A stretch of DNA of 64,000 nt from assembly GCF_002918555.1 (NCBI RefSeq), contig NZ_PQMB01000002.1, positions 1,217,169-1,281,168 on the forward strand, written 5' to 3'. A program made the position numbers and the translations under genes. Below, in pieces: positions 1 through 64,000 of the stretch. The number at the start of each line of letters is the position of its first letter. Position 1 is the stretch's first letter. Source of the stretch: Citrobacter amalonaticus (GTDB lineage: Bacteria; Pseudomonadota; Gammaproteobacteria; Enterobacterales; Enterobacteriaceae). Under the pieces are notes generated by a model. It had not been told where the DNA came from. It did no database searches and saw nothing but the letters and a program-made list of their open reading frames with translations.

Positions 1-76
1 GGCGATTATTTTCATTTTTGACTGGCTGATCGGGGAAGCGCGTATCTCCCGTTCAAAAGCCAAAAACCAGGCGTAA
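1..76 (+). CDS. afuB: C-terminal end of an AfuB/FbpB-type ABC permease (partial)
   Basis: An open frame runs from base 2 to a TAA at 74-76 and encodes 24 residues: a hydrophobic stretch with FDWLIG, then a basic tail ending KNQA. This is the usual end of a permease: last membrane helix, then a short cytoplasmic tail. Its stop overlaps the first possible ATG of the next gene by one base (TAATG), so the two are translated from one message. The assignment to the ferric-ion/hexose-phosphate permease AfuB rests mainly on its place directly before afuC, because only the tail is visible. Confidence 0.7.
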
Positions 77-87
77 TGGAGCGCACT

Positions 88-1134
88 ATGAGTCAGAAAA
101 ATTTTGTTGAGCTGCGTAACGTCACCAAACGATTCGGCAACAATACGGTCATCGACAACATTAACCTCACCATCCCGCAGGGGCAAATGGTGACGCTGCT
201 CGGTCCCTCCGGCTGTGGCAAGACGACTATTTTACGTCTGGTGGCCGGGCTGGAAAAACCCAGCGAAGGACAGATTTTCATCGATGGCGAAGACGTCACG
301 CATCGCTCTATTCAGCAGCGTGACATCTGCATGGTCTTTCAGTCTTACGCCCTGTTCCCGCACATGTCACTGGGGGAAAACGTCGGCTATGGTCTGAAGA
401 TGCTTGGCGTGTCGCGCAGCGATGTGAAAGCGCGGGTGAAAGAGGCGCTGGCAATGGTGGATCTGGAAGGATTTGAAGACCGGTATGTCGATCAGATCTC
501 CGGGGGGCAGCAGCAGCGCGTGGCGCTGGCGCGCGCCCTGATCCTCAAGCCGAAGGTGCTGTTATTTGATGAGCCGCTAAGTAACCTCGACGCCAACCTG
601 CGCCGCAGCATGCGCGACAAGATCCGCGAGCTGCAAAAGCAGTTTGATATCACCTCGCTGTACGTCACCCACGATCAGAGCGAAGCCTTTGCGGTTTCCG
701 ATACCGTGCTGGTGATGAACAAAGGGCATATCATGCAGATTGGCTCGCCGCAGGATCTCTACCGCCAGCCCGCGTCGCGCTTTATGGCGAGCTTTATGGG
801 GGACGCCAACCTGTTCCCGGCCACATTCAGCGAGGATGCGGTGGATATCTACGGCTACCGTCTGCCCCGCCCGGCGCACTTTGTCGCGCAGGGTTCCGGC
901 ACCGTCGGCGTGCGTCCGGAGGCGATTACGCTGAGCGATCGCGGCGAGGAGAGCCAGCGCTGCGTGATCCAGCACGTGGCTTATATGGGACCGCAATATG
1001 AAGTGACGGTGGAATGGCATGGACAGGAGATCTTATTACAGGTCAACGCCACCCGCCTGCAGCCGGACGTGGGCGAGCAGTATTACCTCGAAATCCACCC
1101 GTATGGGATGTTTGTGCTGGCCGATGCAGCGTGA
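88..1134 (+). CDS. afuC: ABC transporter ATP-binding protein AfuC (FbpC family)
   Basis: ATPase of an ABC importer of the ferric-ion/sugar-phosphate class; it powers the upstream permease from the cytoplasmic face. The 348-residue product has Walker A (GPSGCGKTT), the signature LSGGQ-type motif (ISGGQQQR), Walker B (LLFDEP) and the switch histidine (VTHD), followed by a C-terminal TOBE-like regulatory domain. It is almost identical to E. coli AfuC throughout. An in-frame ATG at 76 would add four residues; the ATG at 88 gives the family length. It closes the operon, and a REP pair separates it from the convergent mmuM. Substrate is inferred: E. coli AfuC has been tied to iron, homologues to hexose phosphates. 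Confidence 0.93.
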
Positions 1135-1142
1135 TGTTGTGC

Positions 1143-1252
1143 CCGATGGCGGCTTCATCTTAGCGGGCCGCCATTTCACATCATTTACAGGCAAGCATTC
1201 GGCAACATCATCGCAGTTTTCGCAGGCCGGATAAGCGTCGCGCCATCCGGCA
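1143..1252. repeat. REP (BIME-like) pair between convergent genes
   Basis: Two imperfect palindromes of the REP type lie between afuC and mmuM. The second (about 1223-1252) has the typical GGCCGGATAAG and CGCCATCCGGC halves; the first (about 1143-1173) is a more degenerate GATGGCGGC/GGGCCGCC copy. A REP pair between the 3' ends of two converging genes is the usual setting, where it limits read-through and protects mRNA ends. Confidence 0.75.
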
Positions 1253-1262
1253 ATGAATGCCC

Positions 1263-2195
1263 TCAACAACGCGCTTTCAAAGCCGCAATATCCGCAGGCG
1301 TGGTGCGGCAGCACCCGCCAATCAACCGCGCGCCCGCCGCCCGCCACTGTGGCAAATAATCCGCCAGCCCTGCGCAGGCCGCACCATGAGGGTGCCAGGT
1401 TTTGCTCTCCGCATCGTAATGCTCACCTGAATTCGGGTAGACCACCAGCGGCTGCGCCGTCAGGCTATGCAGATGCTCCAGCGCGGCGGTGGTATTTTCC
1501 AGCGCGATGCAGTTGATACCGATAGCCACCACCTGCGGAAAACGCGCGAGGAAAGCCACAACGTCCCGCAACGGCGTGCCATCGCTGAGATGTTCGCTAT
1601 CGCGCAAGGTGAAGGAGAACCAGGCCCGCGCACGTGGGTATGCGGTCAACAGCACTGCCAGCGCCTTAATTTCGGCAAAATTCGGTAACGTTTCGCAGGC
1701 CAGCAGATCGGCCCCGGCATCCAGTAGCGCTTCTATGCGCGGACGGTGGAACGCCTGAAACTCGTCGTCGCGACGGACGTAATCACCACGGTACTCTGAG
1801 CCGTCGGCAAGAAACGCGCCGTAGGGTCCCACGGACCCCGCCACCAGCAATGTCCCCGCCTGCGGGTTTTCAGCGAGATACGCTTCACGCGCTTTGCGTG
1901 CCAGTTCAACGCTCTTGCCAATCAGCGCTTTCGACTGCGCTTCATCCAGCCCGCGTGTGGCGAACCCCGCGGGCGTGGCCTGATAGCTGGCGGTGATCGC
2001 ACACTGCGCGCCCGCCCGGTAATAATCGAGGTGGACTTCGCGGATAAGCTCCGGGTTTTCGACCAGTACTTTCGCTGACCACAGGCTGTCAGCTAAGTCA
2101 CAGCCTCGCGCTTCCAGTTCCGTCGCCATCGCCCCGTCTAACAACAGGAAATCCTGCTGATGGAGGATGGCGCTTAACGGATTATTCTGCGACAT
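1263..2195 (-). CDS. mmuM: Homocysteine S-methyltransferase
   Basis: Transfers a methyl group from S-methylmethionine (or S-adenosylmethionine) to homocysteine to make methionine. The 310-residue product has the fold's zinc-binding cysteines: one in GINCI and the GGCCR pair near the C-terminus, plus the N-terminal [11 protein letters not shown] signature. Length equals E. coli MmuM. A longer in-frame opening exists upstream, but the start at 2195 (MSQNNP) is the family start and lies inside the end of mmuP, overlapping it by 14 bases, so translation is probably coupled. It is the second gene of the mmuPM operon and shares the MetJ-controlled promoter upstream of mmuP. Confidence 0.95.
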
Positions 2196-3588
2196 GTTCG
2201 GGCTCCTGTTTTGCTTTACGCGGTTGAGTGAGGAAATAAGCACCATAACACAACGCCACAAACGGTAACCCGCACCACAGCGCAATTCTCTGGCTCGGGT
2301 CGAATGCCAGCCCAATGCAGGCGACCAGGCAGAGAATAAAGCCCAGCACCGGCACCAGCGGATACCAGGGCGCACGATAGTGCAACTCGCTGAGCGCTTT
2401 CCCCTGTTGCAGATGACGACGACGGAAAACAAAATGCGATGCGCAGATGCTGAGCCACACCGCCACAACGGCAAAACCCGAAATCGCCGACAGCGCAACA
2501 AACACCGTATCCGGGGCCACCACGCTGGAAAACAGCGCCAGCACGCCGCCAAGCATACTGACCGACAGCGCCGTCAGCGGTACGCCGTTTTGGTTTACCC
2601 GGGAAAAGCAGGCGGGCAGCGTGCGCTCATTCGACAACGACCACAGCATCCGCCCGGAGGCGTACAGTCCGGAGTTCGCCGCAGAAAGAATGGCTGTCAG
2701 GATCACGAAGTTAAAAATATCGGCGGCGTACGGAATCCCTACCTTCTCAAACACCAGCACAAACGGACTTTTCTCCACGCCCGCCTGCTGCATCGGGATT
2801 AGCGCCGCCAGCACAAATACGGTACCGATAAAGAAGATGATCAGCCGGGCGATGGTGGTGCGGATGGCTACCGGAATGACTTTATGCGGATTTTCCGTTT
2901 CCCCTGCCGCAATACCGATAAGCTCGGTGCCGGAAAAGGCAAAGTTCACCGCCACCATAGTCATCAGAATCGGCAAACCGCCGTGCGGAAACCAGCCTTC
3001 CGCCGTGATGTTGCTCAGCCCCGGCGCAGGCGAACCATCCTGCACAGGAATGAAACCAAAGATCGCCGCCCCGCCCAGGAGGATAAAGGCGATGATGGTG
3101 ATCACTTTCACCAGAGAAAACCAGAACTCTCCCTCAGCAAAAAAGCGCGTCGAGATGATGTTCAGACCGAAGATCGCCAGGCAGAAAACCACGCACCAAA
3201 TCCACACCGGAACTTGTGGAAACCAGTACTGCATACAGAATCCGGCGGCGGTAAAGCTGGAGCCGAGCGCCACGGTCCAGGTCAGCCAGTAGAGCCAGGC
3301 CACCGTGTAGCCCGTTGCCGGGCCGAGATAACGTGCGGCATAGACGTGAAACGCCCCGGTTTCCGGCATCGCCACGGAGAGTTCTCCCAGACACTGCATA
3401 ACCAGCCAGACCACCAGCGCACCAATCAGGTAGGCCAGCAGCGTTCCCGCCGCCCCGGTGGTGGAGATGATATAGCCGGTATTGAAGAATAACCCTGTGC
3501 CAATCACGCCTCCCAGAGAGAGCATAATCAGGTGACGCGTTTTCATTGTGCGCTTCAGTGGCGCATTTTGTTGTTGTGTTGTCTGCAT
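2182..3588 (-). CDS. mmuP: S-methylmethionine permease
   Basis: Proton-coupled amino-acid permease of the APC family that brings in S-methylmethionine for MmuM. The 468-residue product has about twelve hydrophobic helices and the APC signature [13 protein letters not shown] near residues 25-40. Length and sequence agree with E. coli MmuP (467 residues). I chose the ATG at 3588 (MQTTQQQ): a GGAAGG ribosome-binding site sits at 3593-3598 just before it, whereas an upstream in-frame ATG at 3612 lies inside the MetJ operator. It overlaps mmuM by 14 bases. Confidence 0.94.
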
Positions 3589-3598
3589 ATAACCTTCC

Positions 3599-3630
3599 AA
3601 ACGTATGGACATCTAAACATCCAAAGAAGT
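3599..3630 (-). promoter_or_regulatory. MetJ operator: tandem met boxes before mmuP
   Basis: Four consecutive 8-base units fit the MetJ consensus AGACGTCT to varying degrees: AAACGTAT (3599-3606), GGACATCT (3607-3614), AAACATCC (3615-3622) and AAAGAAGT (3623-3630). The central two are the best. The array lies between the predicted -10 of mmuP and its ribosome-binding site, so the methionine repressor would sit on the transcription start and early transcript. MetJ control of mmuPM is established in E. coli; the array itself is read from sequence. Confidence 0.8.
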
Positions 3631-3632
3631 CT

Positions 3633-3661
3633 GTTATACCGCGTTTGTTAACAGAATGCAA
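3633..3661 (-). promoter_or_regulatory. Predicted sigma-70 promoter of mmuPM
   Basis: Reading the minus strand, TTGCAT (complement of 3656-3661) is followed after 17 bases by TATAAC (complement of 3633-3638). This is a good -35/-10 pair, and it places the start point at the edge of the met-box array. Confidence 0.65.
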
Positions 3662-4043
3662 AGTCAGGGGTGAGCGAGCCGTAGATGGCCGCAACGGGGA
3701 GATTAATAACGGATGAGGAATAATTCTTCTCATATCGTTTTGTGGTGAATAAATAAAATACCTTTAATCTTTACTGGAATTAATTGTTCTGTTTTTGATG
3801 ATGATTATGAAAGAGTTATTTATTGATAATCAGACGCATTAACAATGAAGCAAAAAATTGATCTAAAAAATGAGAGAAACGATCTAAGTCAGGGTTAAGG
3901 TAAATATAAAAACCATTTAAAAACAACACATTAAAAAACAACGCCGCGCTATTTCACCTTATCATTTAATTTGTGAGAGATGTTGTAAATTTATAATATA
4001 AATTACTTATACTAATTGGATATATCTAATAACAGGAGGTTAT
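3662..4043. other. AT-rich divergent intergenic region upstream of phsA
   Basis: About 380 bases with no credible gene separate mmuP from phsA. The stretch is strongly AT-rich with many A and T runs. A strong AGGAGG ribosome-binding site precedes phsA. I looked for an FNR box (TTGAT-N4-ATCAA) and found none that fits. The region probably holds the phs promoter and activator sites, which I cannot place. Confidence 0.5.
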
Positions 4044-6320
4044 ATGAGCATTAGTCGGCGTAATTTTTTACGCGGGGTAGGAATTGGCTGTTCCGCCTGT
4101 GCAATAGGCAGTTTTCCGCCTGGTGCCCTGGCGCGGAACCCGACAGACACCCTGAGCGGGCGCTCCGCACTCACGCCAAGTCTGTGCGAAATGTGTTCGT
4201 TTCGCTGTCCCATTCAGGCGCAGGTGGTAAACAACAAAACGGTGTTTATTCAGGGAAATCCCCATGCGCCTCAGCAGGGAACCCGCATCTGCGCACGTGG
4301 AGGAAGCGGCGTGAGTCTGGTAAACGACCCTCACCGGATCGTTAAACCGATGAAACGCACGGGACCACGTGGGAGCGGAGAGTGGCAGGTCATTAGCTGG
4401 CAGCAGGCGTATAAAGAAATTGCTGAAAAGATGAATAACATCAAAGCGCAGTCTGGCCCGCAAAGCGTGATGTTCTCGTCCAAATCAGGCTCGCTGTCCG
4501 GTCATCTCTTCCACCTGGCCACCGCGTTTGGTTCCCCGAATACCTTTACTCATGCCTCAACGTGTCCGGCCGGGAAATCCATCGCGGCCAAAGTGATGAT
4601 GGGAGGCGATCTGGCAATGGATATCGCCAATACCCGTTACATGGTGTCGTTCGGACATAACCTGTATGAAGGGATTGAAGTTGCTGACACGCTCGAATTA
4701 ATGAGCGCGCAGGAGAATGGGGCGAAAATGGTGAGCTTCGATCCCCGCCTGTCGGTTTTCTCCAGTAAAGCAGATGAATGGCATGCCATTCGCCCTGGCG
4801 GAGACTTGCCGGTGCTGATGGCGATGTGTCACGTCATGATTAAGGAGAATCTTTACGACGCCGCATTTGTTGAGCGCTATACCTCCGGTTTTACCCAGCT
4901 CACGGAGGCCGTGCAAGCGGCAACGCCGGAATGGGCGCAGCAACTTTCGGATGTCCCGGCGGACATCATTGTTCGCGTCACACGTGAACTGGCGGCCTGC
5001 GCGCCCCGCGCAATAGTGAGTCCGGGACATCGCGCCACATACTCGCAGGAAGAGATCGACATGCGGCGGATGATCTTCACGCTCAACGCATTGCTGGGCA
5101 ATATTGAGCGTGAGGGCGGGCTGTACCAGAAAAAATCGGCGGCAACCTACAACAAGCTGGCGGGAGAAAAAGTGGCGCCGGTGCTGGCAAAACCGGATAT
5201 CCAGAATATGCCGAAGCCAACCGCGCAGCGTATTGATCTGGTCGCCCCGCAATTCAAGTTCATTGCGGCGAGCGGCGGCGTGGTGCAAAGCATTATCGAT
5301 GCGGTATTAAACGAAACGGCTTATCCGGTTAAAGGCTGGATTATGTCCCGTCATAACCCTCTCCAGACGGTAACCTGCCGTCCCGCTCTGGTGAAAACCG
5401 TTGAAAAGCTGGATCTGGTGGTGAGCTGCGATGTTTATCTGAGCGAAAGCGCAGCCTATGCGGACTATCTGTTACCAGAATGCACATACCTGGAACGTGA
5501 TGAAGAAGTGTCTGATATGTCAGGTCTTAATCCCGCTTATGCCTTGCGTCAGCAGGTTATAAAACCGATTGGCGAGGCGCGCCCAGGCTGGCAAATCTGG
5601 AAAGAGCTGGGTGAACAGCTGGGACTGGGGCAATTCTACCCCTGGCAGGATATGCAGACGCGCCAGTTGCATCAGCTTAATGGCGATCATGCACTCTCCA
5701 AAGCCCTTCGCGATAAAGGCTACCTGGAATGGGGAGTCCCCTTATTGCTCCGGGAACCTGAATCCGTTCGCCAGTTTGCCGGGCGTTATCCCGGCGCAGT
5801 GGCGATGGACAGTGACAATACCTACGGCGAACAGCTGCGTTTTAAATCCCCTTCTGGAAAAATCGAACTTTATTCTGAAACCCTGGAAGCGCTACTACCG
5901 GGCTACGGTGCACCAAAGGCGCGGGATTTCCCCCTCAAAAAGAGTAATGAACTCTATTTCATTCAGGGCAAAGTGGCGGTGCATACCAACGGCGCCACGC
6001 AGTATGTACCGATGCTTAGTGAGCTGATGTGGGATAACGCGGTCTGGATCCATCCACAAACCGCCCGTGAGAAGGGCATCAAAACCGGCGATGAAATCTG
6101 GCTGGAGAACGCCACCGGGAAAGAAAAAGGTAAAGCATTAGTCACGGCAGGTATTCGACCCGATACGCTGTTTGTCTACATGGGATTCGGCGCCAGGGCA
6201 GGAGCAAAAACGGCGGCGACAACGCACGGCATTCACTGCGGCAATTTACTTCCGCACGTGACCAGCCCGGTTTCCGGCACGGTTGTCCATACCGCTGGCG
6301 TAACGCTGAGTCGGGCATGA
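4044..6320 (+). CDS. phsA: Thiosulfate reductase molybdopterin subunit PhsA
   Basis: Catalytic subunit of the periplasmic complex that reduces thiosulfate to sulfite and hydrogen sulfide in anaerobic respiration. The 758-residue product matches Salmonella PhsA in length and almost throughout in sequence. Residues 4-10 (SRRNFLR) are a twin-arginine signal, so it is exported folded. Cys48, Cys51, Cys55 and Cys83 (C-x2-C-x3-C-x27-C) hold a 4Fe-4S cluster, and Cys174 in the STCPAG motif is the expected molybdenum ligand. It is first of three genes; phsB begins 14 bases after its stop. Confidence 0.96.
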
Positions 6321-6334
6321 ACAAGGAGGAACTC

Positions 6335-6913
6335 ATGAGCCTTAGAGAAAACCAGTATGTCATGCTGCATGACGAGAAGCGCTGCATTGGCTGTCAGGCC
6401 TGCACCGTAGCCTGTAAAGTTCTGAATGATGTCCCGGAAGGGTTTAGCCGGGTACAGGTGCAGATACGTACGCCGCAGGCGGAGTCTGAAACGTTATCGC
6501 ATTTTCAGTTTGTCCGCGTCTCCTGCCAGCATTGTGAAGATGCCCCCTGCGTCTCTGTTTGCCCGACGGGGGCTTCGTTTCGTGATAACAACGGCATTGT
6601 GCAGGTGGATAAATCCCGCTGTATCGGCTGTGACTATTGTGTTGCTGCCTGTCCGTTCCATGTCCGCTACCTGAATCCGAAAACCGGCATTGCGGATAAA
6701 TGTAATTTCTGTGCGGATACCCGCCTGGAAGAGGGGCAATCTCCGGCCTGCGTCTCCGTTTGCCCGACAGACGCGCTGAAATTCGGTCATCTTGCTGAGC
6801 CAGAGATCCAGCGCTGGATTGATCAGAAAGAGGTCTATCGGCAACAGAATAAACGCAGCGGCGAGGTGAGCCTGTACCGGCGCAAAGAGGTACATCAGGA
6901 GGGAAATGTATGA
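6335..6913 (+). CDS. phsB: Thiosulfate reductase iron-sulfur subunit PhsB
   Basis: Electron-transfer subunit carrying four 4Fe-4S clusters between PhsC and PhsA. The product (192 residues) has four cysteine groups: CIGCQAC-x3-C near the N-terminus, [16 protein letters not shown]-x3-C and CNFCADT, which is the standard DMSO-reductase B-subunit pattern. An in-frame ATG at 6317 overlaps the phsA stop, but AAGGAGG just before the ATG at 6335 and the Salmonella start (MSLREN) both support 6335. It has no signal peptide and is expected to be co-exported with PhsA. Its stop overlaps phsC by four bases. Confidence 0.95.
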
Positions 6914-7677
6914 ATACTATCTGGGGAGCAGAGCTCCATTACGCGCCAGATTACTGGCCATTATGGCTGGTGTTAGCCGGATGTGTTGTCTTGCTGATGA
7001 TTGCAGGGCTTGTGGGACATGCGCTACTGCGCCGCCTGATGGCGCCGAAAACGGCTGAAGGGGAAGAACAACGTGATTATCTCTACTCTCTGGCGATTCG
7101 GCGTTGGCACTGGGGCAATGCGTTACTGTTTGTCCTGCTCCTGGTGAGCGGCCTGTTCGGACATTTCTCTGTTGGGCCGGTAGCCTTAATGGTACAGCTA
7201 CACACCTGGTGCGGGTTTGCACTGGTGGCCTTCTGGCTGGGGTTTGTGTTGATCAATGCAACCAGCGGCAACGGTTGTCACTACCGGGTGAAACGACAAG
7301 GGCTGACTGGTCGCTGCCTGAAGCAGACGCGTTTTTACCTCTACGGGATTATGAAAGGCGAGGCGCATCCGTTTGCGGCGACAGCAGAAAACAAGTTTAA
7401 CCCGCTGCAGCAGCTGGCTTATCTGGCCATTATGTATGCGCTGGTGCCCTTGTTGATGATGACCGGCTTATTGTGCCTTTATCCGCAGGTCGTTGGCATG
7501 GGGCCGCTGATGCTGGTCCTGCATATGGGGCTGGCCATTGTGGGACTGCTGTTTATCTGCGCACATATCTATCTCTGTACCCTCGGCGACACCCCAGGGC
7601 AAATTTTCCGTAGCATGATCGACGGTTACCACCGCCACCGTCATCACCCTACGGAAATTGCATCGCGCAAAGGCTGA
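6910..7677 (+). CDS. phsC: Thiosulfate reductase cytochrome b subunit PhsC
   Basis: Membrane anchor that takes electrons from menaquinol and passes them to PhsB; in Salmonella this endergonic step is driven by the proton-motive force. The 255-residue product has five hydrophobic segments and conserved histidines for two b-type hemes (RRWHWGN, QLHTWCG, VLHMGLA and the later AHIYLC). It ends in a histidine-rich cytoplasmic tail. The ATGA overlap with phsB shows translational coupling. A long hairpin follows about 50 bases after the stop. Confidence 0.94.
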
Positions 7678-7724
7678 AAGCATCGGTATTACGCACGTCG
7701 ACCGAACTGAAAGTCTCAACTCAT

Positions 7725-7760
7725 CGCAGGAAAATATGGCTTTTTTCATATTTTCCTGCG
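7725..7760 (+). terminator. Long perfect hairpin at the end of phsABC
   Basis: A 14-bp perfect inverted repeat (CGCAGGAAAATATG at 7725-7738 and its complement at 7747-7760) with an 8-base loop containing six T. No T-run follows the stem, so it is a likely mRNA end-stabilising or weak terminator structure and not a textbook intrinsic terminator. The remaining 210 bases to the next gene show nothing else clear. Confidence 0.5.
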
Positions 7761-7972
7761 CGTTCTCCCTGTCTGACTGGCCAGTCGTCCGCAACAGGCA
7801 CGACGCTTTCTCTCCCTGGCGAGAACATGCTGTTAAAACGCCGTCTGTTTTGCCGCGTCATAAGATTGAATATCTGGCCCAATCTCATCACTATTCGCCC
7901 ATTTGCCTACATTCAGTTTCCGGGCAACACTCTACGATGACACCACAGACATCCTCACGTGGAGTACACACC

Positions 7973-8749
7973 ATGAAAATCACCCAAATCCGCAATGCCA
8001 CCCAGCTCATCGCCTTTGGTGATAAAACCTTTTTAATCGACCCAATGCTTGCGCCCAAAGGCGCGTATCCGGGATTTGCCGGGACGGCGCGTGCAGAGAT
8101 CCGCAACCCCTGCGTGGAATTGCCGTGTGCCATCGACACGCTTATGCAGGTGGATGCCATAATTGTCACCCATCTGCATGAGGATCACTGGGATGAGGCT
8201 GCATCTCGCGTGGTGCCGAAAGACAAATCCATCTATGTACAGAACGACCAGGATGCTCAGGCACTCAGGAAACAGGGATTCACGAACCTGACCGTCCTGA
8301 CGGATAACACGGTATTCGACACGATCACCCTGCGTAAAACCGGCGGGCAGCATGGTTCAGACAGAGCGTATGCTGTTCCACAAATGGCGCAGCGTCTTGG
8401 CGAAGCCTGCGGCGTCATCTTCCAGCATCCGCAGGAAAAAACGCTCTACCTGGTCGGGGACACCCTTTGGCGCGATGAAGTCGAAGCCAATATGACAACC
8501 TTTCAGCCAGAGGTGGTGGTGCTGAATGCAGGCTTTGCCCATGTGATCGACTTTGGCGCGATCATCATGGGTGCAGAGGATGTGCTGAAAACGCACTTCG
8601 CGCTACCAGACGCCCGGATTGTGGCGACGCATATGGAAGCCATCAACCACTGCTTGCTAAAACGCAGCGCACTCCGGGACTATGCCCGCGACAACCAGAT
8701 TGCAGAATTCGTTACCGTGCCGGAAGATGGTGAAACGCTAACCTTTTAA
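7973..8749 (+). CDS. Metallo-beta-lactamase-fold hydrolase
   Basis: Cytosolic MBL-fold protein of 258 residues. It carries the metal motif HLHEDH (H-x-H-x-D-H) after a TLMQVDAIIVT strand, and further family positions: a GDT motif in LVGDTLW and a C-terminal ATHMEAINH segment. It resembles the UlaG/YfjN-like group of small MBL hydrolases, but the substrate is unknown. The frame is open far upstream; I chose the ATG at 7973 because GTGGAG precedes it and conserved sequence begins there. The next gene follows after 12 bases and encodes a regulator, so the two probably form a small operon. Confidence 0.85.
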   Translation: MKITQIRNATQLIAFGDKTFLIDPMLAPKGAYPGFAGTARAEIRNPCVELPCAIDTLMQVDAIIVTHLHEDHWDEAASRVVPKDKSIYVQNDQDAQALRKQGFTNLTVLTDNTVFDTITLRKTGGQHGSDRAYAVPQMAQRLGEACGVIFQHPQEKTLYLVGDTLWRDEVEANMTTFQPEVVVLNAGFAHVIDFGAIIMGAEDVLKTHFALPDARIVATHMEAINHCLLKRSALRDYARDNQIAEFVTVPEDGETLTF

Positions 8750-8761
8750 AAGAGGGCCGGT

Positions 8762-9718
8762 ATGCCTCCTGTCATTGTTGCCATTGTCGCCGTTGAAGAT
8801 TTCAGCCCATTTCACTTCTCGGTGCCGTGCATCCTTTTCAGTGAAAGAGTGGCGACAAAAAAACGCTTTGAGGTGCAAATTTGCGCTGAAAAACCCGGTA
8901 TTGTCAGCTCTCAGGAAGGCTTCTCCGTGACGGCGGCATACGGGTTTGAGGCGTTGCCTGACGCGGATATGGTGATCATTCCCTGGTGGGGTACAACGGC
9001 GCATCGCCCGCCGCAGTCGTTACTTAATGCCCTGATTCAGGCACGGCAAAACGGCGCGCAGATTGTCGGGCTGTGCCTGGGCGCATTCGTCCTCGGTTAT
9101 GCGGGACTGCTGGACGGCAGACGCGCAGCCACGCACTGGGAATTTGAGCAGGACTTTCAGGCGCGCTTCCCCGCCGCGCATCTTGATATTAATGCTTTGT
9201 ATGTGGATGACGACAGGGTGATCACCTCCGCAGGGACCGCCGCCGCGCTGGATTGCTGTCTTTACGTTATTCGCCAGCGCTTTGGCAGCCAGGTCGCCAA
9301 CCAGATCGCCCGCAGGATGATCGTGCCGCCGCATCGCGAAGGCGGCCAGGCACAGTTCATCGCCCAGCCAGTGCCAGAAAATACCCAGGACCAGCGGATT
9401 AACGCCCTGCTGGATTATCTGCGTCAGCATCTTCATGAACAGCACGACCTGGACTCGCTGGCACAGCGAGTCATGATGAGTCGCCGCACGTTGACACGCC
9501 ACTTTATGAAAGCCACGGGTTCAGGTGTCGCACAGTGGCTGATTACGGAACGTTTACACCGCAGCCAGGCGTTGCTGGAATCCAGCCAACTGCCCGTCGG
9601 GCGCATTGCGGAACAGGTAGGTTTTCTCTCGCCGGTAACCTGGCGTCAGCATTTTAAGTCCCGCTTTGGCGTCAGCCCTGTCGAATGGCGCAAAACGTTT
9701 CAGGGTGTGGCATCATAG
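8762..9718 (+). CDS. AraC-family regulator with DJ-1/PfpI domain (GlxA/FtrA type)
   Basis: Predicted transcription regulator of 318 residues. Residues 1-190 are a DJ-1/PfpI-like domain with the nucleophile-elbow sequence GLCLGAF, as in FtrA and GlxA. Residues about 210-310 are an AraC double helix-turn-helix (LDSLAQRVMMSRRTLTRHF, then VGRIAEQVGF). Such proteins usually sense a small metabolite and activate a neighbouring enzyme gene; here the obvious candidate is the MBL-fold hydrolase 12 bases upstream. The ligand cannot be told from sequence. Confidence 0.87.
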   Translation: MPPVIVAIVAVEDFSPFHFSVPCILFSERVATKKRFEVQICAEKPGIVSSQEGFSVTAAYGFEALPDADMVIIPWWGTTAHRPPQSLLNALIQARQNGAQIVGLCLGAFVLGYAGLLDGRRAATHWEFEQDFQARFPAAHLDINALYVDDDRVITSAGTAAALDCCLYVIRQRFGSQVANQIARRMIVPPHREGGQAQFIAQPVPENTQDQRINALLDYLRQHLHEQHDLDSLAQRVMMSRRTLTRHFMKATGSGVAQWLITERLHRSQALLESSQLPVGRIAEQVGFLSPVTWRQHFKSRFGVSPVEWRKTFQGVAS

Positions 9719-9753
9719 CGCACAGAAAACGTTGAATTCAGGGGGTAATAAGT

Positions 9754-10836
9754 GTGAAACCGGTAACGCTGTATGATGTTGCAGACCATGCAGGCGTCTC
9801 TTATCAGACCGTCTCCCGCGTCGTGAATCGGGCCAGCCAGGTTTCCGCCAAAACCCGTGAAAAAGTCGAAGCTGCCATGGCGGAGCTGAATTACATCCCC
9901 AACCGCGTCGCACAGCAGCTGGCAGGGAAACAGACGCCGCTCATCGGCGTTGCCACCGCCAACCTCGCGCTACACGCCCCGTCGCAAATTGTCGCGGCGA
10001 TCAAATCCCGCGCCGACAGGTCCGGGGCCAGCGTGGTGATCGCCATGGTGGAGCGCCACGGCGTCGAAGCCTGTAAAGCGGCGGTGCATAACCTGCTGGC
10101 GCAGCGGGTGAGCGGATTGATCGTTAACTATCCGCTCGATGAAAACGATGCCATCGCTGTCGCGGCCGCCTGCGGCAACGTGCCGGTGCTGTTTCTCGAC
10201 GTTTCTGACCAGTCCCCCATTAACAGTATTATTTTTTCCCATGACGACGGCGCGCGTCTGGGCGTGGAGCATCTGGTCAATCATGGACACCGGCGCATTG
10301 CGCTGCTGGCCGGTCCGCATTCGTCGGTTTCCGCACGGCTGAGGCTGGCTGGCTGGCATAAATATCTGGCGCACTACCAGCTTCAGCCGGTCGCTGAAAC
10401 CGAAGGCGACTGGAGCGCGATGTCCGGTTTTCAGCAAACCCTGCAAATGCTCAATGACGGAACGATCCCCACCGCCATGCTCGTGGCGAACGATCAGATG
10501 GCGCTGGGCGCGATGCGGGCAATTAGCGAGTTCGGTTTGCGCGTGGCGGGAGACATTTCCGTCATTGGCTATGATGATACCGAGGACAGCGCCTGCTATA
10601 TCCCGCCGCTGACGACCATCAGGCAGGATTTTCCCTTACTTGGCGAGACCAGCGTCGACAGACTGCTGCAACTCTCCCGGGGCGAAGCCACCACCGGTAA
10701 TCAGCTGCTGCCCGTTTCATTGATCGCGCGTAAAACGGTTCAGTCTCCCGATACCCAGGCCGCCTCTCCTCAGGCGCTGGCCGATTCTCTCATACAGCTG
10801 GCACGGCAGATCGCGCAGATCGCGCCCAAAATGTGA
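9754..10836 (+). CDS. lacI: Lac repressor
   Basis: Represses lacZYA by binding the three operators as a tetramer and is released by allolactose. The 360-residue product starts with GTG, as in E. coli. The helix-turn-helix keeps Tyr17, Gln18 and Arg22, the residues that read the E. coli operator, which fits the near-identical O1 here. The periplasmic-binding-protein core follows. The C-terminal tetramerisation helix (ALADSLIQLARQIAQ) keeps its heptad hydrophobics although the last few residues differ from E. coli. Its stop codon lies inside operator O3. Confidence 0.96.
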   Translation: MKPVTLYDVADHAGVSYQTVSRVVNRASQVSAKTREKVEAAMAELNYIPNRVAQQLAGKQTPLIGVATANLALHAPSQIVAAIKSRADRSGASVVIAMVERHGVEACKAAVHNLLAQRVSGLIVNYPLDENDAIAVAAACGNVPVLFLDVSDQSPINSIIFSHDDGARLGVEHLVNHGHRRIALLAGPHSSVSARLRLAGWHKYLAHYQLQPVAETEGDWSAMSGFQQTLQMLNDGTIPTAMLVANDQMALGAMRAISEFGLRVAGDISVIGYDDTEDSACYIPPLTTIRQDFPLLGETSVDRLLQLSRGEATTGNQLLPVSLIARKTVQSPDTQAASPQALADSLIQLARQIAQIAPKM

Positions 10837-10849
10837 ACGCATAACAATT
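10829..10849 (+). promoter_or_regulatory. lac operator O3, overlapping the lacI stop
   Basis: Twenty-one bases matching E. coli O1 at 18 positions, centred 91 bp upstream of O1. It covers the end of lacI, so bound repressor would also block lacI read-through. By eye it is closer to O1 than the weak E. coli O3. Confidence 0.85.
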
Positions 10850-10850
10850 G

Positions 10851-10866
10851 TGTGAGTGAGTTCACT
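10851..10866 (+). promoter_or_regulatory. CRP site of the lac promoter
   Basis: TGTGA-N6-TCACT, centred at 10858.5. This is 72 bp upstream of the O1 centre, as in E. coli, where CRP sits at -61.5. Confidence 0.88.
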
Positions 10867-10883
10867 CATTCAACCTCCTGTCC

Positions 10884-10913
10884 TTTACAACCGGAAGCCC
10901 TTATTCGTATTTT
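10884..10913 (+). promoter_or_regulatory. lacZYA promoter
   Basis: TTTACA (-35, 10884-10889), an 18-bp spacer and TATTTT (-10, 10908-10913). The -35 and spacer length equal those of E. coli lac, and the -10 is as imperfect as E. coli TATGTT, consistent with dependence on CRP. Confidence 0.88.
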
Positions 10914-10919
10914 GATTGA

Positions 10920-14041
<3,122 letters not shown>

Positions 14042-14048
14042 TAATAAT

Positions 14049-14070
14049 CGGGCAGGTTCACCCCTGCCCG
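14049..14070 (+). other. lacZ-lacY intercistronic hairpin
   Basis: An 8-bp inverted repeat (CGGGCAGG / CCTGCCCG) with a 6-base loop between lacZ and lacY, without a T-run. E. coli has an equivalent hairpin here, linked to differential mRNA decay and not to intrinsic termination. Confidence 0.7.
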
Positions 14071-14093
14071 CATTCATCGTAAGGAAGTCCATT

Positions 14094-15347
14094 ATGTATT
14101 ATTTGAAAAACACTAACTTCTGGATGTTCGGCTTCTTCTTTTTCTTTTACTTTTTCATTATGGGTGCCTATTTCCCCTTCTTCCCTATCTGGTTACACGA
14201 TATAAACCATATCAGCAAAGGGGATACCGGGATTATCTTCGCCTGTATTTCGCTGTTCTCCCTGCTATTCCAGCCTGTCTTCGGTCTGCTTTCCGATAAA
14301 CTTGGCCTGCGTAAACATCTGCTGTGGGTCATTACCGGTATGCTGGTGATGTTTGCCCCGTTCTTTATTTACGTCTTTGGCCCGTTATTACAGGTCAATA
14401 TTTTACTGGGTTCCATTGTCGGCGGGATTTACCTCGGTTTCATTTACAATGCCGGGGCACCCGCGATTGAAGCCTATATTGAAAAAGCCAGCCGCCGGAG
14501 CAATTTTGAATTTGGCCGCGCACGCATGTTTGGCTGCGTAGGCTGGGCGCTGTGTGCCTCGATCGTCGGGATTATGTTTACCATCAACAACCAGTTTGTC
14601 TTCTGGCTGGGCTCCGGCTGTGCGGTCATTCTGGCCATACTGCTGTTCTTTTCAAAAACGGAAGTGGCTTCTTCAGCAAAGGTGGCGGACGCGGTAGGCG
14701 CTAACCACTCGGCCTTCAGCCTGAAGCTGGCGCTGGAGTTATTCAAACAGCCGAAGCTCTGGTTCCTCTCGCTGTACGTCGTCGGGGTTTCCTGTACTTA
14801 TGATGTGTTTGACCAGCAGTTCGCCAACTTCTTCACCTCGTTCTTTGCCACCGGAGAGCACGGCACCCGCGTGTTTGGCTACGTCACCACCATGGGGGAA
14901 TTGCTCAACGCCTCGATCATGTTCTTTGCGCCGCTGATTGTGAATCGCATTGGCGGGAAGAACGCCCTACTGATCGCGGGCACGATTATGTCGGTACGAA
15001 TTATCGGTTCTTCATTCGCCACCTCCGCGCTGGAGGTTATCATCCTCAAAACGCTGCATATGTTTGAAATACCGTTCCTCATCGTCGGCTGCTTCAAATA
15101 TATTACCAGTCAGTTTGAAGTGCGTTTCTCCGCCACAATTTATCTGGTGTGTTTCTGTTTCTTCAAACAGTTAGCGATGATTTTCATGTCCGTTTTAGCT
15201 GGCAACATGTATGAGAGTATTGGTTTCCAGGGGGCTTATCTGGTGCTGGGGATCATCGCGATGAGCTTCACGCTGATTTCCGTATTTACCCTCAGTGGGC
15301 CGGGACCGTTTTCCCGCTGTTTCGCACAAACCGGTAAACAAGCCTGA
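14094..15347 (+). CDS. lacY: Lactose permease
   Basis: Lactose/proton symporter of the major facilitator superfamily, twelve membrane helices. The 417 residues equal the E. coli length. All residues needed for sugar binding and proton coupling are at the E. coli positions: Glu126, Arg144, Glu269, Arg302, His322 and Glu325. An upstream in-frame extension into lacZ exists, but the ATG at 14094 follows AAGGAAG and is the family start. The last dozen residues differ from E. coli, in a region known to be dispensable. lacA follows after 28 bases. Confidence 0.96.
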
Positions 15348-15375
15348 AGATAAATACAAGGATGGAATATCACCA

Positions 15376-15987
15376 ATGACCGTTTCAATGAGAGACAGAA
15401 TAAAAGCAGGCCAGCTGTTTACCGATATGTGCGAAGGTCTGCCGCAAGAGAGACTCCGCGGAAAAGAGCTGATGTATGAATTTAACCACTCGCGGCCATC
15501 AGAGATTGAAAAGCGGGAAAAGCTGATGAGCGAAATGTTTGGAACGGTGGGCAAACATGCGTGGATAGAGCCTCCCATCTATTTTTCTTACGGCTCCAGG
15601 ATCCATATTGGCGATAACTTTTACGCCAATTTTAACCTCACCATTGTTGATGATTACACGGTCACGATAGGCGATAACGTTTTAATTGCGCCAAATGTCA
15701 CGATCTCTGTAACGGGTCACCCCATTCATCATACGCTGAGAAAAGCCGGAGAAATGTTTTCCTTTCCGGTCACAATCGGCAATAACGTATGGATTGGCAG
15801 TCACGTGGTGATCAATCCCGGTATAACGATTGGCGATAACACCGTTATTGGCGCGGGTAGCGTGGTAACAAAAGATATTCCCTCAAATGTCGTTGCCGTA
15901 GGGGTTCCCTGCCGGGTTATCCGCGAAATAAACGACCGGGATAAGCAGTATTATTATAAAGACTATAAAGTCGAGCCGTCTGTTTAA
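15376..15987 (+). CDS. lacA: Galactoside O-acetyltransferase
   Basis: Acetylates the 6-hydroxyl of galactosides with acetyl-CoA and is thought to detoxify non-metabolised analogues. The 203-residue product is a left-handed beta-helix protein with hexapeptide repeats (IGDNVLI, IGNNVWI, IGDNTVI) and the catalytic histidine in VTGHPIHH (E. coli His115). Same length as E. coli LacA. It ends the lac operon and is followed by an intrinsic terminator. Confidence 0.95.
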   Translation: MTVSMRDRIKAGQLFTDMCEGLPQERLRGKELMYEFNHSRPSEIEKREKLMSEMFGTVGKHAWIEPPIYFSYGSRIHIGDNFYANFNLTIVDDYTVTIGDNVLIAPNVTISVTGHPIHHTLRKAGEMFSFPVTIGNNVWIGSHVVINPGITIGDNTVIGAGSVVTKDIPSNVVAVGVPCRVIREINDRDKQYYYKDYKVEPSV

Positions 15988-16008
15988 CCAGGCCCGTCAT
16001 CGTTTGCA

Positions 16009-16042
16009 GGCCCGGTGAGCGTCAGCGCCACCGGGCCTTTTT
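16009..16042 (+). terminator. Intrinsic terminator of lacZYA
   Basis: An 8-bp GC-rich stem (GGCCCGGT at 16009-16016, ACCGGGCC at 16030-16037) followed directly by TTTTT. It lies between the convergent lacA and prpE; only the plus-strand side has a T-run. Confidence 0.85.
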
Positions 16043-16100
16043 GCCAGATGGCGCTGCCTGGTGGCTTATTCAACCGACGGCAACATCAGCGGCATAACGA

Positions 16101-17987
16101 TTACTCCTCAATCACCTGACGGATTTGCTGTAGCGCCGCGGGATCGTCAAGGGTGGTCAGATCGCCAGGATCGCGGCCTTCGCAAATGGCCTGGATCGTA
16201 CGCCGGAGCATCTTGCCGGATCGCGTTTTCGGCAACTGCGACACAAACCAGACGTGCGCCGGACGGCCAAAATTGCCAATCTGGCTGTCCACCAGCGCCA
16301 TAATCGCTTTCTCTTCAGAATGTGCGATATCGCGGTCTTCCAGGCTATCGCTCTGTTTGGGGATCACAAACGCCACCGCGACCTGCCCCTTCAGGGCGTC
16401 TTTCACCCCAACCACCGCCACTTCCGCCACGTTCGGATAACTGGAAATACTCTCCTCAATCTCGCGCGTGCCCAGCCGATGTCCGGCGACGTTTATCACA
16501 TCATCGGTACGTCCGAGGATAAAGTAGTAGCCGTCTTCATCGCGAATGCCCCAGTCAAAGGTGGCATAGACCTGCCGGGAGAACAGCGACCAGTAGGTCG
16601 AGACAAACCGCGCATCGTCGCCCCAGATAGTCTGAATACAGCCGGGGGGCAGCGGCCCTTCAAGCACCAGCATCCCCTTCTCGTTGGCCCCGCATGGTTC
16701 GCCGGTCACCTCATTGAGCAACTGCACGTTGTAGCCATACATTGGCACTCCGGGACTGCCCAGACGTGAAGGCCGGTCATCCAGCGCGCGGGCAATCGCC
16801 ATAATCGGCCAGCCGGATTCTGTTTGCCAGTAGTTATCAATCACCGGCACATCCAGCGTTTCGCTTACCCAGCTGGCGGTCGGTTCATCCAGGGGTTCTC
16901 CGGCCAGGTAGAGCGCCTCCAGCGAAGAGAGATCGTGATTGCGGATCTGCGCGGTCGGGAACTTCTTCAGCACGCGGATGGCGGTCGGGGCAGAGAACAT
17001 GCGGTTAACCTGATACTTTTCGACGATTTTCCACCATACGCCGCAGTCCGGGTACGTGGGCAAACCTTCGTAGACAAGGGTCGCCATCCCCGCCAGCAGC
17101 GGCGCGTAGACAATGTATGAGTGTCCGACGACCCAGCCGATATCCGAGGCGCAAAAGAAGACACCGCCCGCTTTGCCACCAAAAATGGTGTCCATAGTGG
17201 TCGCCAGCGCCACCGCATAGCCCCCCACGTCGCGCTGCACCCCTTTTGGCTTGCCGGTTGTCCCGGAGGTATAGAGAATGCAGGAGGTTTCGTTGGACTC
17301 CAGCCATGCCACCGGCACCCGCGCACCGAGATGCTGCTGACGCAGGGTCGCAAAATCAAGATCGCGCCCGGCAACCCGCGCCATTTTTGCCAGACCGCGA
17401 TCCACCAGGATCACATGTTTTGGCTGATGCTGCGCCTGAGCGATGGCATCATCCAGCAGCTTTTTATAGGGCAGGATTTTGCCGCCGCGCGCCCCGGCAT
17501 CCGCAGAGACAATCAGCACAGGTTTGGCATCATCTATCCGTGCCGCCACGCTGTGTGAGGCAAAACCACCAAACACAACCGAATGAATCGCGCCAATACG
17601 CGCGCACGCCAGCAGCGTAATATGCGCTTCGGCAATCATCGGCATGTACACCAGCACCCGATCGCCGCGCTGCACGCCCAACGACAGCAGCACCGACGCC
17701 ACCACATTCACTTCGTCATACAGCTGGCTGAAGGTGAACGTGCGCTCCTCTTCGGTTTCAGATGAGACGGCAATCAGCGCCAGCGCATCCGGCTGTTTAT
17801 CCAGCCAGCGGTCGATGGCGTTATGGCACAAATTCGTCGTGCCGCCGCAAAACCAGCGGGCAAACGGCGGGTGGCTGTGATCCAGCGTTTGGGTAAACGG
17901 CTGTTGCCAGTCAATTCGTCTGGCCTGTTCGGCCCAGAACGACGCCGGCTGGGTGATGGAACGCTGATAAAACTCGCTAAAAGACAT
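16101..17987 (-). CDS. prpE: Propionate--CoA ligase
   Basis: Activates propionate to propionyl-CoA through a propionyl-adenylate, the entry step of the 2-methylcitrate cycle. The 628 residues match E. coli PrpE. The ANL-family motifs are present: the P-loop-like YTSGTTGKPKG (residues about 240-250), YWQTESG, and the C-terminal catalytic lysine in TRSGKMLRR, which is also the residue reversibly acetylated in this enzyme class. It is the last gene of prpBCDE, 39 bases after prpD. Confidence 0.96.
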   Translation of the reverse strand: MSFSEFYQRSITQPASFWAEQARRIDWQQPFTQTLDHSHPPFARWFCGGTTNLCHNAIDRWLDKQPDALALIAVSSETEEERTFTFSQLYDEVNVVASVLLSLGVQRGDRVLVYMPMIAEAHITLLACARIGAIHSVVFGGFASHSVAARIDDAKPVLIVSADAGARGGKILPYKKLLDDAIAQAQHQPKHVILVDRGLAKMARVAGRDLDFATLRQQHLGARVPVAWLESNETSCILYTSGTTGKPKGVQRDVGGYAVALATTMDTIFGGKAGGVFFCASDIGWVVGHSYIVYAPLLAGMATLVYEGLPTYPDCGVWWKIVEKYQVNRMFSAPTAIRVLKKFPTAQIRNHDLSSLEALYLAGEPLDEPTASWVSETLDVPVIDNYWQTESGWPIMAIARALDDRPSRLGSPGVPMYGYNVQLLNEVTGEPCGANEKGMLVLEGPLPPGCIQTIWGDDARFVSTYWSLFSRQVYATFDWGIRDEDGYYFILGRTDDVINVAGHRLGTREIEESISSYPNVAEVAVVGVKDALKGQVAVAFVIPKQSDSLEDRDIAHSEEKAIMALVDSQIGNFGRPAHVWFVSQLPKTRSGKMLRRTIQAICEGRDPGDLTTLDDPAALQQIRQVIEE

Positions 17988-18026
17988 AATGCTCTCCTGT
18001 TGAACTTACGCCTGATGAGTCGTGTT

Positions 18027-19478
18027 TCAAATAATGAACAGATCCATAAACTCATTGACCGGCATCTGCTCCAGGCTCGTTCGGTCCAGGGAGACATCCA
18101 GGATGCGCTGCTGCTGGCGGGTCGGGAACTGGCGCGCCAGATTAATTTTGAATTTTTCGATAAGCTTCGGAATGCCGTCGGCGCGGCGGCGGGCATGACC
18201 AATCGGGTATTCCACCACCACTTCCGCAAACTGCGTGCCGTCGGTGAATTCAAGCGTGATGGCATTGGCGATGGCGCGTTTTTCCGGGTCGTGATAGTCG
18301 GCGGTAAACGCCGGATCTTCAAAGCAGTTAATCTTCTCGCGCAGGGCGTCGATACGCTTGTCCTGCGCCACGCCATCTTCATAATCCGCCGCCGTTAAGC
18401 GCCCGAACAGGAGCGGGATCGCCACCATGTACTGAATACAGTGGTCACGATCGGCCGGGTTATCCAGCGGGCCTTTTTTGTCGATGATGCGAATGCAGGC
18501 TTCATGGGTGCGAATCGTCACCTTCTCGATATCGGCCGCAGTTTTACCCGCCGCCTGCATCTGTTCATACAGGGTCATGGCCGCTTCTACCGCCGTTTGC
18601 GAGTGGAACTCCGCCGGGAAGGAGATTTTAAACAGCACGTTTTCCATTACGTAAGCGCCGTACGGGCGCTGGAAGCGGAACGACTCACCTCTGAAGGAGA
18701 CATCATAGAAGCCCCAGGTTTTCGCCGTCAGCGCCGACGGATAGCCCATTTCACCGGTTTTCGCCATCAGTGCCAGACGCACCGCACGAGAAGTGGCATC
18801 GCCTGCGGCCCAGGACTTACGCGTCCCGGTGTTTGGCGCATGACGATAGGTGCGCAGCGACTGCCCGTCCACCCACGCCAGCGACACCGCGTTGAGGATT
18901 TCCTCACGCGTCAGCCCGAGCATTTCAGCAACCACCGCGGTGGACGCCACTTTTACCAGCAGCACATGGTCAAGCCCCACGCGGTTGAAGGCATTTTCAA
19001 GCGCGATACAGCCCTGAATCTCATGGGCTTTGATCATCCCGGTGAGCACCTGCTTCATGGTCAAAGGGGCTTTTCCGGCAGCCAGCGCATTGCGCGACAG
19101 CCAGTCCGCCGTTGCCAGAATCCCACCGAGGTTGTCGGAAGGATGCCCCCATTCTGCGGCAAGCCAGGTATCATTAAAGTCGAGCCAGCGGATCATCGCG
19201 CCAATGTTAAATGCCGCCTGCACCGGATCGAGCTGAAACTGGGTACCCGGAACGCGCACGCCGTTCGGCACCACGGTTCCCGGAACGATGGGTCCCATCA
19301 GTTTTTTACAGGCCGGGTATTCCAGGGCTTCCAGACCACAGCCCAGCGTATCAAGCAGACAATAATGCGCGGTGTCGTACGCCAGCTTCGAGGCGATCTC
19401 GTAGTTCATGACGTAATCAACGATATCAACGATTTCACGGTCAAATTCCGGGCGAACGTTCGAAATATGTGCGGACAT
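18027..19478 (-). CDS. prpD: 2-methylcitrate dehydratase
   Basis: Dehydrates 2-methylcitrate to 2-methyl-cis-aconitate, and may also rehydrate it, in propionate catabolism. The 483-residue product belongs to the MmgE/PrpD family and equals the E. coli length. Family segments such as RWLDFNDTW, the AHEIQG helix and [11 protein letters not shown] are visible. This enzyme needs no iron-sulfur cluster, and no cysteine cluster motif is seen. Spaced 38 bases from prpC and 39 from prpE in the operon. Confidence 0.95.
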
Positions 19479-19516
19479 AAAAAGGGTTCCTGTTTTTTAT
19501 ATTTAGAGGTTTTGCA

Positions 19517-20686
19517 TTAGCAACGCTGATCTAGCGCGACAAAGACACGATCTTCCGGGCCGGTGTAATTGGCGGAAGGACGGATAATTTTGTTGTCCTG
19601 GCGCTGTTCGATGATGTGCGCAGCCCAGCCGGTAACCCGGGCAATCACAAACAGCGGCGTGAACATTTCGGTGGGGACGCCCATCATGTTGTAGGAGACC
19701 GCCGAGAACCAGTCGAGGTTGGGGAACATCTTTTTCGTGTCCCACATTACCGCTTCCAGACGGTCGGCAATGTTGTACATCTTCAGCGATCCGCCTTCCT
19801 GAGAAAGCTGTTTCGCCACGCGCTTTATCACCTGATGGCGCGGGTCGGCGATGGTGTAAACCGGATGGCCAAAGCCAATCACCACTTCTTTGTTTTCAAC
19901 GCGTTTACGAATATCCGCTTCGGCCTCTTCCGGTGTTTCATAGCGCTGCTGAATTTCCAGCGACACTTCATTCGCCCCGCCGTGTTTCGGGCCGCGCAGC
20001 GCGCCAATCGCGCCGATAATCGCCGAATAGACATCGGAACCGGTTCCGGCAATCACCCGGCTGGTGAAGGTGGAGGCGTTGAACTCGTGCTCGGCGTACA
20101 GCACCAGCGAGATGTGCATCGCCTTTTCCCAGCTTTGTGACGGTTTTTCACCGTGCAGCAGGTGCAGGAAATGACCGCCAACAGAGTCGTCGTCCGTTTC
20201 CGGCTGGATACGCTCACCGTTGTGGCTGTAGTGGTACCAGTACAGGAGGACAGAGCTGAGCGAGGCCAGCAGCTTGTCGGCGATATCGCGGGCGCCGGAG
20301 ACGGTATGCCCTTCTTTTTCCGGCAACGTGCAGCCTAATGCTGAGACGCCGGTGCGCATGACGTCCATCGGATGCGACGCCGCTGGCAGCGATTCCAGCA
20401 CAATGCGGACATTCGCCGGCAGGCCGCGCAGCGCTTTGAGCTTAATTTTATACGCCTGAAGCTCATCGCGGGTCGGCAGTTTGCCGTGAATCAGCAGGTG
20501 GGCAACTTCTTCAAATTCGCAATGCTCCGCGAGATCGAGAATATCGTAGCCGCGGTAGTGCAGATCGTTACCACTTTTGCCAACGGTACACAGGGCGGTA
20601 TTTCCCGCCGGAACGCCTGACAGCGCGACGGATTTTTTGGGCTTAATGACATGGGTATTGTCTTGCAGGATTGTCGTGTCGCTCAT
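19517..20686 (-). CDS. prpC: 2-methylcitrate synthase
   Basis: Condenses propionyl-CoA with oxaloacetate to 2-methylcitrate. The 389-residue product has the citrate-synthase-family histidines and aspartate ([20 protein letters not shown], and the [13 protein letters not shown] segment). The short, single-domain length is typical of the type II-like methylcitrate synthases and not of the 427-residue hexameric GltA. A REP element separates it from prpB upstream. Confidence 0.95.
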
Positions 20687-20728
20687 GTTGTCCTCGTCAT
20701 TATTTTAATATGTAGGGTACAAATTTAT

Positions 20729-20764
20729 TGCCGGATGGCGGCTACGCCTTCTCCGGCCTACGAC
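20729..20764. repeat. REP element between prpB and prpC
   Basis: A single REP palindrome (GCCGGATGGCGGC, then CTTCTCCGGCCTAC) fills the 80-base gap in the operon. Placed here it can dampen expression of the downstream genes or protect prpB mRNA. Confidence 0.82.
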
Positions 20765-20766
20765 GG

Positions 20767-21648
20767 TTACTTCTTGCTATACAACGCGTCGAGCTTCTCT
20801 TCGTACTGGTAATAGTTGATGCTTTCGTACAGCTCGTTGCGCGTCTGCATGATGTCGATAACGCCCTTCTGCGTTCCCTCCTGGCGCAGCACGTTGTAAA
20901 CCTTTTCTGCTGCACGGTTCATCGCACGGAAAGCCGACAGCGGATACAGCGCCATCGCGACGTTCGCGCTGCGCAGTTCGTCGGTGGTGAACAGCGGGGT
21001 CGCACCAAATTCGGTAATATTGGCGAGGATCGGCACCTGTACCGCATCGGCAAACTGACGGTACATGGCAAGCTCGGTAATGGCTTCCGGGAACAGCATG
21101 TCGGCTCCCGCTTCCACATAAGCCCGCGCACGATCAATTGCCGCTTCCAGTCCTTCCACCGCCAGCGCATCGGTACGCGCCATGATCACAAAATCAGGAT
21201 CGGTGCGCGCATCCACCGCCGCCCGGATCCTGTCCACCATCTCCTCTTTGGAAACGATCGCTTTATTCGGACGGTGACCGCAGCGCTTGGCGCCGATCTG
21301 ATCCTCGATATGCAGCGCGGCGGCGCCGGCCTTAATCATTGATTTCACGGTACGCGCCACGTTGAATGCCGAAGAGCCGAACCCAATGTCGGCATCCACC
21401 AGCAGCGGCAGCGGGCAGACATCGGTAATGCGGCGGATATCGATCAGCACGTCATCAAGGGTAGAAATACCCAGGTCCGGTAGCCCCAGCGAACCCGCCG
21501 CCACACCGCCGCCGGAGAGATAAATCGCCTGATAGCCCGCGCGCTGGGCCAGCAGCGCATGATTGGCATTGATAGTGCCGACGATCTGTAAGGGGTTTTC
21601 TTTGGTGAGCGCAGCGCGAAACATCTGACCCGGAGAGCGTAGAGACAT
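20767..21648 (-). CDS. prpB: 2-methylisocitrate lyase
   Basis: Cleaves 2-methylisocitrate to pyruvate and succinate, the last step of the methylcitrate cycle. The 293-residue product is an isocitrate-lyase-superfamily TIM barrel with the catalytic KRCGH motif and the metal-binding DADIGFG loop. A start at 21669 would add seven residues; the ATG at 21648 has GAGGA before it and gives the E. coli N-terminus (MSLxSPG). First gene of prpBCDE, behind a sigma-54 promoter. It ends in LDALYSKK, slightly shorter than E. coli. Confidence 0.95.
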
Positions 21649-21697
21649 ATTCCATCCTCTTGTTATCAACTTGTTACTTAAGGTTGATTCATATAAA

Positions 21698-21713
21698 GCA
21701 AGAGGTATGCCAA
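21698..21713 (-). promoter_or_regulatory. Sigma-54 promoter of prpBCDE
   Basis: On the minus strand TTGGCA (complement of 21708-21713) and TTGC (complement of 21698-21701) have the exact GG-to-GC spacing of a -24/-12 sigma-54 promoter. It lies about 50 bases before prpB, matching control by the sigma-54 activator PrpR encoded divergently. Confidence 0.9.
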
Positions 21714-21810
21714 CGGGAACAAAAAGAGAAAGAAATCATTTTTATTATTTAATAACAACGAATTATAAAAACCTGTGAATATGCAGCCATAAAAAAGCGT
21801 GTCAGCTAAC

Positions 21811-21857
21811 GTTTCACGAAACGTTCTTACATGTTTCATTGCAACATTTATGAAACA
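21811..21857. promoter_or_regulatory. Inverted repeats, probable PrpR activator sites
   Basis: Two dyads lie about 100-150 bp upstream of the sigma-54 promoter: GTTTC-AC-GAAAC (21811-21822), and an 8-bp pair TGTTTCAT (21832-21839) / ATGAAACA (21850-21857). They share the GTTTC/GAAAC core and sit at the usual distance for an enhancer-binding activator. Binding by PrpR is inferred. Confidence 0.7.
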
Positions 21858-21898
21858 AGGCTAAACCCAATAATCTGTCTACTCTTGTTGAGCTTATT

Positions 21899-23494
21899 AT
21901 GGCGACTACGCATCTTCCCCCACGGATAAATGACGACAAACCGGTGATCTGGACGGTGTCGGTCACCCGTCTGTTCGAACTGTTCCGCGATATCAGCCTG
22001 GAGTTCGACAACCAGGCGACCATCACGCCGATTCAGCTCGGCTTTGAGAAGGCCGTCGCGTATATCCGTAAAAAGCTCGCCACCGAACGCTGCGATGCCA
22101 TCATTGCCGCGGGCTCCAACGGCGCGTATCTGAAAAGCCGCCTGTCCATTCCGGTGATCCTGATTAAACCCAGCGGTTTTGACGTGCTACAGGCCCTGGC
22201 AAAAGCCGGGAAGCTGACCGCCGCCATCGGCGTGGTGACCTATCAGGAGACGCTACCGGCGCTTATCGCCTTTCAGAAAACGTTCCATCTGCGACTGGAA
22301 CAGCGCAGCTATGTCACCGAAGAGGATGCCCGCGGGCAAATCAATGAACTGAAAGCCAGCGGCATTGAAGCGGTGGTCGGTGCAGGACTGATTACCGATC
22401 TGGCGGAAGAGGCGGGCATGACCGGCATCTTCATCTATTCCGCCGCCACGGTGCGTCAGGCGTTTACTGACGCCCTGGATATGACCCGTCTGACGCTGCG
22501 GCAAGGCAGTCAGTACGGCTCCGGCAACGGCCAGCGCACCCGTTATGAGCTGGGCGATATGCGCGGGGACTGCGCATCGATGGAGCAGGTTCGTCATACC
22601 ATTATGCTCTACGCCCGTTCGCGCGCGGCGGTACTCATCCAGGGGGAAACCGGCACCGGGAAAGAGCTGGCGGCCCAGGCCATTCATCGGGAGTATTTCG
22701 CCCGGCAGGGCCGACGCTGCGGCAGGCAGTCGGCCCCTTTCGTCGCCGTTAACTGCGGGGCAATCGCCGAATCGTTACTGGAAGCAGAGCTGTTTGGCTA
22801 CGAAGACGGCGCGTTTACCGGCTCCCGGCGGGGAGGCCGCGCCGGACTGTTTGAAATCGCCCACGGCGGGACGCTGTTCCTTGATGAGATTGGAGAAATG
22901 CCGCTGCCCTTGCAGACTCGCCTGCTGCGCGTGCTGGAAGAAAAGGAGGTCACCCGCGTCGGAGGGCATCATCCCATCCCCGTGGACGTGCGCGTGATCG
23001 GTGCCACCCACTGTAATCTGGAAGCTGAGATGAAGCAGGGGCGATTTCGGGCCGACCTGTTCTATCGCCTGAGCATTCTTCGCCTGACGCTTCCCCCGCT
23101 CCGGGAGCGCCTGCCGGATATTCAGCCGCTGGCGGAAGACTTTTTAAAGCAGTCGCTGGCGGCCCTGAATGCGCCGTTTAGCGAGTCGGTACGCACCGGA
23201 CTTGCGGAGAACCAGACCGCACTTTTGCGCTATGACTGGCCCGGAAATGTCCGCGAACTGCGTAATCTGATGGAACGACTGGCGCTCTTTTTAAGCGTTG
23301 AACCGCAGCCCAGGCTGGATGTCCATTTTCTCCGAAAGCTGCTGCCAGAACTGACCACCACGGCTGACGCGCCTCCGGTCCCCCCTTCTCTGACGCCACA
23401 ACACGTTCTGGCACAATTTAATGGTGATAAAACGGCCGCCGCACGTTATTTAGGAATTAGCAGAACCACATTCTGGCGGCGGTTAAAAGAATAG
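21899..23494 (+). CDS. prpR: Sigma-54-dependent propionate catabolism activator PrpR
   Basis: Senses 2-methylcitrate and activates prpBCDE with sigma-54. The 531-residue product has an N-terminal PrpR sensor domain (about 1-190), a AAA+ domain with Walker A GETGTGKE, the sigma-54 contact loop GAFTGS and Walker [11 protein letters not shown], and a Fis-type helix-turn-helix at the end ([19 protein letters not shown]). It is three residues longer than E. coli PrpR, mostly in the N-terminal leader. Ribosome-binding site is weak. Transcribed divergently from its target. Confidence 0.95.
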
Positions 23495-23595
23495 ATTGCC
23501 GATCTTTCTACGATGCTGAGTCAATCCCAGCGGTCGGAGCCGATGAAGTGACTCCTTTGTGATCGCTCTCTCATCCACAGAGTTTTGCTAAAAAT

Positions 23596-24267
23596 ATGAT
23601 GATGTTAATTCATTCACCAGTGGAATTTTTGTCTATGGAACCTCTGCACGCGGTTGTCCTGACCGTCAGTCTGTTTGTCTTAACCTTCTTTAACCCCGGC
23701 GCCAACCTGTTTGTGGTGGTGCAAACCAGCCTCGCCTCCGGGCGTCGGGCCGGGGTATTAACGGGGTTAGGGGTGGCGTCTGGCGATGCCATTTATTCCG
23801 GTCTGGGACTGTTTGGCATGGCGACGCTGATCACCCAGAGCGAGGAGATTTTCTCTGTGATCAAAATTGTCGGAGGGGCGTATCTGCTGTGGTTCGCGTG
23901 GAACAGCATCCGCCATCAGGCCACGCCGCAAATGCCCACGCTACAGCAGCCGATTACGGCCCCCTGGATCGTATTCTTCCGTCGGGGGTTGCTAACCGAT
24001 CTGTCGAATCCGCAGACCGTGCTGTTTTTCATCAGCATTTTCTCTGTCACGCTCAGCGCAGAAACGCCCACGTGGGCGCGGCTCATGGCCTGGGCCGGAA
24101 TTGTGCTCTCCTCCGTCATCTGGCGTATCTTCCTGAGCCAGGCGTTCTCCTTACCGGCAGTGCGCCGCGCTTACGGGAGAATACAGCGCGTTGCCAGCAG
24201 GGTGATTGGCGCGATTATCGGCGTGTTCGCTCTCAGGTTGATTTATGAAGGCGTAAATCACCGCTAG
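23596..24267 (+). CDS. yahN: LysE/RhtB-family amino-acid exporter YahN
   Basis: Inner-membrane exporter, probably of an amino acid or homoserine-like metabolite; the substrate of YahN is not known. The 223-residue product has six hydrophobic segments and the family signature FFNPGANLFVV near residues 33-43. It matches E. coli YahN over nearly the whole length, and in both E. coli and Salmonella yahN lies beside prpR. I keep the annotated start at 23596; the ATG at 23635 (MEPLHAV) would give 210 residues and is also possible. Confidence 0.88.
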   Translation: MMMLIHSPVEFLSMEPLHAVVLTVSLFVLTFFNPGANLFVVVQTSLASGRRAGVLTGLGVASGDAIYSGLGLFGMATLITQSEEIFSVIKIVGGAYLLWFAWNSIRHQATPQMPTLQQPITAPWIVFFRRGLLTDLSNPQTVLFFISIFSVTLSAETPTWARLMAWAGIVLSSVIWRIFLSQAFSLPAVRRAYGRIQRVASRVIGAIIGVFALRLIYEGVNHR

Positions 24268-24311
24268 CGCCAGGCGTAATAAGCCAGATTTTTGATGTGT
24301 TATATGTTTCC

Positions 24312-24331
24312 CCCTGCCAATTCTGGCAGGG
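24312..24331 (+). terminator. Hairpin downstream of yahN
   Basis: CCCTGCCA and TGGCAGGG form an 8-bp stem with a 4-base loop, followed by TTT. The short T-run makes it a modest intrinsic terminator for yahN. Confidence 0.6.
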
Positions 24332-24407
24332 TTTCCCCTGAATAATCCAACTTTAAGATTAATGAACTTGTTCTCCGTGCTCCCGGTTTATACAACCCTG
24401 AATATCG

Positions 24408-24440
24408 CCCATAACCATGACCCCCCTTTATTGTTATGGG
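24408..24440. repeat. Inverted repeat before the small lipoprotein gene
   Basis: CCCATAAC (24408-24415) and GTTATGGG (24433-24440) form a perfect 8-bp dyad with a 17-base spacer, 36 bases before the lipoprotein start. It could be an operator or a leader hairpin; no known family is recognised. Confidence 0.45.
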
Positions 24441-24476
24441 TAATCCGGGATCACCATAATGAACAGGAATCATGTC

Positions 24477-24986
24477 ATGACTAAAATAAAACTGGCGCTC
24501 ATTTTGTCTCTTTTTCTGACCGGCTGTTCAATGAGCGACGGAGAGTTAAGAAACGCCTATACCAGGCATTATCAACAACCCGATGCTTATGTTAACGCCT
24601 ATAAGCAAAAAATCGCCGGAATGGATATTGACACACTGACCCAATATGCCGCCTCCGAAGAGAAGAAAAAAATGGGCGGCCAGCCACGGCTAAAGATCGA
24701 TGACTCCATTACGGTTGAAAATATCCAGGCAAAAGGGAATCGGGTGGTGTTTGATTACTCTTTGTCAGAAAGCTGGCTGTCCTTGTCGCCTCAAAAACAG
24801 ATGGAACAGCAGAACACGATGCGAAAAGACCTGATTTACCGCACCTGCTCGCTTCAGACGGTGCGCCTGGCACAGGAGAGAGGACTGCAAGAGGAGCATA
24901 ACTATTACAGCCACTATCCGGATAAGATCTCTTTTACTCTGCGAACCAGCGGGCAGATATGTATCGATAACGGTTTCCCCCAATAA
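24477..24986 (+). CDS. Small predicted lipoprotein, function unknown
   Basis: A 169-residue protein with a 16-residue signal and lipobox LTGC, so Cys17 would be lipidated. The +2 residue is Ser, which favours sorting to the outer membrane. The rest is hydrophilic, with a lysine-rich stretch (EEKKKMGG) and two further cysteines (in RTCSLQ and QICIDNG) that could pair in the periplasm. I do not recognise a family. The ATG at 24477 is preceded by AGGA; an in-frame ATG at 24459 would add six residues and is less well placed. It stands alone between a terminator and a long non-coding stretch. Confidence 0.75.
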   Translation: MTKIKLALILSLFLTGCSMSDGELRNAYTRHYQQPDAYVNAYKQKIAGMDIDTLTQYAASEEKKKMGGQPRLKIDDSITVENIQAKGNRVVFDYSLSESWLSLSPQKQMEQQNTMRKDLIYRTCSLQTVRLAQERGLQEEHNYYSHYPDKISFTLRTSGQICIDNGFPQ

Positions 24987-25380
24987 TCGCCCCGGTGATT
25001 ATGTTCTAAATAATTCGGGTTGCAGGACAAAATGGCGTAGTCGTTTTGAACAGCGCTGCGCTGACCCCGAAGGGGCGAGGCCGAAGGCTACCTCCGGTGA
25101 GGGACAAGGATGTCCCTCATACATCCCCGGGAGCGTACACGACTCCGTGTCCGGGATGCGCGACAAATCTGTCAGAAACAGATTTGAATTTGCGGCTCAA
25201 TTCCAGTCCCAAAAGGGATGATATTGGGCCGAAAAATATCTGGTAAATAAACGATAAAAGGTTGTGATGAATATCCCAATTTGCGGTTTTCGGCTGGACA
25301 AAAGGATTAACAGCATGCTAGTTATTTAAACAAGCAAGAGAACGGATTTAAATTGAACAGTATTTAAAGCCCTCTCAGAA
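24987..25380. other. Non-coding stretch with clustered hairpins
   Basis: About 390 bases without a convincing gene. Between 25070 and 25200 several GC-rich dyads follow one another: CCCCGAAGGGG, GAGGGAC/GTCCCTC (about 25098-25117), CCCGG/CCGGG around 25125-25153, and AAATCTGT/ACAGATTT (about 25166-25183). The pattern looks like an interspersed intergenic repeat and not a gene. A 66-residue open frame across it (25046-25246) has a composition imposed by the hairpins, and I do not accept it as coding. From 25250 the sequence turns AT-rich. Confidence 0.55.
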
Positions 25381-25389
25381 TGCTATAAA
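25381..25389 (+). promoter_or_regulatory. Possible extended -10 promoter of the aldolase-kinase operon
   Basis: TGCTATAAA fits an extended -10 (TGnTATAAT-like). It would start transcription near 25396, just before the leader hairpin and terminator. No good -35 is visible at 17 bp, which suits an activated or extended -10 promoter. Confidence 0.45.
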
Positions 25390-25399
25390 AATTTATTTG

Positions 25400-25427
25400 A
25401 TAATGATTTGGATAACTGAATCATTAT
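25400..25427 (+). promoter_or_regulatory. Leader hairpin or operator before the aldolase-kinase operon
   Basis: A perfect 9-bp inverted repeat, ATAATGATT / AATCATTAT, with a 10-base spacer. It lies between the possible promoter and the leader terminator. If transcribed it would form the first hairpin of the leader, a candidate target for the GlpP-like protein; as DNA it could equally be a repressor site. Confidence 0.5.
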
Positions 25428-25448
25428 TAAAAGGGTACTTGATCTGAA

Positions 25449-25489
25449 AGCCCTCAGAGACGTGAGTCTCTGAGGGCTTTTTGTTTTTT
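25449..25489 (+). terminator. Strong leader terminator before the aldolase-kinase operon
   Basis: A perfect 13-bp stem (AGCCCTCAGAGAC at 25449-25461 with its complement at 25466-25478), GTGA loop, then TTTTTGTTTTTT. It ends 18 bases before the ATG of the first structural gene, with no other gene close upstream. A terminator this strong so near a start codon implies attenuation, and the second gene encodes a GlpP-family antiterminator. Confidence 0.88.
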
Positions 25490-25507
25490 CTATCTGAGGA
25501 GTAAAAA

Positions 25508-26299
25508 ATGTCTAAAGAACGTCGTCTCTCCAGGATTTTCGCAAAAGATGGTAAATCCGTTACGTTAGCACTGGATGGCTACTATTTTTCGACGAAAACA
25601 AATGGTATTGATAATACGATAAACCAGCTTCCCGCACTGGTTGAACGAGGACTGGATTGTGCGCTGGTGACCTATGGCATGTTGAAAAATTTCCGCGAAG
25701 CGTTAAATAGCGTTCCCGTCGTATTACGCGTCGATAGCACGGTCAGTATTTTTGATAATACCGTTCCCGATACGACTCCCGTCTTTTCCGTTGAAGATGC
25801 GCTGAAAGTGGCCGCTGAGGGCGTGGTCTGCATGACCTTTCCTGGTGCTTTCAACGAAGAGAAAACCCACATCATGGCGATGCAGCTGGCACAGGCGGCG
25901 GACCGCTGGAATGTCCCACTGATTGTCGAATCACTCCCATACGGTTATCCCGTCACCAGCGATGACTCAAACAATCCGGCAATCATCGCCGCCTCGGCTC
26001 GCACAGCCGTAGAGCTGGGTGCAGACGTTATCAAAACGCGCTTCACCGGAACGGCAGAAGATCGGCTGATTGTTGAAGCCGCGGGTGTGCCAGTGCTGGC
26101 ACTTGGCGGACCAAAAACCGGTATCGACGGATACTTTAAGTTTGTCCAGCACTGTATGCAGGTTGGTGCTAAAGGGGTGGCTGTGGGTCGCAACATCACG
26201 CAGGACCCACAGCCCGCAAAAGTGGTAGCAGGTCTGAATGCCATCATCCATGAAAATGCCACTGCGGAAGATGCATACAGCCTCTACATGGCTAAATAA
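25508..26299 (+). CDS. Class I aldolase of the DeoC/LacD family, LsrF-like
   Basis: A 263-residue TIM-barrel aldolase. The N-terminal RLSRIF and the C-terminal KGVAVGRNI phosphate-binding segment are those of LsrF and related FbaB-type aldolases. Lys176 in VIKTRFT is at the expected Schiff-base position. It probably cleaves, or transfers acyl from, a phosphorylated keto sugar made by the FGGY kinase two genes downstream. It is unlikely to serve autoinducer-2, because no lsrACDB or lsrR is present. The ribosome-binding site GAGGAG sits 18 bases after the leader terminator's T-run begins to end. First gene of a six-gene operon. Confidence 0.85.
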   Translation: MSKERRLSRIFAKDGKSVTLALDGYYFSTKTNGIDNTINQLPALVERGLDCALVTYGMLKNFREALNSVPVVLRVDSTVSIFDNTVPDTTPVFSVEDALKVAAEGVVCMTFPGAFNEEKTHIMAMQLAQAADRWNVPLIVESLPYGYPVTSDDSNNPAIIAASARTAVELGADVIKTRFTGTAEDRLIVEAAGVPVLALGGPKTGIDGYFKFVQHCMQVGAKGVAVGRNITQDPQPAKVVAGLNAIIHENATAEDAYSLYMAK

Positions 26300-26313
26300 C
26301 ATCGGATACTAAA

Positions 26314-26865
26314 ATGTTTTTAAATAACACCATCATTCCTTCAGTCAGAAAATATAAACACTTTGAGCAGGCATTATCCTGCCCGTCAGAATATGTCCTG
26401 TTGTCCGAAGCCAATATCGGTAATCTGCAATCACTGATTGGCAAATGTCATCAGAGTGGCAAAAAGGTACTGATTCACCTGGAGTTACTCGGTGGGTTTA
26501 AACCCGACCAGGCCGGTATCAATTTGCTGAAAAGTTATTACAAAGTTGATGGTGTTATTTCTTCCAATCTCTCGGCCCTACGCTATGCAAAAAAAGAGGG
26601 ATTGCTGACTATTTTTCGGGTGTTACTTATCGATTCACGCTCTCTGGATCAGTCAATCGATATTGTTAAACATAACCCACCGGACGCAATAGAAATCTTA
26701 CCTGCTGAATATGCCTGCCAGTGTCTGGAATTGATTAGCCGGAATTTAAAAGGCTTTGATGTGGTATTCATCGCCGGAGGCTTTGTTAAGCGGAAATACC
26801 TTGTAGAAAAAATATTCCATGCCGGTTTCAAAGGTATCACCACCAGTGAACCCGGATTATGGTGA
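26314..26865 (+). CDS. GlpP-family RNA-binding antiterminator
   Basis: A 183-residue protein matching the glycerol-3-phosphate-responsive antiterminator family (Bacillus GlpP) along its length: the opening IIPSVRKYKHFEQAL, the strand KVLIHLELLGG, DGVISSNLSAL, FRVLLIDSRSLDQS, DAIEILPAEY, and the closing VFIAGGFV with GITTSEPGLW. In Bacillus this protein binds leader RNA of glp genes and prevents termination when glycerol-3-phosphate is present. Here it follows the aldolase gene by 14 bases, in an operon that begins with a strong leader terminator, so autoregulation by antitermination is the natural reading. The ligand is unknown; a phosphorylated pathway intermediate is likely. Confidence 0.85.
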   Translation: MFLNNTIIPSVRKYKHFEQALSCPSEYVLLSEANIGNLQSLIGKCHQSGKKVLIHLELLGGFKPDQAGINLLKSYYKVDGVISSNLSALRYAKKEGLLTIFRVLLIDSRSLDQSIDIVKHNPPDAIEILPAEYACQCLELISRNLKGFDVVFIAGGFVKRKYLVEKIFHAGFKGITTSEPGLW

Positions 26866-26885
26866 CAAATGAGGAGTCCACGGTA

Positions 26886-28424
26886 ATGAAAGATGAATTT
26901 GTAATGGGGATCGACAACGGCGGAACCATCACCAAAGCGGCAATCTATGATCGTGAGGGGAGCGTCATCGCCATCGCCTCAAAATCCACACAAATGCTCA
27001 CACCAAAGGAATACCACACCGAGCGCGATATCAATGAGTTATGGACTGCTAACGTTGAAGTGATAAAAAAAGCGATCGCACAGTCAGGAATCGACGCCAG
27101 CCAGATTAAAGGTATTGCCGTGACGGGCCATGGTAACGGACTGTATCTGGTTGATGAAAAAGGTAATCCGGTACGCAACGGGATTATCTCAACGGACAGC
27201 CGGGCGAAAGCTTATGTCGAGAAATGGTACAGCGAGCCACGGTTTCTGTCTGACATTCTGCCAAAAACCATGCAGTCCATCTGGGCCGGACAACCTGTTG
27301 CACTTCTGGCCTGGCTGAAGGACAACGAACCCACAACGCTTGCTAAAGCACGCTACATTTTTATGGTGAAAGACCTGATTCGCTTTTACCTGACCGGGGA
27401 GGCTTTCCTTGAACTGACCGATATCTCAGGGACCAACTTGATCAACGTGCGCAATCGTGATTATGACGACGAGCTACTGACCTGGTGGGGACTCGCCGAT
27501 CTGCGCGACAAATTACCGCCGATCAAACGTTCCATAGACTGCTGCGGCAGGATCGGCGAGGACGTGGCCCGCCTGACCGGACTTCGCGCCGGAACGCCGG
27601 TTTCTGGCGGCGTGTTCGATATTTCGGCATCGTCCGTCGCTTCAGGTATTAACAGCCTCGACAAGCTGGCGATCATTACCGGAACCTGGAGCATTAACGA
27701 GTACGTCACCGACCATCCGGTTATCGATAAAAATCTGTTTATGACCTCCATCTATCCGATTGAAGGCAAGTGGCTGATCACCGAAGCCAGCCCGACCTCT
27801 GCCAGTAACCTTGAGTGGTTTATTAATAACTTTATGGAGAGTGACCGGGAAGCCACCGCCGCGAAAGGCTCATCGGTGTACAATCTTTGCAACACGCTGG
27901 TCTCCTCTACCACACCAGAAGAAAGTCATCTGCTGTTCTTTCCGTTTGTCTTTGGCTCAAACACCATCCCCGATGCGTCGGCGGGATTTATTGGCGTAAA
28001 CAGCTTTCATAAAAAGGCGCATTTCCTGCGCGCAATTTATGAAGGCGTGGCTTTCAGCCACCTCTATCACACCGAACGTCTGCGTAATATCAACCCAAAT
28101 TTGAGCCATACCATCCGTATCGCCGGAGGGGTCACTAATTCGCCGGTCTGGCTACAGATATTTGCCGATATTTTCCAGTCGACGCTGGAGATTGTTGACG
28201 TGAAAGAGCACGGCACACTGGGTACAGCGATGACCGCCGCGGTCATGGTGGGCTGGTTTGACGACGTCTTTGCCGCTTCCAATGAGATGGTGCATGTCTC
28301 CCGTACCGTGTCGCCAAATCCGGATAACCATAAGGTGTATCAGGACAAATACCGCCTCTACAAAAACCTGTTATCTGAAATGCAGTCGCCCTGGAAAAGC
28401 TGTAGCAATTACATCGCACATTAA
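26886..28424 (+). CDS. FGGY-family carbohydrate kinase
   Basis: ATP-dependent kinase of a free sugar or polyol, 512 residues. It has the N-terminal phosphate-1 motif (GIDNGGT, near residue 8), the glycine-rich segments GTPVSGGVFD and TGTWSINE, and the C-terminal adenosine motif IAGGVTNSPVW. It is closest in look to LyxK (L-xylulose kinase), sharing EASPTSASNLEWF and IYEGVAFSH. An in-frame ATG at 26859 overlaps the previous gene, but GAGGAGT lies before the ATG at 26886, so I use that. With the downstream IIC it poses a puzzle, since PTS uptake already phosphorylates. Confidence 0.88.
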   Translation: MKDEFVMGIDNGGTITKAAIYDREGSVIAIASKSTQMLTPKEYHTERDINELWTANVEVIKKAIAQSGIDASQIKGIAVTGHGNGLYLVDEKGNPVRNGIISTDSRAKAYVEKWYSEPRFLSDILPKTMQSIWAGQPVALLAWLKDNEPTTLAKARYIFMVKDLIRFYLTGEAFLELTDISGTNLINVRNRDYDDELLTWWGLADLRDKLPPIKRSIDCCGRIGEDVARLTGLRAGTPVSGGVFDISASSVASGINSLDKLAIITGTWSINEYVTDHPVIDKNLFMTSIYPIEGKWLITEASPTSASNLEWFINNFMESDREATAAKGSSVYNLCNTLVSSTTPEESHLLFFPFVFGSNTIPDASAGFIGVNSFHKKAHFLRAIYEGVAFSHLYHTERLRNINPNLSHTIRIAGGVTNSPVWLQIFADIFQSTLEIVDVKEHGTLGTAMTAAVMVGWFDDVFAASNEMVHVSRTVSPNPDNHKVYQDKYRLYKNLLSEMQSPWKSCSNYIAH

Positions 28425-28435
28425 GTGAGGAAAAA

Positions 28436-29197
28436 ATGGATCTGAATTTGAAAAACCGTACAGCCATCGTCACAGGTGGCGCAACAGGACTGGGCAAAGA
28501 GTTTGTCCTCACTCTGGCAAAAGAAGGGGTCAATGTCTGCTTTACCTATTTGCGTGAAGAAGAAAACCCGCAGGACCTGGTTGAAACGGTGAAATCCACA
28601 ACGAATGTCGACATCATCGCGGTAAAAACCGATCTTTCCGATGACCAGAGCCGTGAAAATCTGTTCGCCACCTGCATCAACCGACTGGGGAACGCCGACA
28701 TATTGGTCAATAACGCCGGGATCTGGCTGAGTGGCTACGTCACCGAAATCACCCGGCAGGACTGGGATACGGTGATGAACGTCAACCTGAAAGCGGTCTT
28801 CCATCTGAGTCAATTGTTTGTGAATCATTGCCTGCAAAACGTCCAGGCGGGAAGCATTTTAAATATCACTTCGCAAGCGGCATTCCATGGTTCCACAACC
28901 GGTCATGCCCATTATGCGGCCAGTAAAGCGGGCCTGGTTGCGTTCTCTATTTCTCTGGCGCGGGAAGTCGCAAAGCAGAACATCAATGTGAACAACATCG
29001 CCGTCGGGATTATGGATACCGCGATGATCCGTAAAAACATTGAACAAAATCCTGACTATTACGTCAGCCGCATTCCGGTTGGTCGGGTAGCCCAACCCCA
29101 GGAAATTGCCGACATCGGGGTCTTCATGGTTTCTCCCAAAACCCGCTATATGACGGGAGCAACTCTGGATGTCACCGGCGGTATGTTGATGCGTTAA
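28436..29197 (+). CDS. Short-chain dehydrogenase/reductase
   Basis: NAD(P)-dependent oxidoreductase, 253 residues, classical SDR. The cofactor loop TGGATGLG is at 13-20, NNAG at 91-94, and the catalytic triad is Ser145, Tyr159 and Lys163 (Y-x3-K). The end TGGMLMR is typical of this family. Within the operon it most likely oxidises a polyol or sugar hydroxyl. It starts 11 bases after the kinase. Confidence 0.9.
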   Translation: MDLNLKNRTAIVTGGATGLGKEFVLTLAKEGVNVCFTYLREEENPQDLVETVKSTTNVDIIAVKTDLSDDQSRENLFATCINRLGNADILVNNAGIWLSGYVTEITRQDWDTVMNVNLKAVFHLSQLFVNHCLQNVQAGSILNITSQAAFHGSTTGHAHYAASKAGLVAFSISLAREVAKQNINVNNIAVGIMDTAMIRKNIEQNPDYYVSRIPVGRVAQPQEIADIGVFMVSPKTRYMTGATLDVTGGMLMR

Positions 29198-29213
29198 TCT
29201 ATGGAGAATCACT

Positions 29214-30209
29214 ATGAAATGTCTGGCGATTGCCGATCTTTTTATCAATGCCGCAATGATGGACGCCGGTCTGAAGGCGCTAAGAGATAAAGGAATCGAG
29301 GTTGAAGTACGCGAATGGTCACATGAGTCAGTTGAGAAATTACAGGAGGATAATCTGCGTGTTGAGCAGGAAGGTTCGGAAGCCGTGGCATTACCTGATA
29401 CCCTGCTCCAGGGGGCAGACAATGTGGAAATTCTGATCACCCAGTTTGCCCCGGTTAACACAGCGGTCTTCGATAAGCTGCCGCAGCTAAAATACGTGGG
29501 TGTTCTGCGCGGCGGTGTGGAAAACGTTAATCAGCAGGTGGCAAAGGCGCGCGGTATTGAGGTGATAAACACGCCAGGGCGCAATGCCCGCAGCGTCGCC
29601 GAGTTTACCGTCGGGATGATCCTGGCGGAAATGCGTAATATCGCCCGTTCTCACGATGCGCTACGGGACAAATTCTGGCGTAAGGATAGCCCGAATCATC
29701 AGGCAATCCCTGAGCTGGGTGGTAAAGTCGTGGGTCTGGTAGGTCTGGGACATATCGCCCAACTGGTTGCCGGTTTTCTTAGCGGCTTTGGCAGCGAAAT
29801 ACTCTTTTACGATAAGTACGTGGAGAGTCACGATGGCTATGAAAAAGTCGATTCACTGGATGAACTGCTGCAACGCGTCGATGTGGTATCGCTGCATGCC
29901 CGCCTGACGCCGGAGACAGAGAACCTGATCAATGCGCACCATTTTGCACTGATGAAAAACAGCGCCATTATTGTCAACACCGCGCGCTCGGGATTAATCA
30001 ATGAAGGCGATCTGATTGCGGCGCTCAAAGCCGGGGAAATTATGGGGGCGGCATTAGATACCTTTGATGACGAACCACTACCGGATGACAGCGCGTTTTA
30101 TACGCTGAATAATGTCACCATTACGCCGCATATTGCGGGAAGTACTATTGATGCTTTTAGTAACTCACCAAAACTATTTTCTGAGATTCTGTTGAAGAAA
30201 CTCAGTTAA
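29214..30209 (+). CDS. D-isomer-specific 2-hydroxyacid dehydrogenase
   Basis: NAD-dependent enzyme of 331 residues in the phosphoglycerate-dehydrogenase superfamily. The Rossmann motif is GLVGLGHIAQ (about residues 178-187). The catalytic arginine is in LHARLTPET, the glutamate in DTFDDEPLP and the histidine in TPHIAGST. It lacks the C-terminal ACT domain of SerA, so serine biosynthesis is not its job. It probably reduces or oxidises a keto- or hydroxy-acid end product of the operon's pathway. A 90-base gap with a hairpin separates it from the transporter gene. Confidence 0.88.
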   Translation: MKCLAIADLFINAAMMDAGLKALRDKGIEVEVREWSHESVEKLQEDNLRVEQEGSEAVALPDTLLQGADNVEILITQFAPVNTAVFDKLPQLKYVGVLRGGVENVNQQVAKARGIEVINTPGRNARSVAEFTVGMILAEMRNIARSHDALRDKFWRKDSPNHQAIPELGGKVVGLVGLGHIAQLVAGFLSGFGSEILFYDKYVESHDGYEKVDSLDELLQRVDVVSLHARLTPETENLINAHHFALMKNSAIIVNTARSGLINEGDLIAALKAGEIMGAALDTFDDEPLPDDSAFYTLNNVTITPHIAGSTIDAFSNSPKLFSEILLKKLS

Positions 30210-30246
30210 ATATTAAAAAGAATCATTAAAGGTTTTTATACGGCCC

Positions 30247-30274
30247 ATTGGGCACGGGTTCGCTCGCGCCCAAT
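30247..30274 (+). other. Intercistronic hairpin before the IIC gene
   Basis: ATTGGGC (30247-30253) and GCCCAAT (30268-30274) form a 7-bp stem with a GC-rich 14-base loop and no T-run. It may adjust the transporter's expression relative to the enzymes. Confidence 0.5.
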
Positions 30275-30298
30275 TCGCCCGCCTTTTAAGGAATCATT

Positions 30299-31561
30299 AT
30301 GGATATTATCAACAGTATTATTAGTCTGGGGGCATCAGTGATGATGCCAGTAATATTCTTTATTATCGCACTTTGCTTTGGGGTAAAAATCGGCACAGCA
30401 TTTAAAGCAGGGATGCTGGTCGGTATCGGCTTTGAAGGTGTCGGTCTGGTAATCGGTCTGCTGCTGACCAACCTGGGTCCGGCATCACAGGCTATGGTTG
30501 AGCGTATTGGCCTGCACCTGACGGTAGTGGATACCGGCTGGCCTACCGCCTCCACTATCGGCTGGGGCTCCCCGCTGATGCTGCCGGTGGTGGTTGGTTT
30601 CATTATCATTAACCTTGCCATGCTGCTGCTCAAATTAACCAAAACGGTGAATATCGATATTTTCAATTACTGGATATTCCTGATTATGGGATCGGTCGTC
30701 TATGCCGGAACCGGAAATTACTGGCTCTCCGTAGGTATAACCTTCGGTATATTTATCCTCACCTTGCTGGCAGCGGATCTCACTGCACCTTACTTACAAA
30801 AAAACTATAATCTGAAAGGGATCTCTTTCCCTCATCTTACCTGTATAGCCTATGTGCCTTTTGGCATTGCCTGTAATTACATTATTGATAAGATTCCCCT
30901 CATCAATAAAATCAATTTTGATCCGGAAAGCATTAACAAAAAATTCGGCGTATTTGGCGAACCGCTAACGCTGGGCTTTGTGCTGGGACTGCTGCTGGCA
31001 TTCCTCGCGGGATATGATGTCTCGGCTGCGGTATCGCTGGCTATTAAAGTCTCTGCTGCCATGCTATTGCTGCCGAAAATGATCGAGATTCTGGTACAGG
31101 GGCTGCTGATTGTTCGCGACGCAGCAGAAGCAAAACTGAAGGCCAAATTCCCCGATCGTGATTTCTATATCGGTATGGATACCGCACTCCTGATCGGTGA
31201 ACCATCCGTACTGGCCACCGGGCTGCTGTTAATTCCCATGGCGGTAGTGCTGTCAATTATTCTGCCGGGTAACCGCGTGCTGCCGTTTGTTGATCTGGCC
31301 TCCCTCATGTTTTTGCTGGCCATGGTCACGCCATTCTGCAAACGCAACATGTTCCGAATGTTTGTTACCGGCACGCTGATTGTGACCTGTATCTTGTACG
31401 TCGGGACCGACATTTCGAAGGAGTATACGCAAGCGGCAATAAACTCCAGTATTCCGGTGCCAGAAGGGATGTCTGAGATTACCAATATTGTCGGCGGCGC
31501 TACCACACCAGTGGGCTGGCTGGCGGTAAAATTTGGTGAGTTTTTCGGTACTGCGCCTTAA
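30299..31561 (+). CDS. PTS galactitol-type IIC membrane component, no IIA/IIB nearby
   Basis: A 420-residue membrane protein with about ten hydrophobic helices. It has the galactitol-IIC (GatC/SgcC) hallmarks, including FEGVGLVIGLL near the N-terminus and the IGEPSVLATGLL motif. It would translocate a polyol or pentitol. No IIA or IIB gene exists in the operon or anywhere in the window. It therefore borrows subunits encoded elsewhere, or works as a facilitator whose substrate is phosphorylated by the FGGY kinase in the same operon. A hairpin follows the stop. Confidence 0.87.
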   Translation: MDIINSIISLGASVMMPVIFFIIALCFGVKIGTAFKAGMLVGIGFEGVGLVIGLLLTNLGPASQAMVERIGLHLTVVDTGWPTASTIGWGSPLMLPVVVGFIIINLAMLLLKLTKTVNIDIFNYWIFLIMGSVVYAGTGNYWLSVGITFGIFILTLLAADLTAPYLQKNYNLKGISFPHLTCIAYVPFGIACNYIIDKIPLINKINFDPESINKKFGVFGEPLTLGFVLGLLLAFLAGYDVSAAVSLAIKVSAAMLLLPKMIEILVQGLLIVRDAAEAKLKAKFPDRDFYIGMDTALLIGEPSVLATGLLLIPMAVVLSIILPGNRVLPFVDLASLMFLLAMVTPFCKRNMFRMFVTGTLIVTCILYVGTDISKEYTQAAINSSIPVPEGMSEITNIVGGATTPVGWLAVKFGEFFGTAP

Positions 31562-31575
31562 CCGCGCAGCGAGGA

Positions 31576-31601
31576 TGCCCGGAGCCTGTCTGCTCCGGGC
31601 A
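31576..31601. terminator. Hairpin between convergent IIC gene and foxA
   Basis: A perfect 10-bp stem, TGCCCGGAGC / GCTCCGGGCA, with a 6-base loop. It lacks a T-run on either side, so it is only a probable shared terminator. Confidence 0.55.
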
Positions 31602-31610
31602 CGTTGTCGA

Positions 31611-33701
31611 TCAGAACGTCCAGGAGACGCTACCGACGATGCTGCGCTCCGCGCCGAAATAGCAGTAAGAGAGCGAGTTGCAGGCCGCGACATAACGTTT
31701 ATCAGTCAGGTTATTCACGTTCACCTGCGCGCTTAACCCTTTAATACCAATATTCGACAAATCGTAGCCAATGGCCATATCCACCAGCGTGTATGACGGT
31801 AGCGTGTGGGTGTTCAGACGATCGCTGGTAATACCGTTCACGTAACGCACGCCAGAGCCAAGCGTCAGACCTTCCAGCGGACCGTTTTTCACGTCATAGC
31901 TCAGCCAGGTGCTGGCCTGATTACGCGGCGCATAGACAGCGCGTTTGCCCTGTTCTTCCGGGCTACTTTTCCTGTAACGGATATCAGTGTAAGTATACGC
32001 CGCCTGCAGACGGAAACTCTCCGTCAACTGGCTGATGGCCTCCAGCTCCACGCCTTCCGATTCAATCTCACCAATCGAGCGGTACGGATCGGTAGGTTCC
32101 TCTTTGGTGGCGATATTGGTCTGGTTAATGCGGAATACTGATGCGCTAAACTGGCTGTTTAAGCCTTCCGGCTCATATTTCACCCCGGCTTCCCACTGTT
32201 TGCCTTTCATCGGATCCAGGAGATTACCGTTTTCATCGGCGAAGCTGGTCGGCGTGAAGGCGGTAGAGTAGCTGACGTATGGCGCAAACCCGTTGTCGAA
32301 CAGGTAGAGCAACGCGGCGCGAGTGCTGAAGTTGTTTTTATCCAGATCGCTGCGGGAATGGTTGATCTTGTCGATATTAGAGACGCTGACCTGATCGTAG
32401 CGCCCCCCCAACGTGAGACGCCAGCGATCCCAGGACATCTGATCCTGCAAGTAATAGCCCGTCTGGCGCAGCTTGTGCTTCTCGCGTGCATACATGGAGA
32501 TGTAATTCGGCTTCGCGCCGTACACCGGGTTGAAAGCATCTATCGGAGGGAATGCCCCATAGTAGCCGGTGGTATTATTACTGCGATCCTGATAGTCGAT
32601 CCCCACCAGCAGACGGTGGTTGATATCCCAGGTGTCAAAACTACCGTCAAGCTGGTTATCCAGGGTCACCGCCGACATTTTCTCATCGGAACCGGAGTAG
32701 CCACGATTAAGCTCCGTCTCATTCAGCCATCCCGCGGCGTAAACCTGGTTAAGCTCTACTTTGGTGTGCAGATAGCGCAGCTTTTGCCGCACCGACCAGC
32801 CGCTGTCAAACATATGCTCAATGTTGTAACCCACCATGTTCTCGCGACGATCGTATTTGTCGTAATCGTCCTCCCCTTCAAAGAAGGTGTTGGAGATCTT
32901 GTGACCATAATGTGGCACGACGGTGCCATCATACGGTAAACCAGAGTGGCTGCCGCCTTCCGGATCGCGATGCAGATAAGCCATCAGATCGAGACGCGTC
33001 TGGTCGGTGATACGCCAGGTGAGGCTCGGCATCAGCGCGTAGCGTTCCTCTTTTAGCTTATCAAACTGCGAATCCGCGTAGCGCGTCATCCCACTCAAAC
33101 GCACCGCCACGCGGTCGTTATCATCCAGTGGGCCGGTCACATCAAACGCCGCCCCGCGCTGGTTATTGTTTCCGGCGAACAGTTTAACCTCCCCGCCGGG
33201 ATCGAATGATGGCTTGCGGGAGGTCAGCGCCACAATTCCACCCGGCGAAGATCGGCCATACAGGACCGAAGCCGGACCGCGCACCACTTCAATGTTTTCG
33301 AGGAACCAGGGATCGACCACCAGCGAGCTGTGTGAGTTGGTGTCGCCCATCATTTTCAGACCGTCGAGATAGACGTTGTCCAGGCTGCCATCAGAGAAGC
33401 CGCGCAGTACGATGTAGTCAAAACGGTTTGAAGCCCCAATCTGATTACTGTAAACGCCGGGGGTATAGCTCACCGCCTGACGCACGCTGGTGGCGCCCTG
33501 CTCTTCGAACTGTTCACGGGTAATAATGGACACCGACTGGGGAGTTTCAATGTCCGGCGTGGCAAGCTTGGTGGCGCCGCTTTGCATCTGCGAGGTGACA
33601 ACCACCGTATCGTTTTTTGTTGTTTCCTGAGCCAACAGAGGAAAAGCCACGCTGCCGGTTACCCATCCTACCAGCAGCGCCAACCGAGTCTTAGCGAACA
33701 T
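31611..33701 (-). CDS. foxA: TonB-dependent ferrioxamine receptor
   Basis: Outer-membrane receptor importing ferrioxamine B, a hydroxamate siderophore made by other microbes. The product of 696 residues has a signal peptide ending FPLLAQ, a TonB box-like region (DTVVVTS), the plug domain (TPQSVSIITREQF) and a 22-strand barrel ending in the aromatic SVSWTF. It agrees with Salmonella FoxA. An ATG at 33719 would add six residues, but GGAG before the ATG at 33701 supports the shorter form. A Fur box lies upstream, and the AraC-type regulator next door is the likely activator. Confidence 0.9.
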   Translation of the reverse strand: MFAKTRLALLVGWVTGSVAFPLLAQETTKNDTVVVTSQMQSGATKLATPDIETPQSVSIITREQFEEQGATSVRQAVSYTPGVYSNQIGASNRFDYIVLRGFSDGSLDNVYLDGLKMMGDTNSHSSLVVDPWFLENIEVVRGPASVLYGRSSPGGIVALTSRKPSFDPGGEVKLFAGNNNQRGAAFDVTGPLDDNDRVAVRLSGMTRYADSQFDKLKEERYALMPSLTWRITDQTRLDLMAYLHRDPEGGSHSGLPYDGTVVPHYGHKISNTFFEGEDDYDKYDRRENMVGYNIEHMFDSGWSVRQKLRYLHTKVELNQVYAAGWLNETELNRGYSGSDEKMSAVTLDNQLDGSFDTWDINHRLLVGIDYQDRSNNTTGYYGAFPPIDAFNPVYGAKPNYISMYAREKHKLRQTGYYLQDQMSWDRWRLTLGGRYDQVSVSNIDKINHSRSDLDKNNFSTRAALLYLFDNGFAPYVSYSTAFTPTSFADENGNLLDPMKGKQWEAGVKYEPEGLNSQFSASVFRINQTNIATKEEPTDPYRSIGEIESEGVELEAISQLTESFRLQAAYTYTDIRYRKSSPEEQGKRAVYAPRNQASTWLSYDVKNGPLEGLTLGSGVRYVNGITSDRLNTHTLPSYTLVDMAIGYDLSNIGIKGLSAQVNVNNLTDKRYVAACNSLSYCYFGAERSIVGSVSWTF

Positions 33702-33730
33702 GAACGTCTCCAAAGGCATTTCTAATTGTA

Positions 33731-33746
33731 AATAAGAATTATTACC
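33731..33746 (-). promoter_or_regulatory. Fur box upstream of foxA
   Basis: AATAAGAATTATTACC matches the 16 central positions of the Fur consensus at 12. It lies 30-45 bases before the foxA start and predicts repression in high iron. Confidence 0.7.
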
Positions 33747-33840
33747 TTTTTGCTGATGAAGATAGCTATGCCGGATGCCAGGTTGCGTATGCGTAATGCC
33801 AAATTGTTAGCCAGGGCTTCGCGCAATACGAAAAAATGGA

Positions 33841-34812
33841 TTAGCAAAGTTTGTGGACATCGCCCGGTGGAAAACCGTAACGACGTCGAAACGCGGTTGA
33901 AAAGTTGGTGGCATGCTGGTAGCCCGACATCCAGGCGGCCTGCTGAACGCTATACCCTGCCAGGAGATAGCTGCGCGCACGTTCCAGACGGCAATCCCGG
34001 AGATAGTCAAAAACCGAACACCCATATGCCGCACGAAATTTACTGCGCAAACTGCTGGGGCTCATCGCCGCCCGCTGGGCCAGCTCGTTCAGGGTATGGT
34101 TCTTTTCCGGTTCCTGCTCCAGCAGACAGCGGATGCGTTCCAGCCGCTGCTGCTCGCCGCCGAGCCTTTTTCCGCTCTCAACCTGACAGACGCTCAGACC
34201 GTGGCCGAACAGTTGCAGAATCAGTCCCTCCAGCATGAGCTGACGGGAGACGCTGCTCAGCGTCCCCTGTCGGGCGTACTGTAAGCCACTGAGCAAAAAG
34301 CCCGGCACCTGCCAGATAAGCGTCGGGGTCTGACATCGCTCCCATTCCCGCATCAGCGACGCCAGCAGGCCGTCACGCCAGGCGCCGTCGGAATACAGCC
34401 CCAGCGACAGCGTGCGCAATTTGCAGTCTGCGTGATGGCTGGCACACATCGTCTGACGCTCGCTAAGCCGGGAGCTGAATGCCATGCCGGAACGTACCAC
34501 GTGCTTCTGCCCGTTCAGCGTCAGCACCACGCAGCCTTCCAGCACCACCAGCATATATAAGGGACTGCTGTGGCGGGAGGTCGTTTCATAGGGTTGCAGA
34601 ACCTGAACGTCGGAATGGGTTACGCACATGCCGCAGGGGAGCGTCATCTCTTCGACCTCCCCCTGCAAAACGGGGCTGGAGTGTGGAAAATCCGGCTTTT
34701 GCATCAGCATTGGAAAGCGGTAATCAATGCCATAACGCTCGCCGAAATCCATAAACTCACTCACGGAAAAGATCTTACTGCTGGATTCATTGTGGGCGGT
34801 GATGTTGTTCAT
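33841..34812 (-). CDS. AraC-family siderophore-responsive regulator (PchR/FoxR type)
   Basis: A 323-residue regulator. The N-terminal 200 residues resemble the ferrisiderophore-binding part of PchR/FoxR/YbtA proteins. The C-terminus is an AraC double helix-turn-helix (LNELAQRAAMSPSSLRSKF, then VQQAAWMSGYQHATNFSTAF). It lies directly upstream of foxA on the same strand, 140 bases away, and has its own strong Fur box. It therefore very probably activates foxA when ferrioxamine enters under iron limitation. I use the first ATG; a few residues of uncertainty remain at the N-terminus. Confidence 0.85.
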   Translation of the reverse strand: MNNITAHNESSSKIFSVSEFMDFGERYGIDYRFPMLMQKPDFPHSSPVLQGEVEEMTLPCGMCVTHSDVQVLQPYETTSRHSSPLYMLVVLEGCVVLTLNGQKHVVRSGMAFSSRLSERQTMCASHHADCKLRTLSLGLYSDGAWRDGLLASLMREWERCQTPTLIWQVPGFLLSGLQYARQGTLSSVSRQLMLEGLILQLFGHGLSVCQVESGKRLGGEQQRLERIRCLLEQEPEKNHTLNELAQRAAMSPSSLRSKFRAAYGCSVFDYLRDCRLERARSYLLAGYSVQQAAWMSGYQHATNFSTAFRRRYGFPPGDVHKLC

Positions 34813-34885
34813 GCCGTCTTCTGTGCGCCAGGGGGGATGAATTCAGTCTGCAACATTATCATTGCCGACGGGTGGCGACAATAAA

Positions 34886-34904
34886 GATGAGAATCATTAT
34901 CACC
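34886..34904 (-). promoter_or_regulatory. Fur box upstream of the AraC-type regulator
   Basis: GATGAGAATCATTATCACC is a near-perfect Fur box (GATAATGATAATCATTATC), 75-90 bases before the regulator. The divergent methyltransferase gene starts 92 bases on the other side and might also feel it. Confidence 0.85.
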
Positions 34905-34995
34905 AAAATAGCATCGCGTGTTGATTAGTACACATATTTTATTCACCAGGCTAATGATAGATTCAGCATTGTTGGAAATTCACTAAGGAGAGAAG

Positions 34996-35835
34996 ATGGA
35001 TATCCGCGATCTCATCATGGTCAGCCCTTCAGCTGGCATGTCAGACCTGGAGAGCAAAATTCCCTGGGATGATGAAGCATTCAGCCAACGTATGCTTGAG
35101 AACCATTTGTCGCAGGATCACGACTGGGCCAGCCGCAAACTCGCGATCATTGAGGATCAGGTGGCATGGATAGCACAGCAGCTCCCTACGGGTGCACAGC
35201 TCCTCGATCTGGGCTGCGGCCCCGGCTTTTACACCCAGCGGCTGACACAACGTGGTTTTCACTGTACGGGCGTTGATTTTTCTCCGGCATCGATTAGGTG
35301 GGCCAGGGAACAGGCGCAGCAGAATGGCCTGGAGATTGACTACCGATGCGAGGACGTCCGTCAGTTCACCCCCGATCAAACTTTTGATTTCATCATAATG
35401 ACCTTTGGTGAACTGAATGTGTTCAGCGCAGACGATGCCCAAACGCTGCTCAGCCGCTGCGCGCAGTGGCTGAAGCCCGAAGGAAAACTGCTTATTGAAG
35501 TGCATACTTTTGAGGAAGTAAAACGCCAGGGCATGGCGGAAGGCTCCTGGCAGCGCTGTCCGCAAGGGTTGTTCCTTGCTGACCCCCACTTGTTGTTAAT
35601 CGAAAATCGTTGGGATGAGAAAACACAAATCAGCGCAACCACATTCTGGGCGGTAAAAACCGACGGTAACGTAACGCGTTTTGGTAGTCAGATGCACGCC
35701 TGGCGGGATGAAGAGTATCAACAACTGCTGATGCAATGCGGATTTTTGCCTCCCACCAGAGTGGCTGGCGACGACTGGCCAGTGAGCGAGACTTTTGCCG
35801 GAAAGCTGTTTGCCTTGCAGGCGACCGTCCGATAA
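34996..35835 (+). CDS. SAM-dependent class I methyltransferase
   Basis: A 279-residue cytosolic methyltransferase. Motif I is LLDLGCGPGFY (near residues 71-81), followed by the acidic GVDFSPASI and the post-motif FDFIIMTFGELN. The C-terminal part is beta-rich. The family (Methyltransf_25/11-like) does not reveal the substrate. The ribosome-binding site is AAGGAGAG. It is a single-gene unit closed by a strong hairpin at 35838-35858. Its promoter region is shared with the Fur-controlled regulator. Confidence 0.85.
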   Translation: MDIRDLIMVSPSAGMSDLESKIPWDDEAFSQRMLENHLSQDHDWASRKLAIIEDQVAWIAQQLPTGAQLLDLGCGPGFYTQRLTQRGFHCTGVDFSPASIRWAREQAQQNGLEIDYRCEDVRQFTPDQTFDFIIMTFGELNVFSADDAQTLLSRCAQWLKPEGKLLIEVHTFEEVKRQGMAEGSWQRCPQGLFLADPHLLLIENRWDEKTQISATTFWAVKTDGNVTRFGSQMHAWRDEEYQQLLMQCGFLPPTRVAGDDWPVSETFAGKLFALQATVR

Positions 35836-35837
35836 TG

Positions 35838-35858
35838 CGGGGGAGCGTGGCTCCCCCG
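35838..35858 (+). terminator. Terminator after the methyltransferase
   Basis: CGGGGGAGC and GCTCCCCCG form a 9-bp stem with a 3-base GTG loop, followed by TTT. It lies between two convergent genes. Confidence 0.7.
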
Positions 35859-35871
35859 TTTCCCGCCCGCA

Positions 35872-37170
35872 CTACAATATGATCCTTGCCAGTAAAAAAC
35901 CAAAAGGCACCGAGCAGATAATTGACAGGCATCCGGGTAAAAAGAACGGATGATTGACGATCCTCGAGCCGTTCCAGCGACGACTCAGGAATGAACCGGT
36001 ATCATCGGTGGCAATCGCAAATGCCGTCGTTGGGTAGATATTGGTGATATAGAGCGCGCTTACCGCCACAAAACTGGCTAATATCGCATCCGGACCGATC
36101 CCGATGGATGCCGCAATGGGCATAAGCAGCGCGCTTGTCGCCCCCTGACTGAACAGCATTGCGCTGGTGCAAAAGAAGACCGCCGCCAGCAGCATCGGCC
36201 AGGTACGCAAAACATCGCTGGCGCCTGTTTTAATCTCCTCAATATGAGCGCCAATAAGCGTACTGCTCAGCCAGACAATACCTAATACCACGACCAGGGA
36301 TTCTGCGCCGGATTTAAATAAGGGGGAATTTTTAACCTCCTTCATATCCACCTTGCAGGCGAAAATAATGATAGTAGAGACAACAAACATCGTAATGATA
36401 ATTAAGTCGCGAGAGTTAATCGCATGTCCAATTATGGGTTTAAAAAGAAGCATACAAACAACAAACAGCACGCCGAGCAGGAACAGGATAACTGAAGATT
36501 TTGCGCCGGGAGCAACGACGCGCTCAGTGTGTTTATTAATGACGATTTTATTCTCCTGCATGATTTTCTGACAAACAGGATCATCGGCCAGTTTTATTCC
36601 TTGTCGGCTGGCAATAAAAGCGGCAATCAACATTGCAAACAATGCAGTGGGGAAAACCACCAACATGGCATCGCCAAAGCTCACACCCATCACTTCCACG
36701 GTACCGTACATAATCGCCGTTGCGGCTGAGATGGGCGAGGCGGTAATCCCCAACTGAGATGCCACAACCGCAGAACTCAGCGGCTGGCTGGGCCTGATGC
36801 CGTTATCCTTCGCCACCTCCTGAATGACATTCATCACCGACATCGCGGTATAACCGGTACCGGATAAAACCGTTAAGATAAAGGTGACGGCAGGAGCGAG
36901 AATATTAAGATAACCGGGATGATGACGTAATAACTTTTCTGTGAGAATAACTAAATAATCCATTCCCCCGGCCAGTTGCATCACGGATAAAGCAAGAATC
37001 GTTGACAGGATAATCAGCATGACATCAACAGGGGGAGAACCTGCCGGTACGCCAAGAATAAATACAGCAATTGCTAAGCCAATTCCTCCGGCAAACCCTA
37101 CGCCCATTCCACCCCATCTTGCGGCCAGCATGATGGTGCCAAGTAATAAAATGACATGTAATATCACCAT
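35872..37170 (-). CDS. Anaerobic C4-dicarboxylate transporter, Dcu family
   Basis: A 432-residue membrane protein with about twelve helices, related to DcuA and DcuB, which exchange aspartate or fumarate for succinate under anaerobic conditions. Shared segments include LAGGMDYLVILTEKLLRHHP, the GTGYTA region and the C-terminal NHPFFLPGCLSI. It differs enough from both E. coli DcuA (433 residues) and DcuB (446) that I do not give either name. It lies downstream of an aspartase gene on the same strand, so the pair would import aspartate, deaminate it to fumarate and export succinate. Confidence 0.88.
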   Translation of the reverse strand: MVILHVILLLGTIMLAARWGGMGVGFAGGIGLAIAVFILGVPAGSPPVDVMLIILSTILALSVMQLAGGMDYLVILTEKLLRHHPGYLNILAPAVTFILTVLSGTGYTAMSVMNVIQEVAKDNGIRPSQPLSSAVVASQLGITASPISAATAIMYGTVEVMGVSFGDAMLVVFPTALFAMLIAAFIASRQGIKLADDPVCQKIMQENKIVINKHTERVVAPGAKSSVILFLLGVLFVVCMLLFKPIIGHAINSRDLIIITMFVVSTIIIFACKVDMKEVKNSPLFKSGAESLVVVLGIVWLSSTLIGAHIEEIKTGASDVLRTWPMLLAAVFFCTSAMLFSQGATSALLMPIAASIGIGPDAILASFVAVSALYITNIYPTTAFAIATDDTGSFLSRRWNGSRIVNHPFFLPGCLSIICSVPFGFLLARIIL

Positions 37171-37313
37171 ATATTCACCCTACTCTAAGTAGCCTGGAGT
37201 ACCAGGCGCTACGTTATCGTATTTATATTTATCAACAGCGAGGAGGCAAGGTAATGAATATATAGTCAATATTCATTACCTGCATTTAAAGCCTGTTTTG
37301 TTAGAGAAAATAA

Positions 37314-38750
37314 TTACTGCGCATCCATTTCTTTTTTATAGCGCTTAATGGCTGCCGTACTTTTTTGTGGGTCAGTCATCACCAGCGGATCGAGCAGATA
37401 ATCTGCCTGCGCTGGCGTCAGTAATTTTTCCGCCAGAACAACCTGCCTGACGCTGCACTGTTGTTCATAAGCCGCTTTTGCAATCCGCGATCCAACCTGA
37501 TAGCCAAACAGGGTCGCCACTATCGTCGCCAGTGCGGTACTCTGCTCTGCGTAGCGAGCGCTCACCGCTTCGTTGATAGTGATATCTGCCAGACACTTAT
37601 CAATAAATAATGGAATTACCCGGCTCAATAGCGAGCAAGATTCAAAGAGGGCCTTCAGCAGCACCGGTTCCCAAACGTTCAGATCAAGCTCTGCGCCCTC
37701 AACGGCCATCGTGACAGTGAGATCGTTACCGATCACCTGATACGCAATTTGATTGACCAGCTCCGGCATAACCGGGTTAATTTTTCCTGGCATAATAGAC
37801 GAGCCAGGCTGTACGGCTGGCACAATAATTTCATTGAACCCCGCCCGCGGTCCCGACCCTTGTATACGGAAATCGGTCGCCATTTTAGAAAGAAAAGCGG
37901 CGATTTTTTTAAGCTGTGCAGAGAACTCAATATAAAAATCACCGTGTTGCAAACCATCAAAGAAATCGGCTTCCGGGCGATATTTTTCTCCGGTAATCAT
38001 TTCCAGCCACGAATACACCGCCGGGAGATACCCCTCATGGGTTGATAAACCGGTGCCGATCGCCGTCGCGCCCAGCGGCAAAGACAGAGCATCCTCATTC
38101 ACCTGCGTCAGATTCTCTTTAAGTCTCCTGACCTGCGTACAGTAGGCGCCAAACTGCTGGCCAAAAGTCATCGGTACCGCATCCTGCAGACAGGTTCGGC
38201 CTAATTTTACTTTGCTGGCAAACTGCCGGCTTTTCTCTGCCAGTACCGCTTCCAGCTTTTCTAATTGAACAATCAGATGGTTAATATTTTTCCGACTGGT
38301 CATTTTCATGGCTGCCGGAATCACATCATTTGTGGATTGCCCCATGTTGACGTGCGTATTCGGATGAATCGCTTCGTAGCCTCGCACGCCGGTAAGGATC
38401 TCATTGGCGCGATTTGCCAGCACCTCATTCATATTCATATTTGTGGAGGTACCGCCGCCGCCCTGAAAAATATCAACAGGAAAATGCGCATCAAACGCCC
38501 CTGCCATCACTTCCCTCGAAGCCTCAACAATGACCGCGGCTTTCTCCTGGTCCAGTGCGCCGATTTGTCCATTCGCCTGCGCTGCCGCCTGTTTAATCGC
38601 GGCAATGGACCATAAGAAATGGGGAATGTCGACTGCTGTCCTGCCCGATACCGAAAAATTTAACACCGCCCGCTGGGTTTGAATGCCGTAGTACGCATCA
38701 TCGGGCACCATTAAACATCCTAATAGATCCTTTTCTTCACGCATTGCCAT
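37314..38750 (-). CDS. Aspartate ammonia-lyase
   Basis: Converts L-aspartate to fumarate and ammonia. The 478-residue product has the fumarase/aspartase signature GSSIMPGKINP, and the other conserved regions TSTNMNMNEVLANRAN and HPNTHVNMGQSTND. The aspartase-versus-fumarase choice rests on AspA-like sequence and the neighbouring Dcu transporter. The start could be 38750 (MAMREE) or 38744 (MREE); GAGAG lies before both, and a longer frame to 38780 has no such site. This is probably a second, divergent aspA copy, because the usual aspA-dcuA locus is elsewhere in relatives. Confidence 0.87.
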   Translation of the reverse strand: MAMREEKDLLGCLMVPDDAYYGIQTQRAVLNFSVSGRTAVDIPHFLWSIAAIKQAAAQANGQIGALDQEKAAVIVEASREVMAGAFDAHFPVDIFQGGGGTSTNMNMNEVLANRANEILTGVRGYEAIHPNTHVNMGQSTNDVIPAAMKMTSRKNINHLIVQLEKLEAVLAEKSRQFASKVKLGRTCLQDAVPMTFGQQFGAYCTQVRRLKENLTQVNEDALSLPLGATAIGTGLSTHEGYLPAVYSWLEMITGEKYRPEADFFDGLQHGDFYIEFSAQLKKIAAFLSKMATDFRIQGSGPRAGFNEIIVPAVQPGSSIMPGKINPVMPELVNQIAYQVIGNDLTVTMAVEGAELDLNVWEPVLLKALFESCSLLSRVIPLFIDKCLADITINEAVSARYAEQSTALATIVATLFGYQVGSRIAKAAYEQQCSVRQVVLAEKLLTPAQADYLLDPLVMTDPQKSTAAIKRYKKEMDAQ

Positions 38751-38806
38751 CTCTCTTTCTGCATGTGGGTGTATAACCACCTTAATTTGCTGGCAGAACA
38801 GATAAT

Positions 38807-38820
38807 TTGACGTTGCTCAA
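38807..38820 (-). promoter_or_regulatory. FNR box before the aspartase-Dcu operon
   Basis: TTGACGTTGCTCAA has the TTGA-N6-TCAA core of FNR sites. It is centred 63 bp upstream of the aspartase start, in the divergent gap with the LysR gene. Anaerobic induction would suit fumarate respiration. Confidence 0.7.
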
Positions 38821-38882
38821 ATAAAAAAAACCATTGAGAATATAAATACTCACTATTAAAAAATGTAATAATCGGGGCGGAT

Positions 38883-39812
38883 GTGAAGGAAATTAACTTC
38901 GATTTGAGACAGTTACAGGCCTTTCTGGCGGTGATCGAAACCGGATCGTTCACGGCTGCGGCGAAGAAACTTAACCTGACGCAATCCTCCGTCTCCCAGC
39001 AGATTGCGAACCTGGAAAATAGCTTAAATACGGACTTACTTAACCGCGCCCAGCGCCCGGTTCAAATGACGATCGCCGGGCAGGCTCTTTATCCGCTGGC
39101 AAAAAAAATTATCGATAGCGGTATCTACTTGCAGGAGCATATCAGCGCGGTCAGTCATGGAAGTATTTCTCGTTTGAAAATTGGCTTTGTCGACTCTATC
39201 AGCAAAACGATTGGTCTGGATATTTTGAAATTCCTGCAACCGCAGGTGCAACATATTTATCAGATCACCGGAACCGCCTCAGGTCTGTTAACCGCCTTAA
39301 ATACCGGAGGCATTAACCTTGCCATTACCATGATGCATACGGAGATGCCGCCGAATGTCAGAATGTATCCGCTGATTGAAGAGGCGTTTTTATGCGTTTG
39401 CCCCAAAACGTGGCCCGAAACCCGGCTGGAAGATCTGTGTAAAAATCGACACTACATTGCCTACACCAGCAATACGCCAACGGGCATACAAACGCTTAAC
39501 TGGCTTAAATGGAATAACCTTTCGCCTGCCGTGCAGTTTGAAATGGACAACGCAGACGATATTTTAAAGCTTATCGCCAGTGGCTATGGCTGGACCCTGA
39601 CGACCCCGCTGTTTATCACCACGATCCCTGACTTTTCACAAACGCTGAAAATCATCAGGATCAACAACCGAAAAGAGAGACGGAAGATCGTTTTATTATG
39701 CAAAGATGACGAACTCTCTGACTTCTACAAAAATCTGGCAACGGAAATCCGCACAATACTGGAAAGCAAACTGGAAGACAGTTTTTACTCTCAGCTCAAA
39801 GATGAGGTGTAG
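38883..39812 (+). CDS. LysR-family regulator divergent from the aspartase operon
   Basis: A 309-residue LysR-type regulator. The N-terminal winged helix-turn-helix is FTAAAKKLNLTQSSVSQQI (about residues 23-41), followed by a linker helix and an effector-binding domain of periplasmic-binding-protein fold. It starts with GTG at 38883; the ATG at 38881 is out of frame. Divergent position over a 132-base promoter region suggests it controls the aspartase-Dcu operon, perhaps in response to a C4-dicarboxylate. The effector is not known. Confidence 0.88.
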   Translation: MKEINFDLRQLQAFLAVIETGSFTAAAKKLNLTQSSVSQQIANLENSLNTDLLNRAQRPVQMTIAGQALYPLAKKIIDSGIYLQEHISAVSHGSISRLKIGFVDSISKTIGLDILKFLQPQVQHIYQITGTASGLLTALNTGGINLAITMMHTEMPPNVRMYPLIEEAFLCVCPKTWPETRLEDLCKNRHYIAYTSNTPTGIQTLNWLKWNNLSPAVQFEMDNADDILKLIASGYGWTLTTPLFITTIPDFSQTLKIIRINNRKERRKIVLLCKDDELSDFYKNLATEIRTILESKLEDSFYSQLKDEV

Positions 39813-39874
39813 CGCCAGGGTTTAGACGTGCCACGGACTGCGCGTCTTGCCCAGAGTATGCCGGTAGGTCACAT

Positions 39875-39913
39875 AAGCAGGGCTTTTATACGTAAGGCAT
39901 AAAAACCCTGCTT
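39875..39913. terminator. Bidirectional terminator hairpin
   Basis: AAGCAGGG (39875-39882) pairs with CCCTGCTT (39906-39913), and an inner TTTTAT/ATAAAA pair extends the stem. It sits between the convergent LysR and EAL genes. Confidence 0.65.
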
Positions 39914-39967
39914 AAACAAAACGAATATTCCAGCAATAATGTCTTGCGAATTAAGCAGATAACATCT

Positions 39968-41446
39968 TCAGCGTGGCTTTTTTTTGTCATCAGATGGCAA
40001 CGTTTTTTTTCCCGAATCGGTAAAAGATTTAACGGAATTTTCAAGCTGCTTGTGATACCGGACAAAGTCGCCGAATGCCACAGGCGGTAAAAAATAATAC
40101 CCTTGCAGGTAATCGATATTATTTTCCTCCAGCCAGCGCTGCTGGAATTCATATTCAACCCCTTCAGCCACCGTCCGCAGTTCTAAAATCCCGGCAAGAT
40201 GTACAATCGATTCAAGCATAGGAATACGCTGCCCGGCCTCCTTGATGCTTTTAATAAAGGTTTTATCAATTTTTATCAAATCCAGCTCCAGTTCGTTGAG
40301 ATGGCAAAGATTAGCATAACCCGTACCAAAATCATCAAGCGCAAACAGAACGCCACGATTGCGTAGCGAACGAATAAGTTCTTTAATGGCAGGTGTAATA
40401 TTCAACGTCTGGCTTTCTGTTATTTCTATCATCAGTCGAATGGGGAGTTTTTGTGTTACCTCCATAAAATGGAGACACTCCCAGTAAAACACAGGGTTAC
40501 TTAACGTGGCGGGACTGATATTGAAAGAAATAAACAAATTTTTATCTGTAAAATATTCCGACGCCACCAGGCTTTGCGCCACCCTGTTCATTAAATAGCT
40601 CGTCAACTCATTGATTAAACCACTTTTTTCTGCCAATGGAATAAACTCGCGCTGAGAAATGGCATAGTTGTGCCCCTGCGGCCAGCGGGCTAAAATCTCA
40701 ACACCATAAACGTCTCCGGCTGTATTAACGATAGGCTGATAATACGGAATTATTTCATCATTCCGTATTGCCATACTCAAGCGACTGCTATCTGAAGCAT
40801 CATATATATCATCATAAATGATATGCTTCCCTGAGTTACGATTCATCGAATAGCTGTCATTCAGCAAGTTATTTCTGGTTAAAAAAATAATCACTTCGTT
40901 GAAATGAGAGAATCCGAACCTGGCCGTAATTTTATCGCGATATCGATAAAGGGATTTGACTGTTACCGAATTGGCTTTACAAAATTCCTGTAATCCCTCT
41001 TTCGTAAAAGAAGCATAGAGCATCTCCTCTTCAAAATCAGTCAAACGAAAATTGAACACTGAGGAGCCCTTCGCTGTCTGTATAGCGTGAGCGGGTGCCA
41101 ACAGCGTTGCTTTTAGCTGAGACATCACCTCTCCCGCTAATAAATTCCCGTTTATAAACGCATACTCTTCATATCCCCGATTAATACATTTACTTTCACT
41201 CAATTGAATTACCACACAGTTCATATTAATAAACTGTGAGCTGTTCCTCTGAAGCCATTTACTGACCAATAACAATGGCAGACGATTATCGATTATTAGC
41301 AGGCAAGATTCATATTTTGGAATAAGCGTCTGCGTATCTGAAATATATGTTCTGGCATCAGCTAACACCAGATTTGGAAGCTCAAATTTCATCCCTGAGA
41401 AAAGATAGATGTCATAACTGAGCAGAAAAACCTTTTTCGTATTCAT
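39968..41446 (-). CDS. LuxR-type HTH / EAL-domain c-di-GMP phosphodiesterase
   Basis: A 492-residue protein in three parts. Residues 1-125 form an alpha/beta domain of unknown type. Residues about 135-195 are a LuxR-like helix-turn-helix (LTDFEEEMLY, VTVKSLYRYRDKI). Residues 225-475 are an EAL domain. The EAL catalytic positions look intact: EIL at 250-252 in place of EAL, NISP, EITES, DDFGTGY, KIDKTF, EGVE and QGYYF. So it should hydrolyse c-di-GMP and may bind DNA, like E. coli PdeL (YahA) but with an extra N-terminal domain. The ATG at 41446 is preferred over GTG at 41455. It lies downstream of the ecp fimbrial operon. Confidence 0.87.
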   Translation of the reverse strand: MNTKKVFLLSYDIYLFSGMKFELPNLVLADARTYISDTQTLIPKYESCLLIIDNRLPLLLVSKWLQRNSSQFINMNCVVIQLSESKCINRGYEEYAFINGNLLAGEVMSQLKATLLAPAHAIQTAKGSSVFNFRLTDFEEEMLYASFTKEGLQEFCKANSVTVKSLYRYRDKITARFGFSHFNEVIIFLTRNNLLNDSYSMNRNSGKHIIYDDIYDASDSSRLSMAIRNDEIIPYYQPIVNTAGDVYGVEILARWPQGHNYAISQREFIPLAEKSGLINELTSYLMNRVAQSLVASEYFTDKNLFISFNISPATLSNPVFYWECLHFMEVTQKLPIRLMIEITESQTLNITPAIKELIRSLRNRGVLFALDDFGTGYANLCHLNELELDLIKIDKTFIKSIKEAGQRIPMLESIVHLAGILELRTVAEGVEYEFQQRWLEENNIDYLQGYYFLPPVAFGDFVRYHKQLENSVKSFTDSGKKTLPSDDKKKPR

Positions 41447-41653
41447 AGTTATCACCCGGTTGAATTTATAGCATAGCAGATCCCTCGCTTATGTACGAGA
41501 GTATAGACAATACCTTCAGACTTTACATTTATAAGACAATTCGTGACTTAATTTTCTTGCTGAGCAACATCCCCAGCCGCAGAATTTATTGAAGATTGTC
41601 CAGCAACAGGCTTTATGTCTCATCGTGACATATCAGATAAAATTCAATGCCCG

Positions 41654-42349
41654 TTACGGGTTACGTTTAAAGCATCCCTCTCCCACCGGTATGTATTTCT
41701 GTAAAGCTACGATAAATTTTTTATTCTTTGTTTTTAACTCGCTACTGCGCCAGGTTTCCCCTGGTAATACATAACGCATCGTGGCCTCGTCATCCGTTGA
41801 GTGGCAACCTTGATGTACAATGATTTTGAAAAAGGTATTTCCCGTATTTTTCAGGACGCCGTTTTTCTCATCAATTGTGTAGTCCAGCTTCACTTTTCCT
41901 GGCCGAACGACCAGGATAGTGTCAATTGCGATAACCGGAACAGCCTCGCTGCCTTTCCCCTGGCTACGTTCGGTGAATAGCGTTACCGGCATCTCACGGA
42001 ACAGGATCCGGTAATAGCGCTCCTTTCCATCCTGCGGGCCACGGTAAAAAATCTTAAAAAACTCACTGGCCCCTGGAGCCAGTGAGAAATTCAGGGGTGT
42101 AAACAGCAGTTCCCCTTCGGCAATCGCACTCCGGTTTTCCCCCCCAGGCCCTGGTTTATCAATTTTTACCGCGGCGATACTGTACACATTCTGCTTATGA
42201 CTATCGTTATAGATTCGTTTGCTAATAAACGCCTTATCTGACGGCATTTCATAAATTGTCGACTCCAGGTAGACCGCGTGCGCAGAGAGTGCGATCGGCC
42301 CCGGCAGCAGGGTAAAAACACATCTCAGCACAAAACGTCGGAAGTTCAT
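41654..42349 (-). CDS. ecpE: Ecp fimbrial chaperone-like protein EcpE
   Basis: A 231-residue periplasmic protein with a signal peptide (cleavage near ALSAHA) and the alpha-fimbrial chaperone fold; its core (FKIFYRGPQDGKERYYRI) closely parallels that of EcpB. E. coli EcpE (236 residues) assists the tip protein EcpD. It overlaps ecpD by four bases (ATGA), so it is translationally coupled, and it is last in the ecpABCDE operon. Confidence 0.88.
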   Translation of the reverse strand: MNFRRFVLRCVFTLLPGPIALSAHAVYLESTIYEMPSDKAFISKRIYNDSHKQNVYSIAAVKIDKPGPGGENRSAIAEGELLFTPLNFSLAPGASEFFKIFYRGPQDGKERYYRILFREMPVTLFTERSQGKGSEAVPVIAIDTILVVRPGKVKLDYTIDEKNGVLKNTGNTFFKIIVHQGCHSTDDEATMRYVLPGETWRSSELKTKNKKFIVALQKYIPVGEGCFKRNP

Positions 42350-43953
42350 GGCGTCACTCCCACCCAGTTCGCCGTCACTTTAATCTCTCCGCTGGCGCTG
42401 ACGACGCCTTCCCAGTCCGCCCCCGAAACAGTCAGCATCGAACGTGAGTCATTCATCGGGAAAAGCAGCTTCAAATCCGTCGTATAGAAGCTTCCATCAT
42501 CGTTGTTATTTGCGTCCCAGGGGGTCTGTTGCCACAGCGCGTCGCTCATGTTGATTGCCGCTTCATTACAGCTATTTCGTTTCTGCGCCACCCCACCCGA
42601 CTGACGGTTATACTGAAGAAAGGCAGGCACAGGAACGGACAGCCCGCCCTGCACAGAGGTAAACAAACAGTAAGGGACGCCGTTTATCATCGTACTGTCC
42701 CCAATAACTTGCGCAGTGATGCTATCGGCCTGACGCGGCCCCGAGACGGTGACGGTATAATCCATCTCTATTGGTTCGGCGTCGCCGATCGTGCCGCTCC
42801 CGCTCGCGGAAGTATGGTTATCTGAAGAGACAATGCTAATCCCATACTCTTTCGGCACAATATTGAGCTGTAGCGAAGGCGTAAATTGGTAATATCCCGA
42901 CTCAGGCGTTACGCTATTCGTAAAGGCAAAGGTAAAAGGTTGGCTATTAGTGATACTGACACCGTTGTCCACCATTGCCTTCAGAAAAACTTTGGAAAGG
43001 AAAATATAGATATATTCGCCCCCACTACTAAAAACATTATAATAAATCGATGTTGAACCAAAATTAGTCCAGGACTGTCCGTCACCAGAATATTTAATTG
43101 TCGAGGCGCCGGGGGTAAAACCAAGCATTGCGCTATCAGCATACATGCGGATACGGAGAGAACTGGTCAGGTTGCTGGTTTGATTAAAATCATATGAAAC
43201 CATTTTGCAGATGACGCCATCGTCCCGGCCGACAACACCCAATTCGCAATAACCGCTGTCTCTGACAATGCTGGGTGTACCATCACTGGCAACCCACAGT
43301 TCCTGAAAGGCATTAGTCGAAACTAACGATAAATGACCTATTTTGTTTAAAGTGTAGGGTCTGATATACCAGTTACCGCTGTTCTGGTCTTTGCAACGCT
43401 GTCCAGCCGCATAATCATAGTTAACCGTTGTCCGGCAATAATTGAGATTGTAAGTCTCTGAGCCTCCTACGGTCATATTGCGAAAATATTCATATGCTGA
43501 GTCGGTCAGCGATGCAAAACCATAATGCCCGCCGGCAATCCCCGCCCCGGTAGCTTTGGTATGATAGAAACCCCATTGATCGGTCAGATCCGCAGCAATA
43601 TAACCGGAGGCAGGGCAATTAGAACCCGTGGTACAACGAATACCGCGGAATGGTTCATTGATCGGTGAATTATCAATCCATATATCCTTGTAATATGAGG
43701 TGCCGCCTGTCCAGCCAACAATACCGATATATCCAAGGCTATCCTGACTGTTTCCATATTTCACCCAGGTGTTCGAACCACTGAAGCGAGGATCGAGAGA
43801 TGAAGGCGTAATAAAGTATTCATTATCAACGTTGTTTTCAATAAACAAAAACTTGTTGTTCACCGCCGCCTGGGTAGATGCCGAGAGTGCCCAGGCAGAT
43901 GGAGATAACGTGACGAAAACACATCCAAGAATAAGAGAAAGTGATTTATTCAT
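42346..43953 (-). CDS. ecpD: Ecp fimbrial tip adhesin EcpD
   Basis: A 535-residue exported protein that caps the Ecp pilus and mediates binding to host cells or abiotic surfaces. The signal peptide ends near SAWALSA. Several cysteine pairs (for example CTTGSNC and CRTTVNYDYAAGQRC) indicate disulfide-stabilised immunoglobulin-like domains. The C-terminal part, with DYTVTVSGPRQAD, resembles alpha-fimbrial subunits. It is close to the E. coli EcpD length (547). The gap from ecpC is 10 bases and it overlaps ecpE. Confidence 0.88.
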   Translation of the reverse strand: MNKSLSLILGCVFVTLSPSAWALSASTQAAVNNKFLFIENNVDNEYFITPSSLDPRFSGSNTWVKYGNSQDSLGYIGIVGWTGGTSYYKDIWIDNSPINEPFRGIRCTTGSNCPASGYIAADLTDQWGFYHTKATGAGIAGGHYGFASLTDSAYEYFRNMTVGGSETYNLNYCRTTVNYDYAAGQRCKDQNSGNWYIRPYTLNKIGHLSLVSTNAFQELWVASDGTPSIVRDSGYCELGVVGRDDGVICKMVSYDFNQTSNLTSSLRIRMYADSAMLGFTPGASTIKYSGDGQSWTNFGSTSIYYNVFSSGGEYIYIFLSKVFLKAMVDNGVSITNSQPFTFAFTNSVTPESGYYQFTPSLQLNIVPKEYGISIVSSDNHTSASGSGTIGDAEPIEMDYTVTVSGPRQADSITAQVIGDSTMINGVPYCLFTSVQGGLSVPVPAFLQYNRQSGGVAQKRNSCNEAAINMSDALWQQTPWDANNNDDGSFYTTDLKLLFPMNDSRSMLTVSGADWEGVVSASGEIKVTANWVGVTP

Positions 43954-43963
43954 TATTCATACC

Positions 43964-46456
43964 TTACCGTTGTGCCATTGTGGTTTGCGTGGCACATTTC
44001 ACATCCCCGACCCACGCCGCGCCGCGCGCATTCTCCAGATCGAGATCCGCCTCGCACACGCTGCCATTGGCTGAAATTAGCGTAATAACCGGATATTTTT
44101 TATCAATATCAATGGCAAATTCGCCTTTCTCATCCGTACGCGTTTTGCCGATATGGTTATGAATATCGGTATTCGACGCCAGTTGCCCGTCGGGATAGCG
44201 GATGCGGCCAAACACAGTCACCATACTTTTCACTTCCGGATTAACCACCCCGACGTTACCCGGATAAAGCGTCAGCTCCTGCTTGCGCCCTGAGACAATA
44301 TCGAAGCTGTCTTCAGAATTTTTATCATTGAGTATTTCCAGCTTGTACTGCGCATACGGCGGCAATGCGATGAAATTCGATTTTCCGCTCAGCAGGTAGT
44401 TGCGGTTATTAATTTTTGCCGCCAGTTTTCCCTCGCCCATTAAATCCGTTTTCACAATGATGCCTGACCGCTGCCTCTCTTTGCTCAGACCGAAGTCTTT
44501 ACCTGCCCATGCCAGGGAGCCTTGTGAAGAGAAGTTCATATTGGTCGAGTTATCTGCTGAACGCGTCACCGATACGGTTCCGGCGTTATATTTTGTGTCA
44601 TAACTCAGATTACCGTTTACCGAATAGTTATTGTCGTAATGTTGCTCACCGCTCAGACGCGTTGACGCCGATAACCCAACCGATTTAATGGGGCCTTCGG
44701 CATACTGTTTACGCGCACTGACATTGCCCTGGGTGCTGCCATAGCGATCCCGGGAAACCCCCAGACTCAGCCAGGAAGCCAGCGGCAAGGAAAAATCCAG
44801 GCTGACATAGCGTTCCTGTTGGCCATCGTCATTACGGTTGCTGTAGTAATAACGCTGGATCCCTGCACGCAGCCCCACCGTGGCGTATCTGCCTGACCAG
44901 AGCGTCGTACTGTAGTCCAGGTTACGGTATTTATTGCCCGAATAGCGATTCTCCGTCTGGCTGACGGTGAGCGAGCCGCCATGGGGAATAAACTTGCCGA
45001 GGTTAAGGGTTCCACCAATGGAATAGTTGTCACGTTCCTGAACAGGTAGCCGGTTGCCAATTTTACTGTCTTCGCGTGACGCCCAAAGAGAGCCAAACCC
45101 TCCGGGTACGTTGAGGTTCACGTTACTGATATTTCGCCATGACGAATCGCTCGCCACCAGCGTCTGATTGCCGACGCTGATATATTCATTCACATTGAGC
45201 GTGACATCCGTTTCATTGACCGTATTGTTGCCAAAACCGTAGATCGTCGATTTAAGACTTAGCCCCGATAGCACGGCCAGCGTCACCGACGCGGCGCCCC
45301 CGGCAATCCAGGTCTGCTCACTGCCTGAATCCTGATAGTGGTTACGCTTATAGCTCACCCGATCGTAATCCAGTGAGCCACCAAAAAACTGCCAGGACAG
45401 CTGATGAAGCCCGGCGGCCTGCTGACGGGCAAAGATTTTATTAATCCGGCTGATACGACTATTTATCGTCCGGCCATTGACCACGATATCGACGGTGACG
45501 TCATAGACGCCATACGGGAAGCGGCTGGTATCAATTTCGTAGCTGCCCATGTTGAAATTCTGTACGCTGAGCAAACGCCCATCGCGAAAGACATGAACTT
45601 CCCCTGCCGCCGGTAAAAATACGGTAACTGGCGTGAGTGAAAGGGCGGTATTTTCAACAACCGTACTCCCTTTGTTGCCATAGCTCACACCATATATTTT
45701 GCCGCCGTTCAGGGCATTCAGGCTGGCAACAGACTGGACATTCCAGGTGTCAAGCATCCCCAGCGCCAGTCGATAACCTTCATAATCGCGCTCATACATC
45801 GCACGATAAAGTTTGCTGGAGCCATTGCTGTCGCCAATGCCGTAAAAGGAACCGTTGATATTAAAGTGATGTTCACGTAACGATGTGGTGTTATCCAGCG
45901 TCAGGTAACTGCGGGTGCTGCTGCCATTGCGATAATCGTTGTAGTAGGTTCCAAAATTGTAGTTGAGTACGTTAGATAGCGTCCCAACGCTGGAAGGCCC
46001 CAGCAGGCTGCTACGGGCAACAATCGCTTCGGTTAATGCATCCTTACTGACAATCATCTCCAGGTGAAATGAGGAGACATTGAGTTGCAGACGCGCATCG
46101 TCAGACAGATCGATATAAGTATTATTCTGGAATTTAACATCACGAATCTTTTCCACCATGGAGCGGGTCTTTTCTGATAACACCGCATTATTGGGTAATT
46201 CGGCAAGCACCAGAGATTTAACGGTAATCGCGCCATCGACAAGTGAAATCACCGCATCCGCAATCTTTTGCTGACTTTTCTCGTCGGTTTCATTGTAACG
46301 AATATATACCGGAACCGTCATTCCCTGCTCCAGTGAACGAGCAAACGCGCCGGGAATAACATAATTACCTATTTTTACTGGAGCGGCACAGGTAAACCCC
46401 GACGTTAGCGCCAGAGAAACACAAATGCTACCGCTTAAAAGATATTTCGTTGTCAT
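43964..46456 (-). CDS. ecpC: Ecp outer-membrane usher EcpC
   Basis: Usher of the alternative (alpha) chaperone-usher class, 830 residues, forming the outer-membrane pore for Ecp subunits. A signal peptide ending FTCAAPV is followed by an N-terminal domain, the large beta barrel, and a C-terminal region with the carboxypeptidase-regulatory-like stretch VFGRIRYPDGQLAS. Two cysteines near the end (SVCEAD and VKCATQ) probably pair. An ATG at 46462 lies inside the ribosome-binding site, so the ATG at 46456 after AAGGA is preferred. E. coli EcpC has 841 residues. Confidence 0.9.
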   Translation of the reverse strand: MTTKYLLSGSICVSLALTSGFTCAAPVKIGNYVIPGAFARSLEQGMTVPVYIRYNETDEKSQQKIADAVISLVDGAITVKSLVLAELPNNAVLSEKTRSMVEKIRDVKFQNNTYIDLSDDARLQLNVSSFHLEMIVSKDALTEAIVARSSLLGPSSVGTLSNVLNYNFGTYYNDYRNGSSTRSYLTLDNTTSLREHHFNINGSFYGIGDSNGSSKLYRAMYERDYEGYRLALGMLDTWNVQSVASLNALNGGKIYGVSYGNKGSTVVENTALSLTPVTVFLPAAGEVHVFRDGRLLSVQNFNMGSYEIDTSRFPYGVYDVTVDIVVNGRTINSRISRINKIFARQQAAGLHQLSWQFFGGSLDYDRVSYKRNHYQDSGSEQTWIAGGAASVTLAVLSGLSLKSTIYGFGNNTVNETDVTLNVNEYISVGNQTLVASDSSWRNISNVNLNVPGGFGSLWASREDSKIGNRLPVQERDNYSIGGTLNLGKFIPHGGSLTVSQTENRYSGNKYRNLDYSTTLWSGRYATVGLRAGIQRYYYSNRNDDGQQERYVSLDFSLPLASWLSLGVSRDRYGSTQGNVSARKQYAEGPIKSVGLSASTRLSGEQHYDNNYSVNGNLSYDTKYNAGTVSVTRSADNSTNMNFSSQGSLAWAGKDFGLSKERQRSGIIVKTDLMGEGKLAAKINNRNYLLSGKSNFIALPPYAQYKLEILNDKNSEDSFDIVSGRKQELTLYPGNVGVVNPEVKSMVTVFGRIRYPDGQLASNTDIHNHIGKTRTDEKGEFAIDIDKKYPVITLISANGSVCEADLDLENARGAAWVGDVKCATQTTMAQR

Positions 46457-46513
46457 ATGCATCCTTACATTCCGGTATTTTTATTATCCCGTTCTGATGG
46501 TTGCTAATGACCA

Positions 46514-47191
46514 TCAGTTCACTGTAATAAACTGCTTTCCATGCCAAATACCAATACGTGAACGACTATTACTCATGTCGGTAAACTGCAGTTTTATTTT
46601 CTTACCCGGCATAATGTAATAACGTTCGCGACAGCCTTGCCCCCGTTCGCGATCCTTGTCTTTACATGCGCCATAAGCGATAACGCGGAATGACACATTC
46701 CCGGTGTTAGCGATAACATCGCCATTTCGGGTGTAGTCAAAACGCTCTTTTCGCGGGGCTACCACCAGAATGGTGCCTATTTCTGCGGATGCTGTCGCCA
46801 CCGCCATTTTATTAGCCCGGGTTTCCGCATTCTCAGTAACCGGTTCGTCTATCCATTGCAGACGATAATATCGTTCGACATCATCCTCTGGCCCTTTATA
46901 AAAGAAGCGGAAGACATCTTTCGCCTGCCCGGGAAGAATAAGGTTGGCTGGCGTAGAAAGTAATTCGCCGGAATTAACAGGCTTTATTTCAATACCATCA
47001 GCTAACGGAGATGATAATTGTTTTACCGAAACGCTGACATAGCGCGCCGAATCCGTCGTATTCGTAATTTCTTTCGATAATGAACTCTCAGTGGAAGTCA
47101 TTATCGACGTGATATCACCAACATTAATTGCCCGCCCGGAAAAAGATATTACTAATCCTACCAACATGGCTGCCGGTAAATATTTTTTCAT
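46514..47191 (-). CDS. ecpB: Ecp fimbrial chaperone EcpB
   Basis: Periplasmic chaperone that donates a strand to newly exported EcpA and EcpD. The 225-residue product has a signal peptide (ends near FSGRA) and the two immunoglobulin-like domains of alpha-fimbrial chaperones, with LILPGQAKDVFRFFYKG at the usher/subunit-binding edge. E. coli EcpB has 222 residues. It follows ecpA after a 57-base gap with a hairpin and precedes ecpC. Confidence 0.9.
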   Translation of the reverse strand: MKKYLPAAMLVGLVISFSGRAINVGDITSIMTSTESSLSKEITNTTDSARYVSVSVKQLSSPLADGIEIKPVNSGELLSTPANLILPGQAKDVFRFFYKGPEDDVERYYRLQWIDEPVTENAETRANKMAVATASAEIGTILVVAPRKERFDYTRNGDVIANTGNVSFRVIAYGACKDKDRERGQGCRERYYIMPGKKIKLQFTDMSNSRSRIGIWHGKQFITVN

Positions 47192-47207
47192 GACATTATT
47201 CCTGATA

Positions 47208-47234
47208 AATTCGGGAGAGCGGGTCTCCCGAATT
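47208..47234 (-). other. Hairpin between ecpA and ecpB
   Basis: AATTCGGGAGA (47208-47218) pairs perfectly with 47224-47234 across a 5-base loop. In the direction of transcription no T-run follows, so it more likely stabilises the pilin message and allows partial termination, which would explain an excess of pilin over chaperone and usher. Confidence 0.7.
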
Positions 47235-47248
47235 TTTATTCATTACGC

Positions 47249-47830
47249 TTACGGTGTTGTCCAGGTTGCGTTGAACTGCACCTTCACATCGCCAGACCAG
47301 TAACCATCCGGCAGCGCAGAGTAATCGCTTACCGGCGTAGTGCCGTCCGAGGTTGCAGACGCGATAGTGAATTTGAAGCTGGACTGGTCGCTGACGCGCT
47401 CAGTACCGTTGTACGCGCCATCAGCCATCAGGCTTTCCAGACCAGAAGTCGAACTGGCGTTCACCAGCACGGTTTCCGTGGCGTTAGACAGCGCGGTACC
47501 ATTCCATGCAACGCCAACGTTCAGCGTGGAGTCGTCACCGCTGACGTTGGTCAGGGTATTGCTAACAATCTGAGCCGTCAGTTCAAAATCAGTCGCCGTA
47601 TCCTGGCCCTGAATAGTGACATCAAATGCGCCGTCCTGGGAATTGAAGCCGTTCAGACCTTCCGCATACTGGAAAGTCAAAGAGTTCAGCGGGGTAACAA
47701 CCAGCATACTGGTGGTGTCTTTGGTTGCCGTCGCATCCCATGAGGCTGTAGCCGAAGCAGCGACATCAGCCATAGCATTCGCTGCGGCAAATACAGAAGC
47801 CAGAGAGGCCACTAATAATAATTTTTTCAT
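47249..47830 (-). CDS. ecpA: Ecp major pilin EcpA (MatB)
   Basis: Major subunit of the E. coli common pilus type. The 193-residue product has a signal peptide ending ANAMADV, then the conserved start of mature EcpA: a KDTTSMLVVTPL strand and FQYAEGLNGFNSQ. It ends WSGDVKVQFNATWT, very close to E. coli EcpA (195 residues). The frame is open further upstream, but the ATG at 47830 follows AGGAGA and gives the proper signal. First gene of the operon; a long AT-rich leader lies before it. Confidence 0.93.
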   Translation of the reverse strand: MKKLLLVASLASVFAAANAMADVAASATASWDATATKDTTSMLVVTPLNSLTFQYAEGLNGFNSQDGAFDVTIQGQDTATDFELTAQIVSNTLTNVSGDDSTLNVGVAWNGTALSNATETVLVNASSTSGLESLMADGAYNGTERVSDQSSFKFTIASATSDGTTPVSDYSALPDGYWSGDVKVQFNATWTTP

Positions 47831-48115
47831 TTTTCTTCTCCTAAGAACAAACTCACCACCGGGTCTTATTAAATAAGTCACACCAGCGGTTCCATTAATT
47901 GCGAGCGTAAATTGCCGCGCCGCAAGAGTATCTTTTGAAATAAGTAACATCTCAACAAACGATGAAACGAAAAAAATAAAAAAAACCAGGAATTTTCCTT
48001 CACCTGCCGTCACATAAGATATTTCTATAAGTTACATTCACTGAGGAAACCATCAATCGCAGAATTATTTACTATGCAGATGCAAAATATCAATTAATTT
48101 ATCTTTTTTATGTTT

Positions 48116-48129
48116 TTGATAATTATCAA
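48116..48129. promoter_or_regulatory. Perfect FNR/CRP-family palindrome upstream of ecpA
   Basis: TTGATAATTATCAA matches the FNR consensus (TTGAT-N4-ATCAA) at every defined position and is embedded in a 20-bp perfect palindrome (48113-48132). It lies 290 bases before ecpA and just downstream of an FNR-family regulator gene whose recognition helix has the FNR Glu-x2-Ser-Arg residues. Confidence 0.75.
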
Positions 48130-48375
48130 AAAGTTGCCACAAAAAAGACCCTATAAAAATCATTATAAAACAACAAGATAACCAGGCCATTTATAAACAC
48201 CACATAATGCTTATTATTTGTTACAAATATGATAAATTTTATTTGGCGAGGGAAATATCTTAATGAAATGAAGGTGATTGAGGAATATTCTTATATTGGT
48301 CCGGCAGAATTATCCCGTCGGACATCCCGTGATAATAATTACACGCCCAACCACCAGGATTTTTTCGCAAAAATA

Positions 48376-48434
48376 GAATATTCCTGGTTTTTTGGTAAGT
48401 AAACGGAATATCCCTGATTTTCTGTAAATAAAAA
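48376..48434. repeat. Two imperfect 30-base direct repeats
   Basis: GAATATTCCTGG-TTTT... at 48376-48405 is repeated as GAATATCCCTGA-TTTT... at 48406-48434, differing at a few bases. A third, inverted copy (AACCAGGAATTTTCC) is near 47980-47998. They lie just after the FNR-like gene and could be regulator sites. Confidence 0.55.
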
Positions 48435-48448
48435 GAGAATGAAGAGAA

Positions 48449-49183
48449 TTAAATTAAGCTTTTCAGCCCAAGATAACTGTTCAGGGTTACGGTGCGAACA
48501 CGATGGAGAGTAATCAGATTTTGTTGTTCGAGAGATTTTAACGAGCGGCTCACCGTTTCAATTTTCAGATCGAGATAGCTGGCAATCTCTTCGCGGGAAC
48601 AGGGCAGCCGAAAGGTCGTTTCTGGCCTGCCAATTCGCAAATGCATTTCATAGAACTCCACCAGAAAAGCGGCAATCCTGGCTTCAGCATTTTTCTTCGC
48701 GTAACGCCGCATTTTTTCAACAATAAACCCATTATCCCTACAGAGAAATTTTATGACTGCCACAGCAACGGAAACGTCTTGTTCTGCCGCTTCAAATAAC
48801 CGGGCGATATCGATATGACAAATCTCTGCGGCGGTTGAGGCCTTGATGGTCGTGAGATATTTCCGCCCTTCGATGGCATCCAGCGCCATGATATCGCCCG
48901 GAACATAGAAACGACTGACAAAAGCATTTTCCGCATACTCCACGCTGGCCGTACAGTATCCCTCATGAATCACAAATATCTTATCTGCCGGTTCATCCTG
49001 TCTGGCGATTATCTCACCTGTTTTAAACCGCCTTCTCTTGTCTATCAACCGGTGCTGATTATCACGATCGATAACCGATCCCCTTGGGCAGAGTGAACAG
49101 TGACGTGGAGGAAACGGGTTGCCGAGTGGCACGACAGGGATGCTCAGTTTATGAATATCCGATTTCACGCAACAATCCCTCAT
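48449..49183 (-). CDS. FNR/CRP-family regulator next to the ecp operon
   Basis: A 244-residue regulator with a cyclic-nucleotide-binding-like beta-roll, a dimerisation helix (EKMRRYAKKNAEARIAAF) and a winged helix-turn-helix (SREEIASYLDLKIETVSRSL). The recognition helix ETVSR matches FNR ETISR, so it should read TTGAT half-sites. Cys122 aligns with the FNR cluster ligand, and Cys29 and Cys32 resemble C20-x2-C23 of FNR. The fourth FNR cysteine is missing at its usual spacing, although Cys4 and Cys5 are near the N-terminus. It could hold an iron-sulfur cluster in an altered arrangement, or sense redox otherwise. It occupies the position of ecpR. Confidence 0.87.
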   Translation of the reverse strand: MRDCCVKSDIHKLSIPVVPLGNPFPPRHCSLCPRGSVIDRDNQHRLIDKRRRFKTGEIIARQDEPADKIFVIHEGYCTASVEYAENAFVSRFYVPGDIMALDAIEGRKYLTTIKASTAAEICHIDIARLFEAAEQDVSVAVAVIKFLCRDNGFIVEKMRRYAKKNAEARIAAFLVEFYEMHLRIGRPETTFRLPCSREEIASYLDLKIETVSRSLKSLEQQNLITLHRVRTVTLNSYLGLKSLI

Positions 49184-49440
49184 AAAATAAAAATGATTCT
49201 AAAGGATCTCACCACGGGAACAATACGGAAGCCAAAGACCTGGAATTTTCACATTGAGTGGGAAAAAATCTGTGATACGTGCTCTTCCTCTGACTGAAGG
49301 CCGCCAGCGCGCCTGACGCGTTATCAGCAGCGCCGGGTCGACCATCAGGGATATCATTAGGATGAGTTGCAAAGAGATCCTCGACGGGATCCCGGCACGG
49401 GGCTTCGTATTATCGATCTTTGTACGCGGAATTCACTCGC

Positions 49441-49629
49441 TTATTTAAGCGTTAATAAAATCTGTTCGTACAAATCGTTAAGTATTTCATTCGGTTCTTT
49501 TGATTTGAAATCCATAATCGTTTGCGTCAGATTTTGGTTATTCACATAGCCATAAGTGTCCTGAGCGTGATGATGCAGGATGTTATAAAGTGCAGAACTG
49601 AGTACGAATCTTTCCGGTATGGTGTTCAT
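49441..49629 (-). CDS. Small 62-residue protein, possibly YmgB/AriR-like
   Basis: A 62-residue protein with an NNQNLTQTIMDF helix and a leucine-rich C-terminal helix. Size, helical make-up and the VNN-x-N-L/I-x2-x-I pattern recall the YmgB/AriR biofilm and acid-resistance proteins, but the likeness is weak. A GGAG site lies five bases before the ATG, with AAGGA a little earlier. Its start overlaps the stop of the preceding 43-residue gene by four bases, which strongly suggests both are translated. Confidence 0.6.
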   Translation of the reverse strand: MNTIPERFVLSSALYNILHHHAQDTYGYVNNQNLTQTIMDFKSKEPNEILNDLYEQILLTLK

Positions 49630-49757
49630 TGCTCCGTATTCCTTGCTGAGTCGATCACTTGATTATTATCATGACTGAAGTCCTTCACCCATCGTTGCGA
49701 ATAAATGAAGGCAATCAACATGATGATGGTAATGAGATAGCCTTTCAGCGTCATCAT
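49626..49757 (-). CDS. 43-residue small membrane protein
   Basis: A short frame from ATG at 49757 to TGA at 49626-49628. It begins MMTLKGYLITIIMLIAFIYS, a single membrane helix, followed by a charged tail ending NTEQ. GGAGT precedes the first ATG, and the stop overlaps the next gene's ATG (ATGA). Short length, clean helix and coupling to the downstream 62-residue gene support it as a real small protein. Function unknown; the tail would be on the side opposite the N-terminus. Confidence 0.6.
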   Translation of the reverse strand: MMTLKGYLITIIMLIAFIYSQRWVKDFSHDNNQVIDSARNTEQ

Positions 49758-50287
49758 AACGACACTCCATTACAGAACTGTTTTCTGCAATTAAATAGCC
49801 TGACAATAATAAACAACGTTATTGATTTACACATTGAGTGTAGATGCCGCCTCAGAATCTGTACATGCAAAGTTGTACAAAAAGATAAAAAAACGAATAC
49901 TCGAACTTAACACAATGATTATTAACCTTATTTATTGTACACATATGCTATTTCCCTCTTTGATATATGGCCATCTCCCTTTAAGCTATACAGTGCAAAG
50001 GTCGCTGCTGCTCCTTTCGTGTCACGATGGTTCGCCTGGGGTAATGAGCTGAATGATGGCGGCATTTACGGCAGCCAGCGCCTTGTAAAAAACCGCTACA
50101 TAACACCCTCTGAGTAGATCTATGAATTTCATTCATAACATCTATTTAATGTGCGTAATTATCTTTAGCGCCAACTTCGTTAATCTGGGCGTATCGCGTT
50201 AATCAGTACACGGTAAATGGCTGCTGGCGGGACGTATGACGGCCAGCCTGTCACTGTCAGGCTGACCGGGGATTTGTCGGATACGGA
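49758..50287. other. Gene-poor region with TGTACA sites
   Basis: A 530-base stretch with no convincing gene, between the small-protein pair and the periplasmic hydrolase. Small open frames here lack ribosome-binding sites. The notable feature is three TGTACA hexamers at 49860-49865, 49874-49879 and 49936-49941, the second within TTGTACAAAAA. They lie about 100-180 bases upstream of the small-protein pair. Confidence 0.5.
49860..49941. promoter_or_regulatory. TGTACA cluster, possible MerR-type (MlrA/BluR-like) operator
   Basis: TGTACA occurs three times in 82 bases, the first two separated by eight bases. MlrA is reported to bind TTGTACA/TGTACAA halves, and the related BluR controls the E. 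coli ymgAB region. The link to those regulators is an inference from the motif and the small YmgB-like gene downstream. Confidence 0.4.
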
Positions 50288-51337
50288 TTAAATATTCTTA
50301 TCGAAAAAGACGTCCAGCTTTTGCATTGCCTGGTCAACGTAGCGAGGGACCCAATAGGTTTCAATATGGGTCGCACCGTCGATCAGGAACAGTTCTTTAT
50401 CTTTCGTACCGGTGGCCAGCCTGAAGGCACTTTCGGTCATGTAAAGCGAATCCGCTTTAGTACCGGCCATCATTAACAGCGGTTGATTGATGAGATCCAT
50501 ATTGCTTTGCGCATCGAAGCGCATCAAATCCAGCAGACTGCTGGTGGTATAGCGGAACGTTGAGTTCGGATGGGCATGGGTTTTCCAGTAATACTCATAC
50601 CCCTGACGGTAAAGATCGAACGGCAGCCTGGCGATTTGTTCGTCTGTCAGGTTGGCGTCACCGGAATAGCTGACCTCACCCGTGGCGACTTCTTTGGCGC
50701 GCGCATCGCTTGCCAGTTTCAGACGCTCCTGGAGGGTAGCGAGCTGTGAGTCCTGGTAACCATTGCGGCGCACAAGGCCGGAGTCGAACATGCTCAGCGT
50801 CGCCAGCGCCTTAAAGCGCTTATCCGTCTGGGCGGCTTTTAAGGAATAACCGCCGCCACCACAGATACCCAGCAGGCCGATGCGGGCGGTATCAACCCCC
50901 GGGTACTGGCTGATGTAGTCAGCCATACCGTGGATATCTTCAATACGGTTAGCCGGGATATCAACGCTACGAGGCATACCCCCGCTGGCCCCCTGATAAG
51001 CCGCATCGGCAGTAATCGTGATGTAACCCTGACCGGCGAGGCGCTGGGCGTACAACCCGGCGACCTGCTCTTTCACACCACCGTTAGGATGTGCGACCAC
51101 AATAGCAGGGTATTTTTTGGCGGGATCGTAGTCTGCAGGCGTATAGACATTTGCGGCAATCTGAATGCCATGCAGATCGTATTTCACCGGATGGATGTTG
51201 ACCTTGCCTTTGACGTTCTCAGTGATGGCACCGTCGTAGACAAGAGTAAACGGATTCTTTTTGTAATCCGCCGCATTGACTGAGGTAATGCCGGCCATCG
51301 CCGTAAGCAATATTGCACTTAATAATTTGAATTTCAT
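50288..51337 (-). CDS. Periplasmic alpha/beta hydrolase (YcjY / dienelactone-hydrolase-like)
   Basis: A 349-residue exported protein; the signal peptide ends near SVNAA. It has the alpha/beta hydrolase fold with VVAHPNGG (oxyanion region). At the nucleophile elbow the sequence is GICGGGG, with Cys159 where most hydrolases have Ser; dienelactone hydrolases also use Cys. A C-terminal histidine in GATHIETY fits the catalytic His. Substrate unknown. It is divergent from the two-component genes, and a weak copy of the 38-bp regulon element faces it at 51417-51454. Confidence 0.86.
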   Translation of the reverse strand: MKFKLLSAILLTAMAGITSVNAADYKKNPFTLVYDGAITENVKGKVNIHPVKYDLHGIQIAANVYTPADYDPAKKYPAIVVAHPNGGVKEQVAGLYAQRLAGQGYITITADAAYQGASGGMPRSVDIPANRIEDIHGMADYISQYPGVDTARIGLLGICGGGGYSLKAAQTDKRFKALATLSMFDSGLVRRNGYQDSQLATLQERLKLASDARAKEVATGEVSYSGDANLTDEQIARLPFDLYRQGYEYYWKTHAHPNSTFRYTTSSLLDLMRFDAQSNMDLINQPLLMMAGTKADSLYMTESAFRLATGTKDKELFLIDGATHIETYWVPRYVDQAMQKLDVFFDKNI

Positions 51338-51471
51338 GGTATCTCCCGATGAGTAACAGCCCGTCCTTGCAGGTTTGCGATATCAAACAGGCAGGCTCAG
51401 ATTAGGGAGAGAGGGCTGTCAGCATCGTGACCGGCACATAACATTTTTGTCAGCTATGTCGCCTGCACATT

Positions 51472-51509
51472 TCTGACAGAAATGTCAGCGCGCTGTCAGC
51501 CAGATGTCG
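51472..51509 (+). promoter_or_regulatory. Regulon element copy 1 (before the two-component operon)
   Basis: A 38-base element: dyad TCTGACAGAAATGTCAG, a 5-base spacer, TGTCAG, one base, CAGATGTC. It matches copy 3 at 27 of 38 positions. TACCAT, a possible -10, starts 12 bases after it, and the response-regulator ATG lies 63 bases after it. Likely autoregulation. Confidence 0.78.
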
Positions 51510-51572
51510 GCGGTGAACGTGTACCATCGCCCTGCCGTCGCGGGTAATAAAGAGAAGCCAAAGGAGAACAGG

Positions 51573-52253
51573 ATGAGATTGCTTTTAGTCGAGGATGAAG
51601 AAAAAACGTCAACCTACCTCAGTCGTGCGCTGGGTGAGTCCGGGTTTACGGTAGATGTCTCTGCAAATGGCGCCGAAGGTCTTCATTACGCGCTGGAATT
51701 CGACTACGACGCGATCGTTCTTGATGTGATGCTGCCGGGAATGGATGGCTACCGGGTACTCGAGGGCGTGCGGGCCAGCAAACAAACCCCTGTGCTGATG
51801 TTATCTGCGCGGGGATCGGTTGACGAGCGCGTCAAAGGGCTTCGTCTTGGCGCGGATGACTACCTCCCCAAACCCTTCTCTCTTATTGAGCTGGTGGCGC
51901 GTATCCAGGCGCTGGTGCGTCGTCGGTCAACGGATGGCGCTGATATCACGCAGCTGCAAATTCACGATCTGCATCTCGATCTGCTGGCCCGACGGGTATT
52001 TCGTGGCGGAACGCGACTGGAACTGACCGCGAAAGAGTTTTCTCTGTTGAGCCTGCTTGCCCGTCACCAGGGAGAAATTCTGTCAAAGATGATGATTGCC
52101 GAGCAGATCTGGGACATGAATTTTGACAGCGATGCCAACGTGGTGGAAGTCGCCATTAAACGTCTGCGAGCCAAAATAGATGCCCCGTTCGATATTAAAT
52201 TACTTCATACCGTACGCGGTATGGGGTACGTCCTCGAAGTCAGATCTGCATAA
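51573..52253 (+). CDS. OmpR-type response regulator, CusR/HprR-like
   Basis: A 226-residue response regulator: receiver domain with phospho-acceptor Asp51 and Lys100, then an OmpR/PhoB winged helix (KEFSLLSLLARHQGEILSK, and the conserved IWDMNFDSDANVVEVAIKRLR). It shares features with both CusR (copper) and HprR/YedW (reactive oxygen and chlorine). The frame extends upstream, but the ATG at 51573 after AAGGAG gives the family start MRLLLVEDEE. The dyad upstream (TGACA-N4-TGTCA) is the CusR/HprR recognition type, so it probably binds all three elements found here. Confidence 0.9.
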   Translation: MRLLLVEDEEKTSTYLSRALGESGFTVDVSANGAEGLHYALEFDYDAIVLDVMLPGMDGYRVLEGVRASKQTPVLMLSARGSVDERVKGLRLGADDYLPKPFSLIELVARIQALVRRRSTDGADITQLQIHDLHLDLLARRVFRGGTRLELTAKEFSLLSLLARHQGEILSKMMIAEQIWDMNFDSDANVVEVAIKRLRAKIDAPFDIKLLHTVRGMGYVLEVRSA

Positions 52254-52267
52254 TTGAAGGGGTAAGT

Positions 52268-53737
52268 ATGCTGAAGCGCTCCATCTCCGTCCATCTGGCC
52301 CTGATGTTTGCATTATCCGCCCTTCTGATTGTTTCCGTTATCGGCATCCTGCTAAGAAGTTCGTTGCACGATTCACTGCAAAAACAGATGCACAACGAGC
52401 TGCTGTTCCGGGAATCATTGATGAGTCCGTGGATCACCGCACGCACTTCAGTTGACGGCTGGTCAACGCTGGCAAACAAATTTACCGTTTTGACCAATTC
52501 CGAAGGCGAGCGCGTTCGCTACTGGATAGTGAGCGATAACCCGCAATTTAGCATGGGGGGACCGCTGCCAATGGGTGTTCAGTGGTCTTCATTACGGGAA
52601 GGTTTTAATAAAATGCCCGGCGCAGCGGAAGGGGCATGTTCACTGTTCCTGTTAGTGAATACGATCCCCGCAAACGGTGAAAGACCGGCGTTACGCTTTG
52701 TGGTTGCCATCGACTCCACGCCGTATATGGGTACCCTCGAGGCATTCACTCGCACGTTACTGATTATTGCCGCACTGGGCATATTGATCGTCGCACTGCT
52801 GGGATACGTCGTCTCAAAAATCGGTCTGCGTCCAGTGGGGACGCTCAGCAAGCAGGCACAACAGCTCGCCCCAGGGGATCACGGTCAACGCCTGGATACC
52901 AACGCCTTACCCGAAGAATTGCAGCAGTTAGCCTCATCGTTTAACGGTGTGCTGGCACGCCAGGAGGTTGCCTGGCGACAGCTTGAAAGTTTTAACGCCG
53001 ATGTTGCCCATGAGCTTCGCACACCGCTGACCAACCTGATTGGTCAGACGCAGCTGGGGCTATCGCGCCGACGTTCGCATGATGAGCTGGAAGAGTTACT
53101 GGGTTCAAATCTCGAAGAACTTGAGCGTATGACCTCGATCGTGAACGACATGCTTTTTCTGTCCCATGCTCATGCGGGGGAACATGCTTCCCAGCTTACG
53201 CAGGTTTCCCTGCGCGAAGAAACCCTGAAAACAGCGGAGTATGTTGAACCCTCTTTTGCGGAAAAACAGCTTTCGCTGGATGTGGAGGGCGATGTGACCG
53301 CGCACATTGACCGGCGGTTATTCCACCGCTCGCTGGCTAATTTACTGGAAAACAGCGCAAGGCATTCCCCCTCTGAAAGTACGGTTACCGTTCGCTTAAG
53401 CGAAAACAATAATCACGCCTGCGTTGCAGTTTCGAATCGAGGAGAGCCTATTGAGCCGGGGCATTTACATCGGCTTTTTGAACGTTTTTACCGCGCTGAC
53501 GCCTCCAGAGCCAGGAGTGATACCCATCACGGGTTGGGGCTATCAATCGTACGCGCCGTCGCCATTATGCACCGGGGCGACGTCTTTGCGCGGAGTGAGA
53601 ACGGTATCAATACATTTGGGCTGACGTTTGCGAAACAGCCTGCCATTGAGCGAACGGAGCGGCTGAATTCAGAGATTAAGGCGGGAAGTCCATTCCCTGC
53701 GCTCACTGACGAAATTGTCAGAAAGTCGTCAGTCTGA
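52268..53737 (+). CDS. Sensor histidine kinase, CusS/HprS-like
   Basis: Inner-membrane sensor kinase of 489 residues. Two membrane helices (about 11-30 and 163-185) bound a periplasmic domain of about 130 residues, then come HAMP, HisKA with His248 in VAHELRTP, and a HATPase domain with NLLENSARHS and the GLGLSIV box. The periplasmic part has a single cysteine (in EGACSLF) and no obvious copper-binding Met/His cluster, so a redox or chlorine-type signal as for HprS is at least as likely as metal. Follows the regulator by 14 bases. Its 3' end carries regulon element 2. Confidence 0.9.
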   Translation: MLKRSISVHLALMFALSALLIVSVIGILLRSSLHDSLQKQMHNELLFRESLMSPWITARTSVDGWSTLANKFTVLTNSEGERVRYWIVSDNPQFSMGGPLPMGVQWSSLREGFNKMPGAAEGACSLFLLVNTIPANGERPALRFVVAIDSTPYMGTLEAFTRTLLIIAALGILIVALLGYVVSKIGLRPVGTLSKQAQQLAPGDHGQRLDTNALPEELQQLASSFNGVLARQEVAWRQLESFNADVAHELRTPLTNLIGQTQLGLSRRRSHDELEELLGSNLEELERMTSIVNDMLFLSHAHAGEHASQLTQVSLREETLKTAEYVEPSFAEKQLSLDVEGDVTAHIDRRLFHRSLANLLENSARHSPSESTVTVRLSENNNHACVAVSNRGEPIEPGHLHRLFERFYRADASRARSDTHHGLGLSIVRAVAIMHRGDVFARSENGINTFGLTFAKQPAIERTERLNSEIKAGSPFPALTDEIVRKSSV

Positions 53738-53742
53738 TGACA
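53705..53742 (+). promoter_or_regulatory. Regulon element copy 2 (before the first flavodoxin)
   Basis: Dyad ACTGACGAAATTGTCAG, 5-base spacer, CGTCAG, T, CTGATGAC. It is identical to copy 3 at 32 of 38 positions. CAGAAT (53755-53760) follows after 12 bases as a -10, and the flavodoxin ATG lies 57 bases on. It overlaps the last codons of the kinase gene, so these bases serve two roles. Confidence 0.85.
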
Positions 53743-53799
53743 GGTTACCTGCGCCAGAATGGGTTAAGACCAACCATGGCTGATTGAGGGAATGAAACA

Positions 53800-54456
53800 G
53801 TGAGAATAAAAACAGTAATTAGCGGATTTCTGGCGATAATTGTCATGGGTTTTACGGGGTCGACAGCTTTCGCATCCGATAGCACAGCCGCGCAGTCCCG
53901 CACGCTGATTATCTATTTCTCGCAGCCAGAGGAAATGAAGCCTGATGCCGTGGATGGTTTTTCCGGGGCCAGCGTATTACAAAAAAATACCCCTGAGACC
54001 GGCAGCACTCAGTATATTGCGCAGTTACTTCAGCAGCAGACTCAGGGCGATCTGTTCCGCATTGAAACAACAACCCCCTACCCCCGCCAGCATGATGCCT
54101 TGCTGCGCGCCGCCGAAAAGGAACAGCAAACAAAAGCCAGACCGTCGCTAACAACGCCGCTTCCTGACCTTAACCATTACGATACCATTTACGTCGGTTA
54201 TCCCATCTGGTGGTATACCATGCCAATGGTGATCTATACCCTCTTTGAACAAAATGACTTTGCCGGAAAAACGGTCATTCCCTTTACCACGCATGGTGGT
54301 AGTCGGCTGGCGGATTCTCTGCGAGAAATTGCACGTATGCAGCCTCAGGCAAAATTAGTAACTCGCGCACTGACAATATCGCGTAATGATATTTCAAACC
54401 CTGACGTGCCGGCACAAGTTGAGCAGTGGGTTAAACAAGTGCATCCACAGCATTAA
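53800..54456 (+). CDS. Exported flavodoxin-family protein 1
   Basis: A 218-residue protein with a Sec-type signal peptide (cleavage after STAFA, near residue 25), followed by a flavodoxin fold: LIIYFSQPEE, a loop with DAVDGFSGASV, the phosphate-binding stretch TGSTQYIA, then YVGYPIWWYTMPM and FTTHGGS for the flavin ring. This subgroup carries an insertion ahead of the FMN phosphate loop. Flavodoxins are normally cytoplasmic, so an exported one needs FMN delivered to the periplasm. Starts with GTG at 53800. The DUF4405-like membrane protein follows after 9 bases, a likely electron donor or acceptor. Confidence 0.85.
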   Translation: MRIKTVISGFLAIIVMGFTGSTAFASDSTAAQSRTLIIYFSQPEEMKPDAVDGFSGASVLQKNTPETGSTQYIAQLLQQQTQGDLFRIETTTPYPRQHDALLRAAEKEQQTKARPSLTTPLPDLNHYDTIYVGYPIWWYTMPMVIYTLFEQNDFAGKTVIPFTTHGGSRLADSLREIARMQPQAKLVTRALTISRNDISNPDVPAQVEQWVKQVHPQH

Positions 54457-54465
54457 TCAACCGAC

Positions 54466-55158
54466 ATGAAAAAAATCTATCTTTTTCAGGTGATGCTGGA
54501 TGCGTTGATGGCTTTATTACTGCTGGTATTGATGGGTTTTCACCTCCACGGCGAAATCATCCATGAATGGGCAGGGATAACCTTTGCCCTGCTGATTATG
54601 CTGCATTTATATCTGAACAGACGCCGATTATGGTCGCTGCCGTCAACGCTGCCCGTGGGGATGTTATTGATTAACAGAACCGTTAATGCCGTGACCTTAA
54701 TGGTTATTCTGACAGCCATTGTTTCTGGGATGATGCTCTCCCGTCATATTTTTCTGAATCTCCCCTTCCACACTCCGGATACCTGGGTCAGAAAAGCGCA
54801 TATGACGGCAGTCCACTGGGGAATGCTCATACTGGCCATTCATATCGGTTTGCACTGGAAGATGCTTGCGACATTTTTCCGTCGCATCATGCATATTTCT
54901 GATCATTCGCGCTTCGCGAACCTGATTATGCCGGGGCTTTTTTCAATCGTGGCTCTACAGGGAGCGTACGGATTACTGAATCGGGACTATCTCTCATATT
55001 TACTGATGGCAGTGGATTTCTCCTTTTTTGATTACGATGAGTCGACAGCACTTTTTTACTTACGTTACCTGTCCATTATTATTTTATTTTCATTAGCCAC
55101 GCGTTTTTTGCTGTGGTGGTTTATTTTCAGAACACGCCGCCCCGGAGCATCACAATAA
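54466..55158 (+). CDS. DUF4405-like multi-helix membrane protein, probable b-type cytochrome
   Basis: A 230-residue inner-membrane protein with about five or six hydrophobic helices. Paired histidines lie in the helices: HLHGEIIHEW near residues 22-30, LHLYLNRR, ILSRHIF-like H in SRHIFLN, AVHWGMLILAIHIGLHW. This spacing is that of four-helix heme-binding domains (DUF4405 and MsrQ/ferric-reductase-like). It would pass electrons across the membrane, probably to the exported flavodoxin encoded just upstream. Function inferred; no biochemistry is known to me for this protein. Confidence 0.75.
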   Translation: MKKIYLFQVMLDALMALLLLVLMGFHLHGEIIHEWAGITFALLIMLHLYLNRRRLWSLPSTLPVGMLLINRTVNAVTLMVILTAIVSGMMLSRHIFLNLPFHTPDTWVRKAHMTAVHWGMLILAIHIGLHWKMLATFFRRIMHISDHSRFANLIMPGLFSIVALQGAYGLLNRDYLSYLLMAVDFSFFDYDESTALFYLRYLSIIILFSLATRFLLWWFIFRTRRPGASQ

Positions 55159-55164
55159 CAACTC

Positions 55165-55202
55165 ACTGACAAAATTGTCAGGATGCCGTCAGCCTGACGA
55201 CA
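55165..55202 (+). promoter_or_regulatory. Regulon element copy 3 (before the cupin operon)
   Basis: Dyad ACTGACAAAATTGTCAG contains TGACAA-N2-TTGTCA, the CusR-box core. After 5 bases come CGTCAG, C, CTGACGAC. The -10 TAAAAT (55215-55220) starts 12 bases after the element, and the cupin ATG is 60 bases after it. The second half would cover the -35 region, an arrangement typical of OmpR-type activators. Confidence 0.87.
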
Positions 55203-55262
55203 TGACTCCCTCGTTAAAATCATTGCAGGCTATTCCCTCCAACAACGAAAAGGACGCTTTGT

Positions 55263-55742
55263 ATGACTCGATATTTACGCTACCTCGGACTGTTACTTCC
55301 CCTCTTTACGTTTTCATCCTGGGCTGCGGAACAAAATACCGCAGTGCATATTGCCCCTGCAGGAAGTCAGAACGCGGTAAATGGGCCAGCGGAGAATTTT
55401 ACCGGACGCGTGCGGGTTGATCCTCTCTTCACACCGGATAACAACATCAATGTTTCCGGGGCTTACGTCACCTTTGAGCCAGGGGCTCGCTCCGCCTGGC
55501 ATACGCATCCGGCAGGGCAGCGGCTGATTGTGACCTCCGGCGTAGGGCTTACGCAGCAGGAAGGCCAGCCGGTACAGACCATTCGTCCTGGTGATGTCGT
55601 CTCTTGTCCTCCTGGCGTCAAACACTGGCATGGCGCTGCGCCAGGTAGCGCCATGACGCATCTGGCAATAACCGGGAATGTGGATGGCAAAAACGTTGAC
55701 TGGATGGAGAAGGTGACAGATGAACAATACCACGCCCATTAA
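55263..55742 (+). CDS. Exported cupin-domain protein
   Basis: A 159-residue periplasmic single-domain cupin. The signal peptide ends near SSWAAE. Cupin motif 1 is [11 protein letters not shown] with the metal-binding histidines, and motif 2 is [10 protein letters not shown]. The family binds a divalent metal and often acts on small carboxylates or quinone-like compounds. Related cupins commonly sit beside carboxymuconolactone-decarboxylase genes, as here; in many cases the two are fused or adjacent. It overlaps the next gene by 23 bases. Confidence 0.87.
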
Positions 55743-56466
55743 GGCATTAACGGTTGCGGCACTGCTGACCCTGGGTTGTAGTCTCACGGCACAGGCTGCG
55801 CCGGTCACGCAAGGATCGACAGAAATGACTACACAAACCGTTTCAGATACGCTGTCTGCTCAACAGCAGGCCATCCCTTTGATTGCGGCATCCATGGCAA
55901 GCAGCCAGATGGATAAGCTGAACGCCGCGCTGAATCAGGGTCTGGACGCCGGGCTTACGATAAGCGAAGCCAAAGAAATACTCGTGCAGCTCTATGCATA
56001 TACAGGCTTCCCCCGTAGCCTGAATGCGCTTAATGAACTGATGAAAGTCGTCGACGCGCGTAAACAGCGCGGCATCAAAGACGTTGAGGGTAAAGAGCCC
56101 GTTGCCCCAATACCCACCGGGGATGAACTTCGTCGTGTCGGCACCGCAAACCAGACTAAAATCTCAGGAGCGCCCGTCCAGGGGCCACTTTTTGATTTTG
56201 CCCCTGTCATTAATCAGTTCCTGCAAACGCATCTGTTCGGTGACATTTTTGCCCGCGACAACCTCGACTGGCAAAGCCGCGAGCTGGCGACGGTCGGCGC
56301 ATTAGCGGCCACGCCGGGCGTGGAAGCGCAACTGTTATCGCATACACGCGCAAGCATACGGGTCGGCCTGACGGCGGCACAACTGCGCCAGCTGGCTGGG
56401 GTTCTGCGTGAACATGGTGAAAATGATGCCGCCATGCGGGTTGAACGGGCGCTGGCAAGTCAATAG
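55720..56466 (+). CDS. Exported carboxymuconolactone decarboxylase-like protein
   Basis: A 248-residue protein with a signal peptide (ends near LTAQA) and two helical CMD/AhpD-like repeats: one around [26 protein letters not shown] and one around [30 protein letters not shown]. The AhpD-type CxxC is absent, so peroxidase-reductase activity is unlikely; a decarboxylase or lactonase-like role on a ring compound is possible. Translation is coupled to the cupin by overlap, with GAAGG before its ATG. Confidence 0.85.
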
Positions 56467-56477
56467 AGGAGTCCGGT

Positions 56478-57062
56478 ATGGCGCATGATCCCACCCGCAG
56501 AATGTTAATGACCGCCCTTGCCGGACTCACGCTGGCGCATGTCTCTCTGGCGTCTGCGGCGACCGGAGCCGCAAACGTTCAGGGCAACAGCCGTATTCTG
56601 GTGGCATATTTTTCCCGCAGCGGGAATACACGGGTGATTGCAGGTGTAATACATCGCAGCCTGAAAACCGATCTGTTTGAAATCGAACCGGCGACACCTT
56701 ACCCGGAGGACTATTTTCAGACCGTTGAACAGGCAAAAAATGAACGGGCACAGGGAACAAAACCGACACTAAAAAATAGCGTTGGCAATATCGAACGCTA
56801 TGAGACGGTGTATTTAGGCTTCCCCATCTGGGGAGCCAGCGTGCCCCCCGTGGTGCAAACATTTCTCAGTACCCATAATCTGGCGGGGAAATTACTCGTC
56901 CCCTTCATGACCCACGGCGGCTACGGGAAAGGTGACAGCGACGATATTCTTGCAAGCCTTGCCCCAACCGCGCGTCGGGAAAAACCGCTGATCGTTGAAT
57001 GCTGCCAGGAACGAAGAACCACCGAGACGGTAATCCATTGGTTAGAGACGATACGTGGATGA
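56478..57062 (+). CDS. Tat-exported flavodoxin-family protein 2
   Basis: A 194-residue flavodoxin with an N-terminal leader DPTRRMLMTALAGL: the RR followed by a hydrophobic stretch is a twin-arginine signal, which allows export with FMN already bound. The mature part starts ILVAYFSRSGNTRVIAG, a standard FMN phosphate loop, followed by YLGFPIWGASVPPVV and FMTHGGYG for the flavin. It differs from flavodoxin 1 in lacking the loop insertion. 11 bases from the CMD gene, strong GAGGAG site. Confidence 0.87.
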   Translation: MAHDPTRRMLMTALAGLTLAHVSLASAATGAANVQGNSRILVAYFSRSGNTRVIAGVIHRSLKTDLFEIEPATPYPEDYFQTVEQAKNERAQGTKPTLKNSVGNIERYETVYLGFPIWGASVPPVVQTFLSTHNLAGKLLVPFMTHGGYGKGDSDDILASLAPTARREKPLIVECCQERRTTETVIHWLETIRG

Positions 57063-57085
57063 TTTATTGATAAGAGGATATTACG

Positions 57086-58150
57086 TTGCAGACACTTTTA
57101 AAAAAGCTGGCTATCTGCATGATGGCGGGTGGCCTGGCGGCTCAATCCGTCTATGCCGCGCCAATCGTCATTCAGGAACAGGGGAGCTTTTCCGCTGGCG
57201 GCACGGTCATCACCGCGCCTGGGGTATTTGACGCGAAAAAACCGGTGGATCCCGCAGGCCAAACTTACCATGGCGATCATGCGTCAGTGTTTTACCAAAT
57301 CCCGGAGGATCCTCACAAATATCCCATCGTCATGCTGCATGGCGCAGGCCAGTCTTCCCGTACCTGGGAAAGTACCCCGGACGGCCGTGAAGGGTTCCAG
57401 AACATATTCCTGCGGCGCGGATTCTCAACGTATCTTGTCGATCAACCGCGTCGGGGCAGCGCGGGGCGGACTATGGTAGCAGGTACTGTTACACCAATAG
57501 CGGATGAGCAGATGTGGTTTAATCAGTTCCGTGTTGGCGTCTGGCCGGACTACTTTAAAGACGTGCAGTTCTCTCACGATAAAGAAGCGCTGAATCAGTA
57601 TTTCCGCCAGATGACCCCGAATACGGGACCATTTGATATCAATGTAATTTCTGATGCCCTGTCCGCCGTGGTGGATAAATCCGGCCCGGCTATACTCTTC
57701 ACCCACTCTCAGGGCGGCGGACCAGGCTGGTACACGGCGATGAAAAACGAGAAGGTCAAAGCCATTGTCGCCTTCGAGCCTGGCAGCAGCTTTGTCTTCC
57801 CGGAGAGAGAACTCCCTGCCCCTATGCCAAGTGCGTTCGACACGCTGAAGGGGGAGCCTGTTCCAATGGAACAATTTATGGCGCTGACCAAAATCCCGGT
57901 TCTGATTATTTACGGCGATAACATACCGGATAAACCTGTCGCCATGCCCGCACAGGACAGCTGGCGGGTACGCCTGGCAATGGCCCGTGAGTGGCGTGAC
58001 GTGGTGAACAAGCACGGTGGTGATGTGACCGTTACGCACCTTCCGGAAACAGGGATACACGGTAATACCCACTTTCCGTTTTCTGACCTGAATAATGTTC
58101 AGATCGCTGATTTGGTGAGTCACTTTTTGAAAGAGAAAAACCTCGAGTAG
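57086..58150 (+). CDS. Exported alpha/beta hydrolase
   Basis: A 354-residue periplasmic hydrolase. The signal peptide ends QSVYAA. The oxyanion region is VMLHGAGQS, the nucleophile Ser208 lies in THSQGG, and a late histidine in GIHGNTHF completes the likely triad. It begins with TTG at 57086, preceded by AGAGGA; the first internal ATG (57119) would cut into the signal peptide. It resembles esterases found beside cupin/CMD genes in other proteobacteria. Last gene of the cupin operon; a hairpin follows. Confidence 0.85.
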   Translation: MQTLLKKLAICMMAGGLAAQSVYAAPIVIQEQGSFSAGGTVITAPGVFDAKKPVDPAGQTYHGDHASVFYQIPEDPHKYPIVMLHGAGQSSRTWESTPDGREGFQNIFLRRGFSTYLVDQPRRGSAGRTMVAGTVTPIADEQMWFNQFRVGVWPDYFKDVQFSHDKEALNQYFRQMTPNTGPFDINVISDALSAVVDKSGPAILFTHSQGGGPGWYTAMKNEKVKAIVAFEPGSSFVFPERELPAPMPSAFDTLKGEPVPMEQFMALTKIPVLIIYGDNIPDKPVAMPAQDSWRVRLAMAREWRDVVNKHGGDVTVTHLPETGIHGNTHFPFSDLNNVQIADLVSHFLKEKNLE

Positions 58151-58162
58151 AATGAGATCAAA

Positions 58163-58188
58163 CTGAACCCTCAGAGCTGAGGGTTCAG
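58163..58188 (+). terminator. Hairpin after the exported hydrolase gene
   Basis: CTGAACCCTCA pairs with TGAGGGTTCAG (11 bp, loop GAGC). No T-run follows, so termination efficiency is uncertain. Confidence 0.55.
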
Positions 58189-58199
58189 AACGGACAACG

Positions 58200-58342
58200 G
58201 CTAAAGAAGGCGTCGTTTTAGGTTGATATAGCCGGACCGTGGCAGGAAAGTGGCACAGGAACCGGTAAATCTGACCGGCTGCGATGAGCGGGGAACGGAT
58301 ATAAAATGCCAGCAAGCAAACTGAAGCACTGCGGCGTTGCCG
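58200..58342. other. Short intergenic segment of repeat-like character
   Basis: About 140 bases with no gene of its own between the regulon and the AT-rich insert. An antisense open frame here has the look of intergenic sequences I associate with repeated enterobacterial spacers, but I cannot confirm that. It may mark one edge of the insert. Confidence 0.3.
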
Positions 58343-58970
58343 TTAACCGCCAGGTTTGAATGCCTTCTTATTCCGCAATGAGAATTTAACATAATAATTC
58401 ACCGGAATTATTGTGGTCTTTTTATTCTCATCTACGGCGAGTACAAACGAATGGCTCAGTCCACCACTCCCGGCGCTCCCACTGCCATCTGAATCGTCAC
58501 TGCTATGGTTATGATTTTTAAATTCAGTAAACCATTTTGTATATTGATTCAGTTCGTTAACAGTCATGCCGCCCTCAAAAATCTCGTCCGGATTTAATTC
58601 TGTCACGCAATCCACATTGAAATACCTTTTAATTTTCAATGTCAGGCCTTCCCCACCCTCTTTATACTCTCCTCCAATAATGTAATGATATTTCGATTCA
58701 TCCAGGCTCGCCAATAAATCTTTAGCTTCTTTAAAACCTTCTTCTCCCTTATTATATTTCTTATATTCAGAGGTAAAGTCTGACAATGTTCTTTTGAATT
58801 CAATGATAAAAAAAATGACTTTTTGAACCAACTAAAGCATCACCAACTGACTCCACATTACCATCAAAAGGAGCCAGCAAATTCAATCCAAAATCATCTT
58901 TTGCAGCTAATACGAAATTATATTCAACTGTTTTTTCCCACCATTTTACTTCTGTTATTGTATTTTCCAC
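58343..58970 (-). pseudogene. Frameshifted gene with PD-(D/E)XK-like nuclease motif
   Basis: Two frames on the minus strand join into one protein of about 208 residues if one base is removed from the run of eight A (58808-58815). The upstream part starts at GTG 58970 after AGAGG and encodes VENTITEVKWWEKTVEYN onward; the downstream part continues from FFIIEFKRTLSDF to the stop at 58343. Across the joint it reads GDALVGSKSHFFIIEFKR, an acidic residue followed by E-x-K on a hydrophobic strand, the pattern of restriction-like nuclease folds. The tail has a Ser/Gly/Asp linker. AT-rich and unlike its neighbours, so probably acquired. No named family recognised. Confidence 0.65.
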
Positions 58971-59444
58971 GAAAGTACCTCTGTTGAATAAAAAGTTGAC
59001 AACATATACACGACTTATTAGAGCTTAGTTTGAAAACGGTATTCTAACATCAGGTTGCCGTTCCGTGCAGGAGTGGAAATTCAATGAAATGTCAGCATCT
59101 GGCGCGCAGGGGACAAGCCTGGAGGTATGACGTCCGCGGTGAGTAAGGAGCGGACTCATTACGCGAAATGATACACAGGCAGTCAGGCCACAAGCGAAAT
59201 AAACAGAAGCGCCTTCAATACGGTAAATGGCATCACATTTCGTGATGAGCCGGTGCGCAACCGGATAGCTCATGGACTCCCCGGTCTCATCGTCGATAGA
59301 TTCAGAACCTGCGGCTCTCGCCAGCGGTAGCGCCAGCCACTCAACGCCACAGTAGAGGCGTGATATACCTTATCAACGGCTTCACCGCGGTTAAGGCCGA
59401 CAGCATGATTTTTCACAAATGGTGAAATATTCTGCCTGTGTAAG
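58971..59444. other. Remnant region without a clear gene
   Basis: A 470-base stretch next to the frameshifted gene. A short minus-strand frame (59025-59273) lacks a good ribosome-binding site and I do not recognise it. Further minus-strand frames around 59280-59400 are broken by stops. The base composition shifts from AT-rich near 59000 to balanced after 59050. It is probably debris of acquired DNA. Confidence 0.45.
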
Positions 59445-59894
59445 CTATTTCATTTTCGAGAAGTTTACTGTAATCCCCCCGTGTCCAACCGCCTCTGGCA
59501 ATAAATCCGCTGCAACTACCCGACCTATTGGTGTGTAGCGGTAAGTGGTATGAAATGTCGCGTAAAATAGCACCAGTGTTTCGCGGCCATATAACATCAC
59601 GTCCCCTTTATGAATGATGCCAGGTGTGGTTGGGCTGGTGGGTAAAGGATGCATTAAGTCGGCGAATTTCTCATTCCCGTTAAGCTCTTCCATAGTCAGA
59701 GTCAGAGGGAGTTGCTTAATTAGCGCCTTTGCCGCTGAATTATCAGCAAGCTCAACGGTATAACTCTGCCTGTCAATCGTCATTTTAATTGTCATTAGAT
59801 TCTCCCCGTTCGTCTGAGCAGCAGCGACGTTAGCATTAACTGGAAACACGAAATTTGCCATTAAGAGAAGTGAAAGACCTGATTTTTTCATCAT
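59445..59894 (-). CDS. Exported cyclophilin-like protein
   Basis: A 149-residue protein with a signal peptide (MMKKSGLSLLLMANF, cleavage near NANVAA) and a cyclophilin-like domain: MTIKMTIDRQSYTVEL, LPLTLTMEELNGNEKFADL, GDVMLYGRETLVLFYATF, YTPIGRV. This small family lacks the isomerase active site of true cyclophilins. Related genes commonly accompany flavodoxin, cupin and CMD genes, so it probably belonged to the cluster at 53.8-58.2 kb. The ATG at 59894 follows GGGGAG; an in-frame ATG at 59909 is less likely. Confidence 0.82.
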   Translation of the reverse strand: MMKKSGLSLLLMANFVFPVNANVAAAQTNGENLMTIKMTIDRQSYTVELADNSAAKALIKQLPLTLTMEELNGNEKFADLMHPLPTSPTTPGIIHKGDVMLYGRETLVLFYATFHTTYRYTPIGRVVAADLLPEAVGHGGITVNFSKMK

Positions 59895-60031
59895 TGCGAC
59901 TCCCCTCAATTACGCAGCACCTGTAAAGATGTGGCATTTATCATTATTTCAAATGAGTCCAGAAGTTTATAAGTCAATACGATCTTACAGCCCGACATGA
60001 CCTGCGCCATATTTGTCATGGCGTGTATCCT

Positions 60032-61225
60032 CTAGTATGCGCGGTGTGTTTTATGTGATGTCAGTATTGTCAGCCCCGCGGCGGCAACCAGCAGCCCCCC
60101 GCTCAGGGCAAAAGTGCTCTGCCAGCCGCTGTGATCAAAAGCCAGGCCGCCAAGCGTGGAACCAAGTGCGATGGAAAGCTGGATCACCGCGACCATCAGT
60201 CCGCCACCGGCCTCGGCATCGTCCGGCAGCGTGCGGGCGATCCAGGTCCACCATCCGGTAGGCGCAGCGGTTGCCATCAGCCCCCAGGCCCCCAGCAGCG
60301 GCGCGACCAGCCAAACGTGATGGCCCGTCAGTATCAGCGCCGCAGCAATGGCCGCCATCAGTAAAGGAATGGCGGCAAGCGTCGAATAGAAGCCCGCCTT
60401 CAAAAAGAAGCTAATTACCAGCGTGCCAATAAAGCCCGCCACGCCGATGACCAGCAAAATGAGGGATAAGGTGCCAATCTCCACCTGGGTGACGGTTTCA
60501 AGAAACGGGCGTACGTAGGTGAATAATGAGAACTGCCCCATAAAGAACAGCCCGCAGGCCAGCAGTCCAACGGCCATGACGGGACGGGAAAGCAGACGAA
60601 AAACAGAATCGCCTGACCCGGTGTTTTTGTCGGTCGCCATCGCGGGCAGACTAAAGTACTGCCAGATAAAGGCGGCAACCGCTACCGGGACGAGGCAGAA
60701 GAAAGCGCCGCGCCAGCCAATGACCGCTCCCAGATAACTACCGAGCGGTGCCGCCACGACGGTCGCCAGGGCGTTTCCGCCATTGAAGATGGCTAATGCG
60801 CGAGGCACCAGACGCTGTGGCACCAGCCGAAGCGCAGTGGCCGCAGACATCGACCAGAATCCGCCGATCGCAATGCCAGTCAGGGCACGCCCCGCCATAT
60901 AAATCAGATAGCAGGAAGACAACGCGACCACCGCTGCCGATACAGCCATTAACGCCGTCATGCCCAGCAGCAGATATTTACGATTCAGATTTCCTGCCAG
61001 AGTGGAAAGAGACAGGCTGGTTAATACCGCCATAGCTCCGGAAATGGCAATCCCCTGCCCGGCCAGACCTTCACTCACCCCCAGATCGGTCGCAATGGGC
61101 GTCAGCAGACTCACCGGCATAAATTCTGATGCGATAAGCACAAAGATGCAGAGCGTCATCGCCAGTACGCCGCTCCAGTATGCGTGCTCTTTGTGATGCG
61201 TTGTTTCGCAGGTCAGTGTGGACAT
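60032..61225 (-). CDS. MFS exporter, NepI/SotB-like
   Basis: A 397-residue transporter with twelve membrane helices of the drug/proton antiporter type. The N-terminal helix EFMPVSLLTPIATDLGVSEGLAGQ is close to that of E. coli NepI (purine ribonucleoside exporter), as is GFWSMSAATALRLVP in helix 4; the C-terminal half is more divergent. The substrate is therefore uncertain. The exported cyclophilin-like gene lies 137 bases downstream on the same strand and may be co-transcribed. A LysR gene is divergent, with a dyad between them. Confidence 0.86.
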   Translation of the reverse strand: MSTLTCETTHHKEHAYWSGVLAMTLCIFVLIASEFMPVSLLTPIATDLGVSEGLAGQGIAISGAMAVLTSLSLSTLAGNLNRKYLLLGMTALMAVSAAVVALSSCYLIYMAGRALTGIAIGGFWSMSAATALRLVPQRLVPRALAIFNGGNALATVVAAPLGSYLGAVIGWRGAFFCLVPVAVAAFIWQYFSLPAMATDKNTGSGDSVFRLLSRPVMAVGLLACGLFFMGQFSLFTYVRPFLETVTQVEIGTLSLILLVIGVAGFIGTLVISFFLKAGFYSTLAAIPLLMAAIAAALILTGHHVWLVAPLLGAWGLMATAAPTGWWTWIARTLPDDAEAGGGLMVAVIQLSIALGSTLGGLAFDHSGWQSTFALSGGLLVAAAGLTILTSHKTHRAY

Positions 61226-61354
61226 TAACGGCTACCTCTGAATATCGGCCCGGCTAAATTCAGGTAAGCCGTGGTCAGACGCTATTCATGGGAATAGCGA
61301 TAAAAAGTACATAATTTAAACGCGTCATTCGCGATTTTCTCTTGCTGAAAGTTT

Positions 61355-61369
61355 TACACGCCGGGTGTA
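61355..61369. promoter_or_regulatory. LysR-type operator between the MFS and LysR genes
   Basis: TACAC-GCCGG-GTGTA is a perfect 5-bp dyad of the T-N11-A class, roughly midway in the divergent gap. It is the likely binding site of the LysR regulator at 61437. Confidence 0.65.
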
Positions 61370-61436
61370 GGCTTACTAGCTAATGAATACTTAATGGGCT
61401 TATAAGCCACACTTATTAATCGGAAGCGCCTGCCAG

Positions 61437-62354
61437 ATGAAACGCAACCTGAATGACCTCCTCTATTTTGTCACCGTCGCCCGTGAAGGGAGTTTTACCC
61501 GTGCGGCGGCTCATCTTGGGGTGACGCAACCCGCCCTCAGCCAGGCGATTTCCGCGCTGGAAGAGCGCATGAAAATTCGGCTCCTCACCCGAACCACCCG
61601 CAGCGTATCCCCCACCACTGCCGGAGAACGGCTGTTGCAGGCCATCGGCAACCGCCTTGATGAGATTGAAGCCGAGCTGGATATGCTCACAGCGTTGCGT
61701 GACAAACCCGCCGGTACGGTACGAATCACATGCGGGCCGGACGTCTTGCGCACCACGCTGTTACCGAAACTGACGCCACTTCTGCATGAATACCCGGATA
61801 TCCATATTGAATTTGATGCCAACCACGGTTTCCGCGATATCGTCGCTGACCGTTTTGATGCAGGAGTGCGCCTGGGCGACACCATTGATAAAGACATGAT
61901 CGCCATACCGATTGGCCCGGAACTGCACATGGCTGCCGTGGCGTCTCCGGAGTATTTCTCGCGTTACGCCATACCGCAAACACCGCATGAACTGACACAG
62001 CACTGCTGTATTAACCAGCGCATGGTCAGCTCCGGCGGGCTGTACGTCTGGGATTTTGATCAGGATGGAGGAGATTTGAATGTGCGCGTGAACGGGCAAG
62101 TGACGTTTAACACTTCAGAGCACATTGTTTATGCCGCTCTGGCGGGGCTGGGTATCGCTTTTTTACCGGAGGAGGAGTTTGGTACCCACATTGAGGAAGG
62201 CCGCCTTATCCGGGTGCTTGAACCCTGGTGCAAGCCTTTTCCGGGATACTATTTGTATTACCCCAGCCGTAAGCATGTCTCTCCCGCATTTTCACTGGTG
62301 ATAGACGCTCTGCGTGTTTACCGGAAACGACAGCCGGTAAACCAGGCAAAGTGA
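61437..62354 (+). CDS. LysR-family regulator divergent from the MFS exporter
   Basis: A 305-residue LysR-type regulator: winged helix-turn-helix FTRAAAHLGVTQPALSQAI (about residues 21-39), linker helix, and effector domain (GTVRITCGPDVLRTTLLP, VRLGDTID, AALAGLGIAFLP). It is of the group that controls adjacent transporters or reductases, often in response to aromatic or toxic compounds. It probably regulates the divergent MFS exporter and the cyclophilin-like gene behind it. Confidence 0.88.
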   Translation: MKRNLNDLLYFVTVAREGSFTRAAAHLGVTQPALSQAISALEERMKIRLLTRTTRSVSPTTAGERLLQAIGNRLDEIEAELDMLTALRDKPAGTVRITCGPDVLRTTLLPKLTPLLHEYPDIHIEFDANHGFRDIVADRFDAGVRLGDTIDKDMIAIPIGPELHMAAVASPEYFSRYAIPQTPHELTQHCCINQRMVSSGGLYVWDFDQDGGDLNVRVNGQVTFNTSEHIVYAALAGLGIAFLPEEEFGTHIEEGRLIRVLEPWCKPFPGYYLYYPSRKHVSPAFSLVIDALRVYRKRQPVNQAK

Positions 62355-62487
62355 AGGAGAGAAACGAAGATCTGACTCGTTACCGGGCCAGTGCTCCGTT
62401 GAGTCTTTACCCCGAAATATTGGTGATTCTTTCTGGCATTAAGCGGCCTGAAGGAATGAGCGAGGGGCAGACATTTTGGTTTAAGGC

Positions 62488-62497
62488 TAACGCGTTA
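62488..62497. promoter_or_regulatory. Possible operator upstream of the GalR-like gene
   Basis: TAACGCGTTA is a perfect 10-bp palindrome with the central CG typical of LacI/GalR operators, 58 bases before the repressor start. Autoregulation is possible. Confidence 0.45.
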
Positions 62498-62554
62498 AAA
62501 GAATACTGACTGATGATATGTAAAGTCTTAGGCATCAAAAAGATAAGGGGCAGT

Positions 62555-63565
62555 ATGGCGACGATAAAAGATGTTGCATTGCTGGCAAGAGTGTCAACAG
62601 CGACAGTTTCACGTGTTATTAATCAAACTGCATGGGTTGAACCTGTGACGCGTGAGCGTGTTGAAAAGGCCATGCGCGAACTAAATTATCATCGCAATGC
62701 CGCCGCTATAGCACTTGCGAAGCGCAGCGGTGACATGCTCGGGTTATTGACCGGTAATCTTGCCGATCCCTTTTTTGCTCGTCTTGCCCGGGGTGCAGAG
62801 GAGGTCTCGCGCCAGGAGCAATTTCGATTAATGGTCTGCAGTGGTGGTCACGATGAAGGAATGGAAAAAACCGGGCTTGATTTTCTGATCAATCAGGGAT
62901 GTGAGGCTATTGTGGTACATGCGAGTAGATTACCGGAGAAGGAACTGCTGCGTTATGCCGCACATTTCCCCGCCATGGTGGTGGTGAACCGCTATATTGC
63001 CGGCATGGCCAATCGCTGTGTGTGGCTGGAGAATTGTGCGGCTGCAAAAACGGCAACGCTTCATTTGCTGGAGCAAGGGCACCGCTGTATTGCCTGCGTG
63101 ACGAGCGATTTACCGATTATCGATCGCAGTGAGCGGCTGGAAGGGTATCGTCAGGCATTGACTGAATATGGCATTACGCCAGATAAAAACTGGGTAATTA
63201 GCGTACCTTTTAATGAAGAAGGAGGCGAACGTGCAGCGCATCAGCTTCTTAACTGCGGTATCCCTTTCACCGCCGCAGTGACGTTTAATGATGTGATGGC
63301 CGCCGGGATCATGCGCATTTTACATCAGAAAGGGATTGCGCTACCTCAGCAGCTTTCTATCGTTGGATTTGATGATGTGGTGATGGCGCGTTACCTCTTT
63401 CCGGCACTGACAACCATGCACTATCCGGTCGAACGAATGGCACGTCGTGCTTCGCAACTGGCAATACAACTCTTTAAGGGCGTGACTCAGCAACCCAGTG
63501 TAAATAACTTTGCCGCAGAACTGGTGATCCGCGATTCCGTTCTTCCTCCTCAAGCCAATGGTTAA
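62555..63565 (+). CDS. LacI/GalR-family repressor
   Basis: A 336-residue repressor with an N-terminal helix-turn-helix (ATIKDVALLARVSTATVSRVINQ) and a sugar-binding-type core; the SLIGFDD-like motif appears as LSIVGFDDVVMARY. It is closest in pattern to GalR/GalS, including DPFFARLARGAEEV and VNRYIAGMANRCVWL. A frame opens at 62513, but the ATG at 62555 follows AGGGG and gives the family start MATIKDV. A GalR-type operator lies downstream before the NhaC-like gene, its probable target. The ligand is unknown. Confidence 0.87.
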   Translation: MATIKDVALLARVSTATVSRVINQTAWVEPVTRERVEKAMRELNYHRNAAAIALAKRSGDMLGLLTGNLADPFFARLARGAEEVSRQEQFRLMVCSGGHDEGMEKTGLDFLINQGCEAIVVHASRLPEKELLRYAAHFPAMVVVNRYIAGMANRCVWLENCAAAKTATLHLLEQGHRCIACVTSDLPIIDRSERLEGYRQALTEYGITPDKNWVISVPFNEEGGERAAHQLLNCGIPFTAAVTFNDVMAAGIMRILHQKGIALPQQLSIVGFDDVVMARYLFPALTTMHYPVERMARRASQLAIQLFKGVTQQPSVNNFAAELVIRDSVLPPQANG

Positions 63566-63583
63566 GCCGTCAAGTGTTCCAAT

Positions 63584-63599
63584 TGTGATCTGGTTCAAA
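63584..63599 (+). promoter_or_regulatory. CRP-like site before the NhaC-type gene
   Basis: TGTGA-N6-TCAAA, 28 bp upstream of the GalR-type operator (start to start). One half is perfect and the other degenerate. Confidence 0.5.
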
Positions 63600-63611
63600 T
63601 TTGGTCATCTC

Positions 63612-63627
63612 ATGTAATCGCTTACAT
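63612..63627 (+). promoter_or_regulatory. GalR-type operator
   Basis: ATGTAATCGCTTACAT is a near-perfect 16-bp dyad (only the central bases differ) and fits the GalR/LacI pattern TGTAA-nCGn-TTACA. It lies 80 bases before the NhaC-like start and just downstream of the repressor gene. Confidence 0.75.
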
Positions 63628-63706
63628 GGAGGCGAATGGACGATCACATTCAGGGAAAAGGGTGTTCATCTACTCTTGAGCGACCTTACAGACAGGAGTT
63701 CCATTT

Positions 63707-64000
63707 ATGAATGCCTCTCAAAATCAGAAAAAAACGCTCTCATTTGGCCTGGCAGTGATACCCATTGCCGCCATGCTGCTATTGCTAATTATTGGTTACG
63801 GCATTATGGGATTGCGCATTGAGCCCTTGCTGCTCTGTTCCGCTGCTGTAGCCGCAGGCGTTGCGTGGTGGCAGGGATATACCTGGGAAGACATCATCAG
63901 TTCGGTGGTTGATAAACTCGCCAAAGCAATGCCGGTCATCATGATTTTGATCTGCGTTGGGGCGCTAATCGGAACATGGATGTTCAGTGGAACCATACCT
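63707..64000 (+). CDS. NhaC-type Na+/H+ antiporter (partial, runs off the window)
   Basis: The first 98 residues of a membrane protein begin at ATG 63707 after CAGGAG. Two hydrophobic helices are followed by WEDIISSVVDKLAKAMPVIMILICVGALIGTWMFSGTIP, which is the N-terminal signature of NhaC antiporters (GALIGTW-x-xSGTIP). NhaC-like proteins include lactate/malate-proton antiporters, so the substrate is open. Control by the upstream GalR-like repressor is likely from the operator at 63612. Confidence 0.8.
   Translation, partial: MNASQNQKKTLSFGLAVIPIAAMLLLLIIGYGIMGLRIEPLLLCSAAVAAGVAWWQGYTWEDIISSVVDKLAKAMPVIMILICVGALIGTWMFSGTIP

Follow-up and report, generated by a model that had tools for sequence, protein, structure and literature searches.

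The window analysed here, a stretch of 64,000 nucleotides of Citrobacter amalonaticus DNA, contains a six-gene operon (25508-31561) encoding, in this order, an aldolase, a GlpP-like protein, an FGGY kinase, an SDR, a 2-hydroxyacid dehydrogenase and an EIIC component (Table 1). The Pfam match of the kinase was made on a longer frame (26859-28424), and the start listed for its gene was taken from comparison with E. coli SE11. Pfam searches of the six operon proteins detected neither a DNA-binding domain nor a BglG/SacY/LicT-type protein, and no glycerol genes were found by Pfam in the operon.

Table 1. Features of the operon and its leader (window positions), and of leaders of other GlpP clusters (positions in the respective locus).
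Feature	Position	Strand	Basis or remark
CRP-like site TGTGA-N6-TCCCA	25263..25278	+	putative; similar block in 15/16 aligned leaders, absent in Providencia (L019)
Putative promoter: TGGACA 25295-25300, TGCTAGTTAT 25316-25325	25295..25325	+	similar block in 15/16 aligned leaders, absent in Providencia (L019)
Leader hairpin 1 (HP1), GAGA..GG..TTTAAAT / ATTTAAA..CC..TCTC	25338..25376	+	covariation, single-sequence folds
Leader hairpin 2 (HP2)	25399..25428	+	13 pairs; folds singly in 16/16 leaders
Candidate GlpP antiterminator (RAT-like): AGGGT, 13-nt loop ACTTGATCTGAAA, GCCCT	25432..25454	+	overlaps terminator 5' arm
Intrinsic terminator hairpin	25446..25481	+	16 pairs, 4-nt loop; T-rich tail to 25489
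Ribosome-binding site GAGGAG	25496..25501	+	sequence; 3' of terminator
Gene 1, DeoC/LacD-type class I aldolase	25508..26299	+	PF01791, 74 bits
Gene 2, GlpP-family protein, proposed antiterminator	26314..26865	+	PF04309, 157 bits; PDB 3kts, E 5.6e-24
FGGY-family sugar kinase	26886..28424	+	PF00370/PF02782
SDR dehydrogenase	28436..29197	+	Pfam
D-2-hydroxyacid dehydrogenase	29214..30209	+	Pfam
Galactitol-type EIIC permease component	30299..31561	+	PF03611, 241 bits
E. coli K-12 antiterminator-terminator leaders	L126, about 7298-7363; 7505-7569	minus; plus	both elements present
Streptomyces clavuligerus plasmid antiterminator motif	L122, 4724-4790		cluster with SDR, FAD oxidoreductase, FGGY kinase

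The aldolase gene is preceded by a leader with an intrinsic terminator, whose T-rich tail (given as TGTTTTTTCT by the terminator scan) runs to 25489, 18 nt short of the ATG at 25508. An earlier note on this DNA had placed a perfect 13-bp terminator 18 bases before the first gene; the distance is correct and the terminator is real, but its stem is longer, comprising 16 bp. The 148-nt leader folds 6.28 standard deviations below shuffled sequences, none of 200 shuffles being as stable. The block at 25263-25278 was called CRP-like by comparison with the CRP consensus. The sigma-70 scan did not list the promoter-like block at 25295-25325, listed no promoter-like site between the terminator and the aldolase gene, and gave a single match within HP2 (25397-25424), shuffled sequences yielding matches at least as often. 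No Rfam family matched in the window at the gathering score. A dispersed intergenic repeat (25040-25200), with 43 matches in the genome including itself, lies upstream of the leader and outside it.

To place the leader among relatives, we combined a protein search of a genome collection (11 further loci), a genome search that added one more distinct locus (L007), and a DNA search of 5426 genomes that found the same operon in three E. coli strains. Ahead of this operon the leader is also found at 15 further loci, in Klebsiella, Entomohabitans, Enterobacter, Erwinia, Providencia and E. coli among others. The same terminator, with the stem GCCCTCAGAGA / T(C/T)TCTGAGGGC, precedes the same aldolase in all 16 loci, the window included, so that the terminator-gene pairing that the earlier note had proposed to look for in related genomes was found at every operon locus examined. 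(Another locus, L064, has the same terminator, yet is outside the 16.) The exact pattern of both terminator arms occurs in only one of 394 genomes sampled from the order, namely the source genome itself, and this, together with its presence in all 16 operon loci, argues that the terminator is not a product of chance. Two loci (L008 and L009) duplicate L011 and the window and were therefore omitted when the leaders were aligned, and L019, L023 and L024 were left out of the 13-leader structure alignment.

In nine relatives the terminator 5' arm is identical to that of the window at 13-14 of 14 positions, and the fourfold-degenerate sites of the aldolase gene are 31-58% identical. DNA similarity to these relatives sets in no earlier than 25233 and, in some of them, as late as 25446. 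In the three cases annotated or inspected, different genes lie upstream: the window encodes there a small protein whose start is lipoprotein-like, E. coli SE11 a VOC protein and Klebsiella a zinc-ribbon protein. Because the terminator is kept before the same aldolase while the upstream DNA and the upstream genes differ, this comparison identifies it as an element of the operon leader and not as the end of an upstream gene. The possibility that an upstream gene or the repeat owns the terminator was rejected on the same grounds, and the statement of the earlier note that no upstream gene needs it holds. The sequence kept in all 16 loci is (A)GGGTnn(G/T)TGAnnnG plus the terminator, the first A being G in L007. 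No further copies of the window leader motif were found in the genome itself when up to 3 mismatches were allowed. In Erwinia persicina (L021, 7001-7548) the GlpP-like gene matches in two frames and has one base fewer than its relatives, a frameshift that lies either in the strain or in the assembly; this case speaks against control of the operon by the protein.

Two hairpins precede the terminator. HP1, which was absent from the earlier account, contains compensatory changes: 5 of its 13 pairs are changed on both sides among 13 leaders, counts that are rough because L021 and some other sequences are misaligned in HP1. It folds singly in 15 of the 16 leaders, the exception being Providencia. 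The earlier note had described a 9-bp hairpin at 25400-25427 and had proposed it as a candidate binding site. The hairpin exists, with 13 pairs or more around 25399-25428 (HP2), and 2 of 13 pairs have changes on both sides among the 13 leaders. Its role as the binding site is not supported, as its sequence is replaced in Providencia (L019), while 25432-25460 is kept; the unrelated Providencia sequence still folds as a hairpin at the place of HP2. In the terminator, 1 of the 14 counted pairs is doubly changed and 10 never vary in the 13 leaders. For the whole 13-leader structure, the number of doubly changed pairs was reached by 2 of 500 shuffles; sliding the structure by +1 gave 7 such pairs versus 8 observed, and 54% of cells paired versus 94%. 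HP1 and HP2 are extra structured parts that may contribute to RNA stability or pausing. The 3' side of HP1 contains a stretch, AAAGCCCTCTCAGA at 25366-25379, that nearly repeats the terminator 5' arm; aligned relatives have other letters there, and the near-repeat is probably due to chance or recent drift.

That the second gene encodes a clear member of the GlpP family, as the earlier note had stated, is borne out by domain, homology and fold. The product of 26314-26865 matches PF04309 over positions 1-173 of 173, far above the cut-off of 27 bits, and this is its only Pfam match; the CAT and PRD domains, which characterize the BglG/LicT family, are absent. No NCBIfam model matches it at E 0.001. 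Its homology to the Listeria GlpP of PDB entry 3kts is accompanied by an AlphaFold model (pLDDT 90.5), whose fold matches 3kts with a TM score of 0.89-0.90 and 1vkf with 0.83-0.86, by query length. In an alignment of 17 GlpP-family members, which does not include B. subtilis GlpP, nine residues are invariant. The window protein is 26-31% identical to the other GlpP proteins aligned, and this low identity may mean that its ligand and its RNA code differ from theirs. The five window-type members of the 17-protein alignment have HxEL where the other 12 have D, and LPA where 11 of those 12 have G, with four extra residues after the motif. The changes from HxDL to HxEL and from LPG to LPA hint at a different ligand, one that is not glycerol-3-phosphate.

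GlpP-family proteins are not confined to the window type. In a sample of the GTDB family, 40 of the 295 genomes contain PF04309 at a score above its cut-off, and the window type of the protein is present in 4 of 392 genomes. A class sample of 320 other genomes gave no full-length match and only one match over the cut-off, obtained with joined fragments; in the samples used, the GlpP family is thus seen within the class only in this GTDB family. E. coli K-12 itself encodes a member, ygcP, annotated as 'putative anti-terminator regulatory protein'. The view of the earlier note that antitermination by GlpP is unusual in this order is therefore only partly right, as the rarity that it implied is contradicted by the domain counts and by K-12 ygcP. 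We fetched 20 regions from the higher-scoring group and added an E. coli record (L065), giving 21 loci; ygcW lies beside the GlpP gene in 20 of them, and we refer to these loci as YgcP clusters. Such a cluster is also present in the genome from which the window derives (L067), and YgcP is 27-28% identical to the window protein. The GlpP-family matches of G097, G230, G253 (second copy) and G304 score 169-178 bits, below the YgcP group (203-217) and above the window type (151-157), and are possibly a third enterobacterial group.

The leaders of the YgcP clusters contain a recurrent element. Across 18 of the 21 YgcP loci there are 33 elements in which a T-run follows a GAGA-N3/4-GAGAAA loop, 18 of them before ygcW and 15 before the divergent yqcE; this count required only the loop and the T-run. 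Stems were counted for 30 of the 33 (28 distinct), and three elements (L068 minus, L077 minus and L081 plus) were excluded from the stem count, their 5' arm being further from the loop. The stem, AGTTACY/RGTAACT, has a 3' arm that doubles as the terminator 5' arm. It is 95.9% paired and contains 13 doubly changed cells, GC-AU in 6, UA-CG in 6 and AU-GC in 1. Among 500 shuffles, none attained the observed covariation score, count of doubly changed cells or percentage paired. The count of doubly changed pairs (3), by contrast, was attained in 85 shuffles and in one slid version, and every shuffle attained the number of pair types; it should be noted that related sequences can exceed shuffles in such tests without any structure. 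The slid versions of the stem were at most 54% paired and scored at most 0.110, versus 0.262. Alignment column 30 pairs with its antiterminator partner in 28 of 28 sequences and, in the register counted, with its terminator partner in 7 of 28, for which reason the ygc antiterminator seems to be selected for itself.

Of 5426 E. coli genomes, 4998 contain the 326-bp region between ygcW and yqcE with a coverage of at least 80%, and YgcP would act on both leaders, a regulon predicted for most E. coli; E. coli K-12 seems to have such a GlpP-type regulon. A literature search turned up no work in which YgcP or the ygcW leader is described as an antitermination system, although such a search does not prove that it is unpublished. 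In the genome of the window the ygc-type pattern matched exactly only at the ygcW leader, and looser matching gave 6 and 11 hits on the two strands, no excess over the control (17 and 12). Compared with L069, two other loci of its genus (L073 and L076) have a ygcW-yqcE gap that is smaller by about 335 bp: the two inverted terminators, which are nearly identical, have fused there, with the loss of both promoters and both antiterminators.

Related elements are present in other phyla. The Cytobacillus glpF and glpD leaders and the Paenibacillus glpP-glpK and glpD leaders all (4/4) contain GAGA-N4-GAGA, and the stem, 3-5 pairs long, overlaps the terminator arm. In a GlpP cluster of Streptomyces clavuligerus, AGTTACT-AGAGACCAGAGAAC-AGTAACT and a terminator lie some 300 nt upstream of the SDR start as annotated. 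The Enterococcus GlpP clusters L060 and L125 have similar elements, and SDR and oxidoreductase or transporter genes occur in these and in the Streptomyces cluster. The occurrence of E. coli-like motifs in GlpP clusters of other phyla suggests that the protein and its RNA have spread horizontally together. The Acetoanaerobium region (L123) gave a loop-like match, at the level of the loop only, and no qualifying motif was found in the fetched regions of Listeria (L058), Fusobacterium (L063), Vescimonas (L066) and Planococcus (L124); the Listeria result says little, because no glp operon is annotated beside glpP in the fetched region. Of 40 GAGA-N4-GAGA occurrences in 28 loci, 31 qualified, by criteria for GlpP-cluster leaders that were widened stepwise after the sequences had been seen. 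A descriptor search for the motif passed over one of the two E. coli leaders as well as the elements of Cytobacillus, Paenibacillus, Streptomyces and Peptoclostridium, so that the descriptor is not a sensitive detector.

The window leader contains a site of the same layout and spacing as the other GlpP-cluster leaders: AGGGT at 25432-25436 can pair with GCCCT at 25450-25454. The five pairs are present in the minimum-energy fold of the 23-mer in all 14 leaders tested (-4.1 to -6.0 kcal/mol), and the pairs are invariant, with zero covariation. Hairpins of at least 4 pairs overlap the terminator in 7 of 14 terminators of random sequence, and the pairing in the window therefore proves nothing by itself. 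The loop reads GTGA-N3-GAA in 10 of 14 leaders and TTGA-N3-GAA in 2, and resembles GAGA-N3-GAGA, the yqcE loop of E. coli, with the same N3 spacing. The window does not contain the loop motif in its strict form, GAG-N4/5-GAG; it was matched only after the pattern had been relaxed, and the relaxed pattern misses L018, one of the five window-type leaders run. When the terminator arm is paired with upstream RNA, the best duplex takes in AGGG in 11 of 14 leaders and lies elsewhere in the window, L007 and L011; because of this result, we regard it as an evenly balanced call whether 25432-25454 is the exact antiterminator site, as a diverged version of the shared design. The sequence CAGAGA at 25455-25460, in the upper terminator 5' arm, is invariant though the proposed antiterminator does not need it. 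The upper terminator stem varies in the ygc leaders, unlike in the window type. The conserved terminator arm thus extends beyond the proposed antiterminator, a feature for which the antitermination model does not account. What supports antitermination in the window is that the Firmicute glp leaders and the ygcW and yqcE leaders share the stem, the GAGA-N3/4-GAGA loop and the overlap with the terminator, and that the ygc leaders show covariation.

Considering the evidence as a whole, we are fairly confident that the leader is a conditional terminator that would be lifted by the GlpP-like protein together with a sugar phosphate. In the proposed mechanism, RNA polymerase that starts from a promoter near 25295-25325 would normally stop at the terminator tail (25478-25489). 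The substrate of the operon would be phosphorylated, most likely by the operon's own FGGY kinase, and the GlpP-like protein would bind the resulting sugar phosphate. The protein with its presumed ligand would then grip the nascent RNA at 25432-25454 and hold the AGGGT/GCCCT hairpin, which would take the first bases of the terminator 5' arm, such that the terminator could not form. The predicted read-through would result in transcription of all six genes, including that of the GlpP-like protein. The earlier note had proposed that the operon controls itself by antitermination; the family and fold of the protein, the conservation of the leader and the design shared with other leaders support a conditional terminator and make autoregulation probable. 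A gene for an FGGY kinase lies close to that of the GlpP protein in the window, in all 21 ygc loci, in Streptomyces, and in Cytobacillus and Paenibacillus, where the enzyme is a glycerol kinase; none is annotated in the fetched GlpP regions of Listeria, Enterococcus, Peptoclostridium, Vescimonas and Planococcus. We infer that the window protein senses the product of the operon's kinase.

The same mechanism could operate with a different contact, in that the protein blocks the terminator directly by recognising one of the two hairpins (HP1 or HP2) or the terminator 5' arm as a whole. Both hairpins are structurally conserved, the conservation of the terminator arm runs to its loop, the stem at 25432-25454 lacks covariation, and the best upstream partner of the window's terminator arm lies in the 3' side of HP1. 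We nevertheless consider recognition of these other parts rather unlikely, as Providencia, which is without HP1 and has an unrelated sequence at HP2, keeps the operon and the terminator, and as the ygc and Firmicute antiterminators adjoin the terminator. If the leader instead gave rise to a stand-alone small RNA that owns the terminator, the conserved promoter-like block, the structured RNA and the strong terminator would all be expected; however, the leader is found only before this operon, both in the 394-genome sample of the order and in the genome itself, it has no Rfam match and no promoter-like site was listed between the terminator and the first gene, which makes this explanation improbable.

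Still less credence is due to the idea that a repressor or activator uses the palindrome as its DNA operator, the T-run being incidental. The near invariance of the arms in sequence is what one sees in operators, but 3 of 13 leaders have a symmetric AU-to-GC change at the base of the stem, the T-rich tail is on one side only in 16 of 16, the length of the loop varies, and the six operon proteins have no DNA-binding domain that was found. Attenuation by a translated leader peptide, instead of a protein, seems highly implausible: in several relatives a peptide like VNRKPSE could be translated from a GTG that comes after AAGGG, but a stop follows after two codons in the window and L021, the spacing between AAGGG and GTG is only 3 nt, and the frame of the ATG in HP2 stops after 2-3 codons in L013, L022 and L007. 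Antitermination by the GlpP-like protein remains the reading that we prefer.

Three known or proposed systems invite comparison. Antiterminators of the BglG/SacY/LicT type have an unrelated protein fold and are controlled by PTS phosphorylation. The system proposed here resembles them and their RAT sites in that a hairpin held by a protein would overlap the terminator 5' arm, and differs from them in that its proposed antiterminator protein contains PF04309 only. The YgcP system of E. coli K-12 (ygcN-ygcO-ygcP; ygcW-U-S-R-Q; yqcE-ygcE) is similar in having a cluster with an FGGY kinase and an SDR, and a terminator with an overlapping antiterminator; unlike the window, it has a shorter leader, a GAGA-N3/4-GAGA loop and two presumed target operons. 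With GlpP of B. subtilis, which acts on the glpD, glpFK and glpT leaders, the window shares the protein family and the leader terminator, whereas the window operon lacks glycerol genes, its loop is diverged, its leader is longer and contains HP1 and HP2, and its ligand is probably not glycerol-3-phosphate. For B. subtilis, a GlpP binding site and a leader terminator in the 5' UTR after the promoter are documented, and GlpP is described as needed for induction (PMC9604022).

In summary, what the earlier note observed holds, and the mechanism is likely. The window system is a diverged representative of a known type, one that is more widespread in this group of bacteria than the earlier note had thought. 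Somewhat more tentatively, there may be two parallel GlpP-type systems in enterobacteria, YgcP serving the ygcW and yqcE operons and the window protein its own operon. In the second system both halves of the code would have changed (the loop, TGA-N3-G versus GAGA-N3/4-GAGA, and the pocket, HxEL and LPA), such that the two paralogues of one cell would each respond, without cross-talk, to a different sugar phosphate, made by the FGGY kinase of the respective cluster. If true, two paralogous antiterminator-leader pairs within one cell could be used to study how RNA specificity diverges, and a testable RNA motif would become available for the GlpP family. The sugar phosphate that triggers read-through would also give a handle on the substrates of uncharacterised sugar operons. 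Antitermination by GlpP, which is known best from Bacillus, would then also control operons in Klebsiella, Erwinia, Providencia and, via the uncharacterised YgcP, E. coli K-12.
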